Shown here: piece by piece, positions 1-64,000 of the stretch
Numbering within the stretch: position 1 is the stretch's first letter
How the letters are laid out: each line of letters opens with the position of its first letter
Assembly: GCA_949297075.1 (NCBI GenBank)
Contig: CASFRX010000051.1
Coordinates: forward strand, 1 to 64,000
Source: an uncultured Oscillospiraceae bacterium
GTDB taxonomy: Bacteria; Bacillota; Clostridia; Oscillospirales; Acutalibacteraceae
Direction of reading: 5' to 3'
Length of the DNA stretch: 64,000 nt
The notes under the pieces: model-generated
Databases searched by the model: none
Told to the model about the DNA's origin: nothing
What the model saw: the letters and a program-made list of their open reading frames with translations, nothing else
Made by a program: the position numbers and the translations under genes

Positions 1-1045
1 GCATATCTTTAACCGAGCCCATCTTACGGATTTGGCTGAACTGGTCAAGCAAATCATTCATATCAAACTTGTTTTTGCGGATTTTTTCTTCAAGCTCTCT
101 TGCCTTTTTCTCGTCAAGAGCCTGCTCAGCCTTTTCAATAAGGGAGAGCATATCACCCATGCCGAGAATACGGGAAGCCATGCGGTCGGGATGGAAAGCA
201 TCGAGATCTTCCAGCTTTTCACCGATACCGATAAACTTGATGGGTTTGCCTGTAACAGCTCTTGCGGAAAGAGCGGCACCGCCTCGTGTATCACCGTCAA
301 GCTTTGTGAGAACAAGACCGTCGATACCCAAAGCATCGTTAAAGCCGTTGGCTACTGTTACGGCATCCTGACCTGTCATTGAGTCAACAACCAACAGGAT
401 TTCGTGAGGGTGAACGGCACCTTTGACGGCTTTAAGCTCGTTCATCAGTTCCTCATCTATATGAAGGCGGCCTGCCGTATCGAGGAATACATAATCGTAG
501 CCCTGGTCTTTGGCAAGCTTTATAGCCTCCTGAGCAATCATAACAGGGTCTGACTGACCCATTTCAAAAACAGGCACGCCTGCCTGCTCACCCACAACCT
601 GAAGCTGTTTAATAGCCGCAGGACGGTAAATATCGCAAGCTACAAGCAAAGGACGGTGGCCCTTTTTCTTGAGCGAAAGTGCGATTTTTGCGCTGTGTGT
701 TGTTTTACCTGAACCCTGCAAGCCGCACATCATAACAACAGTCGGCGGATGGGGTGCAGAGGTGAGCCTTGTTTGAGTTCCGCCCATAAGATTAGTTAAT
801 TCTTCATTAACTATTTTTATGACCATCTGGGAGGGAGTAAGGCTTTCCATAACTTGAGCGCCGATTGCACGCTCTGTTACGGTGTTGGTGAAATCCTTGG
901 CAACTTTAAAGTTAACATCGGCTTCAAGCAAAGCCAAGCGAACCTCACGCATAGCTTCACGCACATCGTGCTCAGTAAGGCTGCCCTTGCTCTTTAAGCG
1001 CTGAAACGCTGATTCAAGTCTGTCTGAAAGGCCTTCAAATGCCAA
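1..1045 (-). CDS. ffh: Signal recognition particle GTPase Ffh (partial)
   Basis: SRP54/Ffh binds the SRP RNA and the signal sequences of nascent membrane proteins and docks with FtsY at the membrane. About 348 N-terminal residues lie in the window; most of the C-terminal M domain runs off the left edge. Visible in order are the N-domain helices, the G domain with P-loop GLQGSGKTT, the DTAGR box and the TKLDG motif, and the start of the M domain. No ATG fits the family N-terminus (AFEGLSDRL); the start is TTG at 1045 with AAGGAAG about 10 bases upstream. It follows ylxM by 39 bases, the usual Firmicutes order, so both are probably read from the promoter at 1513-1541. Confidence 0.97.
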   Translation of the reverse strand, partial: MAFEGLSDRLESAFQRLKSKGSLTEHDVREAMREVRLALLEADVNFKVAKDFTNTVTERAIGAQVMESLTPSQMVIKIVNEELTNLMGGTQTRLTSAPHPPTVVMMCGLQGSGKTTHSAKIALSLKKKGHRPLLVACDIYRPAAIKQLQVVGEQAGVPVFEMGQSDPVMIAQEAIKLAKDQGYDYVFLDTAGRLHIDEELMNELKAVKGAVHPHEILLVVDSMTGQDAVTVANGFNDALGIDGLVLTKLDGDTRGGAALSARAVTGKPIKFIGIGEKLEDLDAFHPDRMASRILGMGDMLSLIEKAEQALDEKKARELEEKIRKNKFDMNDLLDQFSQIRKMGSVKDM

Positions 1046-1084
1046 GAAAATACACTTCCTTTATAACGAGATATGCAGCAATAA

Positions 1085-1450
1085 TCAAATCTCTGAAAGA
1101 GATGCTGCAATTGCACGAATATGCACGGTAGCGTCGTTAATTTCACGGGAAAGACCGAAACGCATATTTTGCTCAAATATTAAATTTGCGCATTCGCTGA
1201 TTTCGTCAAGCCCCTTGCGCTGTTCCTCAAAGCGAGCTGCAAGCTTGAGCTTGTTTTCCATATCGAAAAGCTGAGCCTCCGCACGCTTTATTGCGTCACG
1301 CACGCCCTGCCTTGTGATGCCCTCGTTCTCCGCAATCTCGGAAAGGGAAAGGTCGTCATCATAATAATACTCCAAGAAGCTGCGCTGTTTCTCAGTCAGC
1401 ATTTCGCCGTAGAAATCCAACAAAACGGTGACTTCAAGATTCTTAGCCAA
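1085..1450 (-). CDS. ylxM: YlxM/p13-like SRP-associated DNA-binding protein
   Basis: A 121-residue member of the UPF0122 (YlxM) family, a small helix-turn-helix protein found beside ffh and, in some Gram-positives, reported to assist the SRP pathway. The sigma-70 region-4-like core is visible: LTEKQRSFLEYYYDDDLSLSEIA followed by the recognition helix region GITRQGVRDAIKRAE. An upstream in-frame TTG (1471) would add seven residues, but those codons are the Shine-Dalgarno AAGGAGGAG itself; TTG at 1450, six bases after it, is therefore the better start. First gene of the ylxM-ffh operon, with a near-perfect promoter about 60 bases upstream. Confidence 0.93.
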   Translation of the reverse strand: MAKNLEVTVLLDFYGEMLTEKQRSFLEYYYDDDLSLSEIAENEGITRQGVRDAIKRAEAQLFDMENKLKLAARFEEQRKGLDEISECANLIFEQNMRFGLSREINDATVHIRAIAASLSEI

Positions 1451-1512
1451 CAGATTCTCCTCCTTGTGCAACTGCGCATATTGTGTAAAGCATTTATTCT
1501 TTACAGACAGGT

Positions 1513-1541
1513 ATTATACTAAATAAATTCTTCGGTGTCAA
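1513..1541 (-). promoter_or_regulatory. Consensus sigma-A promoter of ylxM-ffh
   Basis: On the minus strand TTGACA, a 17-bp spacer and TATAAT, a perfect match to both hexamers. Transcription would start near 1506, leaving a leader of about 56 bases before the ylxM TTG. Confidence 0.88.
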
Positions 1542-1757
1542 GGGCTTTTTTATGCACAAAAGTGAAAAGATTTTGTGGAAAACAAAGTGAAAACAGGTAA
1601 AAAAGACGATTGATTGTGTTTTGCTGAGATAAACAGCACAAAATGTCGGCAAATTTTCCACAATCTATTTAAATTTCTTCGCAAAAAAATTTTTGAAATA
1701 ATTTTGCATGAAATGGTTTACAATTTGTTAACAAAAAAGACACTATTTATTATCAAA

Positions 1758-1786
1758 TTGTGACGAATTTTATTGTAATATATTGT
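1758..1786 (+). promoter_or_regulatory. Possible promoter of a small transcript
   Basis: TTGTGA, 17-bp spacer, TATTGT on the plus strand. Both hexamers keep the most important bases. It points to the strong terminator at 1865-1905, which would give a transcript of roughly 110 bases. Confidence 0.4.
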
Positions 1787-1805
1787 CAAGGAAAGCGACA
1801 ACAGC

Positions 1806-1850
1806 TTACCTAATAATTAATTTGATTTCTTCTTTTTGTTTCTTTTTCAT
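1806..1850 (-). CDS. Possible 14-residue lysine-rich peptide
   Basis: On the minus strand AAGGAAGGAG lies three bases before ATG (1850) of a 14-codon frame reading MKKKQKEEIKLIIR and ending in TAA. The 16-bp hairpin of 1865-1900 sits directly upstream of this ribosome binding site. I see no clear minus-strand promoter. It is either a real leader or small peptide or a by-product of the pyrimidine-rich tail of a plus-strand small RNA; too short to assign to a family. Confidence 0.2.
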   Translation of the reverse strand: MKKKQKEEIKLIIR

Positions 1851-1864
1851 TTACTCCTTCCTTT

Positions 1865-1905
1865 TGCAAACAGGCGAGCCTAACGGCTCGCCTGTTTGCA
1901 TTTTG
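1865..1905 (+). terminator. 16-bp perfect hairpin terminator
   Basis: A perfect 16-bp stem (1865-1880 with 1885-1900) and a four-base TAAC loop, followed by TTTTGCCTTATTT. Reads as a plus-strand intrinsic terminator. Confidence 0.75.
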
Positions 1906-2057
1906 CCTTATTTGAACAAATTATCATTAAACCCTATTAGCTTCGTTCGATAGTTAGGGTAGTTTATGTATATATAGAAATAATATTTTATTAAAAAAAG
2001 AAAAGCCGTCCCATACTCCCCCAAGAGGAGTAAAGAATATATTTTTCATCATTCTGA

Positions 2058-2094
2058 AAGCTGTAGCGAAACGCTATGGCTTCTTTTGATTTTT
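2058..2094 (+). terminator. Hairpin with T-rich tail
   Basis: AAGCTGTAGCG pairs with CGCTATGGCTT around an AAA loop (11 bp with two G-T pairs), followed by CTTTTGATTTTT. Looks like a second plus-strand terminator ahead of the phage-like genes, insulating them from upstream transcription. Confidence 0.55.
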
Positions 2095-2345
2095 AAGGCT
2101 TTTCACGGGTAATTATGAACAAATTGTTAATATTTTGCGTTTTTACTGATTTTGTCAACCTATTTGGGCGAAAAATGCGGCTGTAAGCCCTATGAGTGAG
2201 AGGAGTTTTTACAAGTTAAGCAATGCTGAGGCATTTCTATCCGCAAAATGCCGTAAAATCGGTTTGCTTTAAAACTCAATGTGTAACTTCCGCCGCACAT
2301 GAGTTATTCAAATGCTCCTCCTAAATTCAAAAGGAAGGTGATAAA

Positions 2346-2837
2346 ATCGCTAAACGAACACTTGGAAAAAGAGAAAAGCTCTTTTGCCTCAACTATGCGC
2401 TGCTGCGAAACGGACGGGATGCCGCCGCACGCTCAGGCTACGGAATAAACCCTGCCGCAAGCGCTGCAAAGCTGCTGAGCCGCCGTGAAATTTTAGATGA
2501 AATTGCCACAATTACCGCCGCACAGCAGCCAAAACAAACCGAAGCCGCAATGGGCTATAAACGGCTTGCCTTTGGTTCTGCCGCCGATGCTCTCAAGCTG
2601 ATTTTCAGAGAAGAGCCGCCCACGGATGAAGAAATTGAACAGATGGATTTATTCAACATTTCGGAAATCAAGAAGCCAAAAGGAGGCGGTCTTGAAATCA
2701 AATTCTTTGACCGCTTGAAGCCTCTTGAAAGACTAAGCGAAATGACTGCCAACGAGGGAGAAAACTCTGCTCTCCCCTTTTACGAGGCGCTTAACAACGG
2801 CGCCAAAGCTTTGTTAGGGAGAGGAGCAGATGAGTAA
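2346..2837 (+). CDS. Phage terminase small subunit
   Basis: Small terminase subunits recognise the packaging site on phage DNA and hand it to the large subunit. The N-terminal part (KRTLGKREKLFCLNYALLRN, then GRDAAARSGYGINPAASAAKLL) is the family's helix-turn-helix arrangement; the C-terminal part is acidic. The frame contains no ATG, GTG or TTG before 2550, and starting at 2550 would delete the whole DNA-binding domain. After the in-frame stop at 2322-2324 the candidates are ATC at 2346, six bases after AAGGAAGGTG, or ATT at 2325; ATC has the better ribosome binding site and gives 163 residues. Overlaps terL by eight bases (ATGAGTAA). Confidence 0.8.
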   Translation: MAKRTLGKREKLFCLNYALLRNGRDAAARSGYGINPAASAAKLLSRREILDEIATITAAQQPKQTEAAMGYKRLAFGSAADALKLIFREEPPTDEEIEQMDLFNISEIKKPKGGGLEIKFFDRLKPLERLSEMTANEGENSALPFYEALNNGAKALLGRGADE

Positions 2838-4110
2838 AGCTCAAAAGTCTTACAGCAAATTTAAGCCGTTTTCGCCCAAACAGCTCACCGCACTGACCTG
2901 GTGGTGTCCTGATTCACCGTATGCAGACCGTGACGCTATTATATGCGACGGTGCGGTGCGAAGCGGCAAGACGCTGTGTATGTCCATCTCATTTATCTTC
3001 TGGGCTTTTTCCGCTTTTGAGGACAGTTCGTTTGCAATTTGCGGCAAAACCGTTTCCTCTCTGCGGCGAAATGTTATAACCTCACTGCTGCCCACTCTGA
3101 CACAGCTCGGCTTTGACTGCAAAGAAAAAGTGAGCAAGAACCAAATTGACATAAGCTACAACGGCCGCCAAAACAGCTTCTGGCTTTTCGGAGGCAAGGA
3201 TGAATCCTCCGCATCCTTAATTCAAGGCATGACCTTAGGCGGCGTGCTTCTGGACGAAGTTGCGCTTATGCCCCGTTCCTTTGTTGAGCAGGCTCTTGCC
3301 CGTTGCTCGCTGGACGGCTCAAAATTTTGGTTCAACTGCAACCCTGACAATCCTCTGCACTGGTTTCACGAGGAATGGATAAAAAAAAGCGAAGAAAAAA
3401 ACTGCCTTTATCTCCATTTTTTGATGAAAGACAATCCGTCGCTTACAAAACAGATTATAAAGCGGTATTCCGCACTTTACAGCGGCGCCTTTTACGAGCG
3501 TTTTGTTGAGGGCAAGTGGGTTGCGACGCAGGGTTTGGTTTATCCCTTCTTTTCGGCGGCGAGCCATGTCTGCCCGGTGCCTAAAGGCGAATTTGAACGC
3601 TACTGCATATCCTGCGACTACGGCACGGTCAACCCCTCTTCCTTCGGCCTTTGGGGCAGGAGAGACGAAATTTGGTATCGGTTAGATGAATACTACCACG
3701 ATTCGAGAAAGCTCGGCGTTCAAAAAACCGACGAGGAGCATTATGCCGCACTTGAAGAGCTTGCAGGCGACCTAAACATAAGCGAAATCACGGTTGATCC
3801 CTCTGCGGCAAGCTTTATCGAATGCATCCGCCGCCACGGCAGGTTCAAGGTTGTGCCTGCCAGAAATGATGTGCTTGATGGAATAAGACGGGTTTCCGAA
3901 GCCCTTAAGGCAGGCACGCTCAAAATTTGCAGCCCTTGCGTGAACACCATAAGAGAGTTTTCTCTCTACCGCTGGGAAGATAACTGCGCCAAGGATACGC
4001 CACGCAAGGTAAACGACCACGCTATGGACGACCTGCGATATTTTGTGACCACCTTGATGAGCCAAGGCGACTGCGGATTTTTCGCCATAGCACAGGAAAG
4101 GAATGACTGA
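2830..4110 (+). CDS. terL: Phage terminase large subunit (PBSX-type)
   Basis: The packaging motor that drives DNA into the prohead and cuts it. 426 residues, normal for the PBSX/Terminase_3-6 type. The ATPase half has Walker A GAVRSGKT (residues 41-48) and Walker B GVLLDE (138-143). The nuclease half has Asp263 in CISCDYGT, Asp323 in the TVDPSAASF motif and the acidic pair Asp400-Asp401 in HAMDDLRYF, so the catalytic residues of both activities look intact. ATG lies inside the terS stop overlap and the gene ends in a four-base overlap with the portal gene, indicating translational coupling. No frameshift or premature stop. Confidence 0.93.
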   Translation: MSKAQKSYSKFKPFSPKQLTALTWWCPDSPYADRDAIICDGAVRSGKTLCMSISFIFWAFSAFEDSSFAICGKTVSSLRRNVITSLLPTLTQLGFDCKEKVSKNQIDISYNGRQNSFWLFGGKDESSASLIQGMTLGGVLLDEVALMPRSFVEQALARCSLDGSKFWFNCNPDNPLHWFHEEWIKKSEEKNCLYLHFLMKDNPSLTKQIIKRYSALYSGAFYERFVEGKWVATQGLVYPFFSAASHVCPVPKGEFERYCISCDYGTVNPSSFGLWGRRDEIWYRLDEYYHDSRKLGVQKTDEEHYAALEELAGDLNISEITVDPSAASFIECIRRHGRFKVVPARNDVLDGIRRVSEALKAGTLKICSPCVNTIREFSLYRWEDNCAKDTPRKVNDHAMDDLRYFVTTLMSQGDCGFFAIAQERND

Positions 4111-5237
4111 AAATTAAAAAAAGCAAGAAAACTCATCCACAGGCTGAGGTTTGTGCCATACAGACCTCAGGCACGCAAAATCCTTTCAGCGTTTTGGAAA
4201 GCTGCAGGGATTTGGGATATCAAAACCTGAGGCTTTATTCAGCACTCAGGCAGAGCGTACCGATTATTGATGCGGCAATTATGAAAATCATCCGCCTGAC
4301 AGGCGGCTTTGAGGTTATCTGCACTGAGCGCTCAGCTCAGGAAAAGCTGGATAACTTTCTAAAAAATGTCTGTGTAAACGGAACCGGTCAGAGCCTGCAA
4401 AGCTTTGTTGCAAGCTATTTTGAACAGCTTTTGACCTACGGCACGGCTATCGGCGAAATAGTAACGGATTCCTTGGGTCAGCCATATGCATTTTTCAACG
4501 CTCCGCTTGAAAATGTTGAGCTTCGCCGCAACGAAAACGGCATTGATATTGATATTTATTCAAAGAATCTCGGCAGAGCCGAAAAGGTAAAATATCCCGA
4601 ACTGATAATAATGTCCATGCTCAACCCCGATGCAGGTGCGCTCTGCGGCAATTCTCTTCTAAAAGGCTTGCCCTTTGTGGCGGAAACGCTGATGAAAATT
4701 TTCCGCACAACAGGAAGCAACTGGGAGCGCCTTGGCAACACACGCTTTGCCGTTACATACAAGCCCTCTAACGACACCCTTGACAGAGCCTACGCAAAAG
4801 AGCGTGCAATTCAGGTTGCAAAGGAATGGAGCAACGCAATGAGCAGCGAAAAAGCAACGGATTTTGTTGCAGTGGGCGATATTCAGATTAAGGTTATCGG
4901 CGCCGAGGCGCAGATACCCGACAGCGAAATCCCCGTGCGCCAGCTTCTTGAACAGATTGTTGCAAAGACAGGCTTGCCGCCGTTTCTGTTGGGCTTGAGC
5001 TGGTCGAGCACCGAGCGAATGAGTTCACAGCAGGCAGACGCTCTCACAAGCGAGCTTGAAGCCTACCGCCGAATACTCACCCCTGCAATCACCAAGCTTT
5101 GCGACACTTGCCTGCGCCTTTTGGGTCTGCCCGGCAGTGTAAACATAGTTTGGTACGACATAACCTTACAGGATATGGTTGAAATCGCCCGTGCAGAGCT
5201 TTACGGCGCACAGGCAGAAAAACTGATTAACAACTGA
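4107..5237 (+). CDS. Phage portal protein
   Basis: Portal proteins form the dodecameric ring at one vertex of the head through which DNA passes. Recognised by length (376 residues), by position directly after terL, and by the C-terminal portal segment LPPFLLGLSWSSTERMSSQQ with the following helix ELEAYRRILTPAITKL. An in-frame stop at 4104-4106 leaves CTG at 4107 as the first candidate; it overlaps the terL stop as CTGA and has AGGAAAGGA just upstream. TTG at 4194 is an alternative that would drop 29 lysine-rich residues and has no ribosome binding site. Followed 22 bases later by the protease gene. Confidence 0.85.
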   Translation: MKIKKSKKTHPQAEVCAIQTSGTQNPFSVLESCRDLGYQNLRLYSALRQSVPIIDAAIMKIIRLTGGFEVICTERSAQEKLDNFLKNVCVNGTGQSLQSFVASYFEQLLTYGTAIGEIVTDSLGQPYAFFNAPLENVELRRNENGIDIDIYSKNLGRAEKVKYPELIIMSMLNPDAGALCGNSLLKGLPFVAETLMKIFRTTGSNWERLGNTRFAVTYKPSNDTLDRAYAKERAIQVAKEWSNAMSSEKATDFVAVGDIQIKVIGAEAQIPDSEIPVRQLLEQIVAKTGLPPFLLGLSWSSTERMSSQQADALTSELEAYRRILTPAITKLCDTCLRLLGLPGSVNIVWYDITLQDMVEIARAELYGAQAEKLINN

Positions 5238-5259
5238 CCGAAAACCGAAAGGAGAAAAA

Positions 5260-6234
5260 TTGAACAAGCTTTACAAAAACACCGCAAGCGACATTTTTGA
5301 AGCAGATGTGCCGCAGGAGGAGCTTGAACTAATCAACAAGCACACCCTTGTGCCCCTTACTGCTGACAAGGTTTTTTGCTTCACCGTTACCCTTTGCGAT
5401 AACGAAATAGACAGAGACATCGAACGTTTCAGCCCCGATGCGCTCAAAGCAATGGCACCAATGTTTGTAGGCAAAACAGGCATTGCCGACCACCAAATGC
5501 GAGCAGAAAACCAGAGCTGCCGAATTTACAAAACATGGGTTGAAGAAAGCACAAGCCGAAAAAATTCCCTCGGAGAAGCTTACACAGAGCTTAAAGCGAG
5601 GGTATATATGCCCAAGACACCCGGCTGCGAAGAGCTCATGGCAAAAATCAAGGCAGGCATCATTAAGGAAACAAGCGTAGGCTGTTCCATGGGCCGATAT
5701 ACTTGCTCCGTTTGCGGAGCTGACCTGAAAAAATCCACCTGCAAGCACCGCAAAGGTGAACTCTATTCAGGCAAGCTTTGCCACACTGTTTTGGAAGAGC
5801 CAAAGGACGCTTATGAATTCAGCTTCGTTGCCGTGCCCGCACAGCCTAATGCAGGCGTAACAAAGGCATTTGAGGCGGCTGACACCATGCAGCCCGAAGA
5901 AATTCTCAGCAAGGCGGCAGGCTGTGACAGCGTAACGCTGAGCATTAAGGCTTTCACTCAGCTCACGCAAAAAATTAACAGCTTAGAAGAACTTGCCCAA
6001 GATGCAAAATGCTACCGCACCGCACTTGAAAAACAAGTTATGCGCCTTGGCGCAATGGCTGTACCCTCTCTTGCAACGGGAGATTTTGAAAGCATTTGCA
6101 AATCCCTTACAAGTGCACAGCTTATGTCACTTCAGAGAGCCTTTGAAGAAAAGGCGGCTAAGCTCTATCCCCTGCATCCACAGCTCAGTCCTCACACGGA
6201 AAAAGAAACAAACAACAGCGAATTTAAAATTTAA
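5260..6234 (+). CDS. Prohead protease with an embedded zinc-knuckle-like segment
   Basis: HK97-type (U35-like) serine proteases clip scaffold and capsid during head maturation. The expected residues are present: His78 in GIADHQM, Ser139 in IKETSVGCS, and Glu186 in AYEFSFVAVPAQPNAG. Between Ser139 and Glu186 is an insert with Cys149-x2-Cys152 and Cys161-x-His163, which looks like a metal-binding knuckle. Residues beyond about 215 form a helical tail that could act as scaffold. TTG start at 5260 preceded by AAAGGAG. 324 residues, longer than a bare protease, as expected for a protease-scaffold fusion. Confidence 0.82.
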   Translation: MNKLYKNTASDIFEADVPQEELELINKHTLVPLTADKVFCFTVTLCDNEIDRDIERFSPDALKAMAPMFVGKTGIADHQMRAENQSCRIYKTWVEESTSRKNSLGEAYTELKARVYMPKTPGCEELMAKIKAGIIKETSVGCSMGRYTCSVCGADLKKSTCKHRKGELYSGKLCHTVLEEPKDAYEFSFVAVPAQPNAGVTKAFEAADTMQPEEILSKAAGCDSVTLSIKAFTQLTQKINSLEELAQDAKCYRTALEKQVMRLGAMAVPSLATGDFESICKSLTSAQLMSLQRAFEEKAAKLYPLHPQLSPHTEKETNNSEFKI

Positions 6235-6248
6235 AGGAGAAAAAACAT

Positions 6249-6593
6249 ATGTCAATTTCATTTACAGGCATTAACGAACAGGTAATCACATTCAAAACCG
6301 AAACCCAGCTTGAAGCCGGCACACTCGTAAAAATCAGCGCAAACGGCACAGTTTCCGCCTGCGCCGCAAACGACAAGATTGCAGGCGTCGTACTCTTCTG
6401 CCGAGATAAGCTTGCGGCTGTACAGGTGAGCGGTTTTGCGGCTGTGCCCTACACAGGCACGGCACCCACTCTCGGCTACGCAAAGCTTTGTGCGGCAAGC
6501 AAAACGGAAATTAAAGCTGACAGCACCAACGGCCGTGAGCTCATGGTGCTTGAAACTGATACAACCGAAAAAATTGCAGGCTTTATGCTTTAA
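6249..6593 (+). CDS. Putative head decoration/stabilisation protein
   Basis: A 114-residue, beta-rich protein (ITFKTETQLEAGTLVKISANG, then KIAGVVLFCRDKLAAVQVSG) resembling DUF2190-type small capsid proteins that bind the outside of HK97-fold shells. The assignment rests on composition, size and its place between protease and major capsid, where decoration proteins are usually encoded. ATG preceded by AAAGGAG; 14 bases after the protease gene and 24 before the capsid gene. Confidence 0.65.
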   Translation: MSISFTGINEQVITFKTETQLEAGTLVKISANGTVSACAANDKIAGVVLFCRDKLAAVQVSGFAAVPYTGTAPTLGYAKLCAASKTEIKADSTNGRELMVLETDTTEKIAGFML

Positions 6594-6594
6594 T

Positions 6595-6611
6595 AAAAGG
6601 AAGGAGTAAAT
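6595..6611 (+). promoter_or_regulatory. Extended ribosome binding site of the capsid gene
   Basis: AAAAGGAAGGAGTAAAT ends seven bases before the major capsid ATG. It contains an extended Shine-Dalgarno and is a perfect 17-base complement of 1849-1865 in the candidate small RNA upstream of the cassette. Confidence 0.6.
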
Positions 6612-6617
6612 ATTACT

Positions 6618-7619
6618 ATGGCTAATTTTGATAATATCAGACTTGAAAAAGGACTCTACTGCGGCGGCTCATTCACAGGAGCGCTTGAATCAATCGACCC
6701 CTCCGAAAACTATAAAGGCAGTGCTCTTGAGGGACTGGACGCCTATCAGCGTCAGCTTAAGCGTTTTGACATCAAGGTAAGCGGTGCAGGCAGCGATGTT
6801 GTTGAAAAATTCTTCAAGACAAGCGACAGCGCAACCCTTTTCCCCGAATATGTGGCAAGAGCTGTCCGTCAGGGCATGGAGGAGGCCAATGTTCTCCCCA
6901 AACTCGTAGCCTCTGTTACAAACATTGATTCTCTTGACTATCGCTCAATTATGAGCGTACCCACAGACGACGATAAGGCTCTTAAAGAGGTTGCAGAAGG
7001 TGCCGCAATTCCTCAAACAGTTGTTAAAACCCGTGAAAACCTTGTAAGGCTGCGCAAAAGAGGTAGGATGCTTGTCGCTTCATATGAGGCTATCCGCTTC
7101 CAGCGCCTTGACCTTTTCACGGTTACACTTCGCCAGATTGGTGCATACATTGCAAAGGCACAGCTTGCGGATGCCATTGATGTTATCCTCAACGGCGACG
7201 GCAACGACAACGCCGCCGCAGAGACTGCAGCAGCCGGTGCTTCACTCACCTATGCAGACCTTGTTAACCTTTGGAAAGACCTTGATCCCTATGAGATGAA
7301 TGTGCTTATTGCCAACAATGCCGATGCGGTAAATATGCTCAACTTCAGCGAATTCAAGGACTCCGCAGCAGGTCTCAACTTCCACGCTACCGGCAAAATG
7401 ATTACTCCCATCGGCGCAGAGCTTATTCGCTCCTCTTCCCTTGAAAGCGGCAAGATTATCGGCCTTGATAAAAACTGCGCTCTCGAAATGGTTAAGGCAG
7501 GAGATGTGCTAACAGAATACGACAAGCTCATTGACCGCCAGCTTGAAAGAGCCGCTATCACATCTATTGCAGGCTTTGCGAAGATTTTCACCGACGCTTC
7601 AAGAATTCTCAACGCCTGA
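6618..7619 (+). CDS. Major capsid protein (HK97 fold)
   Basis: The shell protein of the head. 333 residues. Recognised from the family pattern: an N-terminal arm, then LFPEYVARAVRQGMEEANVLP, the strand SLDYRSIMSV, the long segment EGAAIPQTVVKTRENLVRLR, the spine-helix region FTVTLRQIGAYIAKAQLADA, and a C-terminal beta-strand after VLTEYDKLIDRQLERAAI. Position after protease and decoration protein agrees. ATG with the strongest ribosome binding site of the cluster (AAGGAAGGAG), consistent with a highly made structural protein. No disruption. Confidence 0.88.
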   Translation: MANFDNIRLEKGLYCGGSFTGALESIDPSENYKGSALEGLDAYQRQLKRFDIKVSGAGSDVVEKFFKTSDSATLFPEYVARAVRQGMEEANVLPKLVASVTNIDSLDYRSIMSVPTDDDKALKEVAEGAAIPQTVVKTRENLVRLRKRGRMLVASYEAIRFQRLDLFTVTLRQIGAYIAKAQLADAIDVILNGDGNDNAAAETAAAGASLTYADLVNLWKDLDPYEMNVLIANNADAVNMLNFSEFKDSAAGLNFHATGKMITPIGAELIRSSSLESGKIIGLDKNCALEMVKAGDVLTEYDKLIDRQLERAAITSIAGFAKIFTDASRILNA

Positions 7620-7638
7620 GAGAAAGAGAGGGTAAGCC

Positions 7639-8007
7639 TTGCTGACAACTAAAACAGTTTTAAACAGGTTAAGGCAGCTTGTAACCCTCGACGAGCAAGG
7701 GGCAGAAAACGCTCTGCCCCTTTGCGGTCTCTGCCTTGAAGAAATTAAAGGCAGGCTCAGAGAGGGCGCAGATGAAAACGACCCCCGTTTAGCTCAGGCC
7801 GCCGCAGGCCTCGCATACTACCGCATTGCCTTGCGCAACGCCGCCGACGGCGAAGGCGCAACAAGCTTCAAAGCAGGCGATGTTACTGTTACACGCTCCC
7901 CTGCAGCCGCACTCCAGCTTGCCGTTGCGGTGCGTGACGAAGCTATTGCCGATGCCGCTGACCTTTTAACGGACCGTGACTTTATCTTTAGGCAGGTGAG
8001 CCCATGA
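7639..8007 (+). CDS. Putative head-tail connector (gp6-like adaptor)
   Basis: 122 residues, mostly alpha-helical, in the position of the adaptor ring that stacks on the portal. The pattern LRQLVTLDEQGAENALPL, CLEEIKGRLREGADENDPRL, AAAGLAYYRIALR is like the gp6/Gp15 connector family, with a C-terminal helix AVAVRDEAIADAADLL. TTG start at 7639 with AGAGAGGG upstream. Ends in an ATGA overlap with the next gene. Confidence 0.6.
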   Translation: MLTTKTVLNRLRQLVTLDEQGAENALPLCGLCLEEIKGRLREGADENDPRLAQAAAGLAYYRIALRNAADGEGATSFKAGDVTVTRSPAAALQLAVAVRDEAIADAADLLTDRDFIFRQVSP

Positions 8008-8339
8008 ATTTAAAGTCCATGCTCTATTCCTATGGCAGGCAGGTTGAGCTTTGTAATTCCGAGGGTGTAAAGGAAAAATTCAAAGCTTTGATTCAGCCTC
8101 TTCGCTACAAGAACAAAATGTATCTTGACGGCATTTATACCGAAATCGGCTTTAACAGCCAGGGACATTACCTCTATATCGGACCGCCTGAAATTGATTT
8201 GACTGCTGCGGCAGACGACGAAATTCTGTCTGCCGACGGAATAAGCTACCAAATTGACAGAGCTGAAAAAGTATATAAAGGCGAAAAAGTATTCTACATA
8301 TGGGCAATTATCAGGACTATTGTTCAGGAGGTATATTAA
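8004..8339 (+). CDS. Putative head-closure/joining protein
   Basis: 111 residues, beta-rich, beginning NLKSMLYSYGRQVELCN. Size, fold type and gene order match the small head-closure (head-tail joining) proteins that plug the neck after packaging. ATG overlaps the previous stop (ATGA). No catalytic motif is expected. I recognise it mainly by context. Confidence 0.55.
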   Translation: MNLKSMLYSYGRQVELCNSEGVKEKFKALIQPLRYKNKMYLDGIYTEIGFNSQGHYLYIGPPEIDLTAAADDEILSADGISYQIDRAEKVYKGEKVFYIWAIIRTIVQEVY

Positions 8340-8340
8340 G

Positions 8341-9183
8341 ATGTCAGATTCAATAAGCGCAATGCCGCTGGACATTGCAAACTGGTTAAACGAACAGACG
8401 GAGGTTTTTCAAGACATACTTTTTGTTACGGAATTTCCTCCCGTGCCCAAGGCAACCCCCTTGCACAGAACTATTGTTTCCGTTGGTTTGGAAAGTGTAA
8501 AAATCAGCGATTATTTCATCGAAAACAGCGAGGGCGTGCTCGTACCCGATGAATACTGCCGCCTTGCGGAAATCAAGCTTCGTTTTTCCATATATGTTCC
8601 CTACTCCCTCGGCGGCACTGCCTGCCATGAAGCATTCACCAGGGTAGTTGACTGCCTGAACTTTAAAAGCGATTTAAATCTCATAAACTCAACCTGTCAG
8701 CCCATAAGCGCAGACAGGGAAACAGACGCCTTTGTTATGAAGAGCTTTGTTGATATTGAGGCGCAGTTCTGCCCCGCCGAATCAAGCGATATTCAGTATG
8801 AATCCTTTTTGCCAAAAACATTTTTTTGCAGTTCCCACATGAAGGATGATTCACTGCACCTAAATCCCGGTGAAAGAGAAAAATGGAACTCCTCGGTTGT
8901 TGTGGGGACTTACTTCGGCACTGACGAAAGTTCCGTTACGATAAATTTGGGGTTCAAGCCGAAGCTGGTCATAGTCTCCCCAATCAATCTGCCCCTATTT
9001 TATTCAAAAGGCGCTGTATCATATTGCCTTTCAGGCATAGCTACGCCGCACTGCCCCGGCGCAGGCGTTCAAATAACCGACAACGGATTTAGGCTTATAC
9101 AGGGTTCTTCGCAACACAACGGTGACACATATGTTTATCTCAACAAACTCGGTTATGATTACAACTACATCGCCGTAAAATAA
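8341..9183 (+). CDS. Neck/tail-terminator-like protein fused to a tail-fibre-like tip domain
   Basis: 280 residues in two parts. Residues 1 to about 170 sit where phages encode the tail-terminator or completion protein and have that length and mixed alpha/beta look (helix SLGGTACHEAFTRVVDCLNF, strand AFVMKSFVDIEAQFC). Residues about 195-280 read YFGTDESSVTINLGFKPKLV, later ITDNGFRLIQG and ending LGYDYNYIAVK, the pattern seen in tips of phage tail fibres and related surface-binding proteins. ATG at 8341 follows AGGAGG; an upstream in-frame ATG at 8254 lies inside the previous gene and lacks a ribosome binding site. Last gene of the cassette: no tail tube, tape measure, lysis or integrase gene follows. 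Confidence 0.6.
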   Translation: MSDSISAMPLDIANWLNEQTEVFQDILFVTEFPPVPKATPLHRTIVSVGLESVKISDYFIENSEGVLVPDEYCRLAEIKLRFSIYVPYSLGGTACHEAFTRVVDCLNFKSDLNLINSTCQPISADRETDAFVMKSFVDIEAQFCPAESSDIQYESFLPKTFFCSSHMKDDSLHLNPGEREKWNSSVVVGTYFGTDESSVTINLGFKPKLVIVSPINLPLFYSKGAVSYCLSGIATPHCPGAGVQITDNGFRLIQGSSQHNGDTYVYLNKLGYDYNYIAVK

Positions 9184-9195
9184 TAAAAAAAGCAG

Positions 9196-9273
9196 AAAAA
9201 AGCCCTCTTATGGTTGATTTTTATTTTTCAGTGAGTTATACTGTAAAAAAATAATCAGAACCGAGGGCTTTTT
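9196..9273. repeat. Long-range 11-bp inverted repeat around the aldolase promoter
   Basis: AAAAAGCCCTC (9197-9207) and GAGGGCTTTTT (9263-9273) are exact inverted copies separated by 55 bases. The right arm contains the GAGGG likely to serve as ribosome binding site of the GTG at 9277. A promoter lies between the arms, so only read-through RNA from the phage-like genes would contain both arms and could fold, either terminating or hiding the site. Confidence 0.55.
9214..9242 (+). promoter_or_regulatory. Sigma-A promoter of the aldolase gene
   Basis: TTGATT, 17-bp spacer, TATACT. Start of transcription expected near 9249, giving a leader of about 28 bases. Confidence 0.8.
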
Positions 9274-9276
9274 ATC

Positions 9277-10188
9277 GTGTCTAAAAAAGAATTTAACAAC
9301 ACAGGTGTTTTTTCTCTTTTACTTACACCTTTCAACGAAGACCGCTCCGTTAACTACGAAACATACAAAAAATATGTTGAGTGGCAGGCTCGTCAGGGTG
9401 CGCAGCACCTTTTCGCTTGCTGCGGCAGCAGCGAAATGATTACTCTCACTCTCGATGAGAGAATCAAGCTCGCAGCTCTTGCAGTTGAACACGCAAACGG
9501 CATCCCTATTATTGCAACAGCCAACCTTGAGCCCACATGGCACGGCCAGATTGAAGAAATTAAGCGCATGGAGCAAACAGGTGTTGACGGCCTTGTTTTC
9601 GTAACTAAAGGCTACTGCGACAACAACGACAGAATGTATACATACATTTCCGAGCTAAGCGAGCTTACCGAGCTTCCCATAGTTCTCTATGAGTTCCCCG
9701 GTATGCATCCGCACCTTATGGCTGCCGAGGTTTACGGCAAGCTTGCCAAAGAGGGCAGAATTGTAGGTATTAAAGATACAACCTGCCGCATGGAATTAAT
9801 CAAAGAAAAAATCGATGTTGCCGGCGATACAGCTATTCTTCAGGCCAATATCCCCTACCTCATGGAATCCTACGAAGCAGGCGCAAAGGGTGTTGTTGCA
9901 ACTCCAACAAGCTGCGGCGCATACCTCTTTGCTAAGATGTATGATGAATTTTTCGTTCAGAACGACAGAGAGGCCGCCAACCTCACTCATCAGCAGATTT
10001 GCCTGCTCGATAACGCTATCGGCGAGGGCTTCTGCGCCAGCGCAAAATATCTCGTCAGCCTTTGCGGCATAAAAGAATTCAACTGGTACACAAGAGGCAA
10101 CCACAGCCTCAACCCACAGCGCCTTAAATCACTGCGTGTATTCCACGATTGGGCAAAGGCAACCGGCATGAAATTTTACAACGACTAA
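9277..10188 (+). CDS. Dihydrodipicolinate synthase-family aldolase
   Basis: Class I (Schiff base) aldolase of the DapA/N-acetylneuraminate lyase superfamily, 303 residues, TIM barrel. Lys166 in RIVGIKDTT is the Schiff-base lysine and Tyr138 in LPIVLYEFPG the proton relay. The loop that reads GTTGE in true DapA is GSSEM here (residues 50-54), so the substrate is probably another 2-keto acid; I do not assign lysine biosynthesis. GTG start at 9277 with GAGGG nine bases upstream and its own promoter. Followed 20 bases later by the DivIVA-like gene, likely cotranscribed. Confidence 0.85.
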   Translation: MSKKEFNNTGVFSLLLTPFNEDRSVNYETYKKYVEWQARQGAQHLFACCGSSEMITLTLDERIKLAALAVEHANGIPIIATANLEPTWHGQIEEIKRMEQTGVDGLVFVTKGYCDNNDRMYTYISELSELTELPIVLYEFPGMHPHLMAAEVYGKLAKEGRIVGIKDTTCRMELIKEKIDVAGDTAILQANIPYLMESYEAGAKGVVATPTSCGAYLFAKMYDEFFVQNDREAANLTHQQICLLDNAIGEGFCASAKYLVSLCGIKEFNWYTRGNHSLNPQRLKSLRVFHDWAKATGMKFYND

Positions 10189-10208
10189 TCAGTAAGGCGG
10201 TATATATA

Positions 10209-10805
10209 ATGGCTCAAACCAACAACTTCTCTATTGCGAGAAAGGGTTACAACTGCAAAGAGGTTGACGAATATCTGCTCACTTTAAAGGAATCGGAGGC
10301 TCAGCTTCGTGAAAGCTACGCAAGGCTTCGGGATGAACACGACGCACTCTGCGCCGAAAGCGCAGCTGATAAAAACGAAATAAACCGCATGAGAAGCGAC
10401 TGCACCGCTCTTGCCGTTGCACTCAAAAAGCTCCGTGAAGAGGGCGGCAACGATGAACTTAAAGCAAAATATGAGAAAGCTCTCAACGAGAATGAACAAC
10501 TTAAGGCTAAAATAGGAGCGCTCAAAGCCGCCGACACGGCCGCCGAAAGCAGCAAAGCAAACGAAGCGGCTGAATACAGCGAAACCGCCTCTAAAATGAT
10601 TTCCGAGGTTGCGGCAGTTGTTCAAAAGCTGGAAAAGGACGCAAGACGCAAGGCAGAAGCAATAACAATTTCCGCAAAGATGGAGCAGGAGCGTGCCAAC
10701 ATCATCAAAGGCAGAGTTATGCAGGAAATCCACAGCCTTATGGATATGCTGGCAAGCTACCTTGATGAGCACGCAGAAGAAACCGCTGAAGAAGCTAAAG
10801 AATAA
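10209..10805 (+). CDS. divIVA: DivIVA-domain coiled-coil protein
   Basis: 198 residues. The N-terminus FSIARKGYNCKEVDEYL is the DivIVA signature (membrane-binding loop, then the first coiled coil); DivIVA proteins collect at curved membranes of poles and septa and position other proteins. Residues about 30-130 form a long alanine/glutamate-rich coiled coil, and residues 140-170 (AAVVQKLEKDARRKAEAITI) a second. ATG at 10209 preceded by AAGGCGG; a TTG 60 bases upstream lies inside the aldolase gene. Ends at a terminator. Its exact role beside an aldolase is unclear. Confidence 0.82.
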   Translation: MAQTNNFSIARKGYNCKEVDEYLLTLKESEAQLRESYARLRDEHDALCAESAADKNEINRMRSDCTALAVALKKLREEGGNDELKAKYEKALNENEQLKAKIGALKAADTAAESSKANEAAEYSETASKMISEVAAVVQKLEKDARRKAEAITISAKMEQERANIIKGRVMQEIHSLMDMLASYLDEHAEETAEEAKE

Positions 10806-10821
10806 TCAATAAGCCTAATTT

Positions 10822-10857
10822 AGGCAAGGTAATCTTTAATTGCCTTGCCTTTCTTTT
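10822..10857 (+). terminator. Terminator after the DivIVA-like gene
   Basis: AGGCAAGG (10822-10829) pairs with CCTTGCCT (10843-10850), followed by TTCTTTT. Confidence 0.7.
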
Positions 10858-10883
10858 AATTTATGACAGGGACACGATGACAT

Positions 10884-11549
10884 ATGAGAATGAGAAAGAA
10901 GAAATATCTTGAAGAGCGTTTGGCTCAATGCACCAACATAATTCCCCTTTTCAGCGACGACCGCAATTTTCAAACAGCCATTGAAAAGAAAGAATATATT
11001 GACCTTGAAGCCCTTTTCGGCAACAGCAACCCCGTTGTGCTTGAAGTAGGCTGCGGCAAGGGCAAATTTGCCTGCGAATTGGCTAAGCGCGAGCCTGATA
11101 TAAATGTACTTGCCCTTGAAAAATGTGCAAATGTAATCGTAATGGCAAGCGAAGCCGCAGAAAAGGATAACATTCAAAATCTCAAATTTCTGCATGGCGG
11201 AGCGGAATATCTTGAAAAATATCTGAAGCCGCAGTCAATGGAAAGGATTTATCTCAATTTTTCCTGCCCTTATCCCAAAAACTCATATGCTAATCACCGC
11301 CTGACTAACCCTCGCTTCCTCAAAAGCTATGCCGTCATTCTCAAAGAGGGCGCAGAAATCCACCAAAAGACAGATAATATGCACTTTTTTGAGTATTCTA
11401 TAGAACAGTTTTCAAGCTTCGGCTTCAAGCTCAAAAACATCTCTCTTGACCTTCATAACAGCGACTTTGAGGGCAATATTGAAACCGAATATGAGCACAG
11501 ATTTTCTTCACAAGGCTTCCCGATTTACAGGCTGGAGGCTTATCTGTAA
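10884..11549 (+). CDS. trmB: tRNA (guanine-N7)-methyltransferase, divergent
   Basis: 221 residues, TrmB family, which methylates G46 of tRNA with S-adenosylmethionine. Rossmann motif I is VVLEVGCGKGKFACELA (51-67); motif II ALEKCANV follows. The family's signature LNFSDPWPK(x)RHxKRRL appears as LNFSCPYPKNSYANHRL (124-138): the Asp reported as important for catalysis is Cys128 and two basic positions are lost. The rest, including the C-terminal TEYEHRF motif that contacts SAM and tRNA, is conserved. Either a functional variant or a paralogue with a changed role. No clear ribosome binding site; ATG at 10890 is an alternative. Confidence 0.85.
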   Translation: MRMRKKKYLEERLAQCTNIIPLFSDDRNFQTAIEKKEYIDLEALFGNSNPVVLEVGCGKGKFACELAKREPDINVLALEKCANVIVMASEAAEKDNIQNLKFLHGGAEYLEKYLKPQSMERIYLNFSCPYPKNSYANHRLTNPRFLKSYAVILKEGAEIHQKTDNMHFFEYSIEQFSSFGFKLKNISLDLHNSDFEGNIETEYEHRFSSQGFPIYRLEAYL

Positions 11550-11583
11550 ATCAAGTTAAGAAACACACAACGAGGTGAACAAA

Positions 11584-12225
11584 ATGAGAGCATGGCTTGC
11601 CGGCGGCGGTGATTTTTATTCCGAGGGCTTTAAGCCCGACAAAAGAGATATTATAATTGCAGTTGACGCAGGCTTTGCACGCCTTAAGGCTTTAGGCATC
11701 AGCCCACATATGGTTGTTGGCGATTTTGATTCCCTTGAATATGTGCCCACGCACCCAAATATTGAAAAGCACCCATGTATTAAAGATGATACGGATACAA
11801 TGCTTGCCGTCAAAAAAGGCATTGAGCTTGGCTGTGATGAATTTTTCATTTTCGGCGGCACAGGGGGCAGAATTGCACACACCTTAGGCAACATTCAAGT
11901 TTTGGCTAACCTTGCCGAAAGCGGAAAAATCGGCTATTTGATAGATAAAGACTATATAATAACCGCAATCAGGAAATGCAGCCTTGTTTTCGATAGCGAA
12001 CACACGGGATATATATCTCTCCTGCCATGGGGCGCAAGAGAAGCAGAGGTCACTATCAAAGGCTTGGCTTATGAGCTGGACCGCTCTCCCCTGCCCTCGT
12101 ACAGACCCCTTGGCATAAGCAACGAATTCACCGGCAAACAAGCAAAAATCACAACCTTTGATAACATGGTTGTTGCCGTTTTTGAAAACCATGGTATGTA
12201 CCCTAAAAAGGAGGCTGAAAATTGA
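11584..12225 (+). CDS. thiN: Thiamine diphosphokinase
   Basis: Transfers pyrophosphate from ATP to thiamine to give thiamine diphosphate. 213 residues. The family motifs are present: the N-terminal AWLAGGGDF, IAVDAGFARL and VGDFDSL (catalytic Asp region), KDDTDTMLA, and GGTGGRIAHTLGN. Start ATG at 11584, seven bases after GAGGTG; the GTG inside that same sequence (11575) is not plausible. Overlaps the next gene by four bases (TTGA), so translation is coupled. Confidence 0.93.
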   Translation: MRAWLAGGGDFYSEGFKPDKRDIIIAVDAGFARLKALGISPHMVVGDFDSLEYVPTHPNIEKHPCIKDDTDTMLAVKKGIELGCDEFFIFGGTGGRIAHTLGNIQVLANLAESGKIGYLIDKDYIITAIRKCSLVFDSEHTGYISLLPWGAREAEVTIKGLAYELDRSPLPSYRPLGISNEFTGKQAKITTFDNMVVAVFENHGMYPKKEAEN

Positions 12226-12878
12226 AAATCAAAGGAGCTATTTTCGACCTTGACGGAACGCTAATTGACTCTATGCCCATTTGGCAGAATCTGAGCTTCG
12301 ATTTCTTGATCTCCCTCGGTGTGACTCCTAAACCCGATTTGAGGGAAAAGGTTTCTGCCATGTTTCTGCGTGAATCCAGCGAATACACCATAAAAGAATA
12401 TAACCTGAACTGCTCGGTGGAAGATGTTCTGAAATATATGTACGAGCAGATAAACGATTTCTATTTCAACCGTGTGCCACCTAAGGCAGATGCATTTGAA
12501 TTTTTGAAAAAGCTCAAGGCAAGCGGAGTAAAAATGTGCGTAGCCACTGCTACAGAGCGCGGGCTCGCCTCTGCCGCATTAAAGCTCAACGGAATGTTGG
12601 ATTTTTTCGATGAAATTTTCACCTGCTCCGAAATCGGTTTAAACAAGGAGGACCCGAAAATATTTGAGCTGACTTTGGAAGCCTTGGGCACAAAAAAAGA
12701 AGAAACCTTTGTTTTTGAGGATGCAGCTCACGCAGTTAAAACAGCAAATAAAGCAGGCTTCCCCGTAATCGCAATCTTTGACGAAGCCGCGGCTAAGGAA
12801 AAAGATGAAATATCAAAGTTCAGCCAAAAATATATACATAACTACTGTGAACTTGACGGATTTTTTGAAAACATATAA
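12222..12878 (+). CDS. HAD-superfamily phosphatase (beta-phosphoglucomutase-like)
   Basis: 218 residues with all four HAD motifs: motif I FDLDGTLID (nucleophile Asp9, acid Asp11), motif II VATAT, motif III Lys in LNKEDPKIF, motif IV FEDAAHAV. The helical cap between residues 15 and 85 places it in subclass I (beta-PGM, phosphoglycolate phosphatase). The substrate cannot be read from sequence. TTG start at 12222, overlapping the thiN stop, with AAAAGGAGG upstream. Confidence 0.88.
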   Translation: MKIKGAIFDLDGTLIDSMPIWQNLSFDFLISLGVTPKPDLREKVSAMFLRESSEYTIKEYNLNCSVEDVLKYMYEQINDFYFNRVPPKADAFEFLKKLKASGVKMCVATATERGLASAALKLNGMLDFFDEIFTCSEIGLNKEDPKIFELTLEALGTKKEETFVFEDAAHAVKTANKAGFPVIAIFDEAAAKEKDEISKFSQKYIHNYCELDGFFENI

Positions 12879-12916
12879 TAAAGGTTGAATTAATAACAAA
12901 AAATTTAGAAAAACAC

Positions 12917-12945
12917 TTGCAATTTGATTTTATTTGTGATAATAT
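12917..12945 (+). promoter_or_regulatory. Promoter of tRNA-Arg
   Basis: TTGCAA, 17-bp spacer, TAATAT, with a TG one base before the -10. About 30 bases from the mature tRNA 5' end. Confidence 0.75.
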
Positions 12946-12974
12946 AATTTGGCGGTTGAAAAACCGCACCATGT

Positions 12975-13051
12975 GCGGCGTTAGCTCAGCTGGATAGAGT
13001 GTTTGGCTACGAACCAAAAGGTCGGGGGTTCGAATCCCTTACGCCGTGCCA
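12975..13051 (+). tRNA. tRNA-Arg (ACG)
   Basis: 77 bases including an encoded CCA. Acceptor stem GCGGCGT with ACGCCGT (first pair G-T), D arm from TAGCTCAGCTGG, anticodon loop CTACGAA within stem TTTGG/CCAAA giving ACG, T arm GGGGGTTCGAATCCC. The ACG anticodon is read as ICG after deamination. Confidence 0.97.
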
Positions 13052-13098
13052 GAAAAGAACCCACATTTGTCTACGACAAGTGTGGGTTCTTTTCAATT
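13052..13098 (+). terminator. Terminator of tRNA-Arg
   Basis: A 20-base arm at 13052-13071 pairs with 13075-13094 around a three-base loop, with one mismatch or wobble; the second arm ends in TTTTC. It starts at the base after the CCA. Confidence 0.85.
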
Positions 13099-13143
13099 AA
13101 ATCCGTCCTATCGGACGGGATAAATCTCGCTTTCGTGATTTCA

Positions 13144-13172
13144 TTGAAATGTTTGCAAATGTGTGGTACAAT
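13144..13172 (+). promoter_or_regulatory. Orphan promoter in the accessory region
   Basis: TTGAAA, 17-bp spacer, TACAAT, followed by a GAGGTGATAGTAAGG ribosome-binding-like sequence, but no full gene follows. Confidence 0.6.
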
Positions 13173-13184
13173 CGGAGCAAATGA

Positions 13185-13253
13185 GGTGATAGTAAGGATA
13201 TTGTAAATTATGGTAAAGGTGCAGACCGTCTGTATGTTAAAGAATTAAGATAA
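13185..13253 (+). pseudogene. Short coding-like relic after an orphan promoter
   Basis: Following the promoter and a strong ribosome-binding-like site, a short frame reads KDIVNYGKGADRLYVKELR and stops at 13251. It has no usual start codon and its N-terminus abuts the promoter, so it looks like the tail of a gene whose body was deleted. I do not recognise the family. Confidence 0.25.
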
Positions 13254-13282
13254 CTGGATTTGTGAAAATCAAATTATTTTGA

Positions 13283-13624
13283 TTACTTGTCACCCCTAAG
13301 GCTATTTTTTACAGCCCCTTTAATCAACCAAGCATAATCTTGTCTGCAATCAAGAACATAATCAATAAACACATCATTATCCTTGATTTGATATAATACC
13401 AAATACCAATTTTCAACATACATTTTGTGATACTTATTTGGGGTTATACATTCTTCATTAAAAAAAGGAAATCTGTTTGGCATTTCTTCAAGTGAATTAA
13501 ATGCATCAATCAACCTTGCTTTAGTATTTTTTGCAGCATTTTTGTTTACAGTTGCAATAAAAGCAATATGTTCCTTTAGCATATCTGCCGCTCTTTGTGA
13601 AACAATAACATTATACTTTTGCAT
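13283..13624 (-). CDS. RelE/ParE-type toxin
   Basis: 113 residues with the RelE/ParE fold pattern: KYNVIVSQRAADMLKEHIAFI at the N-terminus, a helix with ARLIDAFNSLEEMPNRFPFF, the strand NKYHKMYVENWYLVLYQI and VFIDYVLDCRQDY. Toxins of this family cut mRNA on the ribosome or poison gyrase. ATG at 13624 lies one base after the antitoxin stop with GAGGTG upstream; a longer in-frame extension to 13657 lies inside the antitoxin gene. Second gene of a two-gene operon. Confidence 0.85.
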   Translation of the reverse strand: MQKYNVIVSQRAADMLKEHIAFIATVNKNAAKNTKARLIDAFNSLEEMPNRFPFFNEECITPNKYHKMYVENWYLVLYQIKDNDVFIDYVLDCRQDYAWLIKGAVKNSLRGDK

Positions 13625-13625
13625 A

Positions 13626-13892
13626 TCACACCTCATCGATGATTCTGTCAAGTTCATCGCTTAATTGTGATACAGATACACCTTTAATTCCTGCCATTCT
13701 ATCCTCCTCAACGGATAAAAGCTGTTCTCTGAGTTCAAGCATTTTTTCTCTTCTTGAAAACGCTTCAATATCCATAACAACTAAGTCGCCCTCGCCGTTT
13801 TTGGTTAGATATACAGGCTCGCCTGTTTTTTTACATAATGTTGAAATTTCGTTATAGTTTTGTCTTATAGCAGCACTTGGTCTTATATTCAT
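13626..13892 (-). CDS. Phd/YefM-type antitoxin
   Basis: 88 residues. The N-terminal Phd/YefM DNA-binding domain reads IRPSAAIRQNYNEISTLCKK, EPVYLTKNGEGDLVVMDIEA; the C-terminal half is the acidic helix that neutralises the toxin (QLSDELDRIIDEV). Encoded directly before the toxin with a one-base gap, the standard order for autoregulated type II pairs. ATG preceded by AAGGAGATG. Confidence 0.88.
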   Translation of the reverse strand: MNIRPSAAIRQNYNEISTLCKKTGEPVYLTKNGEGDLVVMDIEAFSRREKMLELREQLLSVEEDRMAGIKGVSVSQLSDELDRIIDEV

Positions 13893-13925
13893 ACAAACAT
13901 CTCCTTGTAGTAATATTCTACCTAT

Positions 13926-13954
13926 ATTGTATTATAATTATACTACTTTGTCAA
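13926..13954 (-). promoter_or_regulatory. Promoter/operator of the toxin-antitoxin pair
   Basis: Minus-strand TTGACA, 17-bp spacer, TACAAT. The spacer contains the palindrome TATAATTATA, and an imperfect palindrome TAGAATATTACTA lies between promoter and ATG; either could be the antitoxin's operator. Confidence 0.8.
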
Positions 13955-13958
13955 CTAT

Positions 13959-14447
13959 TTATATCGTAATATATCCATCAATATGAGGAAGGCAGATGAT
14001 TATGTTCAGGCCTTCCTTTGTATTTTCTGCAGTAATTGTTCCGTGGTGCTTTTCAATAAATTGCCTTTGTAATAGCAAGACCGATACCGTCACTATTAGG
14101 ATTTGCGTTGTCTGTTCTGTGAAAACGGCTGAAAAGCTTTGGTTAGTCCTCTTTGGATACGCCACCACCGTTATCTCTTATTGAAATATTTATTGACTTT
14201 TCGCTATTCTGCTTTGATTTTCTTGCAGTATTGTTCTGCTCTAAGTGGTATAACTCCTCCAAATCCTTAACAGCATTTTGTAATCTCGAAAAGTGATTAT
14301 CCGAGGTGCTGAACTCGGTTGGAGTATCATAATATAATTTTCCGAAATTGATTTAACTACATCGAATTTTTTTGCGCTATATTTGACATCCTTGGAAATT
14401 TTGAATATACTATCATTAGAGTTAGCAAGAGAATCGCCGACCGGCAA
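13959..14447 (-). pseudogene. Broken sensor histidine kinase (ATPase-domain fragment)
   Basis: Read across frames on the minus strand, pieces of a HATPase_c domain appear in order: KDLEELYHLEQN, ISIRDNGGGVSKED (N/G1 box), a stop codon, PKLFSRFHRTDNANPNSDGIGLAI (G2 region, first part), a frameshift, then EKHHGTITAEN and LNIIICLP at the C-terminus. At least one stop and one or two frameshifts interrupt it. The membrane and dimerisation parts are missing. It directly adjoins the toxin-antitoxin promoter. Confidence 0.72.
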
Positions 14448-14540
14448 ATGGAGCCCAGTACGCCTTTCCCATTCGCTAACTCTTTAAAGAAAAACGCAAT
14501 TGAACAGTAACCCCTAAATAACCCCTCGTCACAGCAAATA
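14448..14540. other. Accessory-region debris with small repeats
   Basis: No gene. AGAGTTAGC (14418-14426) is repeated inverted as GCTAACTCT (14475-14483), and TAACCCCT occurs twice (14508-14515, 14519-14526). These could be traces of a past insertion. Confidence 0.35.
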
Positions 14541-14575
14541 AACCTCTTCTGTCTTGGCAGACAAGAGAGGTTTTC
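14541..14575 (-). terminator. Terminator of spoVT
   Basis: AACCTCTTCTGTCT (14541-14554) pairs with AGACAAGAGAGGTT (14559-14572) with one mismatch; T-rich sequence on both sides makes it usable in either direction. Confidence 0.7.
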
Positions 14576-14590
14576 TTCGTTGTGTGTATT

Positions 14591-15130
14591 CTATTCTTCC
14601 ATCTGGCGCCCTAAGAAATTTGCCGCAACCTGAACAAGCTTAATATCCGCCTGAGTAGGTGCGCTCAATTTCTCATCGCCGAGCAGCACAACCGCACCCG
14701 AAACATCTCCTGCTGCAATAATCGGCGAAGCCACTGTAGCCATGCGGTCAATACCCGTTGCAGGGTTCATCCCCTCGCCGGACGATTTGGCAACATAGTT
14801 TTCACGGCGCTCCATATAGCCTTCAAGCTCCTGAGAAAGCTGTCTATCCAAAACTTCTTTCTTGGGTATGCCGGCGCAGGCAATAACCCTATCCCTATCA
14901 CAAATTAGTATCGGCAAATTTGTGCCCCTGTGCAAAACCTCCGCATACTGCGCCGCAATAGTGGAAAGCTCACCCACCGGCGAATACTTTTTGAAAATAA
15001 CCTCTCCCTCCGGCGCTGTGAATATCTCCAACGGGTCGCCTTCACGGATACGCATTGTGCGGCGGATTTCCTTGGGTATGACTACTCTGCCCAAATCATC
15101 AATTCTACGAACTATTCCTGTTGCTTTCAT
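14591..15130 (-). CDS. spoVT: Stage V sporulation regulator SpoVT
   Basis: 179 residues. N-terminal AbrB-type DNA-binding domain (ATGIVRRIDDLGRVVIPKEI, residues 3-22) and C-terminal GAF-like domain with GIDRMATVASPIIAAGDVSG. In Bacillus SpoVT tunes sigma-G genes in the forespore; its presence indicates a spore-forming lineage. ATG at 15130 is preceded by AAAGGGG; the frame extends upstream to 15208 but without a ribosome binding site and beyond the family N-terminus. Monocistronic, with its own terminator. Confidence 0.95.
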   Translation of the reverse strand: MKATGIVRRIDDLGRVVIPKEIRRTMRIREGDPLEIFTAPEGEVIFKKYSPVGELSTIAAQYAEVLHRGTNLPILICDRDRVIACAGIPKKEVLDRQLSQELEGYMERRENYVAKSSGEGMNPATGIDRMATVASPIIAAGDVSGAVVLLGDEKLSAPTQADIKLVQVAANFLGRQMEE

Positions 15131-15316
15131 ATTATATAAATCCCCTTTAATTACAAATTGTGTCGTTATTATCTGTATTTTTAGGAGCTTTATACTGCTC
15201 AAAAGCAATCATTTTTTACCAACAACCGTCAGTTGTAAAATAAACTATTTGCAGTTGATTGCATCTTTATTTTTTTATGAGTAAAATAAAACAAAAGAAG
15301 AAGAGGAGGATGTATT

Positions 15317-16888
15317 ATGAATTTAGGTAACGCCATCAACAAGCTGAGAAATGATGCCCATCTTTCCCAAGGACAGTTCGCAACACTATTTGGGGTTTCA
15401 CAGCAGTCCGTTCAAAAATGGGAAAACGGAGATTCTGTTCCCGAACTAAATAAAATCATAAAAATTTCCAAACATTTCGGTGTTTCGCTTGATGCCTTAA
15501 TTTTGGGAAATGACAATCGTATTGTAGAAGAAATGAAAGGAACCAATCAAATAAAGCCGCAATATGCTAATATTCATGATTGGGAATTTTATTCCTCTAA
15601 TTTACTGACAGAATATCAGCAATCCATCGAAGAAGGTTTGGATATCGAAGCATATAAGGATGTTTTTTTAGCAGTTTCAAGAATTCCAAAAGACGAACGC
15701 AAGAAAAAATTCGGCGATATTCTTTTTGATGTTGTAATAAGTGCGAATCAAAAGGAAGGCTATCCATATATAGAACCGTCCGATCTGGAAACAATAAGGA
15801 ATTTGAGAACTCCTTATTCCTATAAAAAAAATAACACCATGAAATTAGAAAGCAAAATACATGGTGCATGGATGGGCAGAGTTTGCGGGTGTTTGCTTGG
15901 CAAAACCGTTGAGGGCATTCGCACAGATGAACTGATTCCTTTCTTAAAAGAAACAGGGAATTATCCTATGCATAGGTATATTTTGTATAGCGATTTGGAT
16001 AAGGTCAATCTCAACAAATATAAATTTGGTTTTCATAGCAGATGTTATGCCGACACTGCCCATGGCATGCCGGTGGATGACGACACTAATTATACCGTTC
16101 TGTATCAAGAGGTCATTGAAAAATACGGCAGAGACTTTACGCCGTTTGACATTTCGCGCGCTTGGCTTGCCTATCAACCAAAGGATGCCTATTGTACCGC
16201 AGAAAGAGTTGCCTTTTGCAATTTTGTAAAAGGATATACTCCACCTAAATCTGCCATTTATAAAAATCCCTATCGCGAGTGGATCGGAGCACAGATACGA
16301 GCCGACTATTTTGGATATATTAACCTGGGAAATCCTGAGCTTGCTGCCGAAATGGCTTGGCGAGATGCGTCCATATCCCATACCAAAAACGGTATTTACG
16401 GAGAGATGTTTGTGGCAGCCATGCTCGCAGTTGCCGCAGAAACAAATAATATAAAAGATATTATACTTGGCGGCCTTGCTGAAATCCCGCATACATCCAG
16501 ATTATATAAAGAGATTATATCTGTATCGGACGGATTTGAAAATGGCGTTTCTCAAAGTGAATGCTTTAAAGCTATTCATACAAAATACGATGAGCATAGC
16601 GCTCACGATTGGTGCCACACCATTTCTAATGCAATGATCGTAGCAGCATCTTTACTCTATGGACAGGGTGATTACGGCAAATCGATCTGTATTGCAGTTG
16701 AAGCCGGTTTCGATACGGACTGTAACGGTGCTACTGTCGGTTCTGTTCTCGGTATGGCAAATGGAATAGAGTCTATCCCTGACTACTGGACAAAACCAGT
16801 AAATGACATATTGCACACATCCATTTTCGGCGTTAATACCGTTAAGATAAGCGATAGAGTAAAGCTTACATTAGAACACATTAAATAA
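15317..16888 (+). CDS. XRE-type HTH fused to ADP-ribosylglycohydrolase
   Basis: 523 residues. Residues 3-65 are a Cro/C1-type helix-turn-helix (LSQGQFATLFGVSQQSVQKW), residues 85-170 a linker, and residues 178-515 an ADP-ribosylglycohydrolase (DraG/ARH) domain. The two metal-binding motifs are intact: Asp254-Asp255-Asp256-Thr257 and FDTDCNGATVG with Asp466 and Asp468. ARH enzymes remove ADP-ribose from Arg or other acceptors, or hydrolyse related N-glycosides. The fusion suggests a DNA-bound or ligand-sensing hydrolase. ATG after GAGGAGG. Stands alone between spoVT (divergent) and a terminator, next to the accessory region. Target unknown. Confidence 0.88.
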   Translation: MNLGNAINKLRNDAHLSQGQFATLFGVSQQSVQKWENGDSVPELNKIIKISKHFGVSLDALILGNDNRIVEEMKGTNQIKPQYANIHDWEFYSSNLLTEYQQSIEEGLDIEAYKDVFLAVSRIPKDERKKKFGDILFDVVISANQKEGYPYIEPSDLETIRNLRTPYSYKKNNTMKLESKIHGAWMGRVCGCLLGKTVEGIRTDELIPFLKETGNYPMHRYILYSDLDKVNLNKYKFGFHSRCYADTAHGMPVDDDTNYTVLYQEVIEKYGRDFTPFDISRAWLAYQPKDAYCTAERVAFCNFVKGYTPPKSAIYKNPYREWIGAQIRADYFGYINLGNPELAAEMAWRDASISHTKNGIYGEMFVAAMLAVAAETNNIKDIILGGLAEIPHTSRLYKEIISVSDGFENGVSQSECFKAIHTKYDEHSAHDWCHTISNAMIVAASLLYGQGDYGKSICIAVEAGFDTDCNGATVGSVLGMANGIESIPDYWTKPVNDILHTSIFGVNTVKISDRVKLTLEHIK

Positions 16889-16902
16889 TGTTATATTAGC
16901 AA

Positions 16903-16935
16903 AAGGGGCTGTCGCACTAAGACAGCCCCTTGTTT
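16903..16935. terminator. Bidirectional terminator between convergent genes
   Basis: AAGGGGCTGTC (16903-16913) pairs perfectly with GACAGCCCCTT (16921-16931); T-rich on both flanks, serving the ARH fusion (+) and kdgK (-). Confidence 0.85.
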
Positions 16936-16941
16936 ATTATT

Positions 16942-17970
16942 TTATCTTTGAACTCGACCTGAGGCATTACCGCCGGCAAGCTTTTCAACCTCTTCAAGCG
17001 TTACGAAGTTATAGTCGCCCTCGATTGAATGTTTGAGAGCTGAAGCCGCAACTGCGAACTCAACAGCGCCTTGAGTATCCTTGCCGCTGAGGAGAGAATA
17101 AATAAGTCCTCCACCAAAGCTGTCACCGCCGCCTACACGGTCGATGATATGCAGGTGATAAACCTTTGAGAAGCAATATTCATTGCTTGCTGCATCAAAG
17201 AGCATCGCACTCCAATCGTTATCAAACGCACTCTTGCTTTCGCGCAAAGTGATAGCGACCTTTTCAAATCCGAATTTATCAGCAAGCTGACGGGCAACGG
17301 ACTTGTAGCCCTCTTTATTCAGCTCGCCTGCTGTGATATCGGTGTTCTCAGCCTCAATACCGAAAACATCCTTTGCATCTTCTTCATTGGAGATGCAGAC
17401 ATCGACATATTGACAAAGCTCAGTCATTGCGGCTCTTGCCTCGTCACGGGTCCAGAGCTTGCCGCGGTAGTTGAGGTCACAGCTGATTTTGACGCCGTGC
17501 GCCTTAGCGGCAACACAAGCCTGCTTGCAGATTTCTACGAGATTGCCGCCTAAAGCGGGAGTAATGCCTGTGAAATGGAACCAATCTGCGCCTTCAAAAA
17601 TCTTATCCCAATCAAAATCTTCTGCCTTAGCTTCGGCAATAGCACTGTGGGCGCGGTCATAAATACAGACGCTGCCACGCTGAGATGCACCCTTTTCAAG
17701 GAAGTAAATACCTACTCTGTCGCCGCCTCGTGTAATATCAGCTGTGTTTACGCCGTATTTACGAAGAGAATTGACAGCCATCTGACCGATTGCGTGCTTG
17801 GGAAGCTTTGTTACAAAGTGAGCATCAAATCCGTAATTTGCAAGTGAAACGGCAACATTGGCCTCGCCGCCGCCAAAGGTAGCTTCAAAGGAATCCGCCT
17901 GAATAAAACGAAGATAATCATAGGGCTGTAAGCGGAGCATAAGCTCACCGAAAGTTACTACTTTTGCCAT
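16942..17970 (-). CDS. kdgK: 2-keto-3-deoxygluconate kinase
   Basis: PfkB-family sugar kinase, 342 residues, which phosphorylates KDG to KDPG in hexuronate catabolism. Near the N-terminus is the substrate-side motif FGGGEANVAVSLA; near the C-terminus is the anion hole with catalytic Asp in DRVGGGDSFGGGL. Its assignment to KDG rests on the adjoining aldolase and uxuA/uxuB genes. ATG overlaps the aldolase stop by one base (TAATG) with AAGGAGG inside the aldolase end. Last gene of the operon. Confidence 0.93.
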   Translation of the reverse strand: MAKVVTFGELMLRLQPYDYLRFIQADSFEATFGGGEANVAVSLANYGFDAHFVTKLPKHAIGQMAVNSLRKYGVNTADITRGGDRVGIYFLEKGASQRGSVCIYDRAHSAIAEAKAEDFDWDKIFEGADWFHFTGITPALGGNLVEICKQACVAAKAHGVKISCDLNYRGKLWTRDEARAAMTELCQYVDVCISNEEDAKDVFGIEAENTDITAGELNKEGYKSVARQLADKFGFEKVAITLRESKSAFDNDWSAMLFDAASNEYCFSKVYHLHIIDRVGGGDSFGGGLIYSLLSGKDTQGAVEFAVAASALKHSIEGDYNFVTLEEVEKLAGGNASGRVQR

Positions 17971-18611
17971 TAGCCTCTTGCCTCCTTAACAATTTCAACC
18001 GATTTTTTGCAAAGAGCGGTAATTTCATCCCACTTGCCGTTATCAATAAGGTCAGCCGTTACCATATAGGAGCCACCGCAGGCCGCAATAACAGGGCACG
18101 AGAGATATTCGCCTAAATTTTTAAGAGAAATGCCGCCTGTGGGCATGACCTTAAACATGGGGAACGGAGCTGACATTGCTTTGATTTTTGCAAGGCCGCC
18201 GCTCTGCTCGGCAGGGAAGAATTTGAGGACTTCAAGACCAAGTTTATATGCCGCATGGTAATCTGTAGGAGTGGTACAGCCGGCATAAATCTCAATGCCC
18301 TTTTCCTGACAGTATTTTACAATTTCAACATCAAGGCCGGGTGTAACAATGAATTTTGCGCCTGCCTCCATAGCTTCGTCAACCTGAGCCGTAGTCATAA
18401 CAGTGCCTGCTCCTACGAGCATTTCGGGAACATTTTCGCTCATGAGCCTAATTGCAGTTGCCGCACCCGCCGCACGGAAAGTAACCTCCGCAACAGGCAC
18501 ACCGCCGGCTACAAGAGCCTTTGCAAGGTCAACTGCATCACGCTCAGGATTATTGAGCTTAATTACCGGCACAACGCCGATAGATGAAATTTTTTCTGAA
18601 ATAGAATTCAT
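17970..18611 (-). CDS. eda: KDPG aldolase
   Basis: 213 residues, class I aldolase splitting 2-keto-3-deoxy-6-phosphogluconate into pyruvate and glyceraldehyde-3-phosphate, the final Entner-Doudoroff step. Glu42 and Arg46 in AEVTFRAAGA, GAGTVMT, the substrate-binding FIVTPGLD, Schiff-base Lys130 in LEVLKFFPAEQ, and phosphate-binding MPTGGI are all in place. ATG with AAGGAGAG upstream. Fourth gene of the uronate operon, between the SDR and kdgK. Confidence 0.95.
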   Translation of the reverse strand: MNSISEKISSIGVVPVIKLNNPERDAVDLAKALVAGGVPVAEVTFRAAGAATAIRLMSENVPEMLVGAGTVMTTAQVDEAMEAGAKFIVTPGLDVEIVKYCQEKGIEIYAGCTTPTDYHAAYKLGLEVLKFFPAEQSGGLAKIKAMSAPFPMFKVMPTGGISLKNLGEYLSCPVIAACGGSYMVTADLIDNGKWDEITALCKKSVEIVKEARG

Positions 18612-18633
18612 TTTAACTCTCTCCTTAAACTAT

Positions 18634-19485
18634 TTATACACCTGAATAAGCTGAGAAACCGCCGTCTACGGGGATTACAACACCTGTAATAAAGCTTGCA
18701 GCCTCGTTATTGAGCAGGAACAAAAGACTGCCGTCCAGCTCTTTGCTCTCGCCGAAACGACCCATAGGAGTAGCGGCAAGAATTTTGCCTGTACGGGCTG
18801 TGGGGGAACCGTCGGGATTCCAGAGAAGAGCCGCATTCTGCTTTGTTGAGAAAAAGCCGGGAGCGATTGCATTTACTCTGATGCCGACTCTGCTGAAATG
18901 AACTGCAAGCCACTGTGTAAAGTTGGAAATAGCGGCCTTTGCACCCGAATAAGCAGGGATTTTTGTAAGAGGTGTATATGCATTCATACTGCTAATATTG
19001 ATAATGTTGCAGCCCTCTCTGCCAACCATCTGTCGGGCAAAAGCTTGAGTCGGAATAAGAGTGCCGAGGAAGTTTAGGTTAAACACGAAGCCTACGCCTG
19101 CGCTGTCCAAATCGAAAAAGCTCTTTGTATCTGCGTCAATATCGCCGAGCTCAAAATATTCTTTATCCGTTGTTGCCTTGGCATTGTTGCCGCCTGCGCC
19201 GTTGATAAGAATATCGCATTTGCCCAAATCCTTTTCAACCTCATCAGCTACAGCGTAGCAAATCTCTTTATTGAGAACATCGCATTTATAAGCCTTTGCC
19301 TCTCCGCCCTCTTCACGGATTTTTGCGGCAACTTCTTCAGCTGCGGCATCGTTCAAATCAAGCAAAGCAACCTTTGCGCCTGCTCTTGCAAGTGTGAGAG
19401 AAAAAGCACTGCAAAGCACGCCGCCTGCGCCTGTTACAACGGCAACCTTACCGCTCAAATCGGTATTCAAAACATTCTTCTGCAT
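18634..19485 (-). CDS. uxuB: SDR-family D-mannonate (fructuronate) oxidoreductase
   Basis: 283 residues, classical short-chain dehydrogenase. Cofactor motif TGAGGVLCSAF (18-28), NAG-type motif INGAGG (94-99), catalytic Ser165/166, Tyr179 and Lys183 (YSGAK). Firmicutes use SDR proteins of this type (YjmF-like) for the fructuronate to mannonate reduction, and here it lies directly between uxuA and the KDPG aldolase. The substrate is inferred from context. ATG after AAGGAGG. Confidence 0.88.
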   Translation of the reverse strand: MQKNVLNTDLSGKVAVVTGAGGVLCSAFSLTLARAGAKVALLDLNDAAAEEVAAKIREEGGEAKAYKCDVLNKEICYAVADEVEKDLGKCDILINGAGGNNAKATTDKEYFELGDIDADTKSFFDLDSAGVGFVFNLNFLGTLIPTQAFARQMVGREGCNIINISSMNAYTPLTKIPAYSGAKAAISNFTQWLAVHFSRVGIRVNAIAPGFFSTKQNAALLWNPDGSPTARTGKILAATPMGRFGESKELDGSLLFLLNNEAASFITGVVIPVDGGFSAYSGV

Positions 19486-19509
19486 TATTATATCCTCCTT
19501 GAATAAGGT

Positions 19510-20556
19510 TTATTTACAATTCTTTTCGCAAGCTTCAAAAAGGCCGTTGATGTAGGCGGCTCCCAAAGCTCTGTCATAAAGCCCGTAGCCGGGTTTACCT
19601 GTTTCGCCCCAAATCATTCTGCCATGGTCAGGTCTTACATAGCCGTCAAAGCCTGTTTCAACAAGCGCCTTTGTGATTTCAAACATATCAAGACTGCCGC
19701 AATCGGAAAGATGACCGCTTTCTTCAAAGCTGCCGTCCTCCATGATGAGGATGTTTCTCATATGCATGAAAGCAATTCTGTCCATTGCGGAATACTTGCG
19801 AACCATAGCCACAACATCGTTGGATTTTGCACAGCCGAGGGAGCCTGTGCAAAGGCAAAGGCTGTTTGCAGGGCTGTCAACGATTTTTAACATTCTGTCA
19901 AGATTAGCTTCGTCTGTAATAATTCTGGGCAGACCGAAAATAGGATAAGGCGGATCATCGGGATGAATAGCCATACGGACTCCGCACTCCTCGGCAACAG
20001 GGATAACTGCCTTTAAGAACTTTTCAAAATTCTTCCAAAGACCCTCTGCACCGATTTCGCCGTAAGCGGAAATAAGCTCTCTGACCTCGCTCTGAGAATA
20101 GCTTGAATCCCAGCCGGGAAGATGAATATCATCCTTCAAGGGATCAAGGCCCTTCATCTGCTCCCAATACATAACAAGGCTTGTGGAGCCGTCTGCCGCC
20201 ACTTTATCAAGCTGAGTTCTCGTCCAGTCGAAAACAGGCATAAAATTATATGTTACGCATTTAACGCCGTATTTTGCACATCTGCGAATATTCTCACAGT
20301 AGTTGGCAATATATTTGTCAACCTCTCCCCTGCCGAGCTTAATATCCTCATGAACGGGAATTGACTCAACAACATCGAAAACCAGTCCGTTATCGGAGCA
20401 CTGCTTTGCCATCTTTTCGATAGCTTCCTCAGGCCAGACTTCACCGGGCTTAACATCATAAATTGCGCTGACGATGCTGTGCATATTGGGAATCTGACGA
20501 ATGTACTGCAAGGAAATCGGGTCGCTTTCGCCGTACCAGCGGAATGACATTTTCAT
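19510..20556 (-). CDS. uxuA: Mannonate dehydratase
   Basis: 348 residues, UxuA family (xylose-isomerase-like TIM barrel), removing water from D-mannonate to give 2-keto-3-deoxygluconate. Family segments FRWYGESDPISL at the start, PVFDWTRT, MAIHPDDPPYPIFGLPRI (metal-ligand His region), LCTGSLG, FMHMRN and RPDHGRMIWGE are present. ATG after AGGAGG. Second gene of the operon after the GH43-like hydrolase. No uronate isomerase or transporter is in the window. Confidence 0.96.
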   Translation of the reverse strand: MKMSFRWYGESDPISLQYIRQIPNMHSIVSAIYDVKPGEVWPEEAIEKMAKQCSDNGLVFDVVESIPVHEDIKLGRGEVDKYIANYCENIRRCAKYGVKCVTYNFMPVFDWTRTQLDKVAADGSTSLVMYWEQMKGLDPLKDDIHLPGWDSSYSQSEVRELISAYGEIGAEGLWKNFEKFLKAVIPVAEECGVRMAIHPDDPPYPIFGLPRIITDEANLDRMLKIVDSPANSLCLCTGSLGCAKSNDVVAMVRKYSAMDRIAFMHMRNILIMEDGSFEESGHLSDCGSLDMFEITKALVETGFDGYVRPDHGRMIWGETGKPGYGLYDRALGAAYINGLFEACEKNCK

Positions 20557-20607
20557 TTGTGTATATCCTCCTGTTAAGTTGATATTATATATGTTATACT
20601 TGCCACA

Positions 20608-21540
20608 TTATAGCGCTTTTAATCTTTCGTATTCTTCGTTTGTTATTTCAATAACGCCGCCATGCTTAAAGCCGTATGGGAAATCGAACAGCTCATCGCA
20701 ACGCTTAAAATTGTTACTGCCGGGGTAAGACGCAACAAAAGGCACATAACCCATCTTCTCTTTTTCACAACCGAAGAAATCAATCAGCAAGCACCATCTG
20801 CCATCGGGCAAGGTGAGAGTTGTGGGAGCTTCATATGCACCGGGAGAAGCAAGCTGAGCCATCAGCTCTTCAAACTTTTCATCATGCTCATAGGGTCCGT
20901 AAAGGTTATCGGACACTGCGTGCATATTCATTGGCGGATTATCGGAATTTTTATAGAAAAGATGGTATTTATCCCCTACCTTGACAAGGTGAGAATCAAG
21001 GATTTCGTTGTTCTTTGTGAAAAACATTTTCGGCTCGGAAAAGGTTTCAAAATCCTTTGTAGTGCAGCAGTAAATCGACATATGAGTAAAGTTGTCCTCT
21101 TTGACGGTTGAGCCCCAATGAATTAAGTATTCCTCATTTTCTTCATCAAAGAAAATTTCAGGCGCCCAAAGGCAGCCGAAATCGTCTCGGCCGAAATAGA
21201 CTAATCTTTGCTCGGAAAAATTGACTAAATTTTCGGTTTTCCAAAGGCAGAGGTATTTACTGCCGGAGCTGTTGACCTTTTTCCAATCAACCCAATAATT
21301 TTCATCCATAATGTTGGCAATGCAAAGGTCGGTTGTCAGCACAACAAAGCCGCCTGTATGCAAACGGATAACCTCGATATCACGGCAGCCGCAGGTGCCC
21401 ATAGTGCTTGTCAAAACAGGCTCACCGCCGTTGACTTTTTCCCAATTCATTCCGTCACGGCTCACGGAAAAATAGACCTGTTCACCGTCGGGAGTAACCT
21501 TCTCTTTAAAATGAGAGAAAAGATAAGGAATAGCACACAC
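20608..21540 (-). CDS. GH43-like glycosidase
   Basis: About 310 residues with the five-bladed beta-propeller pattern of GH43: N-terminal YLFSHFKEK then VYFSVSRDGMNWEKVNGGEP, GCRDIEVIR, WAPEIFFDEENEEYLIHWGS, ILDSHLVKVGDKYHLFYKNS (central Asp/Glu region) and FKHGGVIEIT. GH43 enzymes cut arabinose, xylose or galactose side groups. The start is uncertain: GTG at 21540 overlaps the ribosome binding site AGGAGG, while ATT at 21531, eight bases after AGGAGG, would give the family N-terminus. No signal peptide, so it probably acts on imported oligosaccharides. First gene of the uronate operon. Confidence 0.78.
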   Translation of the reverse strand: MCAIPYLFSHFKEKVTPDGEQVYFSVSRDGMNWEKVNGGEPVLTSTMGTCGCRDIEVIRLHTGGFVVLTTDLCIANIMDENYWVDWKKVNSSGSKYLCLWKTENLVNFSEQRLVYFGRDDFGCLWAPEIFFDEENEEYLIHWGSTVKEDNFTHMSIYCCTTKDFETFSEPKMFFTKNNEILDSHLVKVGDKYHLFYKNSDNPPMNMHAVSDNLYGPYEHDEKFEELMAQLASPGAYEAPTTLTLPDGRWCLLIDFFGCEKEKMGYVPFVASYPGSNNFKRCDELFDFPYGFKHGGVIEITNEEYERLKAL

Positions 21541-21561
21541 CTCCTCATTATATTTTTCTAA

Positions 21562-21590
21562 ATTTTATCATTATTAAATATAAAATGCAA
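21562..21590 (-). promoter_or_regulatory. Promoter of the GH43-uxuA-uxuB-eda-kdgK operon
   Basis: Minus-strand TTGCAT, 17-bp spacer, TAAAAT, about 20 bases before the GH43-like start. Confidence 0.7.
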
Positions 21591-21649
21591 GTTAATAAGC
21601 AGAATAGTTTTGACTAATTTTTAGAAAATCAGCATTGTATGTTCGCTTT

Positions 21650-21690
21650 ACAACAAAAAATCAGCCTCAGAAAGAACTGAAGCTGATTTT
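21650..21690 (-). terminator. Terminator of the beta-galactosidase gene
   Basis: AAAATCAGCTTCAG with CTGAGGCTGATTTT (minus strand; 21657-21670 and 21677-21690, one mismatch), then TTTTGTTG. Separates this gene from the uronate operon. Confidence 0.8.
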
Positions 21691-21697
21691 CACTGTT

Positions 21698-25470
<3,773 letters not shown>

Positions 25471-25492
25471 TATTTTTCTCCTGTTACACATA

Positions 25493-25525
25493 TTAAAATA
25501 AAACCGGACATGATCCGGTTTTATT
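25493..25525 (-). terminator. Terminator of the LicD fusion gene
   Basis: A perfect 12-bp stem (25497-25508 with 25514-25525) and five-base loop, followed on the minus strand by TTAATA. Confidence 0.85.
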
Positions 25526-25531
25526 CTGTCT

Positions 25532-27508
25532 TTACAACACTTCTTCGTAAAGCTCGCCTGCAAGATTAGCAGAATGAGCATTCATATCCTGAGTTTCGGG
25601 ATAGAGATATTTGCCCAAATCCAATCGCATAAACTTATGGTCTGATAAACGCTCAGAAATCGGCAAAAGCTGCATATAGTGCTCGCCGTACCACATTTTC
25701 AGGTAGTTATCATAGCCCGCAGGAGCTTTAAAGGTAGCGTCTTCATATTTCATATCCACAAAATCGCCGAACCATTCAGCAGGGAATGCGCCTCGGTGAA
25801 GATTAAGACCTACGCCGTCAAGCAGATATTTGCTCCTTTTGCTCTTGCTGAACAGCTTGAGCGTTGCATCAAGGCAAAGGTGATAGAGCTTGAATGGCAC
25901 TAAACGCATAAGCGGAAGCAGCAGCTTTGTTTTACGGTAATGTATGCCTTTTCTTGCAAAATTTACCCAACGGATGTTTATTGCTCTGCGCCACATTTTA
26001 AGCAGGAAAATATGCATCTTCTGACCGATTTTGCTGTTTGCGGTTTTATCGAAAACCAAAACATCTATGAAAATGCCGTTTTGGATATCATCGTATCTGT
26101 TTGAGAATTTGGTGCTGAAATATGTATCTTTCAAGCGAACCTTATCAAAAACATAGTGTGAGGTAGGTTCGTCAATGTATGACTGGTAGCTCAGATGAGA
26201 CCGCAAGCTCTCAGGACAAACTTTCCTGAATTTGTCGTAATCCTCTCGGAGCATGCCGATATCCATATCATCATCCCAAGGGATAAAGCCCTGATGTCTT
26301 GCCGCACCCAAGAGAGTGCCGCCGACAAGGAAATATTTAATATCGTTTTCCTTGCAGATTTTGTCAATGTCTTCCATAATTTCAAGCTCAAGTTTTCTGA
26401 TTCGCTCAAGCTTGCCGTGATAAGCGCTGACAGGGAAACTTGCCACATAATCCTCCTCTGCCCTTGCAAGGATAGCTCTGTAAACAGCGTCTGCAAAGGA
26501 AAGCGCAAACGGCCAGCCAAAATTCCTGACCTTAAGGCTGCTCATGCCGTCATAACGGTTTTCAGGCATTTTTTCAACATCTTTAACATAGCTGATATCA
26601 GGATTTTTTTCATAGAATTTGTTGCAAAGAACCTGCTTGACATAATTTATCGTAAAGCTGTAATTGGTTGCGTTATATATGTTGCCGTTTTTGCCCAAAC
26701 TATCAACAAGGAAAAGAGCTGTAACAGCCTGCCTGATATAACAACCCGTGTGCCAAATCGCATTATCGGATGCCTTTATTGTGATTTTGTTATCATTGAT
26801 AAGCTCATCGAAAGCTTCGTTAAAGCCCACATTGCCCTCTGAACCCACAAAGGGACCGAAAATATTGTCGAAACGGACTGCCTTTATGCTGTTATTTCCG
26901 CCCTTTAAATAAGAACGGCAAAGCTCTTCCATTTCCAAAACAAGCTTGCCTTGATAACAGCTGCTATCCATTTGAACTACAGCTTCAAGCTCACGCTCCG
27001 AGCAGGCAACAATTCCGCCGGGGTGAGGATTTGAAAAATTGAAGATAGTTGCCAGAATAAATCGGCCGTTGCATTTTTCCGAAAGTTTTAGCCATTTTTC
27101 AAGGTCTGCAAGCTTTTCCTTTGCAAAATCAGGGTTCTTGCAGCCTTGAATTTTAAGGTTTGCAACATAATAAAAATGCTTGTCCTTTATATCGGTATAA
27201 GCCGAAGCGTAAGAATCCAAGCTATCGAAAAAGCCGAGATTACAGTTAGCTCCGTATTCCTCTTTTATTTCATCGTAAAAGTTTCGATTGTTTAATTCGC
27301 CGTTGCAAATTAGGTTTACTCTACCCTTGCCCTCTTTACCGGACACATATGCATAAAAGCCCATAAGATAGGCACAAAGCACACTCTCATCGCCAATAAT
27401 ATTTATCTCACTATCCGCAAACACTTCGGGGGTTTTCTTTTTCTTGGTCAGTTCCCTGCCTGCCGATCTTATTTCATCCAGAAAATACTGATTCATTAAT
27501 CTAATCAT
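25532..27508 (-). CDS. Degenerate epimerase domain fused to LicD phosphotransferase
   Basis: 658 residues in two parts. Residues 30-350 resemble an extended SDR (NAD-sugar epimerase): RFDNIFGPFVG and GNIYNATNYSFTINYVKQVL align with RLGYIYGP and QAYNVANELSTTTIANL of the intact epimerase at 28390. The glycine motif is lost (IIGDESVLCAY) and the Tyr-x3-Lys pair is disrupted (CYQGK), so it is probably inactive. Residues 365-640 are LicD, with FLVGGTLLGAARHQGFIPWD and the metal site DDDMD (412-416). LicD proteins move phosphocholine or other phospho-alditols onto surface polymers. ATG at 27496 is an alternative start. Divergent from the cytidylyltransferase/epimerase pair. Confidence 0.85.
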   Translation of the reverse strand: MIRLMNQYFLDEIRSAGRELTKKKKTPEVFADSEINIIGDESVLCAYLMGFYAYVSGKEGKGRVNLICNGELNNRNFYDEIKEEYGANCNLGFFDSLDSYASAYTDIKDKHFYYVANLKIQGCKNPDFAKEKLADLEKWLKLSEKCNGRFILATIFNFSNPHPGGIVACSERELEAVVQMDSSCYQGKLVLEMEELCRSYLKGGNNSIKAVRFDNIFGPFVGSEGNVGFNEAFDELINDNKITIKASDNAIWHTGCYIRQAVTALFLVDSLGKNGNIYNATNYSFTINYVKQVLCNKFYEKNPDISYVKDVEKMPENRYDGMSSLKVRNFGWPFALSFADAVYRAILARAEEDYVASFPVSAYHGKLERIRKLELEIMEDIDKICKENDIKYFLVGGTLLGAARHQGFIPWDDDMDIGMLREDYDKFRKVCPESLRSHLSYQSYIDEPTSHYVFDKVRLKDTYFSTKFSNRYDDIQNGIFIDVLVFDKTANSKIGQKMHIFLLKMWRRAINIRWVNFARKGIHYRKTKLLLPLMRLVPFKLYHLCLDATLKLFSKSKRSKYLLDGVGLNLHRGAFPAEWFGDFVDMKYEDATFKAPAGYDNYLKMWYGEHYMQLLPISERLSDHKFMRLDLGKYLYPETQDMNAHSANLAGELYEEVL

Positions 27509-27559
27509 TTCCTTTCACATGTAAAACAAATGAATTAACAGATATTTCATGCACCATGT

Positions 27560-27589
27560 ATTTTACTATAAATACATAGCATTTGTCAA
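27560..27589 (-). promoter_or_regulatory. Promoter of the LicD fusion gene
   Basis: Minus-strand TTGACA, 18-bp spacer, TAAAAT. Its -35 lies 12 bases from the -35 of the divergent promoter. Confidence 0.7.
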
Positions 27590-27601
27590 CTTAATATAAC
27601 A

Positions 27602-27630
27602 TTGACTTAATATAAGTAATGTGGTAAAAT
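27602..27630 (+). promoter_or_regulatory. Promoter of the cytidylyltransferase-epimerase operon
   Basis: TTGACT, 17-bp spacer, TAAAAT; back to back with the LicD promoter, so one regulator could control both sides. Confidence 0.78.
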
Positions 27631-27676
27631 ATTAGTCGATTTATATGCAAATGCTTTTAAAAGGAGATTTTTAATA

Positions 27677-28390
27677 ATGAGCAACATAGCTTTAATTATC
27701 GCAGGCGGCGTAGGCGCAAGAATGAGGCAGGATATCCCCAAGCAGTTTATAAATGTTTACGACAAGCCTGTTATTATTTACACCCTTGAAGCTTTCCAGA
27801 ACCACCCCGGTATTGACGATATCTATGTGGTTTGCGTTGAGGGCTGGGAACAGATGCTCAGAGTTTATGCTAAGCAGTTCGGCATCACCAAGCTTTCAAA
27901 TATCATTCACGGCGGCACTAACGGACAGGATTCAATCCGCAACGGAGTTGAAGCTATTGCCGAAAAATATAACGATGATGATATCGTGCTTATCCATGAC
28001 GCTATCAGACCAATGGTTTCTTCCGACATTATTTCCGACAACATCAGAGTCTGTTCACAGTACGGCACTGCTATCTCTGTTGTTCCCTGCACGGCAGCAA
28101 TGCTCAAAACCTACGACGGCGAAACCACAACCCAGCAGGTTCCCCGTGACAACCTGAAAACAACACAGACTCCTCAGGCCGTAACCTTGGGCAAGCTCAA
28201 ATGGGCGCACAAGGAAGCCCTTGCAAGAGGCATCACAAACTCAGTTGCCACCTGCACAATGTTCATTGAGCTGGGTCAGGAACTGCATTTCTCCCTTGGC
28301 TCAGAAAAGAATCTCAAGCTCACAACTCCCGAAGATTTGGAAATCTTCAAAGCTTTGTACAACTCAAAGAAAGACGGTTGGATTAAATAA
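27677..28390 (+). CDS. IspD/TarI-family cytidylyltransferase
   Basis: 237 residues. CTP-binding loop IIAGGVGARMRQDIPKQF near the N-terminus, VLIHDAIRPMVS in the middle and LKLTTPEDLEIFKAL at the end, as in IspD (methylerythritol cytidylyltransferase) and TarI (ribitol-5-phosphate cytidylyltransferase). The partner epimerase and divergent LicD gene favour a CDP-alditol for a surface polymer over isoprenoid synthesis, but sequence alone does not settle it. ATG after AAAAGGAG. Overlaps the next gene by one base (TAATG). Confidence 0.87.
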   Translation: MSNIALIIAGGVGARMRQDIPKQFINVYDKPVIIYTLEAFQNHPGIDDIYVVCVEGWEQMLRVYAKQFGITKLSNIIHGGTNGQDSIRNGVEAIAEKYNDDDIVLIHDAIRPMVSSDIISDNIRVCSQYGTAISVVPCTAAMLKTYDGETTTQQVPRDNLKTTQTPQAVTLGKLKWAHKEALARGITNSVATCTMFIELGQELHFSLGSEKNLKLTTPEDLEIFKALYNSKKDGWIK

Positions 28391-29430
28391 TGTTTTTTTC
28401 TTCTCAGCTCTATCTTGACGACCTCAAGGCAACTGCCGAAATTTTAAAAGACAACGGTGTTGACGGCAAAAGCTTCCTGATAACAGGCGCTTCCGGCCTT
28501 ATAGGCTCATATCTTGTTGATGCCCTTGTTTATCACGCAAGATTCAACGGCGCCAAAAACAGGATTTATGCCTTGGGCAGAAGCGAAGCAAAGCTTAAAG
28601 AGCGTTTTGCTTATGCCGATGGTGAAGTAAACCTCGTAAGCGCGGATATTTGCGCCGAGCTTGACGACAGCGTAAATTACGACTACATTATTCATGCGGC
28701 AAGCAATGCCGACCCCGGAACTTATGCCAGATACCCCGTTGAAACAATACAGACAAATATTCTCGGCACACACAACTGCTTGAAATATGCACATAGTCAC
28801 CCCGGCACAAGAGTGCTTTTAACCTCAACAATGGAGGTTTACGGCGCAATGGATAAAAACGGCGCAATACAAGAAGACGAAGCCGGAGTTGTTGATTTCA
28901 ACACCGTAAGAGCAGGATATCCCGAAAGCAAAAGAGTATCCGAGCTTCTTGTCAGAAGCTACGCTGAGGAATACGGTACCGATGCTCTGATTGCAAGGCT
29001 CGGCTATATCTACGGCCCTACTATGACAAAAGCAGACAACAAGGCTGTTGCCCAGTTCATTCGCTCCATGATAGAAAAGAAAGATATTGTTCTCAAAAGC
29101 GAGGGTCTGCAAAACCGCTCATACTGCTATGTTGCCGACACGGTTAACGCAATTTTGTTCGTGCTTTTCAAAGGCGAAAAGGCACAGGCCTACAATGTAG
29201 CAAACGAGCTTTCCACAACGACTATTGCAAACCTTGCCGAAACAGCCGCTTCCATTGCCGGCGCAAAGGTAATTTTTGACCTTCCCACCGAGCTGGAGAA
29301 AAAAGGATTTTCACCCACAAGAGATGCTGTTCTGAGCGAGAACAAGCTTAAAGCTCTCGGCTGGCAAGGCCAATACACCTTGGCAGAAGGTCTTTCAAGA
29401 ACAGCACAAATTTTAAACAGCAAAACATAA
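28390..29430 (+). CDS. NAD-dependent sugar epimerase/dehydratase
   Basis: 346 residues, extended SDR. NAD motif TGASGLIGS (Gly33, Gly36, Gly39), catalytic STMEVYG segment, and Tyr177-Pro-Glu-Ser-Lys181; RLGYIYGP and the C-terminal YNVAN substrate region follow. Close to UDP-glucuronate decarboxylase and dTDP-glucose dehydratase relatives. Translationally coupled to the cytidylyltransferase. It probably acts on a nucleotide-linked intermediate of the same surface polymer. It appears to be the intact counterpart of the degenerate domain in the LicD fusion. Confidence 0.87.
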   Translation: MFFSSQLYLDDLKATAEILKDNGVDGKSFLITGASGLIGSYLVDALVYHARFNGAKNRIYALGRSEAKLKERFAYADGEVNLVSADICAELDDSVNYDYIIHAASNADPGTYARYPVETIQTNILGTHNCLKYAHSHPGTRVLLTSTMEVYGAMDKNGAIQEDEAGVVDFNTVRAGYPESKRVSELLVRSYAEEYGTDALIARLGYIYGPTMTKADNKAVAQFIRSMIEKKDIVLKSEGLQNRSYCYVADTVNAILFVLFKGEKAQAYNVANELSTTTIANLAETAASIAGAKVIFDLPTELEKKGFSPTRDAVLSENKLKALGWQGQYTLAEGLSRTAQILNSKT

Positions 29431-29454
29431 GATAGAATTAACAATAGTTTAAAC

Positions 29455-29508
29455 AAACCTCCCTTGACAAGCGGTCTGCTCACCGCAAAATCAAAGGAGG
29501 TTTTATTC
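29455..29508 (+). terminator. Terminator of the epimerase operon
   Basis: AAACCTCC pairs with GGAGGTTT, with an inner GCGGT/ACCGC stem, followed by TTATTCTTTT. Confidence 0.7.
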
Positions 29509-29522
29509 TTTTACCATATAAA

Positions 29523-29557
29523 GCAAAATTCTCCGATAACTTAAAGTTACGGAGAAT
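29523..29557 (-). terminator. Terminator of rpmB
   Basis: ATTCTCCG (29528-29535) pairs with CGGAGAAT (29550-29557), extended by TAACTT/AAGTTA; minus-strand tail TTTGCTTT. Confidence 0.78.
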
Positions 29558-29598
29558 CCGGCATTTCAGTAATAATTTTTTGATTTAATGCTATTACA

Positions 29599-29787
29599 TT
29601 AAACAGCGCGAGTGACCTTTCCTGAACGAAGGCAGCGTGTGCAAGCGTATACCCTTTTGGGTGAACCATTTACAACAGCCTTAACGCGCTTGATGTTGGG
29701 CTTCCATGTTCTGTTGGAACGCCTGTGTGAGTGCGATACCTTGATACCGAAAGCAACATCCTTACCGCAGAATTCACATTTTGCCAT
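29599..29787 (-). CDS. rpmB: 50S ribosomal protein L28
   Basis: 62 residues. AKCEFCGKDVAFG with the zinc-binding type CxxC, SHSHRRSNRTWKPNI and RVYACTRCLRSGKV with the second CxxC, so it is the cysteine-containing (C+) form. ATG at 29787, seven bases after AAAGGAGG; the three extra upstream codons of the frame overlap that site. Monocistronic with its own promoter and terminator. Confidence 0.97.
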   Translation of the reverse strand: MAKCEFCGKDVAFGIKVSHSHRRSNRTWKPNIKRVKAVVNGSPKRVYACTRCLRSGKVTRAV

Positions 29788-29833
29788 TTGCGGCACCTCC
29801 TTTTAAAACTTTTAACCTAAACGAACATAAAGT

Positions 29834-29862
29834 ATTTTAACAGATAACTTTATAAAAAGCAA
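29834..29862 (-). promoter_or_regulatory. Promoter of rpmB
   Basis: Minus-strand TTGCTT, 17-bp spacer, TAAAAT. Confidence 0.65.
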
Positions 29863-29928
29863 TAGTTTTTTGATATTTATTTGTTTTACATAAGATAAGC
29901 GGTCAAACAAAATCTTATTTGGTTAAAA

Positions 29929-30249
29929 TCACTCATTTATCAGCTCAGAAAGCTTCTCTCTCATTCTGGCAACAGCGGCTTTCGCACCCTCTTCATCGGC
30001 CGAAAACAGCTCCTCTGTCACCTTTTCTTTATCTACCGAATCGTAAGACTGCCAGCCGATATAGTAGCTCAAACTGATTTTATTGCCCTTTTCGCTGTCT
30101 ACAATCAGAGTGAGCCTGTAGCGCAGCTGGTCATCAAAAACGCCTGCGTTTTCTTTCAGCTGAACTGAACCGAACCATGTGTTTGGTTTGCCGCCTATCA
30201 TAACGGCTCCAAGCAAATATTCATATGTAATATCGGGTATTCTGTTCAT
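29929..30249 (-). CDS. Uncharacterised 106-residue protein
   Basis: Not recognised. It looks soluble and beta-rich in the first two thirds (strands around YEYLLGAVMIGGK, WFGSVQLKENAG, LRYRLTLIVDSEKGNKISL) with an acidic helical tail (EEGAAKAAVARMREKLSELI-like region). No signal peptide or cysteines. ATG seven bases after AGGAG, 10 bases downstream of the fucosidase gene, so almost certainly in its operon. Confidence 0.8.
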   Translation of the reverse strand: MNRIPDITYEYLLGAVMIGGKPNTWFGSVQLKENAGVFDDQLRYRLTLIVDSEKGNKISLSYYIGWQSYDSVDKEKVTEELFSADEEGAKAAVARMREKLSELINE

Positions 30250-30259
30250 AATTCAGCTC

Positions 30260-31606
30260 CTAATATGCCGCTATTTTTTCTATATCCGCTCTTCCTCTGG
30301 AAGATGTTATAATCAGCTTAAAAGCATCGCATTTTGAATGTTTTTCACAAATTCTGCGGCTTCCTACCGTTGTGTAATTATCTATGCTCTTTTCCCAGTG
30401 GCCATCCACACGGCAAATTATACGAAAAGAGGAAACACGCTGACCCTCTGCGATATTTTCCATTATTTCAAAGTAACTGATTTCTTTTTCTTCACCGAGC
30501 TCAACCAAATATTCGCTCTGATAATCGCCGAAATCGGTTCTTGAAATTTTTGCATTTTCGCACAGATTTGTTTTAAAGCTTGTCTCAATTTTTTCTCCGA
30601 GCTCTTTGAGCCTCTTAACATCTCTTTCATCCAGCTTACCGTTGGGCATAGGCGGAATGTTGAGATTAAAAGTAGTATTTCCGCCAACCGAATTTAGGTA
30701 AGTTTTAAAGAGTCTTTCCAAAGAATGAGGCTCCTCCTCGGCATGATAAAACCAACCCGGACGGATTGACATATCAATTTCCGACGGTGCAAAGCAAAGA
30801 CCGCTTGCACAGGCTATGTTTTCCAGCGTACCTAAATCGCAATCGCAATTATATATGCCGTCTAAGCTGCCCTCAATCAAAGCGCCCTGCGTTTGCTTTT
30901 TGCAAAACGGACAAAGCTCATAGGGAACTACAGCCCATTCGCTGCTGCGCGCAGAGCCGCTTTCGTTGCCGCACCAACGCAAATCAGGACCGTCATCCTT
31001 AAAAATCGTTGCGTTGGGCTGGTACTTACGGACAAGCTCAATATATGAATCAAAATCATAAGCCTGCTTTTTTCCGTTAGGTCCTTCTCCGCAGGCTCCG
31101 TCGAACCAGACATGGAAAACTTCGCCGTAGCCGGTCAAAAGCTCTGTTAGCTGAGCACGGTAAAGGTCGTTATATTCTTCCGTGCCGTAGCAAGAGGCAT
31201 TTCTGTCCCACGGAGATAAATAAAAGCCGAAGCTGATGCCTGCACGGCGGCAGGCATCGCTTAATTCTTTAACAATGTCGCCCTTACCGTTTTTATAAGG
31301 GCTGTTTTTAATACTGTGGGCAGTAGTTTCAGTCTGCCAAAGGCAAAAGCCGTCGTGATGCTTGGCAGTAATAACTGCGCCTTTCATTCCTGCCGTTTTT
31401 ATAGCTTCAACCCATTGGTTGCAATCAAGCTCCGTTGGGTTAAAAACCGCAGGATCCTCCTGTCCGTTACCCCATTCCTTATCGGTAAAGGTATTGGGGC
31501 CGAAATGGAAGAAAGCGTAAAAGGGCGTTTCACGCAGACGCCTGAGCTGTCTTTCGCTCGGCTTAACCTTGCCCGCATTTTCTAAAAAGCACTTAAAATC
31601 ACTCAT
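30260..31606 (-). CDS. Alpha-L-fucosidase (GH29)
   Basis: 448 residues. GH29 landmarks: FYAFFHFGPNTFTDKEWG, AVITAKHHDGFCLW (His83/His84), GFYLSPWDRN, and the nucleophile Asp169 in VFHVWFDGA. The C-terminal third is a beta-sandwich domain (NLNIPPMPNGKLDERDV onward). No signal peptide, so it acts in the cytoplasm on imported fucosides, such as fragments of mucin or milk glycans. ATG overlaps the stop of the upstream membrane-protein gene (ATGA). Confidence 0.93.
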   Translation of the reverse strand: MSDFKCFLENAGKVKPSERQLRRLRETPFYAFFHFGPNTFTDKEWGNGQEDPAVFNPTELDCNQWVEAIKTAGMKGAVITAKHHDGFCLWQTETTAHSIKNSPYKNGKGDIVKELSDACRRAGISFGFYLSPWDRNASCYGTEEYNDLYRAQLTELLTGYGEVFHVWFDGACGEGPNGKKQAYDFDSYIELVRKYQPNATIFKDDGPDLRWCGNESGSARSSEWAVVPYELCPFCKKQTQGALIEGSLDGIYNCDCDLGTLENIACASGLCFAPSEIDMSIRPGWFYHAEEEPHSLERLFKTYLNSVGGNTTFNLNIPPMPNGKLDERDVKRLKELGEKIETSFKTNLCENAKISRTDFGDYQSEYLVELGEEKEISYFEIMENIAEGQRVSSFRIICRVDGHWEKSIDNYTTVGSRRICEKHSKCDAFKLIITSSRGRADIEKIAAY

Positions 31607-32388
31607 TTGTGAGCCTTTACCTTTTTCTTTTCTTTATTAACGGTATTGTCTTTGAACATTGCGTTTACATTGTTCTTGCCCTTGTGGTGGTAGGGATTAA
31701 CACGCAGGAAGATATAAACGGCAACGCCGCCGAGAGTATTGAAAACAATATCCTCCATGGTATCCATGAGAGCGTATCTGGTGGGATCGAGCTCAGGGAT
31801 AATGTTGGGCATACCTATTGTGAAGCCCTTTGCTGCGGCTTCCCGGATAGCCTGCTCGGCAAGAGCCCGTGACCAATGCTGCGAATCTCCGCCTGCTATC
31901 TGGTCAAAGGTGAACTCAAACAGCTCCCAACCGTTGCCGAAGATAAAGGAGAAGCCGAAAGCGGCAAGGAGAACAAAGGGAAGATGACATCTGACCTTAT
32001 CTCTCTTTTGGATAGCTGTCAGGATTTCATATCCGAACCATGCGCCTGCGCCGCCGCCGACGAAATGAAAAATCTGATCGTAAATGGGTATTGTATAGTA
32101 GAAATTAAGATAAGCTCCGCCGAATGAAGCCAAGAAAAATCCGGGAACGGCGAGAACCTGACAATAGGAAGGTATGTAGCGCAGCAAGCTCTTTTCGCTT
32201 GTAGCCTGAGCGATTTCCCAAATAAACATACCGACAAGGTTAGCAGACATTTGCAAAACCTGCTGAACATCTTTTCTGAAAAAAGCGGAATCAATAATGC
32301 CGTAAATCATTACAGCTCTGAAAACCCACCAATAAACAAACTGCCAGGTGGGGGCGTTGGCTCTAAGCCTCGCTAAATAATTCTTCAT
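31603..32388 (-). CDS. DUF2238/YjdF-like integral membrane protein
   Basis: 261 residues with about six membrane segments (for instance VYWWVFRAVMIYGIIDSAFF, LPFVLLAAFGFSFIFGNGWE). Polar residues within membrane segments, YDQIFHFVGGGAGAWFGYEI and LMDTMEDIVFNTLGG, match the conserved Asp/His/Glu pattern of DUF2238. A lysine-rich cytoplasmic tail follows. ATG at 32388, nine bases after GGAGAAAG; upstream in-frame starts overlap that site. Coupled to the fucosidase gene. Function unknown. Confidence 0.75.
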   Translation of the reverse strand: MKNYLARLRANAPTWQFVYWWVFRAVMIYGIIDSAFFRKDVQQVLQMSANLVGMFIWEIAQATSEKSLLRYIPSYCQVLAVPGFFLASFGGAYLNFYYTIPIYDQIFHFVGGGAGAWFGYEILTAIQKRDKVRCHLPFVLLAAFGFSFIFGNGWELFEFTFDQIAGGDSQHWSRALAEQAIREAAAKGFTIGMPNIIPELDPTRYALMDTMEDIVFNTLGGVAVYIFLRVNPYHHKGKNNVNAMFKDNTVNKEKKKVKAHK

Positions 32389-32429
32389 AAAATCTTTCTC
32401 CATCAAAATTTTTCCGTTTAAAAACGCAA

Positions 32430-33173
32430 TTATTTTATTGTATCCTCGTAATTATACCGAATTCTGCTTTCCGTCGCCTTACCGTATTGAATAGCTTTTT
32501 GGGGGCAACGGTTGATACAAGCGGTGCAGTGCTGACATTTCGGTTTTGTCCATATGGGCTTACCGTTTTCAAGCTTTATAACCTCATCGGGACATGATTT
32601 TTCACAAAGGCCGCAGGATATGCAGGCATCTGTTGCGTAAAACTTTTTGGTGCGTCTGAAAGGGTCATAAAAAATTGAGACAAAAGCGCTTTTTGCTCCG
32701 TCTTTGCAGCTGCCCTTTCGGCCTTTTTCACGCTTTAAAACAGCATCGCATACACGGGCAATTTCTTTATCGGCATGGCGAAGAAACTTCTGCGCTTTTT
32801 CCTTTGAGCACGGGTCATACATAACGACATAATTATCAGGCATTCTCAAAGAAAAGTTATAGTCAAGATTTCTGCCCAGCTTTTTGGCAAGCATTTTATC
32901 GGCATTTCCCGTGCTTGCGCCGCAGGTTATAACAGAAAAAACATATTTACCAAGGTTGTTTCTAACCTCCGGTATTTTCGCAAAGCGCTCGATAATTTCG
33001 GGAAGCCTCCAAAAATAAACAGGAAAAACAAAGCCTGTAACCTCATCTGACGGTGAAGGATAAATTCTGTCCTTGATTGCGTCAACTATATTGACGGCAG
33101 TGTCATTTGTTTGCTGTGCAATAACCTGTGCCGCATGTTTAGAATTGCCCGTGCCGGAAAAATAAAAAATCAT
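32430..33173 (-). CDS. EFR1-family flavodoxin/ferredoxin protein
   Basis: 247 residues. N-terminal flavodoxin-like domain (MIFYFSGTGNSKHAAQVIA, FMN phosphate loop SGTGNS) and a C-terminal two-cluster ferredoxin: CISCGLCEKSCPDEVI and CQHCTACINRCP. Members shuttle low-potential electrons in anaerobes; partners are unknown. ATG at 33173, eight bases after AGAGGTG. 25 bases downstream of a HAD phosphatase gene. Confidence 0.9.
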   Translation of the reverse strand: MIFYFSGTGNSKHAAQVIAQQTNDTAVNIVDAIKDRIYPSPSDEVTGFVFPVYFWRLPEIIERFAKIPEVRNNLGKYVFSVITCGASTGNADKMLAKKLGRNLDYNFSLRMPDNYVVMYDPCSKEKAQKFLRHADKEIARVCDAVLKREKGRKGSCKDGAKSAFVSIFYDPFRRTKKFYATDACISCGLCEKSCPDEVIKLENGKPIWTKPKCQHCTACINRCPQKAIQYGKATESRIRYNYEDTIK

Positions 33174-33198
33174 AGCACTAACACCTCTTAACATATTT

Positions 33199-33972
33199 TT
33201 ATAATCCCTCGATTACTCTTGCAATAGCATTTTCATCATTGGACGCCGTAACATAATCTGCCGCTGAGCGAACGGATTCTAAGCCGTTTGCAACGGCAAC
33301 GCCTACATCGGCGCATTTAATCATTTCAATATCGTTTTCAAAATCACCTATGCAAATAAGCTTTTGGGAATTTGTTTTAGCTTTCAGCCAATTAACGGCG
33401 TTATGCTTTCCTCCCTCCAAGGGATAATACTCCATCCCTCCGGGCCAGCTTTGCTCGCAGTTGTATCTATCCTTTGAAAACTCGGCAAAGAACTGCCTTG
33501 TATGCTCGTCAAGTATTTCATCGGGCAAACACATATAAGTCATTTTGAAAATTCTGTTTTCATGGTTAATTTCAATTTCTTCTAATCTTTGATACTCACC
33601 TCTTTTTACAGGCACAAAGCCCTTACTTGTGTTTACAAGCAGCATTGTCAGCTGAGGACAGCTTTCAAAAATAAATCTTGCATCATCAAAGCAGGACCTG
33701 TCCATTGTTGTGTAACGCAAAAACCGTGCTGTACCGTATTCGGTAATTGCACAGCCGTTAAGCGAAATAACAGCCGTATTTGGAACGAAGCAATGTTTAT
33801 ATTCTTCCACAAAATCCCAATATCTGCCGGTGGCAACGGTAAAGAGTCCGCCGCCGAGCTGAAATCGCTTTATGGCCTCGGCATTTTCACGGCTTAGCTC
33901 CTTATTGGTTTTAAGCAGAGTGCCGTCCATATCAGTACAAATCAGGCACCCTTCATAAGGTTTAGGGTTCAT
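33199..33972 (-). CDS. Cof-type HAD phosphatase
   Basis: 257 residues, HAD subclass IIB. Motif I CTDMDGTLL, motif II ISLNG, and motif III/IV KHNAVNWLK, CIGDFENDIEMIKCAD, VANG. Cof enzymes dephosphorylate sugar phosphates, flavin mononucleotide or pyridoxal phosphate. ATG after GAGGAG. First gene of the run to the EFR1 protein; a promoter lies at 34008-34036. Confidence 0.9.
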   Translation of the reverse strand: MNPKPYEGCLICTDMDGTLLKTNKELSRENAEAIKRFQLGGGLFTVATGRYWDFVEEYKHCFVPNTAVISLNGCAITEYGTARFLRYTTMDRSCFDDARFIFESCPQLTMLLVNTSKGFVPVKRGEYQRLEEIEINHENRIFKMTYMCLPDEILDEHTRQFFAEFSKDRYNCEQSWPGGMEYYPLEGGKHNAVNWLKAKTNSQKLICIGDFENDIEMIKCADVGVAVANGLESVRSAADYVTASNDENAIARVIEGL

Positions 33973-34007
33973 ATTAACTCCTCAATAGGAATCCGATTTT
34001 CTATATG

Positions 34008-34036
34008 ATTTTATCAAATATTATATAAAAAGGCAA
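34008..34036 (-). promoter_or_regulatory. Promoter of the Cof-type phosphatase operon
   Basis: Minus-strand TTGCCT, 17-bp spacer, TAAAAT. Confidence 0.7.
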
Positions 34037-34078
34037 TAGCTAAAAAAATTCGTAATATATTCGTAATATAATTTAAAG

Positions 34079-34103
34079 AAAAAGGGACGATGAACATCGT
34101 CCC
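34079..34103 (-). terminator. Terminator of the EamA transporter gene
   Basis: GGGACGATG (34084-34092) pairs perfectly with CATCGTCCC (34095-34103); minus-strand tail TTTTTCTTT. Confidence 0.85.
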
Positions 34104-34112
34104 AAATTTCAT

Positions 34113-35027
34113 TTATTCTGATTTTTTCCATTCGGGTATTTTGGTTAGGATGATTGCGACGAACATCACAACGCAGCCTATAGCCTCTCTTGCGGATAGC
34201 TGTTCTTTGAGCACTACCCAGCCGGCAAGAACTGCAAAAACAGATTCAAGGCACATAAGAATGGAAGCTACGGCAGGCTGAGTATTCTTCTGACCGATAA
34301 TCTGCAGGGTATATGCAACACCGCTGCTTAAAATACCGCTGTAAAGAATCGGCACAATAGCTGAATTGATAGCAGAAATCTGCGGAGTTTCAAAGATAAA
34401 CATACATATAACGGAGATTACGCCCACAACAAAGAACTGCGTGCAGGAGAGAATCACGCCGTCAACCTTATCCACAACGTTGTCAATATATAGAATATGT
34501 ACCGCAAAGCAGACTGAACAGACAAGAGCCAAAAGTTCGCCTTTGCCGATTGAAAACGAGCCGTCAACGCAAAGAAGATACGCTCCGAAACAGCCCATAA
34601 CAACAGCAAACCAAACAAAAAGCTTCTGCTTTTGCTTTAACACAAGGCCGAAAACAGGCACAAGCAGCATATAGAGCGCCGTAATAAAGCCGATTTTGCC
34701 GGAGGTTGTGTAATTAAAGGCAAACTGCTGTAAATTGCTCGCACAGAACAAAATCAAGCCGCAGATTACGCCTGATTTTAACTGAACAAGCGCATCATTT
34801 TTCTTTTGGGCTTTTGTTCGGATATCTGTTTTCCGCTTTTTTATCTGCATTACGGCAATCAAAGGCATTAATGCCGCCGAGCCCATGAGCATACGGATGC
34901 CGTTAAAAGTAAAGCCTTCCACGGATTCCATGCCAACGCTCTGAGCCACAAAAGAAGTACCCCAGATAAACGCAGCCAAAAGCAGGGCAATATTGCCGCC
35001 CAAGCTTTTCTTAGAATTTACATTCAT
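34113..35027 (-). CDS. EamA (DMT) family transporter
   Basis: 304 residues, ten membrane segments, two EamA repeats. The start NIALLLAAFIWGTSFVAQSVG is the typical first helix, and the second repeat has the SGVAYTLQIIGQKNTQPAVA signature with PVFG- and ESVFAVLAGW-like segments. Members export amino acids or other metabolites. A lysine-rich loop (KKRKTDIRTKAQKK) lies between helices 2 and 3. Weak ribosome binding site. Downstream of the Gfo/Idh gene by 23 bases. Confidence 0.9.
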   Translation of the reverse strand: MNVNSKKSLGGNIALLLAAFIWGTSFVAQSVGMESVEGFTFNGIRMLMGSAALMPLIAVMQIKKRKTDIRTKAQKKNDALVQLKSGVICGLILFCASNLQQFAFNYTTSGKIGFITALYMLLVPVFGLVLKQKQKLFVWFAVVMGCFGAYLLCVDGSFSIGKGELLALVCSVCFAVHILYIDNVVDKVDGVILSCTQFFVVGVISVICMFIFETPQISAINSAIVPILYSGILSSGVAYTLQIIGQKNTQPAVASILMCLESVFAVLAGWVVLKEQLSAREAIGCVVMFVAIILTKIPEWKKSE

Positions 35028-35050
35028 ACTAAATCTCGCTTTATTTTATA

Positions 35051-36331
35051 TTAATACTTGATTGTTTTGCCGCAAGCCATGGATTCATCAGCCAAAAACA
35101 CTGTTTTATGGCCTGCAATTGAATCAAAAATATTTGTGCAGGAAACGGAAGGCTTTTCACCGCTGACATATGACACAAAGTCTTTGGCAAGACCCAAATC
35201 GCCGCCTCCGTGTCCTTGGCTCATATCGAAAGAAGAAAGGTCGATTATCTCCTCATCAAATTCGCAGCCGGGATCGGGATTGATTTTTAAAACATGAATA
35301 TCGTTATGCTCAAATTCGCCGTAAATCTCGCCCTTAGTGCCCACAATCTCAATTCTGCGCAGGGGTCTTGCAGCACCGCCTATCATATTGTGGGTGCCTG
35401 TTGCGCCGTTTTCAAAGCGCACCATAACACTCTGGTGGTCAACAACATTGTTGTCACTTTTATAAATGCACTTTGCGTAGGGGCTGTCGCTCTTGAGCAA
35501 ATTGATTTTTTCTTCAATAGTTGCGTTTTCTCTATCCTCAAGCTCTGCCCAAACATAACATTCCCATCTGTCGGGATGGTCAATGTAAAGCCGCTTTGTG
35601 GAATAAAGGCAGGTATCTACATGAGGGCAGTCTACCAAGCATTTTGTTCCTGCGTTTTCGGGAGCCATTTCGGGCTTAAACTGGAAAATTGAGCCACAGC
35701 TTGATACGGTTTGAGGTTTAACATCGCCCATCATCCACATCATAATATCCAAATCATGGCAGCATTTAGCAAGTAACATAGAGGTTTTGCAATTATCGGA
35801 ATTGCCCCATTTACCTCTTACATATGAAGTTGATATATGGTGATAGCTGACATGTTCAAAAGTATTGATGCTTATAATATCGCCTATCTCGCCTGCAAGG
35901 ATTCTCTCCTTTATGGCAATATAAAACGGAGAATAGCGAAGCACATGGCAAATCATGACCTTGTTTCCGTTTTCTTCAACAGTTTTAACTATTTCCTCAA
36001 GCTCGTCAAGACTCACGGCAAAAGGCTTTTCCAAAAGCATATCGTAGCCTTTTTTGAGCAGAGGAATAGCTGTTTCAACATGCTGATGATCCATAGTTCC
36101 GTTAATTACGGCATCGGCAAATTTTGGCACAGCGGCAAGCTCATCAGCGCTGCTGAAGCAATTTTCTTTAGGAAAGCCAAACATTTTTCGTGCCTTTTCG
36201 CAACGGAAAGGGTTGGGATCGGCAATACCGACTATCTTAAGCATTTCCGGCTGCTTTAAGGCAAGCTCGGCATAGGTAAAGGAGCGATGACCGCCGCCGA
36301 CGATTATAGCTGTAACAGGTTTTGTTTGCAT
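35051..36331 (-). CDS. Gfo/Idh/MocA-family oxidoreductase
   Basis: 426 residues. N-terminal Rossmann domain with IVGGGHRSFTYAEL, IADPNPFRCEKARKMFG and the signature LLEKPFAVSLDELEEIV (EKP motif, Lys catalytic). The C-terminal domain has KCCHDLDIMMWMMG (catalytic HD pair), and four cysteines (CLVDCPHVDTCLYS) in an insert that may bind metal. Acts on a sugar or cyclitol, substrate unknown. ATG after AGAGG. Followed by the EamA transporter in the same operon. Confidence 0.88.
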   Translation of the reverse strand: MQTKPVTAIIVGGGHRSFTYAELALKQPEMLKIVGIADPNPFRCEKARKMFGFPKENCFSSADELAAVPKFADAVINGTMDHQHVETAIPLLKKGYDMLLEKPFAVSLDELEEIVKTVEENGNKVMICHVLRYSPFYIAIKERILAGEIGDIISINTFEHVSYHHISTSYVRGKWGNSDNCKTSMLLAKCCHDLDIMMWMMGDVKPQTVSSCGSIFQFKPEMAPENAGTKCLVDCPHVDTCLYSTKRLYIDHPDRWECYVWAELEDRENATIEEKINLLKSDSPYAKCIYKSDNNVVDHQSVMVRFENGATGTHNMIGGAARPLRRIEIVGTKGEIYGEFEHNDIHVLKINPDPGCEFDEEIIDLSSFDMSQGHGGGDLGLAKDFVSYVSGEKPSVSCTNIFDSIAGHKTVFLADESMACGKTIKY

Positions 36332-36366
36332 AATAAAAGACCTCTAATCCTAAACATTTAAAATGT

Positions 36367-36394
36367 ATAATATCACAACACAAAAAATAGTCAA
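36367..36394 (-). promoter_or_regulatory. Promoter of the Gfo/Idh gene
   Basis: Minus-strand TTGACT, 16-bp spacer, TATTAT. Confidence 0.65.
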
Positions 36395-36407
36395 TAGAAA
36401 ATCAATA

Positions 36408-36437
36408 AAAAAACAGCCGCAAATCAAACTGCGGCTG
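36408..36437 (-). terminator. Terminator of secG
   Basis: CAGCCGCA (36414-36421) pairs with TGCGGCTG (36430-36437); minus-strand tail TTTTTTTATTG. Confidence 0.85.
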
Positions 36438-36462
36438 AAATTTATTGAAGAGGTTTTGCCGA

Positions 36463-36711
36463 TTAAAATATTGTTGTGATAATCTTTGCGGCAAGAGCGA
36501 TAACAAAGAAGGCGATACCTATGAACTTTGTGAGCTTAACAAGCTTAGCTTCCATTGTGCGGCCCTTGTTTTTGCCGAAGAATGTTTCTGCGCCGCCAGC
36601 AATCGTGCCGGAAAGACCCTGTGAGTTACCTTCCTGAAGAAGAACAAGAGCAGAAATCGCAACAGCGAGAATAATAAGAACTATACCGAAAATAATTTCA
36701 TAAGCTGCCAT
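36463..36711 (-). CDS. secG: Preprotein translocase subunit SecG
   Basis: 82 residues, two membrane helices (IIFGIVLIILAVAISALVLLQ and IGIAFFVIALAAKIITTIF) joined by a glycine-rich loop with QGLSGTIAGGAETFFGKNKG, the SecG signature. Stimulates SecYE translocation. ATG at 36711 matches the family N-terminus; four upstream in-frame codons overlap the GGTGA ribosome binding site. Confidence 0.96.
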   Translation of the reverse strand: MAAYEIIFGIVLIILAVAISALVLLQEGNSQGLSGTIAGGAETFFGKNKGRTMEAKLVKLTKFIGIAFFVIALAAKIITTIF

Positions 36712-36798
36712 ACTAATCACCATAAAAGCTCGAAAAAGAGCGTTAATCCTTTCTTTTTTTTACGGGCGCAAAACACCCTTTCATATTTGTACCTTGGT

Positions 36799-36827
36799 AT
36801 TTTAGCATATTACTTTAACAAATGCAA
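36799..36827 (-). promoter_or_regulatory. Promoter of secG
   Basis: Minus-strand TTGCAT, 17-bp spacer, TAAAAT, leaving an untranslated leader of about 80 bases that includes a small GGGTG/CGCCC hairpin and a run of eight A. Confidence 0.7.
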
Positions 36828-37010
36828 CTGTTTTTTGCAAAAATTTAAAACAACAGGTAAATATTTACATGATTTTTTATTTACCTCACGGTTAAAATAC
36901 TATCAGTGGACAAAGCGCCGTTAATTTTCAAAGAAAAGTTTGCGTTTGCAGGCACTTTCTCCGCTAAAGTCGTTAATCAGCGGAGAAGTCTGCAATTAGC
37001 GGCTTTTTAT
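36828..37010. other. Non-coding region between parC-like gene and secG
   Basis: Contains a 12-bp perfect palindrome GTAAATATTTAC (36857-36868), an 8-bp inverted repeat AGGTAAAT/ATTTACCT (36855-36862, 36879-36886), and a 9-bp hairpin TTCTCCGCT/AGCGGAGAA (36957-36987) just after the topoisomerase gene, which may end its transcript although no clear T run follows. I see no gene here. Confidence 0.5.
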
Positions 37011-39248
37011 TTATATGAGCGTAAGCTGTTCTCCGCTGTCCTCTGCGCTGAGGAGTGCACCTGCAGAGGGCAGATTCTTTGTGCGGTAGCGGTAAGGCTT
37101 TGCAAATTCGCCCTCGACATAAGGTCTGACCGTCATCAAGCGCTGACCTTTTTTAAGGGTAAGCACGGCTACACCTTGAGTATCCTTGGTCGTTTTTGCA
37201 GAAACTGAACCTGTATTAAACAGCAAATGTCTGCCTGCGCTTGAAATGAGAACAAGCTCTATATCCTGCTGAATATACATAGCCGCAACCAGGGGCGATT
37301 TATCGGAATAAGCCTTTATAAGCTTTTTGCGGTTGGTTTTCGTTGCATAGGAAGCCATATCAACTTTAGCAACTTTTCCGTTTTCAAAAAAGAAGATCAT
37401 ATATCCGCTGTAATCCTTGGTTACAGCCATATAGCTGAATGATTCATCAGCTTCCATATCGAGCTTTGAGGGCACAAAATCGCCAAGCACGCTCGCCTTG
37501 CTGAATTCAAAATCATCCGCTTTAGCCTTGTATACTTGCTGATGGTTAGAGAAAAAGAGCAGCTCAACATCGTTTGTCGTATCGTAGCTTGCCAAAAGGC
37601 TGTCGCCTTCCTTAAACTTCTGCTCGCTGCTCATGCGAAGAGACTGCGGTGTAATTTTTTTAAAATAGCCCTGCTGAGAAATGAAGAGATGCACCGGCTC
37701 ATTGGAAACAGGTGTTTCAAGCTCTGTTTCTACAATTTCCGCATTATATATAATCTCACTGCGGCGAGGCTTGCCGAATTTTTTGCAAACATTCTGAAGC
37801 TCGGCAATGATAATCTTCTTAACACGGTTAGACTTTGCAAGGATATCTTCCATATCCTTTATACTCTCTTCTAAGTTTTCAATATCCTTAGTGTGCTTGA
37901 GGATATATTCACGGTTGAGATGGCGCAGTTTGATTTCTGCAACATACTCAGCCTGAATTTCATCAATACCGAAGCCTATCATCAAGTTGGTTACAACTTC
38001 TTTTTCCTCTTCGGTGTTGCGGATTATAGAAATAGCTCTGTCAATATCGAGCAAAATCTTCTGCAAGCCGCGAAGCAAATGAAGCCTGTCTTTGCATTTT
38101 TGCAAATCATAATAAGTTCTTCTGCGTACACATTCGGTACGGAAAGCAATCCACTCAATGAGGAGCGCTTTTACACCGAGCACCTGAGGCATACCTGCAA
38201 TAAGAACATTGAAATTGCAGGAAAAAGTATCTTCAAGAGGCGTCTGCCTATAGAGCTTTAGCATGAGCTTATCCGGGTCAACGCCGCGCTTGAGGTCAAT
38301 AGTAATCTTAAGGCCGCTTTTATCCGTTTCGTCACGGACATCGCTGATTTCTTTAAGCGTGCCTGCTTTGAATTTTTCGATAATTTTGTCAATAACAGCT
38401 TCCGCAGTTGTGGTTGGAGGAATTTCCGTGATATCAATGCAGTTGTTGGATTTATCGTAGCTGTACTTTGCTCTGACCTTAATACTGCCCCGTCCGTTAT
38501 TTATAACATTGAGCATTTCCTCACGGTTATAGATAATCTGACCGCCGCCGATAAAATCGGGAGCTTTAATAAGCTCGGAAACATCATAATCGGGGTCTTT
38601 AATAAGCTCAATTGTGGTTTCGCAGATTTCATTAAGGTTAAAGGAGCAAATTGAGCTTGCCATACCGACGGCAATACCTGTATTTGCATTGACTAACACG
38701 CTTGGAAATGTAACCGGCAGCAAGGTGGGCTCTTTCATTGTGTTATCATAGTTATCGACAAAATCCACGGTATCCTTATCAATATCGGCAAAAAGCTCGG
38801 AGCAGATTGGCTCAAGCTTTGCCTCGGTATAACGGGACGCCGCCCACATCATATCACGGGAATAGGCTTTACCGAAGTTACCCTTTGAATCAACAAAGGG
38901 GTGCAGTAAAGCTTCATAGCCTCTGGAAAGACGAACCATTGTATCATAAATTGCGGCATCGCCGTGAGGGTTAAGCTGCATTGTGCGGCCTACGATATTG
39001 GCTGATTTGATTCTGCCTCCGTTTAAAAGACCCATTTTATACATTGTATAGAGCAGTTTTCTGTGTGCCGGCTTCAAACCGTCAATTTCCGGAATTGCAC
39101 GGGACATAATAACGCTCATTGCATAGGGCATATAGTTGATTTCGAGAGTATCGGTAATGCGCTGGTTAACAATCTCGCCTGCGCCTAAAATATGTGCGTT
39201 GGGGTTAATATCGGACTTGGGCTGTTTATCCTGTTTTTTCTTCGCCAT
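37011..39248 (-). CDS. parC: Type IIA topoisomerase subunit A (ParC-like)
   Basis: 745 residues. Breakage-reunion domain with AHRKLLYTMY, the quinolone-region NPHGDAAIYDTM, and the catalytic Tyr140 in WAASRYTEAKL; then a coiled coil (LREYILKHTKDIENLEE-like) and a C-terminal beta-pinwheel. No GyrA box QRRGGKG is seen, so it should be a decatenase of the topoisomerase IV type. The serine at E. coli GyrA position 83 is Ala98; the acidic partner is kept as Asp102. Paired with the B subunit gene 21 bases upstream. Confidence 0.9.
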   Translation of the reverse strand: MAKKKQDKQPKSDINPNAHILGAGEIVNQRITDTLEINYMPYAMSVIMSRAIPEIDGLKPAHRKLLYTMYKMGLLNGGRIKSANIVGRTMQLNPHGDAAIYDTMVRLSRGYEALLHPFVDSKGNFGKAYSRDMMWAASRYTEAKLEPICSELFADIDKDTVDFVDNYDNTMKEPTLLPVTFPSVLVNANTGIAVGMASSICSFNLNEICETTIELIKDPDYDVSELIKAPDFIGGGQIIYNREEMLNVINNGRGSIKVRAKYSYDKSNNCIDITEIPPTTTAEAVIDKIIEKFKAGTLKEISDVRDETDKSGLKITIDLKRGVDPDKLMLKLYRQTPLEDTFSCNFNVLIAGMPQVLGVKALLIEWIAFRTECVRRRTYYDLQKCKDRLHLLRGLQKILLDIDRAISIIRNTEEEKEVVTNLMIGFGIDEIQAEYVAEIKLRHLNREYILKHTKDIENLEESIKDMEDILAKSNRVKKIIIAELQNVCKKFGKPRRSEIIYNAEIVETELETPVSNEPVHLFISQQGYFKKITPQSLRMSSEQKFKEGDSLLASYDTTNDVELLFFSNHQQVYKAKADDFEFSKASVLGDFVPSKLDMEADESFSYMAVTKDYSGYMIFFFENGKVAKVDMASYATKTNRKKLIKAYSDKSPLVAAMYIQQDIELVLISSAGRHLLFNTGSVSAKTTKDTQGVAVLTLKKGQRLMTVRPYVEGEFAKPYRYRTKNLPSAGALLSAEDSGEQLTLI

Positions 39249-39269
39249 GGCTTCAATTATCCCCTTTCC

Positions 39270-41255
39270 TTAGCTTACATCGGCCATATCAATATAGAGG
39301 TGGCCGTTTTCTGCAATATGCTGTTTTCTGCCTGCAAGATTGTCCCCAAGCAGTAAATCAAACTTTTCCGCCATAGCCTGCGCCAAATCGGGCTCTATCC
39401 TAATAAGCCGGCGTGTGGCAGGGTTCATAGTAGTCAGCCACATCATATCCGCCTCGTTTTCGCCGAGACCCTTTGAACGCTGGATAGTGAACTTTTTGCC
39501 CTCAAGCTGAGCCAAAACATCTGCCTTTTCCTTTTCGGTATAGGCAAACCATGTTTCGTCCTTGTAGCTGATTTCATAAAGAGGAGATTCGGCAATAAAG
39601 ACATAGCCTGCTTCAATAAGAGTGGGCATAAGGCGGTAAATCATGGTCAAAATAAGAGTTCTGATTTGGAAGCCGTCAACATCGGCGTCGGTACAGATAA
39701 TGACCTTGTTCCATCTCAAATTTTCAAGGTTGAAGGTGGACAAATCCTTTGCCGCCTTACCTTTAACCTCGATACCGCAGCCTAAAACCTTAATAAGGTC
39801 GGTTATAATATCGCTTTTGAAAATCTTATCGTATTCCGATTTTAAGCAGTTGAGTATTTTGCCTCGCACAGGGATAATGGCCTGAAACTCGGAATCACGG
39901 GACTGCTTACAGGCGCCTAAAGCGGAATCACCCTCAACAATAAACAGCTCACGCATATTTACATCACGGCTGCGGCAATCCACAAACTTCTGAACACGGT
40001 TTGCCATATCATTGCTTGTTTGCAGATTTTTCTTGATAGTTTGCCGTGTTGTTTCGGCCTTAACACGGCTGCGCATATTGATAAGCACCTGGTCGCAAAT
40101 TTTTTCTGCATCAAGCTTATTTTCTATAAAGTAAATTTCAAGCTGATGGCGCAGAAACTCCGTCATCGCCTCTTGAATAAACTTGTTTGTGATAGATTTT
40201 TTTGTTTGGTTTTCGTAGGAGGTTTGAGTTGAGAAAGAGGAAACAACCAAAATCAGGCAGTCCTCAACATCCTGAAAACTGATTTTCGGGTCAGTTTTAG
40301 TATATTTATTGTTCTGCTTCAAATAGGCATCAATCTGCGAAACAAAAGCGCTTCTTGCCGCTTTTTCGGGCGCACCGCCGTATTCAAGCCAGCTTGAATT
40401 ATGGTAATACTCCTTAACCTGCTTCTTATTTGAAAAGCGCAGAGCAACATTTATTTTCAGCTTATAATCCTTTTGGTCTTCACGGTCGCGGCCTACACGC
40501 TCTGCAGTCCAGAACTGCGTTTGACTTATAGCGGCATCTCCGCCGAGCTCGTCAACGTAGTCTTTAATACCGTTTTCGTAAAGGTATTCATAAGTTTCAA
40601 AGGAATTGGTATGACCCTTTTGGTCTTTCAAAATAAAGCGTATGCCTGCATTTACAACGGACTGACGCTTGAGAGTTGACTGAAAATACTCCAGCGGCAC
40701 ATTGATATCGGTAAAGACCTCTAAATCAGGCTTCCACTTAATGCGTGTGCCTGTATCTTTTTTTGTATATTCCTCTTTTAGCATTTTGCCGACGGGCTTA
40801 CCCTTTTTGAATTTCAGCTCATAGCGGAAGCCGCCTGTTTTTATCTCGGCTTCCATATATTCGGAAGCATACTGGGTTGAGCAGAGGCCGAGACCGTTTA
40901 AGCCAAGAGAATATTCGTAACTGCCGCCGTCGTTAGTATCGTACTTACCGCCTGCATAAAGCTCGCAGAAAACAAGCTCCCAGTTGAATTTCTTTTCCTT
41001 CGGGTTATAATCAACGGGAATACCACGGCCGAAATCCTGCACCTCAACAGAGCCGTCACTATATCGTGTGACTATGATTTTTTCACCGTGACCCTCACGG
41101 GCTTCGTCTATTGAGTTGGAGATAATTTCAAAAATCGAATGTTGACAGCCCTCAAGACCGTCCGAGCCGAAAATAACGGCAGGACGCTTACGAACTCTGT
41201 CTGCGCCTTTCAAGGATACTATACTTTCAACACCGTAATCCGCTTTTTTAGGCAT
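39270..41255 (-). CDS. parE: Type IIA topoisomerase subunit B (ParE-like)
   Basis: 661 residues. GHKL ATPase with RKRPAVIFGSDGLEG, EIISNSIDEAREG (N box), DFGRGIPVD, and the ATP-lid LGLNGLGLCSTQYASE; the Toprim domain with IVEGDSALGACKQS, ICTDADVDGFQIR and QRSKGLGENEADMMW. Metal-binding Glu and DxD are present. The family is the second type IIA pair common in Clostridia beside gyrBA. ATG with GAGGTAAAAGG just upstream. First gene of the parE-parC operon. Confidence 0.92.
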   Translation of the reverse strand: MPKKADYGVESIVSLKGADRVRKRPAVIFGSDGLEGCQHSIFEIISNSIDEAREGHGEKIIVTRYSDGSVEVQDFGRGIPVDYNPKEKKFNWELVFCELYAGGKYDTNDGGSYEYSLGLNGLGLCSTQYASEYMEAEIKTGGFRYELKFKKGKPVGKMLKEEYTKKDTGTRIKWKPDLEVFTDINVPLEYFQSTLKRQSVVNAGIRFILKDQKGHTNSFETYEYLYENGIKDYVDELGGDAAISQTQFWTAERVGRDREDQKDYKLKINVALRFSNKKQVKEYYHNSSWLEYGGAPEKAARSAFVSQIDAYLKQNNKYTKTDPKISFQDVEDCLILVVSSFSTQTSYENQTKKSITNKFIQEAMTEFLRHQLEIYFIENKLDAEKICDQVLINMRSRVKAETTRQTIKKNLQTSNDMANRVQKFVDCRSRDVNMRELFIVEGDSALGACKQSRDSEFQAIIPVRGKILNCLKSEYDKIFKSDIITDLIKVLGCGIEVKGKAAKDLSTFNLENLRWNKVIICTDADVDGFQIRTLILTMIYRLMPTLIEAGYVFIAESPLYEISYKDETWFAYTEKEKADVLAQLEGKKFTIQRSKGLGENEADMMWLTTMNPATRRLIRIEPDLAQAMAEKFDLLLGDNLAGRKQHIAENGHLYIDMADVS

Positions 41256-41288
41256 CCTTTTACCTCACTTTGTTTATAATACCGCAGT

Positions 41289-41319
41289 TTGCCGGCACCA
41301 CCAAAAGTGATGTCGGCAA
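41289..41319 (-). terminator. Possible terminator of ftsH
   Basis: TTGCCGGCACCAC (41289-41301) pairs with GTGATGTCGGCAA (41307-41319) with one mismatch and one wobble. There is no T run on the minus-strand side, so it may be a pause or stabilising structure instead. Confidence 0.4.
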
Positions 41320-41322
41320 CTC

Positions 41323-43242
41323 TTAATTATTTTTTTCTTCTGTTTCTGCGTTTTCTACAGCTGTATCATCGGCAGCTGTTTCTTCGGCAGCTTTTGGTTC
41401 TTCGCCCGTCATAAACTTCTTAAAAAGCTCGCCGTCCATCTTTTCCTTTTCTATAAGGTATCCGGCAACTTTGTGGAGCTTATCCATATTATCATTAAGG
41501 ATTTTTTCGCAGCGTGCATAAGCGTTTGTGACAATGCGATTTATCTCGCTGTCAATGGAATTTGCAACATTCTCGGAATAGTTGCGTGTGTGACCGTAAT
41601 CCTTGCCCAGGAAGACCTCGTGGTCACCGGAAGTATAGGAAATGGGACCGAGAGCATCGCTCATGCCGTATTTTGTAACCATATTTCTCGCAAGGCTTGT
41701 TGCTCGCTCAATATCATTTGAGGCGCCTGTTGAAATATCGCCCAATATGAGCGCCTCGGAAACACGGCCTCCGAGAAGAGTTACTATATCGTCGAGCATA
41801 TCGTTCTTTGTGCGGTAGCTCTTATCCTCGGTTGGGATAGACATTGTATAGCCGCCTGCCATGCCTCTGGGAATGATTGAAATTTCGTGAACAGGATCCT
41901 GAGTTTCGAGAGAATAGGTTGCGATTGCGTGGCCTGCCTCGTGGTAAGCTGTAAGGCGTTTTTCCTTATCGCTCATCTTATGAGACTTCTTCTCAGTGCC
42001 TACAACAACCTTAACGGTTGCTTCTTCAACCTCATCCATTGTGATTGCCTTTTTATTCTGTCTTGCGGCAAGCAACGCAGCCTCATTGAGCAGATTTTCA
42101 AGGTCTGCGCCTGTGAAGCCTGCAGTTGAACGGGCAATAACGCCTAAATCTACATCGGGAGCAAGAGGCTTGCCCTTAGCATGAACGGCGAGAATTTCTT
42201 CTCTGCCCTTAAGGTCGGGATAGTTAACCGTAACCTGACGGTCAAATCGGCCGGGACGAAGCAATGCCGGGTCAAGGATATCGGGTCGGTTAGTGGCAGC
42301 AATGATAATTACGCCTTCATTTGCACCGAAACCGTCCATTTCAACAAGCATCTGATTGAGGGTCTGCTCTCTTTCATCGTGGCCGCCGCCCATACCGGCG
42401 CCTCTGTGACGACCTACGGCATCAATTTCATCAATAAAAATAATTGAGGGAGCGTTCTTCTTTGCCTGGTCAAACAAATCGCGCACACGGGAAGCACCGA
42501 CGCCAACATACATCTCAACAAAATCCGAACCGGAGATTGAGAAGAAAGGCACATCAGCCTCGCCTGCTACAGCCCTTGCAAGAAGAGTTTTACCTGTACC
42601 GGGAGGGCCTACAAGCAGCACGCCCTTGGGAATTCTTGCGCCCAAATCGTTAAACTTCTGCGGGTCTTTGAGGAATTCGACAATTTCTGCAAGCTCCTGT
42701 TTTTCTTCATCGGCACCGGCAACATTATCAAAGGTTGTTTTCCGCTTTTCGTCCTTTGCGTTTTTGATTCGTGCCTTGCCGAAGCTTATTGTGCGGTTTG
42801 TTTCGCTGTTTAAGGTTTGACCCATGCGCCTAACCATAACAAACATAATTACGCCGAGCACAAGCATGAGAACAAGAGTCGGCATAACCTGAAGCAGCCA
42901 TGAGTTTTCACTGCCGCGCTCATAATCGTACTTTATAGGTGTTTCGGGATTAGCTTCGTTGTGCTCCGTTACGAGAGGATGCACATCATTGACGAAAATT
43001 TGAACATTGGGCACGGTATACTTCTGAGGGCTGTCGTTGCCCTCAACATAGTAAGTAAGCGCACCTGAGCTGAGATTAAGGCTGTATTCCGTAATCTGAT
43101 TAGTCTGGAATTTCTCGATAATCTCATAATACTTGAGCTTTGTGCTTTGAGTAGAAGAGGTTACGAAGTAAAATGCCAGACCGATTATTACCACAGGTAC
43201 AATCAGGTAAGGCAGAAAGCTTTTCAACTTCTTTGTGTCCAT
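41323..43242 (-). CDS. ftsH: ATP-dependent zinc metalloprotease FtsH
   Basis: 639 residues, membrane-anchored AAA+ protease that degrades membrane and short-lived cytoplasmic proteins. Two membrane helices (about 10-28 and 115-138) flank a periplasmic-side domain; AAA module with Walker A GPPGTGKT (212-219), Walker [12 protein letters not shown], second region of homology [19 protein letters not shown]; protease site HEAGH in [13 protein letters not shown]. Acidic disordered tail. ATG after AAAGGAG. Downstream of hpt, the classical tilS-hpt-ftsH order. Confidence 0.98.
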
Positions 43243-43278
43243 TTCATTACTCCTTTTGGGAAATATCTTTACCGGGTA

Positions 43279-43818
43279 TTATTTTTCGTAAACTTCGGGC
43301 TTAATAACGCCTACAAAAGGCAGATTGCGGTATTTTTCATCGTAATCAAGGCCGTAGCCTACAATAAACGCATCAGGCACCCGAGCACCGATATATTTAG
43401 CCTTAACATCAGCCTCACGGCGTTCGGGCTTATCAAATAAAGTGCAAATTTCAATGCTCTTGGGTTTGCGAAGAGAGAGCATATCCATAAGAGAGCTTAA
43501 AGTTCTGCCGCTGTCGAGTATATCCTCAACGATAAGCAAATCGTAGCCCTCAAGGTTTAAATCCAAATCCTTAATAATTTTGACTGTTCCGGAGGATTTT
43601 ATGCCTGAGCCGTAGCTTGAAACCGCCATAAAATCTATGCGGCAGGGAATTGTAATGCTGCGCATCAAATCGGACATAAAAACAATAGAGCCTTTCAGTA
43701 TGCTTACAAGCAGCAAATTCTTATTCTTATAGTCCTCGCTTATCTGTTTGCCCAATCGGGTAACTATTTGCGCCAAATCCTCCTGAGAAAAAAAGACAGA
43801 AGATATATCGTTAAGCAT
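43279..43818 (-). CDS. hpt: Hypoxanthine phosphoribosyltransferase
   Basis: 179 residues, purine salvage enzyme. PRPP loop LLIVEDILDSGRT, early LLLVSILKGSIVFMSDL and the purine-side DAFIVGYGLDYDEKYRNLP. ATG at 43818 overlaps the tilS stop by eight bases (ATGCTTAA); the frame's upstream extension lies inside tilS. In Bacillus HprT and TilS cooperate in regulating ftsH, and the same gene order is kept here. Confidence 0.97.
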   Translation of the reverse strand: MLNDISSVFFSQEDLAQIVTRLGKQISEDYKNKNLLLVSILKGSIVFMSDLMRSITIPCRIDFMAVSSYGSGIKSSGTVKIIKDLDLNLEGYDLLIVEDILDSGRTLSSLMDMLSLRKPKSIEICTLFDKPERREADVKAKYIGARVPDAFIVGYGLDYDEKYRNLPFVGVIKPEVYEK

Positions 43819-45148
43819 TTTCCAAAACCTCCAAATAAAGCAGGCTTTCTGTAGAACCGTCAACCGCAGCCCGCTGGTCAACCCCTACTCCTGCAACCCA
43901 GACTATACCCTCTCGGTCACGCAGAACAGGTATGCCTTGCCGCTTTGCAGGCTCAACACCCGTTTCGTTAAAAATGCGCCGAAGCTGCTTTGTAACTCCT
44001 CTGCCTCTCGGTCTGATTTTATCTCCCTCTCGCATGGAACTCCAAAACAACGCTCCTTTTATTTTATCATAATCTATGACATTCGCCAATAGCTCTTTGT
44101 TAAATTTTTGTATATTTATTTTGTTATTTTTATCAAAAAGTTCAGTTTTTATTGAAAATAAGGTAAATCTGCTGATACCTAAGGCAAAATTTTGCTCCCA
44201 CGGCTCAATTTTTTGCGGCTGTTTTTTCAGCAAGCCGTTATATACGCACAGATTCACTCCTCCGAGAATCTGTGTGTTCCCCCCTTTTTGGAGCAAATGA
44301 CAAACTGCATCAATATGAACGGCACTCGGCTTCTCACCGCAAAGCTCTTCAATTATTGCGGCAACAGCTCTCTTTTTGAGAGAGGAATGAGCGTCACGCA
44401 AAACATTCACCTTATAGCCGTCATCAAATTTAGCTTGCTCCAATACTTTTGCGGTAAGGCTCTCAAGCAAAGCTTCATCATCACGCAAGCTCTCAACACA
44501 TCGGGCAAATGCACTGTCAAAAGAGGGATTGATTTTTTTAAGCTGAGGCACTGCGTTATGACGAAGATGATTTCTTGTATATTCATCGGAAAGGTTAGTG
44601 CTGTCCGTCACATATTCAATACCGTTTTCTTCACAGTATTTTTCGATTTCCGTTCTTGAGCAATCAATTAGCGGCCTGATTATATTACCTCTTACGGGAG
44701 GAATTGAGCACAGGCCTTTAAGCGCAGAGCCGCGGGCAAGGTTAAACAAAAAAGTTTCCTCACAGTCGGAAAGGGTATGAGCCGTTGCCACCTTAGCTCC
44801 GGGCATAATGCGCTCAAAAAAAGCATATCTTTCCTGCCTGCCGCATTCTTCGAGGCCTATCCCCTTTTGAGCCGCAAGGGCAGGTATATCAGCCTTTTCG
44901 GTAAAGAGCTTAATTCCCATTTTTTCACACACTTCGGCACAAAACCGAGCGTCGCGCTCTGCTTCTTCGCCTCTTATGCCGTGGTTAAAATGGGCGGCAT
45001 AAAGCTCTATTCCGAGCTGTTCTTTCAAGCTCGATAAAACACGGAGAAGCACCATCGAATCTGCTCCGCCCGAAAGAGCTACCAAAACAGTATCTCCGGG
45101 GTGCAGCATTTGATGGCGCTTTATTGCGGTGGTTACTTTAATATTCAT
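43811..45148 (-). CDS. tilS: tRNA(Ile)-lysidine synthase
   Basis: 445 residues. Modifies C34 of tRNA-Ile(CAU) to lysidine. PP-loop SGGADS at 26-31, HFNHGIRGEEAERDA, and TAHTLSDCEETFLFNLARGS; C-terminal domain with GDKIRPRGRGVTKQLRRIF typical of long TilS. ATG at 45148 overlaps the end of dnaB by 11 bases. Confidence 0.96.
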   Translation of the reverse strand: MNIKVTTAIKRHQMLHPGDTVLVALSGGADSMVLLRVLSSLKEQLGIELYAAHFNHGIRGEEAERDARFCAEVCEKMGIKLFTEKADIPALAAQKGIGLEECGRQERYAFFERIMPGAKVATAHTLSDCEETFLFNLARGSALKGLCSIPPVRGNIIRPLIDCSRTEIEKYCEENGIEYVTDSTNLSDEYTRNHLRHNAVPQLKKINPSFDSAFARCVESLRDDEALLESLTAKVLEQAKFDDGYKVNVLRDAHSSLKKRAVAAIIEELCGEKPSAVHIDAVCHLLQKGGNTQILGGVNLCVYNGLLKKQPQKIEPWEQNFALGISRFTLFSIKTELFDKNNKINIQKFNKELLANVIDYDKIKGALFWSSMREGDKIRPRGRGVTKQLRRIFNETGVEPAKRQGIPVLRDREGIVWVAGVGVDQRAAVDGSTESLLYLEVLENA

Positions 45149-46526
45149 TGCGTGTTTTTTCCGCCGTTGTGAACAGAGTGAATGCACCGTTCCAATGCAA
45201 ATCAACGGTTTCAAGGGAACCGTGACGGTTTTTGGCGATAATCAGCTCTGCTTCGTTCTTTTTGGCGAGGTCCTCCTCGGTAAGAGGACCGTCCTTTTCA
45301 TTAATATAATAAAAGGGTCTGTAGAGCATAAGAACTATATCGGCGTCCTGCTCGATTGAACCCGAATCACGCAAGTCAGCCAACATCGGGCGGTGAGATT
45401 TACCTCTGCCCTCTGTAACTCTGGCGAGCTGTGAGCAAGCGATAACGGGTATGTTCAAATCCTTGGCCATGAGCTTGAGGTTACGGGTGATATCGGAAAC
45501 CTCCTGCACACGCTGACCCTCAAAGTTTTTATCGGATTTCAAAAGGCCTAAGTAGTCAACAACAACTGCATCAACATCACGCATACGGCGTACTCGTGCC
45601 TTCATTTCGGGAACGGTGATAGTTGAAGTATCATCAAAATAGAGTTCACACCCTGCAAGGGATTCTATTGCTACGCCCATGCGCTGCCAATCGTTATCGT
45701 CAAATTCACCCGAACGCATTTTTTTGACATCGACACGGGCTTCAGTTGCAAGCACACGCTCCGCAAGCTGAGCCTTTGTCATTTCAAGAGAGAACATTAC
45801 AACCTTTTTTCCCCCGCAAACGGCAATATTGCGGGCAAGGTTAAGGGCAAAGCTGGTTTTACCCATACCGGGACGGGCGCCTATTATGATAAGGTCGGAC
45901 TTGTTGAAGCCTGAAATATGCCTATCCAAATCGGCAAAGCCGGAGGGCAAGCCCTTATGTTTTTCTCTCTCCTCTTTATTTGAGATAACCTTTAACCGTT
46001 CAAAAACCTCGTTATTTATAATATCGTTAAGCCTTGAGGGAGCGTCGGTGCTTCTGCCCTGACGGATATTATAAATCTTTTGCTCTGCGGCATCCAGCAG
46101 CAAATCTGCTGAATTGTCCTCGTTCATTGAACTGTCGATAATCTCACGGGAAGTTGTTATAAGCGCACGAAGATAAAACTTTTCACGCACTATTTTAGCG
46201 TAAGATTCAACATTTTGAACAGAGGGAACAGCCTGAGCCAGCTGATAAAGATAGGTTTTGCCTGCCGCATCGTCATAAACGCCCTCTTTTTTCAGGTGTT
46301 CGAGAACAACAAGAGGGTCAATGGGCTGAGCATTTGCATCAAGCAACACCATAGCGGCAAAAATAGCCTTGTGCTGAGGCATGTAGAAATGCTCGGATTT
46401 TAAATGAATTAAAACAGTGGGCATACAGCGAGGGTCCTTAAGGACAGAGCCGAGCACTGCCTGCTCAGCTTCCAGGCTGTAGGGCATATTCATGCCGTCA
46501 TAATTGGTTGATACATTAACCTCCAC
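45138..46526 (-). CDS. dnaB: Replicative DNA helicase
   Basis: 462 residues, hexameric helicase of the replication fork (DnaB; called DnaC in Bacillus). N-terminal domain starts MPYSLEAEQAVLGSVLKDP; RecA-like motor with Walker A GARPGMGKTSFALN, FSLEM, motif with VVDYLGLL, and SQLARVTEGRGKSHRPMLADLRDSG. GTG at 46526 has GAGAGGAG upstream; an in-frame ATG 11 codons later is possible but lacks spacing. Follows rplI, as in many Firmicutes. Confidence 0.97.
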   Translation of the reverse strand: MEVNVSTNYDGMNMPYSLEAEQAVLGSVLKDPRCMPTVLIHLKSEHFYMPQHKAIFAAMVLLDANAQPIDPLVVLEHLKKEGVYDDAAGKTYLYQLAQAVPSVQNVESYAKIVREKFYLRALITTSREIIDSSMNEDNSADLLLDAAEQKIYNIRQGRSTDAPSRLNDIINNEVFERLKVISNKEEREKHKGLPSGFADLDRHISGFNKSDLIIIGARPGMGKTSFALNLARNIAVCGGKKVVMFSLEMTKAQLAERVLATEARVDVKKMRSGEFDDNDWQRMGVAIESLAGCELYFDDTSTITVPEMKARVRRMRDVDAVVVDYLGLLKSDKNFEGQRVQEVSDITRNLKLMAKDLNIPVIACSQLARVTEGRGKSHRPMLADLRDSGSIEQDADIVLMLYRPFYYINEKDGPLTEEDLAKKNEAELIIAKNRHGSLETVDLHWNGAFTLFTTAEKTRNEY

Positions 46527-46559
46527 ACTGCACGCTCCTCTCTTTAAAAAAACAGAAAA

Positions 46560-47000
46560 TTATTCGCAGACATTAACAAAAAATGACGCAGTAACGCCGT
46601 GGTTAAGCCTTGCGTTTGCGCTGAATGTTCCGAAATTCTTGATATCGTTTACATCAATCTTGCGTTTATCAAGCTCAACATTAAAATCAGCTTTAATCTG
46701 TGCCGCAATTTCCTTAGCGGTAACGGAACCGAAAAGCTTGCCGTTCTGACCTGCTTTTGCAACAATTTTAACTGTTTTTCCTTCGATTTTAGCAGCATCC
46801 GCCTTAGCGGCTGCCGTTTCGGTTTCAATGCGGTATTTTTCCGCCTGCTCCTTGTTTTTAAGCTCGCTCATTGCCTGTGCATTGGCTTCTGCTGCCAAAT
46901 TGCGGGGAAAAAGGAAATTTCTGGCATATCCGTCCGAAACGGTTACAAGTTCGCCTTTTTTTCCGAGCTGCTTAACATCCTGTTTAAGAACAACCTTCAT
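46560..47000 (-). CDS. rplI: 50S ribosomal protein L9
   Basis: 146 residues. Starts [19 protein letters not shown], contains [14 protein letters not shown], a long central helix ([20 protein letters not shown]) and the C-terminal domain with [17 protein letters not shown] after AAAGGTAGG. Upstream of dnaB with a 33-base gap. Confidence 0.98.
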
Positions 47001-47034
47001 CTTATGTTACCTACCTTTCAGCTTAAGTCTTATT

Positions 47035-47661
47035 TTATTTTGTGCCGAAAATTCTGTCGCCTGCGTCACCGAGACCGGGCACAATATAGCCATGGTCGTT
47101 GAGGTGATCGTCAAGAGCTGCTATGTAAATTTCCACATCGGGGTGAGCCTTAGTCAGAGCCTCTACACCCTCGGGAGCGGCAATAAGGCACATGAACTTA
47201 ATCTCTTTGGGACCTCTCTTTTTAATCTGAGTAATAGCGTCAATCGCAGAGCCGCCTGTAGCAAGCATGGGGTCAACAACGATAACCTCACGCTTGTCAA
47301 TATCAGCCGGAAGCTTGCAGTAATACTCAACAGGCTGAAGTGTTGCGGGGTCACGGTAAAGACCGATATGACCTATTCTTGCATTTGGAACAAGAGCCAC
47401 TACGCCGTCCACCATGCCGAGACCTGCACGGAGAATGGGAACGAAAGCAAGCTTTTTGCCTTCGATAACTTTTGTATGCGCTGTAGCTAAAGGAGTCTGA
47501 ACATCCTTATCTGTAAGAGGCAAATCTCTTGTTGCCTCGTAGCACATGAGCATCGCAATTTCGCTCACAAGCTCACGGAACTGCTTTGAGGTTGTATTAA
47601 CATCACGCAAAACAGAAATTTTGTGCTGAATAAGGGGGTGATCCATTACATGAACTGCCAT
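47035..47661 (-). CDS. upp: Uracil phosphoribosyltransferase
   Basis: 208 residues, converts uracil and PRPP to UMP. Family blocks [35 protein letters not shown] motif [16 protein letters not shown] and the uracil-binding C-terminus [19 protein letters not shown] with AAAGGAG upstream. 23 bases after rpiB in the same direction. Confidence 0.97.
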
Positions 47662-47684
47662 AATTTATACGCTCCTTTAAATTA

Positions 47685-48122
47685 TTATGAATTTTCAATA
47701 TCGTGTATCATATTAACTCTGCGGCTGTGTCTTCCGCCCTCGAACTTTGTTTCAAGGAAAGCATCAACCATCATGCAGGCAAGGCCGGGCCCGACAACAC
47801 GGCCGCCCATTGCAAGAATATTTGCATCATTATGAAGCCTTGTATAATAAGCGCTGAAATAATCGGAACAGCATGCGCAGCGAATGCCTTTAACCTTGTT
47901 TGCCGCTATTGAAATTCCTACACCTGTGCCGCAGCAAAGTATTCCGCGAATACATTCTCCGCTGATTATGGAAGCAGCAACCTGTTTTGCAATTATGGGA
48001 TAATCAACAGCTTCGCCTGTAAAGGTTCCGAAATCCTTATACTCTATACCTTTATCTTCAAGGTGCTTTTTTATGCTCTCTTTGAGCTCGTATCCGCCGT
48101 GGTCTGCGCCGATTGCTATCAT
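47685..48122 (-). CDS. rpiB: Ribose-5-phosphate isomerase B
   Basis: 145 residues, RpiB/LacA family. GADHGGYELKE at the N-terminus, DYPIIAKQVA, active-site CGTGVGISIAANKVKGIRCA (base Cys of the C-type) and ANILAMGGRVVG. Interconverts ribose- and ribulose-5-phosphate. ATG overlaps the tsaB stop (ATGA). Confidence 0.96.
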   Translation of the reverse strand: MIAIGADHGGYELKESIKKHLEDKGIEYKDFGTFTGEAVDYPIIAKQVAASIISGECIRGILCCGTGVGISIAANKVKGIRCACCSDYFSAYYTRLHNDANILAMGGRVVGPGLACMMVDAFLETKFEGGRHSRRVNMIHDIENS

Positions 48123-48823
48123 TGTTCTGCTCTCCTTTTCTTTAGTTCCCTCTCTGCCTGAGGCACTCTCAGATAAACCGGAAGCAAAGCTTCAGGCGGC
48201 ATTAACTCGCCTGCGCCGTTTTGAGCCGCAAGAGCAACGCCCGATGCACGCTGAAAGCGGGAAAGAGGCGGAGCAAGGGAAATATTATTGTAAACAGTTT
48301 TCAAATAATTATAACACAGCTCTGCGCCGTCGCCAAGTAAAATTACATCTTTTTTTATGTCTTTCTTAATTTTTTCTATAATTTCGGGCAATTCCGACAG
48401 CATAACTGCCATATCTTCGCACAGACGAACTATTTTTTCGCCGCAATCGAACAGAGCCATATACACCTGAGAACACCGTGCGTCCATAACACAGCAAGCT
48501 ATGCAGCTGCCGCCGAGGAAATTATAAGCCATGCCCTCTAAAGTGGAAACGGCACAACATTCTTTGCCTGAAAAGGTTAAACCCTTTACAGCTGCAATGC
48601 CTATACGGATACCCGTAAACGAGCCCGGACCTTTTGCAACGGCTATGGCATCCATATCGTCAAGATTTAATTTTGCCGTTTCAAGGCAGGAACTAACCAT
48701 AGGCAAAAGAGTTTGGGAATGAGTAAGACCTGTGCTGACATAAACCTCGCTAACTATTTTTCCGTCTTCCGTTACGGCAACGCTTGCGCTTGTTGCAGAG
48801 CTTTCAACAGCTAATATTTTCAA
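48119..48823 (-). CDS. tsaB: tRNA t6A biosynthesis protein TsaB
   Basis: About 234 residues, inactive ASKHA-fold partner of TsaD in making threonylcarbamoyl-adenosine at tRNA position 37. Starts KILAVESSATSASVAV; contains HSQTLLPMV and KGPGSFTGIRIG, typical of TsaB. TTG at 48823, nine bases after AGGGGG, yields the canonical N-terminus; ATG at 48832 is in frame but touches the ribosome binding site. Overlaps tsaE by 20 bases. Confidence 0.94.
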   Translation of the reverse strand: MKILAVESSATSASVAVTEDGKIVSEVYVSTGLTHSQTLLPMVSSCLETAKLNLDDMDAIAVAKGPGSFTGIRIGIAAVKGLTFSGKECCAVSTLEGMAYNFLGGSCIACCVMDARCSQVYMALFDCGEKIVRLCEDMAVMLSELPEIIEKIKKDIKKDVILLGDGAELCYNYLKTVYNNISLAPPLSRFQRASGVALAAQNGAGELMPPEALLPVYLRVPQAERELKKRRAEQ

Positions 48824-49250
48824 GTCTTTCATCCCCCTCTATTTCAAAAATTCTATCCGTCTCGTTTTCACCCTTTGATATGTTGACAAAAAACGAATTT
48901 TCGGGCAAAACATTTTCTATATTCTCGCTCCATTCGATTGCCAAAACCGCATCGTCTTCCAAATACTCAAAGAAGCCTGTGGTGCAAAGGTCGTCCCAAC
49001 CGTCAATACGGTACATATCGAAATGGCAGAGCATGGGCGAGCCCTGATAAACATTGACTATGGCAAAGGTGGGACTGCTGACATGAGCGGAAAGCCCCAA
49101 GCCCTCTGCAAGCCCCCGTGTGAAAGCAGTTTTGCCCATGCCCAGACCGCCGAAAAACGCAACAACATCACCCCGATGCAAAACCGCACCGAGATTTTTA
49201 CCTAAAGCATGTGTTTGTGACGGATTTTTACTTAAAAATACCTTTTTCAT
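48804..49250 (-). CDS. tsaE: tRNA t6A biosynthesis ATPase TsaE
   Basis: 148 residues, the ATPase that resets the TsaB-TsaD complex. Walker A in FGGLGMGKTAFTRGLAEGLG, SSPTFAIVNVY, and FDMYRIDGWDDL, followed by AIEWSENIE. ATG after AGAGGTAG. First gene of the tsaE-tsaB-rpiB-upp run. Confidence 0.96.
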   Translation of the reverse strand: MKKVFLSKNPSQTHALGKNLGAVLHRGDVVAFFGGLGMGKTAFTRGLAEGLGLSAHVSSPTFAIVNVYQGSPMLCHFDMYRIDGWDDLCTTGFFEYLEDDAVLAIEWSENIENVLPENSFFVNISKGENETDRIFEIEGDERLENISC

Positions 49251-49310
49251 CTAAAACTACCTCTGTTTTGAAGAGTATACCATAAAAATCAAAAGATATA
49301 AAGTATTTAC

Positions 49311-49339
49311 TTGTATTTTTTTTTGCGCTGTAATATAAT
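49311..49339 (+). promoter_or_regulatory. Promoter of rodA
   Basis: TTGTAT, 17-bp spacer, TATAAT. The divergent tsaE promoter is weaker (TATACT with a poor -35). Confidence 0.7.
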
Positions 49340-49393
49340 ATAAACAATATTTTTGCAGTGCTTAAATTATTGTTTACTTTGCGAGGTGAAGCT

Positions 49394-50566
49394 GTGAACT
49401 CAATTAAAAATTTTCTGAAAGAAACCGATATATATTTGACTGTACTGTGCCTAATTGCTTCGATTTCTGGTGTTATTGCTGTTTACAGTGCGACTATCTG
49501 CGACCTTGACCCCGGTGAGAAAATATCCCGTGACACAATAGTTATGATAGCGGCAGTTGCTCTCGGCTTCATATGCTGTATGATTATAAGCATCATAGAT
49601 TACGAATTAGTGCTGAAGCTCTGGCCCGTTGTTGCGGTTGTTGCCGTTGCGCTGATGTTAGCCCTGTTTATTTGGGGCACAGGCCCCAAAGAGAGAAGCG
49701 ATGTTAAGACATGGCTTCCCTTTTCAATCGGCGGCTTCAGCATATACTTTCAGCCGTCGGAGCTTTTGAAAATCGCTTTTATTATCACATTCTCAGTTCA
49801 CATTGAGCTTGTGAGCGATAAAATCGACAAAATTCTTCATGTTATCCTGCTCTGCGTTCACGGCGCAATCCCAACTCTGCTCGTTGTTGTAACCGGCGAC
49901 ATGGGCTCAGCTCTTGTTTTCATTATGATTTTTGCGGTTATGCTGTTCATGGCCGGTGTAAAGCTCAGGTACTTTGCAATCGCAATAGCAACTGTTGTAG
50001 CTGCTCTTCCCCTTGTATGGGTCAAAGTTTTCAGCGATATTCAGCGAAACCGCTTTTTGGCTCTGTTTTATCCCGAATCCTACTCGGATATTATCTACCA
50101 ACAGCTGCAGGCAAAAAATGCAATCGGCTCAGGTCAGCTGACGGGACAAGGCTTATTCAAAGGCCCTTACACCCAAAACAATGTTGTTCCCGAAGCACAG
50201 AACGATATGATTCTCAGCGTGTTCGGCGAGGAGCTTGGCTTTTTAGGCTGCCTTGCGGTTATGGTGCTGTTCATGCTCCTGGTTTTCAGAATAATTAAGG
50301 TTGCGCAGATGGCAAACGACGCCCCCGGCAAAATGATGTGCATAGGCGTTGCCGCAATGATAGGCTCTCAGGTTGTTGTCAATGTCGGTATGTGCCTGAT
50401 GCTGTTACCCTGTATCGGTATCACCCTCCCGTTTATGAGTGCCGGCGGTTCATCAAACCTTTGCATTTACCTTGCAATGGGCATGGTGTTCAGCGTCTAC
50501 CGCTACAACAAAGAGAGTGCGCCTGTTAATTTCAGAGTTATGAATGTCCGAACACCGTATATCTAA
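49394..50566 (+). CDS. rodA: Rod-shape SEDS glycosyltransferase (RodA/FtsW)
   Basis: 390 residues, about ten membrane helices. Peptidoglycan polymerase of the SEDS family. ISGVIAVYSATI, SIYFQPSELLKIAFIITFS, VVTGDMGSALVFIMIFAVMLF (with the catalytic-region Asp), NDMILSVFGEELGFLG and LPFMSAGGSSNL are family blocks. GTG at 49394, six bases after GAGGTGA, gives the right N-terminus; the frame extends 12 codons upstream through that site. No partner penicillin-binding protein nearby. Confidence 0.93.
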   Translation: MNSIKNFLKETDIYLTVLCLIASISGVIAVYSATICDLDPGEKISRDTIVMIAAVALGFICCMIISIIDYELVLKLWPVVAVVAVALMLALFIWGTGPKERSDVKTWLPFSIGGFSIYFQPSELLKIAFIITFSVHIELVSDKIDKILHVILLCVHGAIPTLLVVVTGDMGSALVFIMIFAVMLFMAGVKLRYFAIAIATVVAALPLVWVKVFSDIQRNRFLALFYPESYSDIIYQQLQAKNAIGSGQLTGQGLFKGPYTQNNVVPEAQNDMILSVFGEELGFLGCLAVMVLFMLLVFRIIKVAQMANDAPGKMMCIGVAAMIGSQVVVNVGMCLMLLPCIGITLPFMSAGGSSNLCIYLAMGMVFSVYRYNKESAPVNFRVMNVRTPYI

Positions 50567-50579
50567 ACCCACACCATAA

Positions 50580-50622
50580 AAAGTGTCATTCTCCCAAAGC
50601 ATGAAGAATGACACTTTATTTT
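50580..50622. terminator. Terminator between rodA and dinB
   Basis: AAAGTGTCATTCT (50580-50592) pairs perfectly with AGAATGACACTTT (50605-50617), followed by ATTTTTATT; serves rodA and, on the other strand, dinB. Confidence 0.85.
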
Positions 50623-50631
50623 TATTAGATC

Positions 50632-51858
50632 TTAACTGACTATTTTACCGAAAGATGAATACATGCCTAAAGCTTCGCCCTCTAACTGTCGGCAGCGTAT
50701 GACGGATTCTCTGCCGAAACGGGAACGGATATTTTCGATTTCCGTTTCTATTTTTTCCAGCCTTTCAAGCCTTTCGTAATCCTGTCCTAAACTCAGCTGT
50801 ATACACTCATTCTCCGAAGTAAGCTCGCAGGCTCTTATTCCGATTGAGCGCAAAGGCGCATTATCGAGCCACACTTCTTTTATAAGCTCTGCCCCTGTTT
50901 TAAAGAGCAATTCCGTCAGGCGTATGGGCTCGGATAATTTGCGCTGATGCTCGGTTATATTCAGGTTAGTATCCCTTATATGCACCTGCACAACGCCTGC
51001 AAGGGCATGATTCTCACGCAGAGAATGGGAAACACGGTCGCAAAGCTTCAAAAGAACCAAAAGCATATCGTTTTGGGTGCATAAATTACGGGGAGGAGTT
51101 GTGCTTCTGCCTATGCTTTTAGGCGGCGGCGCAAACTGAGAGCTGATAACAGGCGAATTATCAAGCCCTGAGGCAAACCGCCAAAGGGTTTCGCCGCCCT
51201 TTCCCAGCACCATACGCAAGGTTTCGGGCTTAGTTGCAGCTATATCCCCTATGGTCATAAGCCCAAGCCGCCTCAGGCTCTGCTTTGTAGCTCTCCCAAC
51301 CCCCAACATTTCGCCTGCATCCAGGGGCCAGACTATCTCCCTGAAATGCTCTTTATCAATTACGGTTACGGCGTCCGGCTTTTTATAATCACTGCCAAGC
51401 TTTGCAAAAATCTTATTGAAGCTCACTCCCACGGAAACGGTCAGACCTGTTTCTTTTTTTACATTCTCCCGTATTTCGTTTGCCATTTTTTCTCCGCTGC
51501 CGAAAAGCATGGTGCTACCTGTTACATCGAGCCAACATTCATCAATTCCGAAAGGCTCAATAACATCCGTATACTTCTCATAAATTTCTCGGACTATGTT
51601 TGAATAGTAATTATATTTTTCATAGTGAGGCGGCAGCAACACAAGGTCGGGACATTTTTGCTTAGCCTGCCAAACGGCTTCCGCTGTCTTTACACCGAAC
51701 TTTTTTGCCGCTTCGTTTTTAGCGAGAATTATACCGTGGCGCTTTTCCACACTGCCTGCAACTGCAACAGGCTTGCCTTTTAAATCCTCCCGTCCCAAGC
51801 ACTCTACCGAAGCAAAAAAATTATTCAAATCGCAATGGAGTATTAGCCGTTGTGCCAT
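50632..51858 (-). CDS. dinB: DNA polymerase IV (Y family)
   Basis: 408 residues, error-prone translesion polymerase. LHCDLNNFFASVECL (metal Asp), SIDECWLD-type motif as GIDECWLDVTGS, SVGVSFNKIFAKLGSDYKKPD and the little-finger domain from PKSIGRSTTPPRNL. ATG at 51858 with GGTGA upstream. Its promoter carries a LexA/DinR operator, so expression is expected as part of the SOS response. Confidence 0.95.
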   Translation of the reverse strand: MAQRLILHCDLNNFFASVECLGREDLKGKPVAVAGSVEKRHGIILAKNEAAKKFGVKTAEAVWQAKQKCPDLVLLPPHYEKYNYYSNIVREIYEKYTDVIEPFGIDECWLDVTGSTMLFGSGEKMANEIRENVKKETGLTVSVGVSFNKIFAKLGSDYKKPDAVTVIDKEHFREIVWPLDAGEMLGVGRATKQSLRRLGLMTIGDIAATKPETLRMVLGKGGETLWRFASGLDNSPVISSQFAPPPKSIGRSTTPPRNLCTQNDMLLVLLKLCDRVSHSLRENHALAGVVQVHIRDTNLNITEHQRKLSEPIRLTELLFKTGAELIKEVWLDNAPLRSIGIRACELTSENECIQLSLGQDYERLERLEKIETEIENIRSRFGRESVIRCRQLEGEALGMYSSFGKIVS

Positions 51859-51883
51859 AGTATTCACCGCCTTTTGTCTCTAC

Positions 51884-51897
51884 CGAACATTTGTTCG
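51884..51897 (-). promoter_or_regulatory. LexA (SOS) box upstream of dinB
   Basis: CGAACATTTGTTCG matches the Gram-positive DinR/LexA consensus CGAAC-N4-GTTCG exactly and sits just downstream of the -10. Confidence 0.88.
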
Positions 51898-51903
51898 TTT
51901 ATG

Positions 51904-51932
51904 ATAATACCACAATTTATTAAGCTTGTAAA
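51904..51932 (-). promoter_or_regulatory. Promoter of dinB
   Basis: Minus-strand TTTACA, 17-bp spacer, TATTAT; the LexA box begins seven bases after the -10, where it would block the polymerase. Confidence 0.8.
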
Positions 51933-51959
51933 GAGGCAATAAAAGAAAAATTGTGCCAT

Positions 51960-51988
51960 TTGACTTTTTTTACGCCTTATTATATAAT
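51960..51988 (+). promoter_or_regulatory. Promoter of the glycosyltransferase pair
   Basis: TTGACT, 17-bp spacer, TATAAT. Confidence 0.8.
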
Positions 51989-52029
51989 TTAAAGGAATCA
52001 AAAAGTGTCAAAAAAAGAGAGATGGGACA

Positions 52030-53067
52030 ATGTACAAGGTTGGCATTTGCGGCCATTTTGGCTTCGGCAAAGAGCTTGTCAACGGCCAGACAGACAAAAC
52101 CAACGCAGTTTACAATGCGCTTGAAAAAGCCCTTGGCGGTGAACAGATTAAAACTCTCGACACCTGCGGATGGCAAAAGAACCCTGCCAAAATGTTTTTA
52201 GGCTGCCGAAAGCTGCTCAAAGACTGCGAAAATGTGATAATGATGCCCTCCCGCGGCGGATTTAAGATTTTCCCTGCTGTTTTTGAAGCTTTGAACGCAG
52301 GGCTTAACAGACGGCTGCACTATGTTGTTGTAGGCGGATGGCTTGCGGACAGGCTTCAAGAAAACCCAAAGCTTATTCCGCCGATTAAAAGGCTTGACCG
52401 AGTTTTTGTTGAGCTTGAGCCAATGCGTGAGGCTTTAATAAAATTAGGCGTTGAAAATGCGGTTTATATGCCTAATTTCAGGGAAACAAATGCTCTTAAT
52501 CCCGATGAACTTGTTTACGGTAATGAGCCATATAGGCTCTGCACATTCTCCCGTATTATGCAGGACAAAGGCATTGAAGAAGCCATTGAAGCAGTACGCA
52601 ATGCCAACAAATACTTTGGTCGAACGGTTTACAGCCTTGATATTTACGGCAAAATTGAGCCTGAATACCAAGAAAAATTCGAGAAATTATGTAAAGGTTT
52701 TGAGCCTTACATCAGCTACAAAGGATTTATAAACACAAATAACAGCACAGATGAGCTCAAAAGCTGTTTTGCTCTGCTTTTTCCCACAGTTTGCGAGGGT
52801 GAAGGCTTTGCAGGAACAATAGTTGACGCTTTTGCGGCAGGCATACCCGTAATTGCAACAGATTGGCACTACAACGATTATATAATCTGCAACGGTATTG
52901 ACGGAATTGTTTACGACCCCGAAAGAAAAGAACTGCTGACCGAAATTTTAATTAAGTCAGCCGAAAATCCCCATATGCTGAACAAAATGAAGCCTGCCTG
53001 CCTTGAGAGAGCGGCACATTTTGAAGCAGACACTGCTGTAAAAACTTTACTAAATGAATTGCGGTGA
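52030..53067 (+). CDS. Glycosyltransferase, family 4-like
   Basis: 345 residues, GT-B fold. N-terminal FGFGKELVNGQTDKTNAVY loop, then FSRIMQDKGIEEAIEAVRNA, SLDIYGKIEPEYQEKF and the sugar-nucleotide site LLFPTVCEGEGFAGTIVDAFAAG. Transfers a sugar from a nucleotide donor to a surface polymer or lipid; acceptor unknown. ATG with AGAGATGGG upstream. Four bases before the ATG of a second glycosyltransferase, so the pair works in one pathway. Confidence 0.88.
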   Translation: MYKVGICGHFGFGKELVNGQTDKTNAVYNALEKALGGEQIKTLDTCGWQKNPAKMFLGCRKLLKDCENVIMMPSRGGFKIFPAVFEALNAGLNRRLHYVVVGGWLADRLQENPKLIPPIKRLDRVFVELEPMREALIKLGVENAVYMPNFRETNALNPDELVYGNEPYRLCTFSRIMQDKGIEEAIEAVRNANKYFGRTVYSLDIYGKIEPEYQEKFEKLCKGFEPYISYKGFINTNNSTDELKSCFALLFPTVCEGEGFAGTIVDAFAAGIPVIATDWHYNDYIICNGIDGIVYDPERKELLTEILIKSAENPHMLNKMKPACLERAAHFEADTAVKTLLNELR

Positions 53068-53071
53068 AAAA

Positions 53072-54205
53072 ATGAACACTAAGAGGTTGCTTTGCTGCAT
53101 GAGCAGCATGAACGCAGGCGGCGCAGAAACATTCCTTATGAAGCAATACCGCCTTATAGACAGAGAAAAATATCAGCTTGATTTCTGCGTAAATGTGCAG
53201 GAGCGAGGCTTTTATGACGATGAAATTGAAGCCTTAGGCGGCAAAATATACCGCATCGCCCCAAAATCGCAGAATTTCAAAAAGTCTCTTAAGGATCTTG
53301 AAAATATAGTGAAAGAAAACGGATATGAAAATGTGCTGGTTTCTTCGGTTAAGCCGGGCACAGCCTTAGAACTGCTCGCTGCAAAAAGAGGTGGCGCAAA
53401 AAGGCTGATTTATCGCTCAAGCAACTCAAGCGTTGACGGCGGCTTCAAGCAAAAGCTTCTTCACCACACAGTCGGCAGACTTGCGCACACCGTGCCTACT
53501 GTTAAAATCGCTCCCAGCGTTTTAGCCGCTGAATACTGCTTCGGAAAAGGCTGTGTAGCAAAGGGTAAAGCAAATATACTTTACAACGGCATTGATACAT
53601 CATTTTACCGCTACAGTGATGAAAAAAGACAAAATACAAGAGCCGAATTAGGTTTAAGCGATGATGAATTTGCCGTTATACACATCGGCAGGTTTGCAAA
53701 ATCCAAAAACCACGGCTTTTTGCTTGAAATTTTTGCAGAAATCATTAAGCGAAACCCCAAAGCCAAATTATTTTTAATCGGTGCCGGAGAGCTTGAAGCA
53801 GAGATAAGAAAAAAAGCCGCAGAGCTTTCACTCAGCGATAAAATATTTTTTTTAGGGATACGAAAAGATGTGCCCAATCTGCTTGCGGCAGGCGATGTTT
53901 TTATTTTTCCATCGTTTTACGAGGGAATGCCCAACACCGTTATTGAAGCGCAGGCTCTTTCCCTTCATTGCGTTATTTCCGACACAATCACCCCCGATAC
54001 GGATATAACGGGCTTAGTTGAATATCTGCCCCTCGGCAACCCTAAGCAATGGGCAGACGCCGCACTCAAATATGCAGACGGATACCTGCGGCAGGATATG
54101 TCGGAAATCTACAAAGCCAAAAAGTATGATACCGAAAGCACCGCAGAGGAATTTATAAAATACTGCTTTGGAGAAAGCAAAGAAAAAGTGTTATCCGCAG
54201 TCTGA
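53072..54205 (+). CDS. Glycosyltransferase, family 4-like
   Basis: 377 residues, GT-B fold. MSSMNAGGAETFLMKQYRLI at the start (donor loop GGAET), HIGRFAKSKNHGFLLEIF, LFLIGAGELEAEI and IFPSFYEGMPNTVIEAQALS with the E-x7-E pattern typical of GT4. ATG at 53072; the frame begins inside the preceding gene, whose end supplies GCGGTGA as ribosome binding site. The pair is followed by a terminator. Confidence 0.9.
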   Translation: MNTKRLLCCMSSMNAGGAETFLMKQYRLIDREKYQLDFCVNVQERGFYDDEIEALGGKIYRIAPKSQNFKKSLKDLENIVKENGYENVLVSSVKPGTALELLAAKRGGAKRLIYRSSNSSVDGGFKQKLLHHTVGRLAHTVPTVKIAPSVLAAEYCFGKGCVAKGKANILYNGIDTSFYRYSDEKRQNTRAELGLSDDEFAVIHIGRFAKSKNHGFLLEIFAEIIKRNPKAKLFLIGAGELEAEIRKKAAELSLSDKIFFLGIRKDVPNLLAAGDVFIFPSFYEGMPNTVIEAQALSLHCVISDTITPDTDITGLVEYLPLGNPKQWADAALKYADGYLRQDMSEIYKAKKYDTESTAEEFIKYCFGESKEKVLSAV

Positions 54206-54224
54206 TATGGATAGCACTTTTTCG
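54183..54224. terminator. Bidirectional terminator between glycosyltransferases and sigF
   Basis: AAAAAGTGTTATCC (54183-54196) pairs with GGATAGCACTTTTT (54209-54222) with one wobble. The stop codon of the glycosyltransferase lies in its loop. Confidence 0.8.
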
Positions 54225-54226
54225 CT

Positions 54227-54895
54227 TTATATCAAGCTTTTCCTTAAGCTTGCCAGTATTGCTTTTTCACGGCGTGAAACCTGCACCTGAGACATACCTA
54301 AAATTTTGGCAGTTTTGCTCTGTGTAAAGCCGCTGAAATACCTGAGTTCTATAAGCTTTCGGTCTTCTTCGGACAGAGTCCGCATAACCTGATGCAAGGC
54401 CAATTTATCGGCTATTTCCGTTTCCTCTGACTCAACAGGTATATCAAACTGAGCTGAACCGCTGCACTCCTCCGTTACAGTCAGAGAAACCGGAGGCATA
54501 GCGGCATTTAAAATATGCGCCGTTTCCTGAACATCAAGCCCCATAGCCGTTGCCAGCTCCTCGATTGTGGGCTCACGGTCGTTTAGCTTGACCAATTTTT
54601 CACGCTCGGCAAGAGCAACTCTCGATTTTTCCTTTAACATTCTGCTGACCTTAACTGTGCCGCCATCCCTGAAAACTCGCCTGATTTCTCCCAAAATTAC
54701 AGGAACGGCATAGGTTGAAAAAGCGAAGCCGCGCTCAGGCTCATAGCCGTCAGCCGCTTTGACCAAACCCACACAACCTGCCTGAAATAAATCATCATAT
54801 TCAACGCCCTTACCTCTGAACTTTCCGGCGCAGGCATGAACCAAACCCATATTTTCCGTTATAAGCTTTTCCCGTTCATCGGTTTTAGCAGTCAA
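54227..54895 (-). CDS. sigF: Forespore sigma factor SigF
   Basis: 222 residues. Regions 2 to 4 of sigma-70 type: NMGLVHACAGKF, EYDDLFQAGCVGLVKAADGY, FSTYAVPVILGEIRRVFRD, and region 4 IELRYFSGFTQSKTAKILGMSQVQVSRREK. Directs early forespore genes after asymmetric division. TTG at 54895, eight to nine bases after AAAGGG, overlapping the end of spoIIAB by 11 bases. Last gene of the spoIIA operon. Confidence 0.96.
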   Translation of the reverse strand: MTAKTDEREKLITENMGLVHACAGKFRGKGVEYDDLFQAGCVGLVKAADGYEPERGFAFSTYAVPVILGEIRRVFRDGGTVKVSRMLKEKSRVALAEREKLVKLNDREPTIEELATAMGLDVQETAHILNAAMPPVSLTVTEECSGSAQFDIPVESEETEIADKLALHQVMRTLSEEDRKLIELRYFSGFTQSKTAKILGMSQVQVSRREKAILASLRKSLI

Positions 54896-55325
54896 AATCT
54901 TTGCCCTTTATGCGTTTATTAAGTGTCACCGTAGTGCCTTTGCCAAGGGTTGAGCGCACGGTAACTTTATCGCAAAAGCTCTCCATGACCGCAAAACCAA
55001 GCCCTGCTCTTTCACCGCCAAGGCTTGAATAAAGCGGTTCCATCGCTTTTTTAACATCGGCAATTCCGCAGCCTTTATCTCGGATTTTAATCCGCACAAG
55101 GCCGCCCTCATATATGCCTGCCCATATGTAGATATTGCCCACCCCCTCGGAATAGGCATGAACAATACAGTTTGTAACAGCCTCGCTGACTGCTGTTTTA
55201 ATATCGCACAGCTCTTCCACCGTAGGGTCAAGCTGAGCGGCAAAGCCCGAGGTCACAAGCCGTGCAAAGCCCTCGTTCGCCGAACGGCTGTCCATAGTCA
55301 TGGTAAACTTATTTAAGACTTTCAT
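54885..55325 (-). CDS. spoIIAB: Anti-sigma-F factor SpoIIAB
   Basis: 146 residues, serine kinase of the GHKL fold that binds SigF and phosphorylates SpoIIAA. N box EAVTNCIVHAY, G1 DKGCGI, G2 GERAGLGFAVM, all intact. N-terminus FTMTMDSRSANEGFAR is typical. ATG overlaps the spoIIAA stop (ATGA). Confidence 0.96.
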   Translation of the reverse strand: MKVLNKFTMTMDSRSANEGFARLVTSGFAAQLDPTVEELCDIKTAVSEAVTNCIVHAYSEGVGNIYIWAGIYEGGLVRIKIRDKGCGIADVKKAMEPLYSSLGGERAGLGFAVMESFCDKVTVRSTLGKGTTVTLNKRIKGKDFDC

Positions 55326-55642
55326 TTTTTTGCCCCCGTCATCTGTATTTTTGCAATTTTTTCCAGACCTGACATTTTCATTATTTTATAACACCACGCA
55401 GATAAATTAACAACTTCAAGCCTGCCGCCGTGGGCGCTGACATTGCGATAACGGCCCATTACAAGACCTACGCCGGAGCTATCCATAAAAGTTACTCCGC
55501 TGAAATCCAGCACAAGAAGCTGTGGCAGCAGCTTGTCCGTTTCTTCATCAATTTCTTTTCTTATTCCTGCGGCTGTGTGGTGGTCAATTTCTCCCCTGAG
55601 AAAAACCGTCATACACTTGCCGTAGGTTGATATTTCAACCAT
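55322..55642 (-). CDS. spoIIAA: Anti-sigma-F antagonist SpoIIAA
   Basis: 106 residues, STAS domain. The phosphorylated serine is Ser56 in FMDSSGVGLVMGRY. When dephosphorylated it displaces SigF from SpoIIAB. ATG at 55642 matches the family N-terminus (VEISTYGKCMTVFLRGEID); AAGGAGG lies 11 bases upstream. Only 32 bases separate this ATG from the terminator hairpin of folC, and no sigma-H promoter was found there. Confidence 0.95.
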   Translation of the reverse strand: MVEISTYGKCMTVFLRGEIDHHTAAGIRKEIDEETDKLLPQLLVLDFSGVTFMDSSGVGLVMGRYRNVSAHGGRLEVVNLSAWCYKIMKMSGLEKIAKIQMTGAKK

Positions 55643-55667
55643 GCTTTCAGTATCCTCCTTTGTGATA

Positions 55668-55706
55668 AAAAACAAAAACCTCTGTCCTGTTTAGGATAGA
55701 GGTTTT
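55668..55706 (-). terminator. Hairpin between folC and spoIIAA
   Basis: AAAACCTCTGTCCT (55675-55688) pairs with AGGATAGAGGTTTT (55693-55706), one mismatch; minus-strand tail TTTTTGTTTTTT. Terminates folC, or acts as an attenuator in front of the spoIIA operon. Confidence 0.82.
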
Positions 55707-55726
55707 TTGATAAAAACTATGTCATT

Positions 55727-57007
55727 TTAAGACGAGAAATTAAATTTATTTTTCAGACGGCTTCTCACTTCGCCTGCAAGATAAAGAGAACCGCAAACCA
55801 AAAGAGCATCATATTCCTGCAATTTTTCTGCCGCAAAATCAACTGCATCCTCTGCCTTTTCAAAGGCATAAGTTTTACTGCAATATTTTCCTGCCTGCGT
55901 TTTCAAATCTTCTGCCGACATTGTGCGCGGATTATCCGCAACGCTTGCGGCAACAACACAGGAACACAGAGGCGCAACGAAAGACAAATAGGCATCAACA
56001 TTTTTATCCGCCATCATGCCCATAACGGCAATAATTTTTTTATCCCTGAGCAAGCTTTCAAGGCTTTTTGCAATTACTCTGCCGCCATCCTCATTATGGC
56101 CGCCGTCAAGAAGAACAAGAGGCTCATTTGAAATCACTTCCATGCGGGCGGCAACCTTGGCTTCTTCCACGCCACGCTTTATTGCGCTCTCATCAAGGCC
56201 TAAAAGTCGGCACGCCTCAATAGCTGTGACGGCATTATAAACCTGATATTCGCCGCTCATGGATAGCTTATAAGCTATGTTTTTATATTCAAAGCTCACA
56301 CCTGTTATGCTGTTGGTTATATTTTGAATTTTTCCGGTATCGGGCACTGTAAGCATGTTTTGATTAACGGTACAAGTGTTCTTTATTATTTCAACTACAC
56401 TTTCCTTTTGCAAGGGATAGCAAACAGTTTTGCCGCCTTGCTTTATTATACCGCATTTTTCATGGGCTATTTCTTCAACAGTATCCCCTAAAACCGCCAT
56501 GTGGTCAAGTGAAACTGAGGCAATAACACTGACAAGGGGTGTTCTGATTATATTAGTTGAATCAAGTCTGCCGCCAAGACCGACTTCAAGCACGCAGTAT
56601 TCACAGCCTGCTTTTCGGAACACCATGAAAGCGGCGGCGGTTATAAGCTCAAATTCGGTGGGCTGCATATCTTTTTTTGCAAGCTCAGCCGCAACAGGCT
56701 CAAGCTCGGTTACGGCAGCGGCAAACAGCTCTTTTTCCACCGGTTCGCCGTTAACACAAATACGCTCAAGAAAATCCGTGACAAAAGGTGAAGTAAAAAG
56801 TCCCACACTTTTGCCCGAAGCCAGCAAAGCGCCTGCAACCATCGTTGATGTTGAACCCTTGCCGTTTGTGCCGGCTACATGGATTATCTTTAAATTATCC
56901 TGCGGATTACCTACAGCAGCACAAAGCGCCGCTATGCGCTCTAAACCGGGCTTGATACCGAAACGGTTGAGAGAATGGACATATTTTAATGCTTCTTCGT
57001 AATTCAT
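55727..57007 (-). CDS. folC: Folylpolyglutamate/dihydrofolate synthase
   Basis: 426 residues, Mur-ligase family. P-loop VAGTNGKGSTSTMVA, TSPFVTDFLERICVNGEP, EVGLGGRLDSTNII (metal Glu), and DGGHNEDGG near the C-terminal domain, where many members read DGAHNPDG. ATG at 57007 after GGGTGA. Lies just downstream of tRNA-Lys and its terminator. Confidence 0.95.
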   Translation of the reverse strand: MNYEEALKYVHSLNRFGIKPGLERIAALCAAVGNPQDNLKIIHVAGTNGKGSTSTMVAGALLASGKSVGLFTSPFVTDFLERICVNGEPVEKELFAAAVTELEPVAAELAKKDMQPTEFELITAAAFMVFRKAGCEYCVLEVGLGGRLDSTNIIRTPLVSVIASVSLDHMAVLGDTVEEIAHEKCGIIKQGGKTVCYPLQKESVVEIIKNTCTVNQNMLTVPDTGKIQNITNSITGVSFEYKNIAYKLSMSGEYQVYNAVTAIEACRLLGLDESAIKRGVEEAKVAARMEVISNEPLVLLDGGHNEDGGRVIAKSLESLLRDKKIIAVMGMMADKNVDAYLSFVAPLCSCVVAASVADNPRTMSAEDLKTQAGKYCSKTYAFEKAEDAVDFAAEKLQEYDALLVCGSLYLAGEVRSRLKNKFNFSS

Positions 57008-57036
57008 AACTATCACCCGATAAATTGCATATATAA

Positions 57037-57068
57037 TTCAAAAAGCCCGTTGCTTTGCAACGAGCTTT
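57037..57068 (-). terminator. Terminator of tRNA-Lys
   Basis: AAAGCCCGTTGC (57042-57053) pairs with GCAACGAGCTTT (57057-57068) with one mismatch; minus-strand tail TTTTTGAATT. Confidence 0.85.
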
Positions 57069-57071
57069 CTC

Positions 57072-57147
57072 TGGTGATCCATCGGAGATTCGAACTCCGG
57101 ACACCTTGATTAAAAGTCAAGTGCTCTACCGTCTGAGCTAATGGATC
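57072..57147 (-). tRNA. tRNA-Lys (TTT)
   Basis: 76 bases with encoded CCA. Acceptor GATCCAT/ATGGATC is perfect, D arm TAGCTCAGACGGTAGAGC, anticodon loop CTTTTAA in stem CTTGA/TCAAG giving TTT, T arm CGGAGTTCGAATCTCCG. Confidence 0.97.
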
Positions 57148-57188
57148 ATCTGTGTTCGGCGAAGATTGCTAATACCGAACGCTTAAAT

Positions 57189-57217
57189 ATATTATCCTAT
57201 TTACACCTGTTTGTCAA
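57189..57217 (-). promoter_or_regulatory. Promoter of tRNA-Lys
   Basis: Minus-strand TTGACA, 17-bp spacer, TAATAT. Confidence 0.82.
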
Positions 57218-57239
57218 GAGTTTTTTCAAATAATTGTAT

Positions 57240-58583
57240 TTATTTGTTTTCGTAGCTGACAATTTTTTGTGCCTGAGCCAAATCAGACTTTTCGCCGCAG
57301 GCAACAAGGGCGGTTAAGGCTGCGCCGAAAGCTGCTTCTTCACGGTTTTTGGGTATATTCATTTCTGTACCGAAAGCCTTGGCAAAGCGCTGCTGCAGAG
57401 CTGAATTTTTACGCAGACCGTTGCCCGAACCCACAAGCAAATCGATTTTGCAGTCGAGGGGGGCTATCATATCCGTAATTTCGCCAACCATACCGCCCAA
57501 AAAGCCGTTCATTAAAGCGGCAGGAGTAAAATTATCAACACCTAAATTTGTGATACTGCCCCTCACATCAGGCTCGGTTCTTGTTCCGCAAAGCTTGGTG
57601 GAAACAGTCAGCTCCTCCGAGGAGCTTTCTGCAAGAACGCTGTCCATTGCTTTATAAATATTCTGCGGCTTTTCGCCTGAAATCATCTCATAAACATCGC
57701 TGAAAAAATCCGCCAAAGCGGCAAAGGCTCTGCCGCCGCAAAGGGAACAGCCAACAAGAATATTATGTCCCGAACAAAGCGGCCTTATTTCCATATTTTC
57801 AGGAGCTTTTTTAAGGTCAGTTAGCATTGAAATCTGACCGCCTGTGCCCATATTGACGAGGGCACAGCCCTGCATATCCTGCACAGAGCCGATAAAGCTC
57901 GCCTGATTATCGCCTATTGCGACGCAAACAGGCACTCCCCTATATTCGCCGACGATTTCAAACTCGCCTGTTACATCGGGGAAAAAGCCAAAATTCAAAC
58001 CCGCTTTTTCTATTGCCTGTTTATCAAAACAGCCCTTTTCAATATCAAAAAGCCCAAACGAGGCGGCATCGGAAATATGAATAATGGGAGTTTTTCTGCC
58101 CGTCAGCATCATAGCCGCATAATCGTGGATTGTGCAAAAGCTCACGGCATCAGCAGACACAAGAGCTTCTTTTGTATGGTAATAATAAGTCGTACCGCCA
58201 AAGCCCGAAGCCATGCTGTATCCTGTTTCTTCGCTTAAAGCTTTGGCATAGGAGCGGCCGTCTGCCATCAGCTCGTTACCGCTGCCGTCCTGCCATGTAT
58301 AAAGAGGGCTTACAGCCTTGCCGATGCTGTCCAGATAAACAATGCCGTGCATCTGACCTGTTATGCCGATAGCACATACAGGCTGAAATTCCTCAAAAAG
58401 CTCTGCTGCAATGGCAGTAACTTTTTCAATTATCATTTCGGGAGACTGTATTTTTTCAAAGGGCTTGCCGCCGATGAAGCTGCCGTTATCAAGAGTTTTG
58501 GATTTGAGCAGTTCACCGCTTTGAGCGTCAACGGCTATGCCGCAAATTGTGGTTGTGCCGATATCGAGGCCGATAACATTCAT
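57240..58583 (-). CDS. FGGY-family sugar kinase (sedoheptulokinase-like)
   Basis: 447 residues, ASKHA fold. IGLDIGTTTICGIAVD (phosphate loop 1), CAIGITGQMHGIVYLD, YTWQDGSGNEL, catalytic Asp in VAIGDNQASFIG, and the adenosine loop LLVGSGNGLRKN. The GITGQMHG segment and overall pattern resemble sedoheptulokinase and other ketose kinases. In this operon it likely phosphorylates a sugar or polyol that enters or leaves the glycyl radical enzyme reaction. ATG after GAGGTG; 19 bases after the enzyme gene. Confidence 0.85.
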   Translation of the reverse strand: MNVIGLDIGTTTICGIAVDAQSGELLKSKTLDNGSFIGGKPFEKIQSPEMIIEKVTAIAAELFEEFQPVCAIGITGQMHGIVYLDSIGKAVSPLYTWQDGSGNELMADGRSYAKALSEETGYSMASGFGGTTYYYHTKEALVSADAVSFCTIHDYAAMMLTGRKTPIIHISDAASFGLFDIEKGCFDKQAIEKAGLNFGFFPDVTGEFEIVGEYRGVPVCVAIGDNQASFIGSVQDMQGCALVNMGTGGQISMLTDLKKAPENMEIRPLCSGHNILVGCSLCGGRAFAALADFFSDVYEMISGEKPQNIYKAMDSVLAESSSEELTVSTKLCGTRTEPDVRGSITNLGVDNFTPAALMNGFLGGMVGEITDMIAPLDCKIDLLVGSGNGLRKNSALQQRFAKAFGTEMNIPKNREEAAFGAALTALVACGEKSDLAQAQKIVSYENK

Positions 58584-58602
58584 AGTGTTTGCACCTCAAA
58601 AA

Positions 58603-60978
58603 TCAGATTTTTGTTGATTCAAGGTCAAGCCTTGTAATAATATCGTTCTGAATAGCGGGCGAAAGATCAAGGAAGTTTACGAATGTGCCGTGAATACGCA
58701 TGATATACACACCGCTTGGGGCATATTTTTCGGGCTCTGCAAGCACCTTGCGAAGTGTATCGGGAGTTGTGATATTAAAATAAAGATAGGAGGGAGAAAG
58801 GTTATCATTCTTTTCGTTGAAGAATATGGGCTTCAAAACCTTTTCGCCGAACTCTATACCCTTTTCTTCATAGCTTGCCCCTTTAAAATACTTAGGGTCA
58901 ATGCCAAGATGTGATGCGTAGCCGCCGTTAAACTTACCGTAGGGCAGTTTCATAGCAGAGAGTGTTCTGAAGCCGAGGCCGTTGCCTGCTTCCCCGTAAA
59001 GAGGGTCTACACCGTAGCCGAGCATATCACGAGCTGCTCTGCCGTCGGGAGTTGCGCCGACCCAATAGCCATAAAGAAGATGAGTTGAGGGGCTGGACCA
59101 ATCGGCACGGAAAGAATTGCCGAGGTAGTTTTTCTGAGAACGGACTATATCGGAAATTCTGTTTGCAATTTCGGCTGCTTCCTTATCGACGCTTTCAATG
59201 CCGTTGCCGAACTTAGGTGCAGATTTCAGGAAATCACGCAGCTCTTCATAGCCCTCAAAATTAACTTTAAGAGCTTCGATTAATTTATCAGCATCCTCAG
59301 GACGCTCTGCAAGGAGCTTATCAATAGCCATGAATGAATCCGCAATAACAGAAAGGCCGTGGATAAGGCAACCGCTGCCGTTATACTTTGTGCCCTGCTT
59401 TTCGGGGTGACGGGTATCAATTCCGGATTCACAGCCGCCCATAAATGCACCCAGGAAAGGCACACGAAGATGTGAAAGAGCAACAGACGCACCGTTTGCG
59501 GCTTCTGCCATGAGCTTTGCATAAACCTCCGCATTTTTATAGAAAGCTTCTCTGATATTTTCAAGAAGAGTTTTTGTATCGGGATATTCAACAAAGGTGC
59601 CGATTTCTTTTCCCGTAATTGTTGATTTGCCGCCGTTGAGGGTAAGCTCAAGGATTTTAGGCAGATTGAACCAGCTGTTGGTTGTATTGCCGTTATCCTT
59701 GCCCATAATAAGCGGCTCCTGACAGCCTGCAACAGAATAATCAGGCAAATCACAATCCTCTATTCCGCCTGCACGCAGAGCCTCAAAAACAGTATCATCA
59801 TTAAAGAAAGAGGGAGTGAGCACGCCGGGAGTAAACATAAATTTGCCCATTTCGCTGTAGAGCTTTTCGGGCGTATTTTTATGAAGCTTTACGGAAAGGA
59901 TAGGCTGAGGCAAATTCATATCGTAATAAGCGTCCATAATGGCATAGCTCATTTCGTTGGTAAGGTCGTTGCCTTCTAAATCTCTGCCGCTGATGAGAAC
60001 ATTCTGAGAAATAGCCCAGCTTCTGTCGCCTACATTGAAGAAAACGAGAAAATGGCGGAAAAGCTCTGCCGCTTCTTCTCTTGTTTCCCCGGACATAGCT
60101 CTGTAGGGCTCGAAAATTCTATCAGCATTACCGACAGAAAAAGCAAAGGGATTGGGAGCTTGTTCAAGAGTCATAACCTCCCAAAGGATAAGAAAAGCCT
60201 GGATAGCTTCATAGAGGCTCTCCGCACCGTTTGCCGGAACTTTACGCAAGGTATTTTCCATAAGCTCAAGCTGAGCCGCACGCTCGGGAGAAGCGGTCAG
60301 CTTTTGCTTGGCGGCGAGGTCGGCGTAGCGGTCGGCAAGAACGATTGCAGCTTCAAGCACCATTTTGATATCCTCAAGAGTATCTTTTCGCTCATCGTTC
60401 TTTTCGGAATTTATTTTCTTTGTGAGGTCGAAAATAATTTTATTAAGTCCGCAGGCTATAGCCTTGCGGAAATCGGGAATAAGGTGGCCTGTTACCTGCT
60501 CAATAAAAAATGCAACCTCACCTGTATATTTTTCATATTTTTCGTAAACCGCAGCAAGGTTGCGGACATAGTCCCCTCGCTTTGTGCGCTCACGCATGGT
60601 TTCTATGCGCTCTGCGGTAAATTCTTCGTTAGGCTCTATATCATTGAAAACCGCCGTAGGATCACAATAACCTGAGAAAGTTTCAACCTGAAAAGCAGGG
60701 TTTATAAGGGCGTAGCTTCTTGCAAAAGAATCGCTCTGAGTGCCCGCAAAAACATTGTTTTCGCTTATTGATAAGGGAAGCTTTTCAAGAATCATCTTAA
60801 GCTCTCTTGCGGCTCTCAGTTCCTCGCTGCTGCCGTTATTCTGGAAGCCTGTCGCCTTAAAGGCAAGCTCACGGGCCAAGAACCAGCCATCGAGCCTTTT
60901 CTTAGCTCGCTCTTCTTTAAAAAGCAGTTTTGCTTTCTGAGTTATTTCACCTGTTTTGTAAACACTGTTAACTTTCAT
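58603..60978 (-). CDS. Glycyl radical enzyme of the dehydratase/lyase type
   Basis: 791 residues, PFL/GRE superfamily. The radical glycine is Gly764 in YIMRIHGTFVNFLDLSP, a variant of the usual RVxGY. The active-site loop is DYSVAGCQEPLIMG with Cys419 and Glu421; a Cys-x-Glu pair is the mark of eliminases (glycerol, propanediol, choline or hydroxyproline enzymes) whereas pyruvate formate-lyase has Cys-Cys. The substrate-side segment NPFAFSVGNADRIF differs from the NPGG-type of known dehydratases. Its substrate is therefore unknown; the sugar kinase next door suggests a sugar or polyol. Strictly anaerobic. ATG after GAGAGG; activated by the product of the upstream gene. Confidence 0.9.
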   Translation of the reverse strand: MKVNSVYKTGEITQKAKLLFKEERAKKRLDGWFLARELAFKATGFQNNGSSEELRAARELKMILEKLPLSISENNVFAGTQSDSFARSYALINPAFQVETFSGYCDPTAVFNDIEPNEEFTAERIETMRERTKRGDYVRNLAAVYEKYEKYTGEVAFFIEQVTGHLIPDFRKAIACGLNKIIFDLTKKINSEKNDERKDTLEDIKMVLEAAIVLADRYADLAAKQKLTASPERAAQLELMENTLRKVPANGAESLYEAIQAFLILWEVMTLEQAPNPFAFSVGNADRIFEPYRAMSGETREEAAELFRHFLVFFNVGDRSWAISQNVLISGRDLEGNDLTNEMSYAIMDAYYDMNLPQPILSVKLHKNTPEKLYSEMGKFMFTPGVLTPSFFNDDTVFEALRAGGIEDCDLPDYSVAGCQEPLIMGKDNGNTTNSWFNLPKILELTLNGGKSTITGKEIGTFVEYPDTKTLLENIREAFYKNAEVYAKLMAEAANGASVALSHLRVPFLGAFMGGCESGIDTRHPEKQGTKYNGSGCLIHGLSVIADSFMAIDKLLAERPEDADKLIEALKVNFEGYEELRDFLKSAPKFGNGIESVDKEAAEIANRISDIVRSQKNYLGNSFRADWSSPSTHLLYGYWVGATPDGRAARDMLGYGVDPLYGEAGNGLGFRTLSAMKLPYGKFNGGYASHLGIDPKYFKGASYEEKGIEFGEKVLKPIFFNEKNDNLSPSYLYFNITTPDTLRKVLAEPEKYAPSGVYIMRIHGTFVNFLDLSPAIQNDIITRLDLESTKI

Positions 60979-60999
60979 CTCTATATTTACCTCTCTGTT

Positions 61000-61719
61000 T
61001 CAGGTTCTTATCAATTTTATGCCGCAGGAATTGAACACTTGCTGTATTTCTTCAAACGCTTCATCGCTGACGAAAGCATTTTCCATTTTATATTTCATTC
61101 CGTTTTGCAGCCATTTATCCCTGCCGTATTCATGGTAGCGCAAAAGCTCAAGAGCCATACCTCCATGCCAAACGGACTTCAAAAATTCTGCAAAGCCTTT
61201 TGCATCTTCTGCGCTTGCATTAAAGCCGTTAATGAGGGGAATACGAAGCAGAAGCTGACCACGCTTTTGTGAGGCGCTTACTATGTTTTGCTTTACCGCT
61301 TCGGCGCCTACACCCGTAAAAGACTTTAGTTTATCGGAATCGTAATGCTTAAAATCCATAATGAGGAAATCTATAAGCTCAAAAAGTTCAGGGAGCTTCG
61401 GATTAGTTCCGTTTGTTTCTATGGCTGTGTGAATATCTTTTTTCTTCAGCTCTGCCAAGACAAATTTCAGCCCATCGTACTGCACCGTAGGCTCGCCGCC
61501 CGTAAAGGTTACACCGCCGCCGTCAAAAAACATCATTTGGGCATTCACAGCCTCACTAATCAGCTCTTCGGCTTGAATTCCCTCGCCCTCAAGGCTCATG
61601 CTTTCGGGATTGGAACACCACGGGCAATGGAGATTGCAGCCCTGCAAATGATAAACCAGGCGGTTGCCCGGACCGTCCTGCGAATAATTAAAGCCTTTTT
61701 GAAGCACACGCAGCTGCAT
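61000..61719 (-). CDS. Glycyl radical enzyme activase (radical SAM)
   Basis: 239 residues. The radical-SAM cluster motif is GCNLHCPWCSNPES (Cys28, Cys32, Cys35); VTFTGGEPTVQYDGL and the downstream barrel strands TAIETNGT, DFLIMDFKH and LLLRIPLINGFNAS follow. It cleaves S-adenosylmethionine to create the glycyl radical on the enzyme encoded 21 bases downstream. There is no two-cluster ferredoxin insert after the first cluster; activases of eliminases usually have one, whereas the pyruvate formate-lyase activase does not. ATG after GAGGAG. Confidence 0.93.
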   Translation of the reverse strand: MQLRVLQKGFNYSQDGPGNRLVYHLQGCNLHCPWCSNPESMSLEGEGIQAEELISEAVNAQMMFFDGGGVTFTGGEPTVQYDGLKFVLAELKKKDIHTAIETNGTNPKLPELFELIDFLIMDFKHYDSDKLKSFTGVGAEAVKQNIVSASQKRGQLLLRIPLINGFNASAEDAKGFAEFLKSVWHGGMALELLRYHEYGRDKWLQNGMKYKMENAFVSDEAFEEIQQVFNSCGIKLIRT

Positions 61720-61751
61720 AAGCTACTCCTCTCCCATTTTAATTAGTTTTT

Positions 61752-61781
61752 ATTTTATCACAATACTATTTGGCAAGTCAA
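61752..61781 (-). promoter_or_regulatory. Promoter of the glycyl radical enzyme operon
   Basis: Minus-strand TTGACT, 18-bp spacer, TAAAAT. Confidence 0.65.
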
Positions 61782-61805
61782 TTAACAGAGTATTAATTAT
61801 TTAAG

Positions 61806-61848
61806 CATAAAATCAGGAGCTTCAAACCCATAAAGTTTAAAGCTCCTG
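61806..61848 (-). terminator. Terminator downstream of the TrkA relic
   Basis: CAGGAGCTTcAAAC (61814-61827) pairs with GTTTaAAGCTCCTG (61835-61848), minus-strand tail ATTTTATG. Now also ends transcripts from the metallophosphoesterase gene. Confidence 0.78.
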
Positions 61849-61855
61849 CAAGGTG

Positions 61856-61996
61856 TTATTCTTCCGCCCCATCTACAAACTCTGTGAGGCTTCTTTTTTT
61901 CTCTACAGCGATAATATTAGTGTTAATTTTTTTGCGAAGATTAACTTCAACAACGGTTTTGCCGACCATTTTTTCAGCTATTACAAATACATACTG
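61856..61996 (-). pseudogene. C-terminal remnant of a TrkA/KtrA potassium-uptake regulator
   Basis: An open stretch of 46 codons without its own start, reading VFVIAEKMVGKTVVEVNLRK and INTNIIAVEKKRS, the start of a TrkA-C (RCK_C) domain as in KtrA. It overlaps the last codons of the metallophosphoesterase gene in another frame, so a deletion has fused the two genes' ends. The Rossmann RCK_N part is gone. Only the original terminator remains behind it. Confidence 0.65.
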
Positions 61997-63138
61997 TTAA
62001 GTCTTTGGCTTATGTTAAAATTTCCGTCAGGCTCGATGCAAGTAATTGTTACACCCTGCTGCCATGCTTTTTCGGGCAGATGAGCTATTTCCTCCATAGT
62101 ATATGTTTCATAGCCTCCGCACTGATTATAAACCAGATACACGCCCTCATGCAAAGCGCAGAAATCGTTTACATGGTCGTGTCCGCTGAACACCGCCTGT
62201 GTGCTGTCGAGTTTTTTAATAAGGTCAAACATACCGCTGTTAAAGCTTGAACAGCCTATGCTTTCAAAAGCATCGCCGTAAAACACCTCGCACTTACCCG
62301 TAAACACCCATTCCTCATTTTCGTTTTGAGTTATTACATTTGTGTACTCCGGCAGAGGAATGTGCATATACATAAAGGATTTGACCTCTCCGTATTTTTT
62401 GGAAAGGCTTTTGATTTTATCTTCGTACCATTTCATTTGGTTATTTTTTAAGAAATCATAGCCCTTTAAATCCTCCGGCGCGCCGTGCTCAGCTCTGTAT
62501 TCGGGAAGAATATTTCTGCCCGAATCGAACATAAAGAGGGTTTTTAAAATTTCATTTTCGCTTTTCAGAATATTAACGCAATAGTTGCCGAGACCGAAAA
62601 GCTCTTTTTTACCCTGACGGGCTAAACAATGAGGAAAGGTTGTTTTGCATTTCATCAAAAGCTCTTTAAATCTTCCCTTTTCCTCGTGCGCTTCGTGGTT
62701 GCCGAAAGTAAAGCACCAATAAACGCCGATTTTTTCCATGAACTGAGCAAACTGTATTGCATCTATATGCTGATATTTTCCAAGGATTATATCGCCGGTC
62801 AGAACTACAAAATCCGCCTTGCTATCCCTGATTTGCTTATACAGCATATCAACGCACTTGTTGCGCAGAGCCGGATCATCACCGAAATGCAAATCAGTTG
62901 TGGAAAGTATCTTAAAGCCGTCATTTACGATTTTGCCGTATAAATCGGTTTTAGCTATGGTTACGCTATCCTCATCCTCTGAAATGATACGCACACGGGT
63001 ATTGATATTTTCAACATTTACAGCGGCAGTGAACATTGATTTTGCTATCTTGCCGCCGCTCAGCTTATTAGCGGCATACTTTGCCCCCAACACAGCTTTA
63101 TCTATACCTATTCTCGTTTTTTCATAAAGAGTATTCAA
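61981..63138 (-). CDS. Calcineurin-like metallophosphoesterase
   Basis: 385 residues. N-terminal about 90 residues are not part of the catalytic domain (helical, AKYAANKLSGGKIAKSMFTA). The catalytic domain has STTDLHFGDD, VVLTGDIILG, FTFGNHEAHEEKG, MYMHIPLPEYTN and VFSGHDHVNDF, so the two-metal site is complete. TTG at 63138, eight bases after AAAGGG; the frame extends 21 codons upstream through the promoter and is not used. Substrate unknown. Controlled by a promoter with a built-in palindrome. Confidence 0.85.
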   Translation of the reverse strand: MNTLYEKTRIGIDKAVLGAKYAANKLSGGKIAKSMFTAAVNVENINTRVRIISEDEDSVTIAKTDLYGKIVNDGFKILSTTDLHFGDDPALRNKCVDMLYKQIRDSKADFVVLTGDIILGKYQHIDAIQFAQFMEKIGVYWCFTFGNHEAHEEKGRFKELLMKCKTTFPHCLARQGKKELFGLGNYCVNILKSENEILKTLFMFDSGRNILPEYRAEHGAPEDLKGYDFLKNNQMKWYEDKIKSLSKKYGEVKSFMYMHIPLPEYTNVITQNENEEWVFTGKCEVFYGDAFESIGCSSFNSGMFDLIKKLDSTQAVFSGHDHVNDFCALHEGVYLVYNQCGGYETYTMEEIAHLPEKAWQQGVTITCIEPDGNFNISQRLNSMYL

Positions 63139-63189
63139 CTGTTTCGCCCTTTCACTTATTAGTTTATATTTGCTAATGCGTTTGATGAA

Positions 63190-63218
63190 ATAATAGCACA
63201 TTGACCGATAATGTGCAA
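63190..63218 (-). promoter_or_regulatory. Promoter and operator of the metallophosphoesterase gene
   Basis: Minus-strand TTGCAC, 17-bp spacer, TATTAT. The inverted repeat GCACATT/AATGTGC (63196-63202, 63210-63216) fills the spacer and overlaps the -35, a position expected for a repressor site. Confidence 0.68.
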
Positions 63219-63452
63219 TAACGCAATAAAGAGAAAATAGATTTTATATAGAGCCCATTTTGAATCGATTTTCATCACGGTCATGGAATTTAATCCTCTG
63301 CTGATCACCTCGATTGTATTTCCGGCTTCACGGCTTATCAAACGAAGCAAAAAGTCCGGCAAGGCGAGTTGGAATTTGCTTTTATTAGTTTGGGAAAAGC
63401 AAAAACTCCGTGTTAACTCTGCCTTGCATTGGATTTATTCATAAAAATTCTA

Positions 63453-63481
63453 TTGTTTTCACTAAGTATCTTTGATATAAT
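63453..63481 (+). promoter_or_regulatory. Promoter of the GH13 gene
   Basis: TTGTTT, 17-bp spacer, TATAAT. Confidence 0.78.
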
Positions 63482-63518
63482 TTTTTCAACATATTTTTCA
63501 GGCAAAGGAGAAACAACC

Positions 63519-64000
63519 ATGAAAAAAACACAGTGGTATAAGGAAGTTACCTGCTATCAGATTTGGCCTCGGTCATTCTGCGACGGCAACGGCGATGGCA
63601 TAGGCGACCTCGAAGGTGTGCTTTCAAAGCTCGATTATTTACAAGAGCTTGGCATCACCTGCATTTGGTTCTCCCCTCTCTACTGCTCACCCAACGCAGA
63701 TTTTGGCTACGATATTTCGGACTACAGAAACATCTCCCCCGATTACGGCGATAACGAGCTTTTTAAAAAGGTTCTCGACGAAGCTCACAAGCGTGGCATG
63801 AAAGTTATTATGGACCTTGTTGTAAACCACAGCTCCGATGAACACGAATGGTTTAGGCAGGGCATTGATAAAAACAGCAAATACCACGATTATTATATTT
63901 GGCGTGACGGCAGGGGCAAAAAGCTCCCCAACAACTGGTCTTCTCTTTTCGAGGGCAAGGCTTGGGAATACAACAAAGAAAACGGACAGTATTATCTGCA
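63519..64000 (+). CDS. malL: GH13 alpha-glucosidase (partial)
   Basis: The first 160 residues of an oligo-1,6-glucosidase/alpha-glucosidase of GH13, cut by the right edge. WYKEVTCYQIWPRSFCDGNG and GIGDLEGVLSKLDYL are the subfamily start; the conserved region I is MDLVVNHSSDEH. No signal peptide, so it acts inside the cell on imported malto- or isomalto-oligosaccharides. ATG eight bases after AAAGGAG, under its own promoter. Catalytic Asp/Glu lie beyond the window. Confidence 0.93.
   Translation, partial: MKKTQWYKEVTCYQIWPRSFCDGNGDGIGDLEGVLSKLDYLQELGITCIWFSPLYCSPNADFGYDISDYRNISPDYGDNELFKKVLDEAHKRGMKVIMDLVVNHSSDEHEWFRQGIDKNSKYHDYYIWRDGRGKKLPNNWSSLFEGKAWEYNKENGQYYL

Follow-up and report, generated by a model that had tools for sequence, protein, structure and literature searches.

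A vertically inherited, tail-reduced phage head and packaging cassette, probably gene-transfer-agent-like, in an uncultured Oscillospiraceae bacterium

Introduction

To our knowledge, few gene transfer agents (GTAs) outside Alphaproteobacteria have identified genes. One, FpGTA, belongs to Faecalibacterium, which we take to be of the same bacterial order as the bacterium studied here. FpGTA forms ~40 nm particles with no visible tails and ~9 kb of DNA inside, and has a ~10 kb head and packaging operon (TerS, TerL, portal, major capsid protein or MCP) present in all examined genomes of the genus and lacking replication genes, as well as a scaffold gene and, ~125 kb away, a second operon that carries baseplate, fibre and lysis genes (Nat Commun 2026; PMC12946183). 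For gut Ruminococcaceae and Oscillospiraceae, too, GTA-like packaging has been reported, most of the gene clusters behind it having escaped identification (PMC12946183). GTAs are defined by caudoviricete-derived proteins that package mostly random host DNA, by full endogenisation and by a genome of their own that is not fully packageable, as well as by vertical inheritance or co-diversification with the host and delivery of DNA to other cells (PMC9662315).

Here we describe a phage-derived cassette in a 64-kb window (the whole stretch of 64,000 nucleotides analysed). Compared by description, this cassette resembles FpGTA as a genus-wide head and packaging operon lacking replication genes, its predicted particles would likewise show no tail, and by analogy FpGTA shows that elements of this general kind exist in this order. 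They differ in that the scaffold gene and second operon are FpGTA's, whereas a terminator–fibre fusion, none being described for FpGTA, is found in the cassette. Like the RcGTA family (Rhodogtaviriformidae), the cassette is a head and packaging cluster that descends from caudoviricetes, is passed on vertically and is under selection, and terminator and MCP folds are shared (see below); however, RcGTA is alphaproteobacterial with a siphovirus-like tail, whereas the cassette is tail-less and the tail parts of its relatives are of contractile type.

Gene content and layout of the cassette

The cassette comprises nine collinear plus-strand genes (2346-9183 of the window, 6.8 kb, against up to ~13 kb in relatives) with short gaps or overlaps between neighbours (Table 1), as the first-pass annotation of this DNA had claimed. 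The roles it had proposed for terminase, portal, protease, decoration and capsid proteins were recovered in PHROGs and Pfam searches for TerL, portal, protease, a decoration-like protein and MCP, while genes 7-9 had no profile match in these searches. As it had also stated, neither the nine genes nor the genes flanking them include an integrase, repressor, tail tube, tape measure, lysis or replication gene. Flanked by host genes, conserved as a single copy and lacking integrase and replication genes, the cassette is fully endogenised in the sense used for GTAs. The suggestion that ylxM-ffh marks a conserved location or integration site was rejected, as the upstream neighbours vary between relatives; the conserved flank is the downstream side, aldolase-divIVA-trmB-thiN.

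Table 1. Features of the cassette, with positions in the window and the basis of each assignment.
Feature	Position	Strand	Basis
Conserved non-coding leader	2110..2345	+	Alignment of ten genus members: TGAACA..TTGTTAA.. block; ..GAGTGAGAGGAG.. block; Shine-Dalgarno AAGGAAGGTGA
TerS (small terminase), 163 aa, ATC (isoleucine) start codon	2346..2837	+	Weak phrog_2606 match; 60-75% identity in genus
TerL (large terminase), ATPase and RNase-H nuclease domains	2830..4110	+	phrog_2 (E 5e-46), Terminase_6N, PDB 5oe8
Portal protein	4194..5237	+	phrog_30703, E 1e-119
Head maturation protease (H78/S139, E186 nearby)	5260..6234	+	phrog_16951 (2e-97), phrog_80, phrog_18299; distant protease profiles
Decoration/stabilisation-like protein	6249..6593	+	phrog_4588 virion structural protein, E 1e-24
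MCP (major capsid protein), HK97 fold	6618..7619	+	phrog_3922 (1e-98), Pfam Phage_capsid_4
Putative connector (adaptor-like)	7639..8007	+	Role inferred from position; no credible profile match
Putative connector (stopper-like)	8004..8339	+	Role inferred from position; no profile match
Gene 9 fusion protein	8341..9183	+	Terminator domain aa 1-147; flexible linker 148-175; fibre/receptor-binding-like beta domain 186-280

The leader is probably a promoter or leader for the cassette; it matched no Rfam family at gathering score, RNA folding gave no significant structure, and a promoter and terminator scan over the cassette region was near chance level. Directly downstream, TerS opens with ATC, with an in-frame stop upstream and no in-frame ATG, GTG or TTG between that stop and the conserved N-terminus. 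ATC or ATA stands at this position in 10/10 genus members where it is readable, and in most pairs the N-terminal part of TerS shows purifying selection (omega 0.08-0.22). Such a conserved AUC/AUA start codon of a small terminase appears to be new. The start of the portal gene may likewise need adjusting by a few codons upstream, as relatives' frames open slightly earlier.

The catalytic residues of terminase and protease, noted from the outset as kept, are essentially invariant in more than 110 relatives. In TerL, Walker A K47, Walker B D142/E143 and nuclease D263/D323/D396/D400 show no change in 111-112 aligned sequences, and the protein matches the solved large terminase 5oe8 (entry 'Large subunit terminase') with 467 bits; this structure is presumably the large terminase of phage D6E, to which the window TerL is thus close. 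The protease, with a zinc-knuckle-like insertion (CxxC..CxH..C), retains H78 in 115/117 relatives (the other two being gaps), and S139, E137, E186 and most Cys/His in all 117. Behind the capsid gene, the adaptor-like connector directly follows MCP in 118 loci (omega 0.05-0.26) and the stopper-like connector is kept in 111 loci (omega 0.09-0.20).

The AF2 model of MCP (pLDDT 84) matches encapsulin 2e0z (Z 16.6), the capsid of the capsid-forming satellite (cf-PICI) EcCI2 (9gyi, 16.2) and RcGTA (6tb9, 15.1), so that in this fold search the MCP fold does not discriminate between encapsulin, cf-PICI, HK97 and GTA; a sequence search of the PDB with MCP gave no match, including no RcGTA chain. The high rank of encapsulins, together with the lack of a tail for DNA injection, might point to a nanoparticle, filled with DNA or protein, that serves some purpose other than transfer, such as disposing of DNA, killing competitors, acting as a decoy for them or forming an encapsulin-like compartment, and PBSX packages DNA yet works as a killer (quoted in PMC12946183). 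We consider this unlikely, as the portal, a terminase with both active sites, the protease and the connectors are all retained and a cargo shell has no need of them, and as the fibre-like domain of gene 9 (see below) would imply contact with a cell. An encapsulin proper, a shell and its cargo with neither portal nor terminase, was rejected: portal, TerS/TerL and protease are present and conserved.

Conservation across the family

Our sample held 11 genus genomes (the window genome and ten relatives, the genus being represented by MAGs only) and 59 family genomes, and genome-wide statements are based on profile searches. The MCP gene occurs once per genome and unbroken in 11/11 genus genomes and 38/59 sampled family genomes, and TerL and MCP are intact in all genus members. 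Purifying selection is strong and similar to that on host genes: dN/dS, for which values near 1 in all genes had been named as evidence against a retained cassette, is far below 1 (~0.02-0.4 across all nine genes; 0.02-0.12 for MCP). The MCP tree follows that of host ParE (Mantel r 0.89, and 0.77 between 19 genera; 0/2000 permutations; 11 shared splits), the pattern of vertical inheritance by which GTAs are in part defined. Rare horizontal transfer is possible, since deep placements of some genomes (G041, G094) differ between the MCP and ParE trees. We conclude from the trees and this distribution that the cassette is vertically inherited with its host and is not a local prophage fragment; as a family-wide element it appears to be new.

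These data also bear on whether the locus is an old, defective prophage, deprived of its tail and everything else, in slow decay and without a function as a particle. Tail genes are indeed absent, the cassette is missing in some family members, and a few copies are broken (a stop in TerL in G028, a split TerL in G055). We nonetheless regard such a remnant as improbable: the cassette is intact in all genus members with low omega throughout, both halves of the fusion protein included, its catalytic residues are essentially invariant and its tree is congruent with that of the host. The dN/dS values largely refute decay, in keeping with the earlier argument that intact frames speak against a fresh, decaying prophage.

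Tail loss and the fused ninth protein

The same head genes occur in relatives, Ruminococcus bromii among them, together with a Mu-like baseplate: these long-type cassettes encode Mu Gp45/Gp48, baseplate J, a gp44-like hub and a DNA_circ_N-LysM hub, and deeper members additionally have a sheath. In these parts they resemble Mu/PBSX-type contractile phages, but unlike such phages and D6E, those loci of relatives that were read gene by gene contain no integrase, replication, lysis or ordinary tape-measure gene inside the cassette, and the window form is tail-less. The first-pass annotation had held that a complete prophage in related genomes would make this locus a partial deletion; larger baseplate and sheath cassettes do exist, but none that was read closely is a complete prophage. 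Mapped on the shared tree, reduction runs from sheath to baseplate to fusion to neck only, and the tail block is missing from the window's lineage. Since the cassette of relatives is the bigger one, including a baseplate (and sheath), the window form has arisen by deletion; as far as the sequences tell, this deletion is old and fixed in the whole clade along with a selected fusion protein.

The missing tail might instead lie at a second, divergent locus, like the second operon of FpGTA, and in one family genome (G043) MCP and baseplate are on different contigs. This we consider very unlikely: in a profile search baseplate J was not found in 11/11 genus genomes, yet the same search gave strong matches in 16 family genomes that carry the cassette; the hub profile likewise had no match in the 11 genus genomes, in a search run without positive control; and the fibre domain is already joined to the terminator.

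This joining is seen in gene 9, which aligns with two separate proteins of relatives, the tail terminator and the C-terminal domain of the tail fibre. Its first 150 residues (AF2 model against the PDB) match the phiCD508 neck (Z 11.4), lambda gpU (10.1) and RcGTA 6tba_4A (9.8). Its initial description as a last neck-like protein was incomplete, as the protein joins a tail terminator to a tail-fibre C-terminus. Parsimony, applied to a quickly built, long-branched tree, requires four changes to account for the fused state; against this, linker residues conserved in 22/22 aligned fusions argue for a single origin. Both halves lie within the omega range of the nine genes, and the terminator–fibre fusion appears to be new.

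Head and packaging genes without a tail are a hallmark of cf-PICIs, which make their own heads and borrow tails from a helper phage, and EcCI2 shares the capsid fold. However, cf-PICIs are mobile and integrase-bearing, whereas the cassette looks immobile; it is a poor fit, since integration and regulatory genes are missing from cassette and flanks and inheritance is vertical, with a fixed single copy. A fibre domain on the terminator would, moreover, presumably keep a helper tail from docking, and we give a satellite hardly any credence.

A gene-transfer-agent-like element

Profiles of TerL, portal, protease and MCP and the folds of terminator and MCP mark the proteins as caudoviricete-derived. 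The cassette is probably a vertically inherited, tail-reduced GTA-like element, its particle formation, DNA content and delivery being predicted. The earlier idea of a domesticated, tail-less DNA-packaging device under selection, a prediction from genes, is supported by genus-wide presence, vertical inheritance, low dN/dS, catalytic sites and the lack of baseplate J matches elsewhere in the genome. Inheritance throughout the genus and a head and motor with no tail suggest a stripped-down gene-transfer particle in which one fused neck-and-binding protein replaces the tail.

We propose that the cassette is a phage head and packaging operon of ancient date that belongs to the host, has been passed down vertically in the order and lost tube and baseplate in the window's lineage. 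The putative promoter or leader upstream of TerS would be turned on in a fraction of cells, and TerS would be made at low dose from its AUC/AUA start. MCP would assemble on the portal and the protease would mature the head, into which TerL/TerS would pump pieces of chromosomal DNA, as gene content and the intact terminase suggest, and not a phage genome, since no replicating or excising genome exists. The two connectors would seal the portal, and the terminator ring of gene 9 would cap the neck directly; because terminator and fibre receptor domain are fused, DNA-filled heads would bear a neck ring of fibre-derived knobs that may bind cells. Release would proceed via host lysis genes elsewhere. 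More speculatively, there could be a whole lineage of tail-less gene-transfer particles with such a ring, recipient-dependent DNA uptake and production throttled by the TerS AUC/AUA start, which is conserved in the genus and recurrent in the family.

Implications

The cassette offers a gene-level candidate source for GTA-like packaging in gut Ruminococcaceae and Oscillospiraceae, and R. bromii, which also has the element, is in culture. Host cassettes of this kind probably account for many short 'viral' contigs in databases. As a natural series in which a contractile tail is reduced to none, these loci make the question of whether a GTA can work without a tail directly testable.

Gene content and start of the cassette

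The nine collinear plus-strand head and packaging genes proposed in the first-pass annotation are borne out by gene calls and by PHROGs and Pfam profile searches, which recognized TerL, portal, head protease, a decoration-like protein and the major capsid protein (MCP) and gave no credible match for genes 7–9. The solved phage large terminase 5oe8 matches TerL along its length (467 bits). As had also been noted, neither the cassette nor its adjoining genes include integrase, repressor, tail tube, tape measure, lysis or replication genes. The active sites are intact: 111–112 aligned TerL sequences show no change in Walker A, Walker B or the nuclease aspartates, and the protease Ser and Glu are conserved in nearly all of 117 relatives, with the His present in 115 of the 117 and gaps in the other two.

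In all ten genus members that could be read here (the window and loci L100–L106, L108 and L109), the initiation codon of the small terminase (TerS) is ATC or ATA and lies 7–9 nt past a strong GGTGA/GGAGGTGA Shine–Dalgarno sequence. The same start recurs in L121, L136, L142, L143, L177 and other relatives, and an automated scan, which counted ATT too, found a non-standard TerS start in 38 of 112 loci. Such AUC/AUA initiation may hold TerS translation low. The leader contains an inverted-repeat-like TGAACA..TTGTTAA block and a GAGTGAGAGGAG block, and had no match in Rfam.

Features of the cassette and of its surroundings in the window
Feature	Position	Remarks
Leader	2110-2345	about 230 bp, non-coding, conserved across the genus
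Cassette	2346-9183	nine genes, plus strand
TerS start codon	2346-2348
Zinc-knuckle-like insertion	protease residues 149-174 (gene 5260-6234)	CxxC..CxH..C; essentially invariant in 117 relatives
Gene 9	8341-9183	terminator domain, disordered linker, beta domain
Toxin-antitoxin-like pair	13283-13892	RelE/ParE-like gene and antitoxin, adjoins tRNA-Arg; judged by eye

Tail reduction and the gene 9 fusion

Across the relatives the head genes are identical in kind and order, and the tail parts vary. Ruminococcus bromii and many others encode a DNA_circ_N-LysM hub, a gp44-like hub, Mu Gp45, a sheath-initiator-like protein, baseplate J and Mu Gp48, often with a fibre, and these loci have no sheath or ordinary tape measure; deeper members (e.g. 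L085, L266) additionally have a sheath, and further relatives have a neck alone or a neck with one hub. In a quick TerL, portal and MCP tree with long branches flagged, 23 rows of the compact, fused form group in one well-supported clade, and a few more lie scattered. Three loci from one other family of the order (L251, L268, L276) show an alternative reduced form, with head genes, connector and gp44-like hub followed by host genes. The possibility of a complete prophage in relatives is answered in part: larger cassettes with tail parts do occur, but integrase, lysis and replication genes are absent from the loci read gene by gene, and therefore the group as a whole probably descends from an ancestor that had already been endogenised.

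Gene 9, previously described as a last neck-like protein, is so in its N-terminal domain but also bears the C-terminal part of a tail fibre. Its first 147 residues can be aligned with the terminator proteins that relatives encode as separate genes, and have a tail terminator-type fold (Z 11.4 for the phiCD508 neck, 10.1 for lambda gpU, 9.8 for the alphaproteobacterial RcGTA), and the beta domain after the linker aligns with the final part of the relatives' tail-fibre protein. All of 22 fusions have the same linker residues C144, P145, F156, C163, H166 and H173, which argues for a single fusion event. The Cys and His residues among them (C144, C163, H166, H173; residues 144–173 of the flexible linker) may bind metal. 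A baseplate-J profile had no match in the 11 genus genomes and recovered strong homologues from 16 family genomes that carry the cassette; a hub profile, searched without a positive control, was likewise negative in the 11. The most economical explanation is a deletion that took out the tail and in doing so fused the tail's two ends into a single gene, since maintained by selection.

Distribution, inheritance and selection

A single MCP copy free of internal stops occurs in 11 of 11 genus genomes, in 38 of 59 family genomes (28 of 49 genera) and, in the same sample, in three of 38 genomes from the rest of the order. An order-wide draw was positive in 71 of 394 genomes, clustered in a few families; among 391 genomes drawn across the class, the only matches outside the order were three distant ones (≤35% identity). 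Relatives are encoded at 358 places in the GTDB contig collection, of which 80 were kept, including the isolate R. bromii 5AMG. Sixty-nine IMG/VR contigs matched, many of about 10 kb and several with the same gene order; many 4–15 kb 'viral' contigs (IMG/VR; GenBank 'Bacteriophage sp.'; L031–L098, MT836604.1 and related records) look like host-chromosomal cassette copies. Damaged copies in genomes G028, G055 and G438 (TerL interrupted by an in-frame stop, TerL and baseplate genes split, MCP in fragments) reflect decay or assembly error.

Inheritance is vertical: trees of MCP and the host protein ParE for 29 genomes have 11 splits in common, and their path distances correlate (r 0.89; r 0.77 with one window-genus member only) at a level reached in 0 of 2000 permutations. 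A few deep placements differ between the trees, so rare horizontal transfer is possible. The cassette is also under selection. Within-genus pairwise Nei–Gojobori dN/dS, the check proposed in the first-pass annotation, is far below 1 in all genes except for a short segment of TerS in a single close pair (0.70): 0.016–0.12 for MCP, 0.04–0.12 for TerL, 0.03–0.13 and 0.10–0.16 for the terminator and fibre halves of gene 9, with the decoration protein reaching about 0.4, as against 0.01–0.34 for flanking host genes. Downstream of the cassette, the aldolase–divIVA–trmB–thiN order is conserved within the genus; the neighbour upstream varies, and ylxM–ffh does not mark a conserved site.

Relation to known systems and proposed mechanism

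The cassette lacks the integrase expected of a capsid-forming satellite (cf-PICI) and, unlike an encapsulin, is not shell-only. Six features of gene transfer agents (GTAs) are listed in PMC9662315; the three testable by sequence are all found here and the other three are experimental, and we therefore name the cassette GTA-like. A literature search found no paper describing its element family, whose most unusual features are the terminator–fibre fusion and the conserved AUC/AUA TerS start codon.

The Faecalibacterium GTA (FpGTA) has heads of about 40 nm that hold about 9 kb of DNA and on which no tail is visible; R. callidus and others in the order package DNA as short fragments of uniform size, to which no gene cluster is assigned (PMC12946183). 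FpGTA and the window cassette are compared here by description. Given these particles and fragments, a DNA-carrying particle is the likeliest reading of the cassette. The cassette would be expressed in a fraction of cells, where heads would assemble and package pieces of chromosome, with the portal sealed by genes 7–8 and a ring of terminator domains presenting fibre knobs; release would proceed through host lysis functions, and the DNA would be transferred to other cells.
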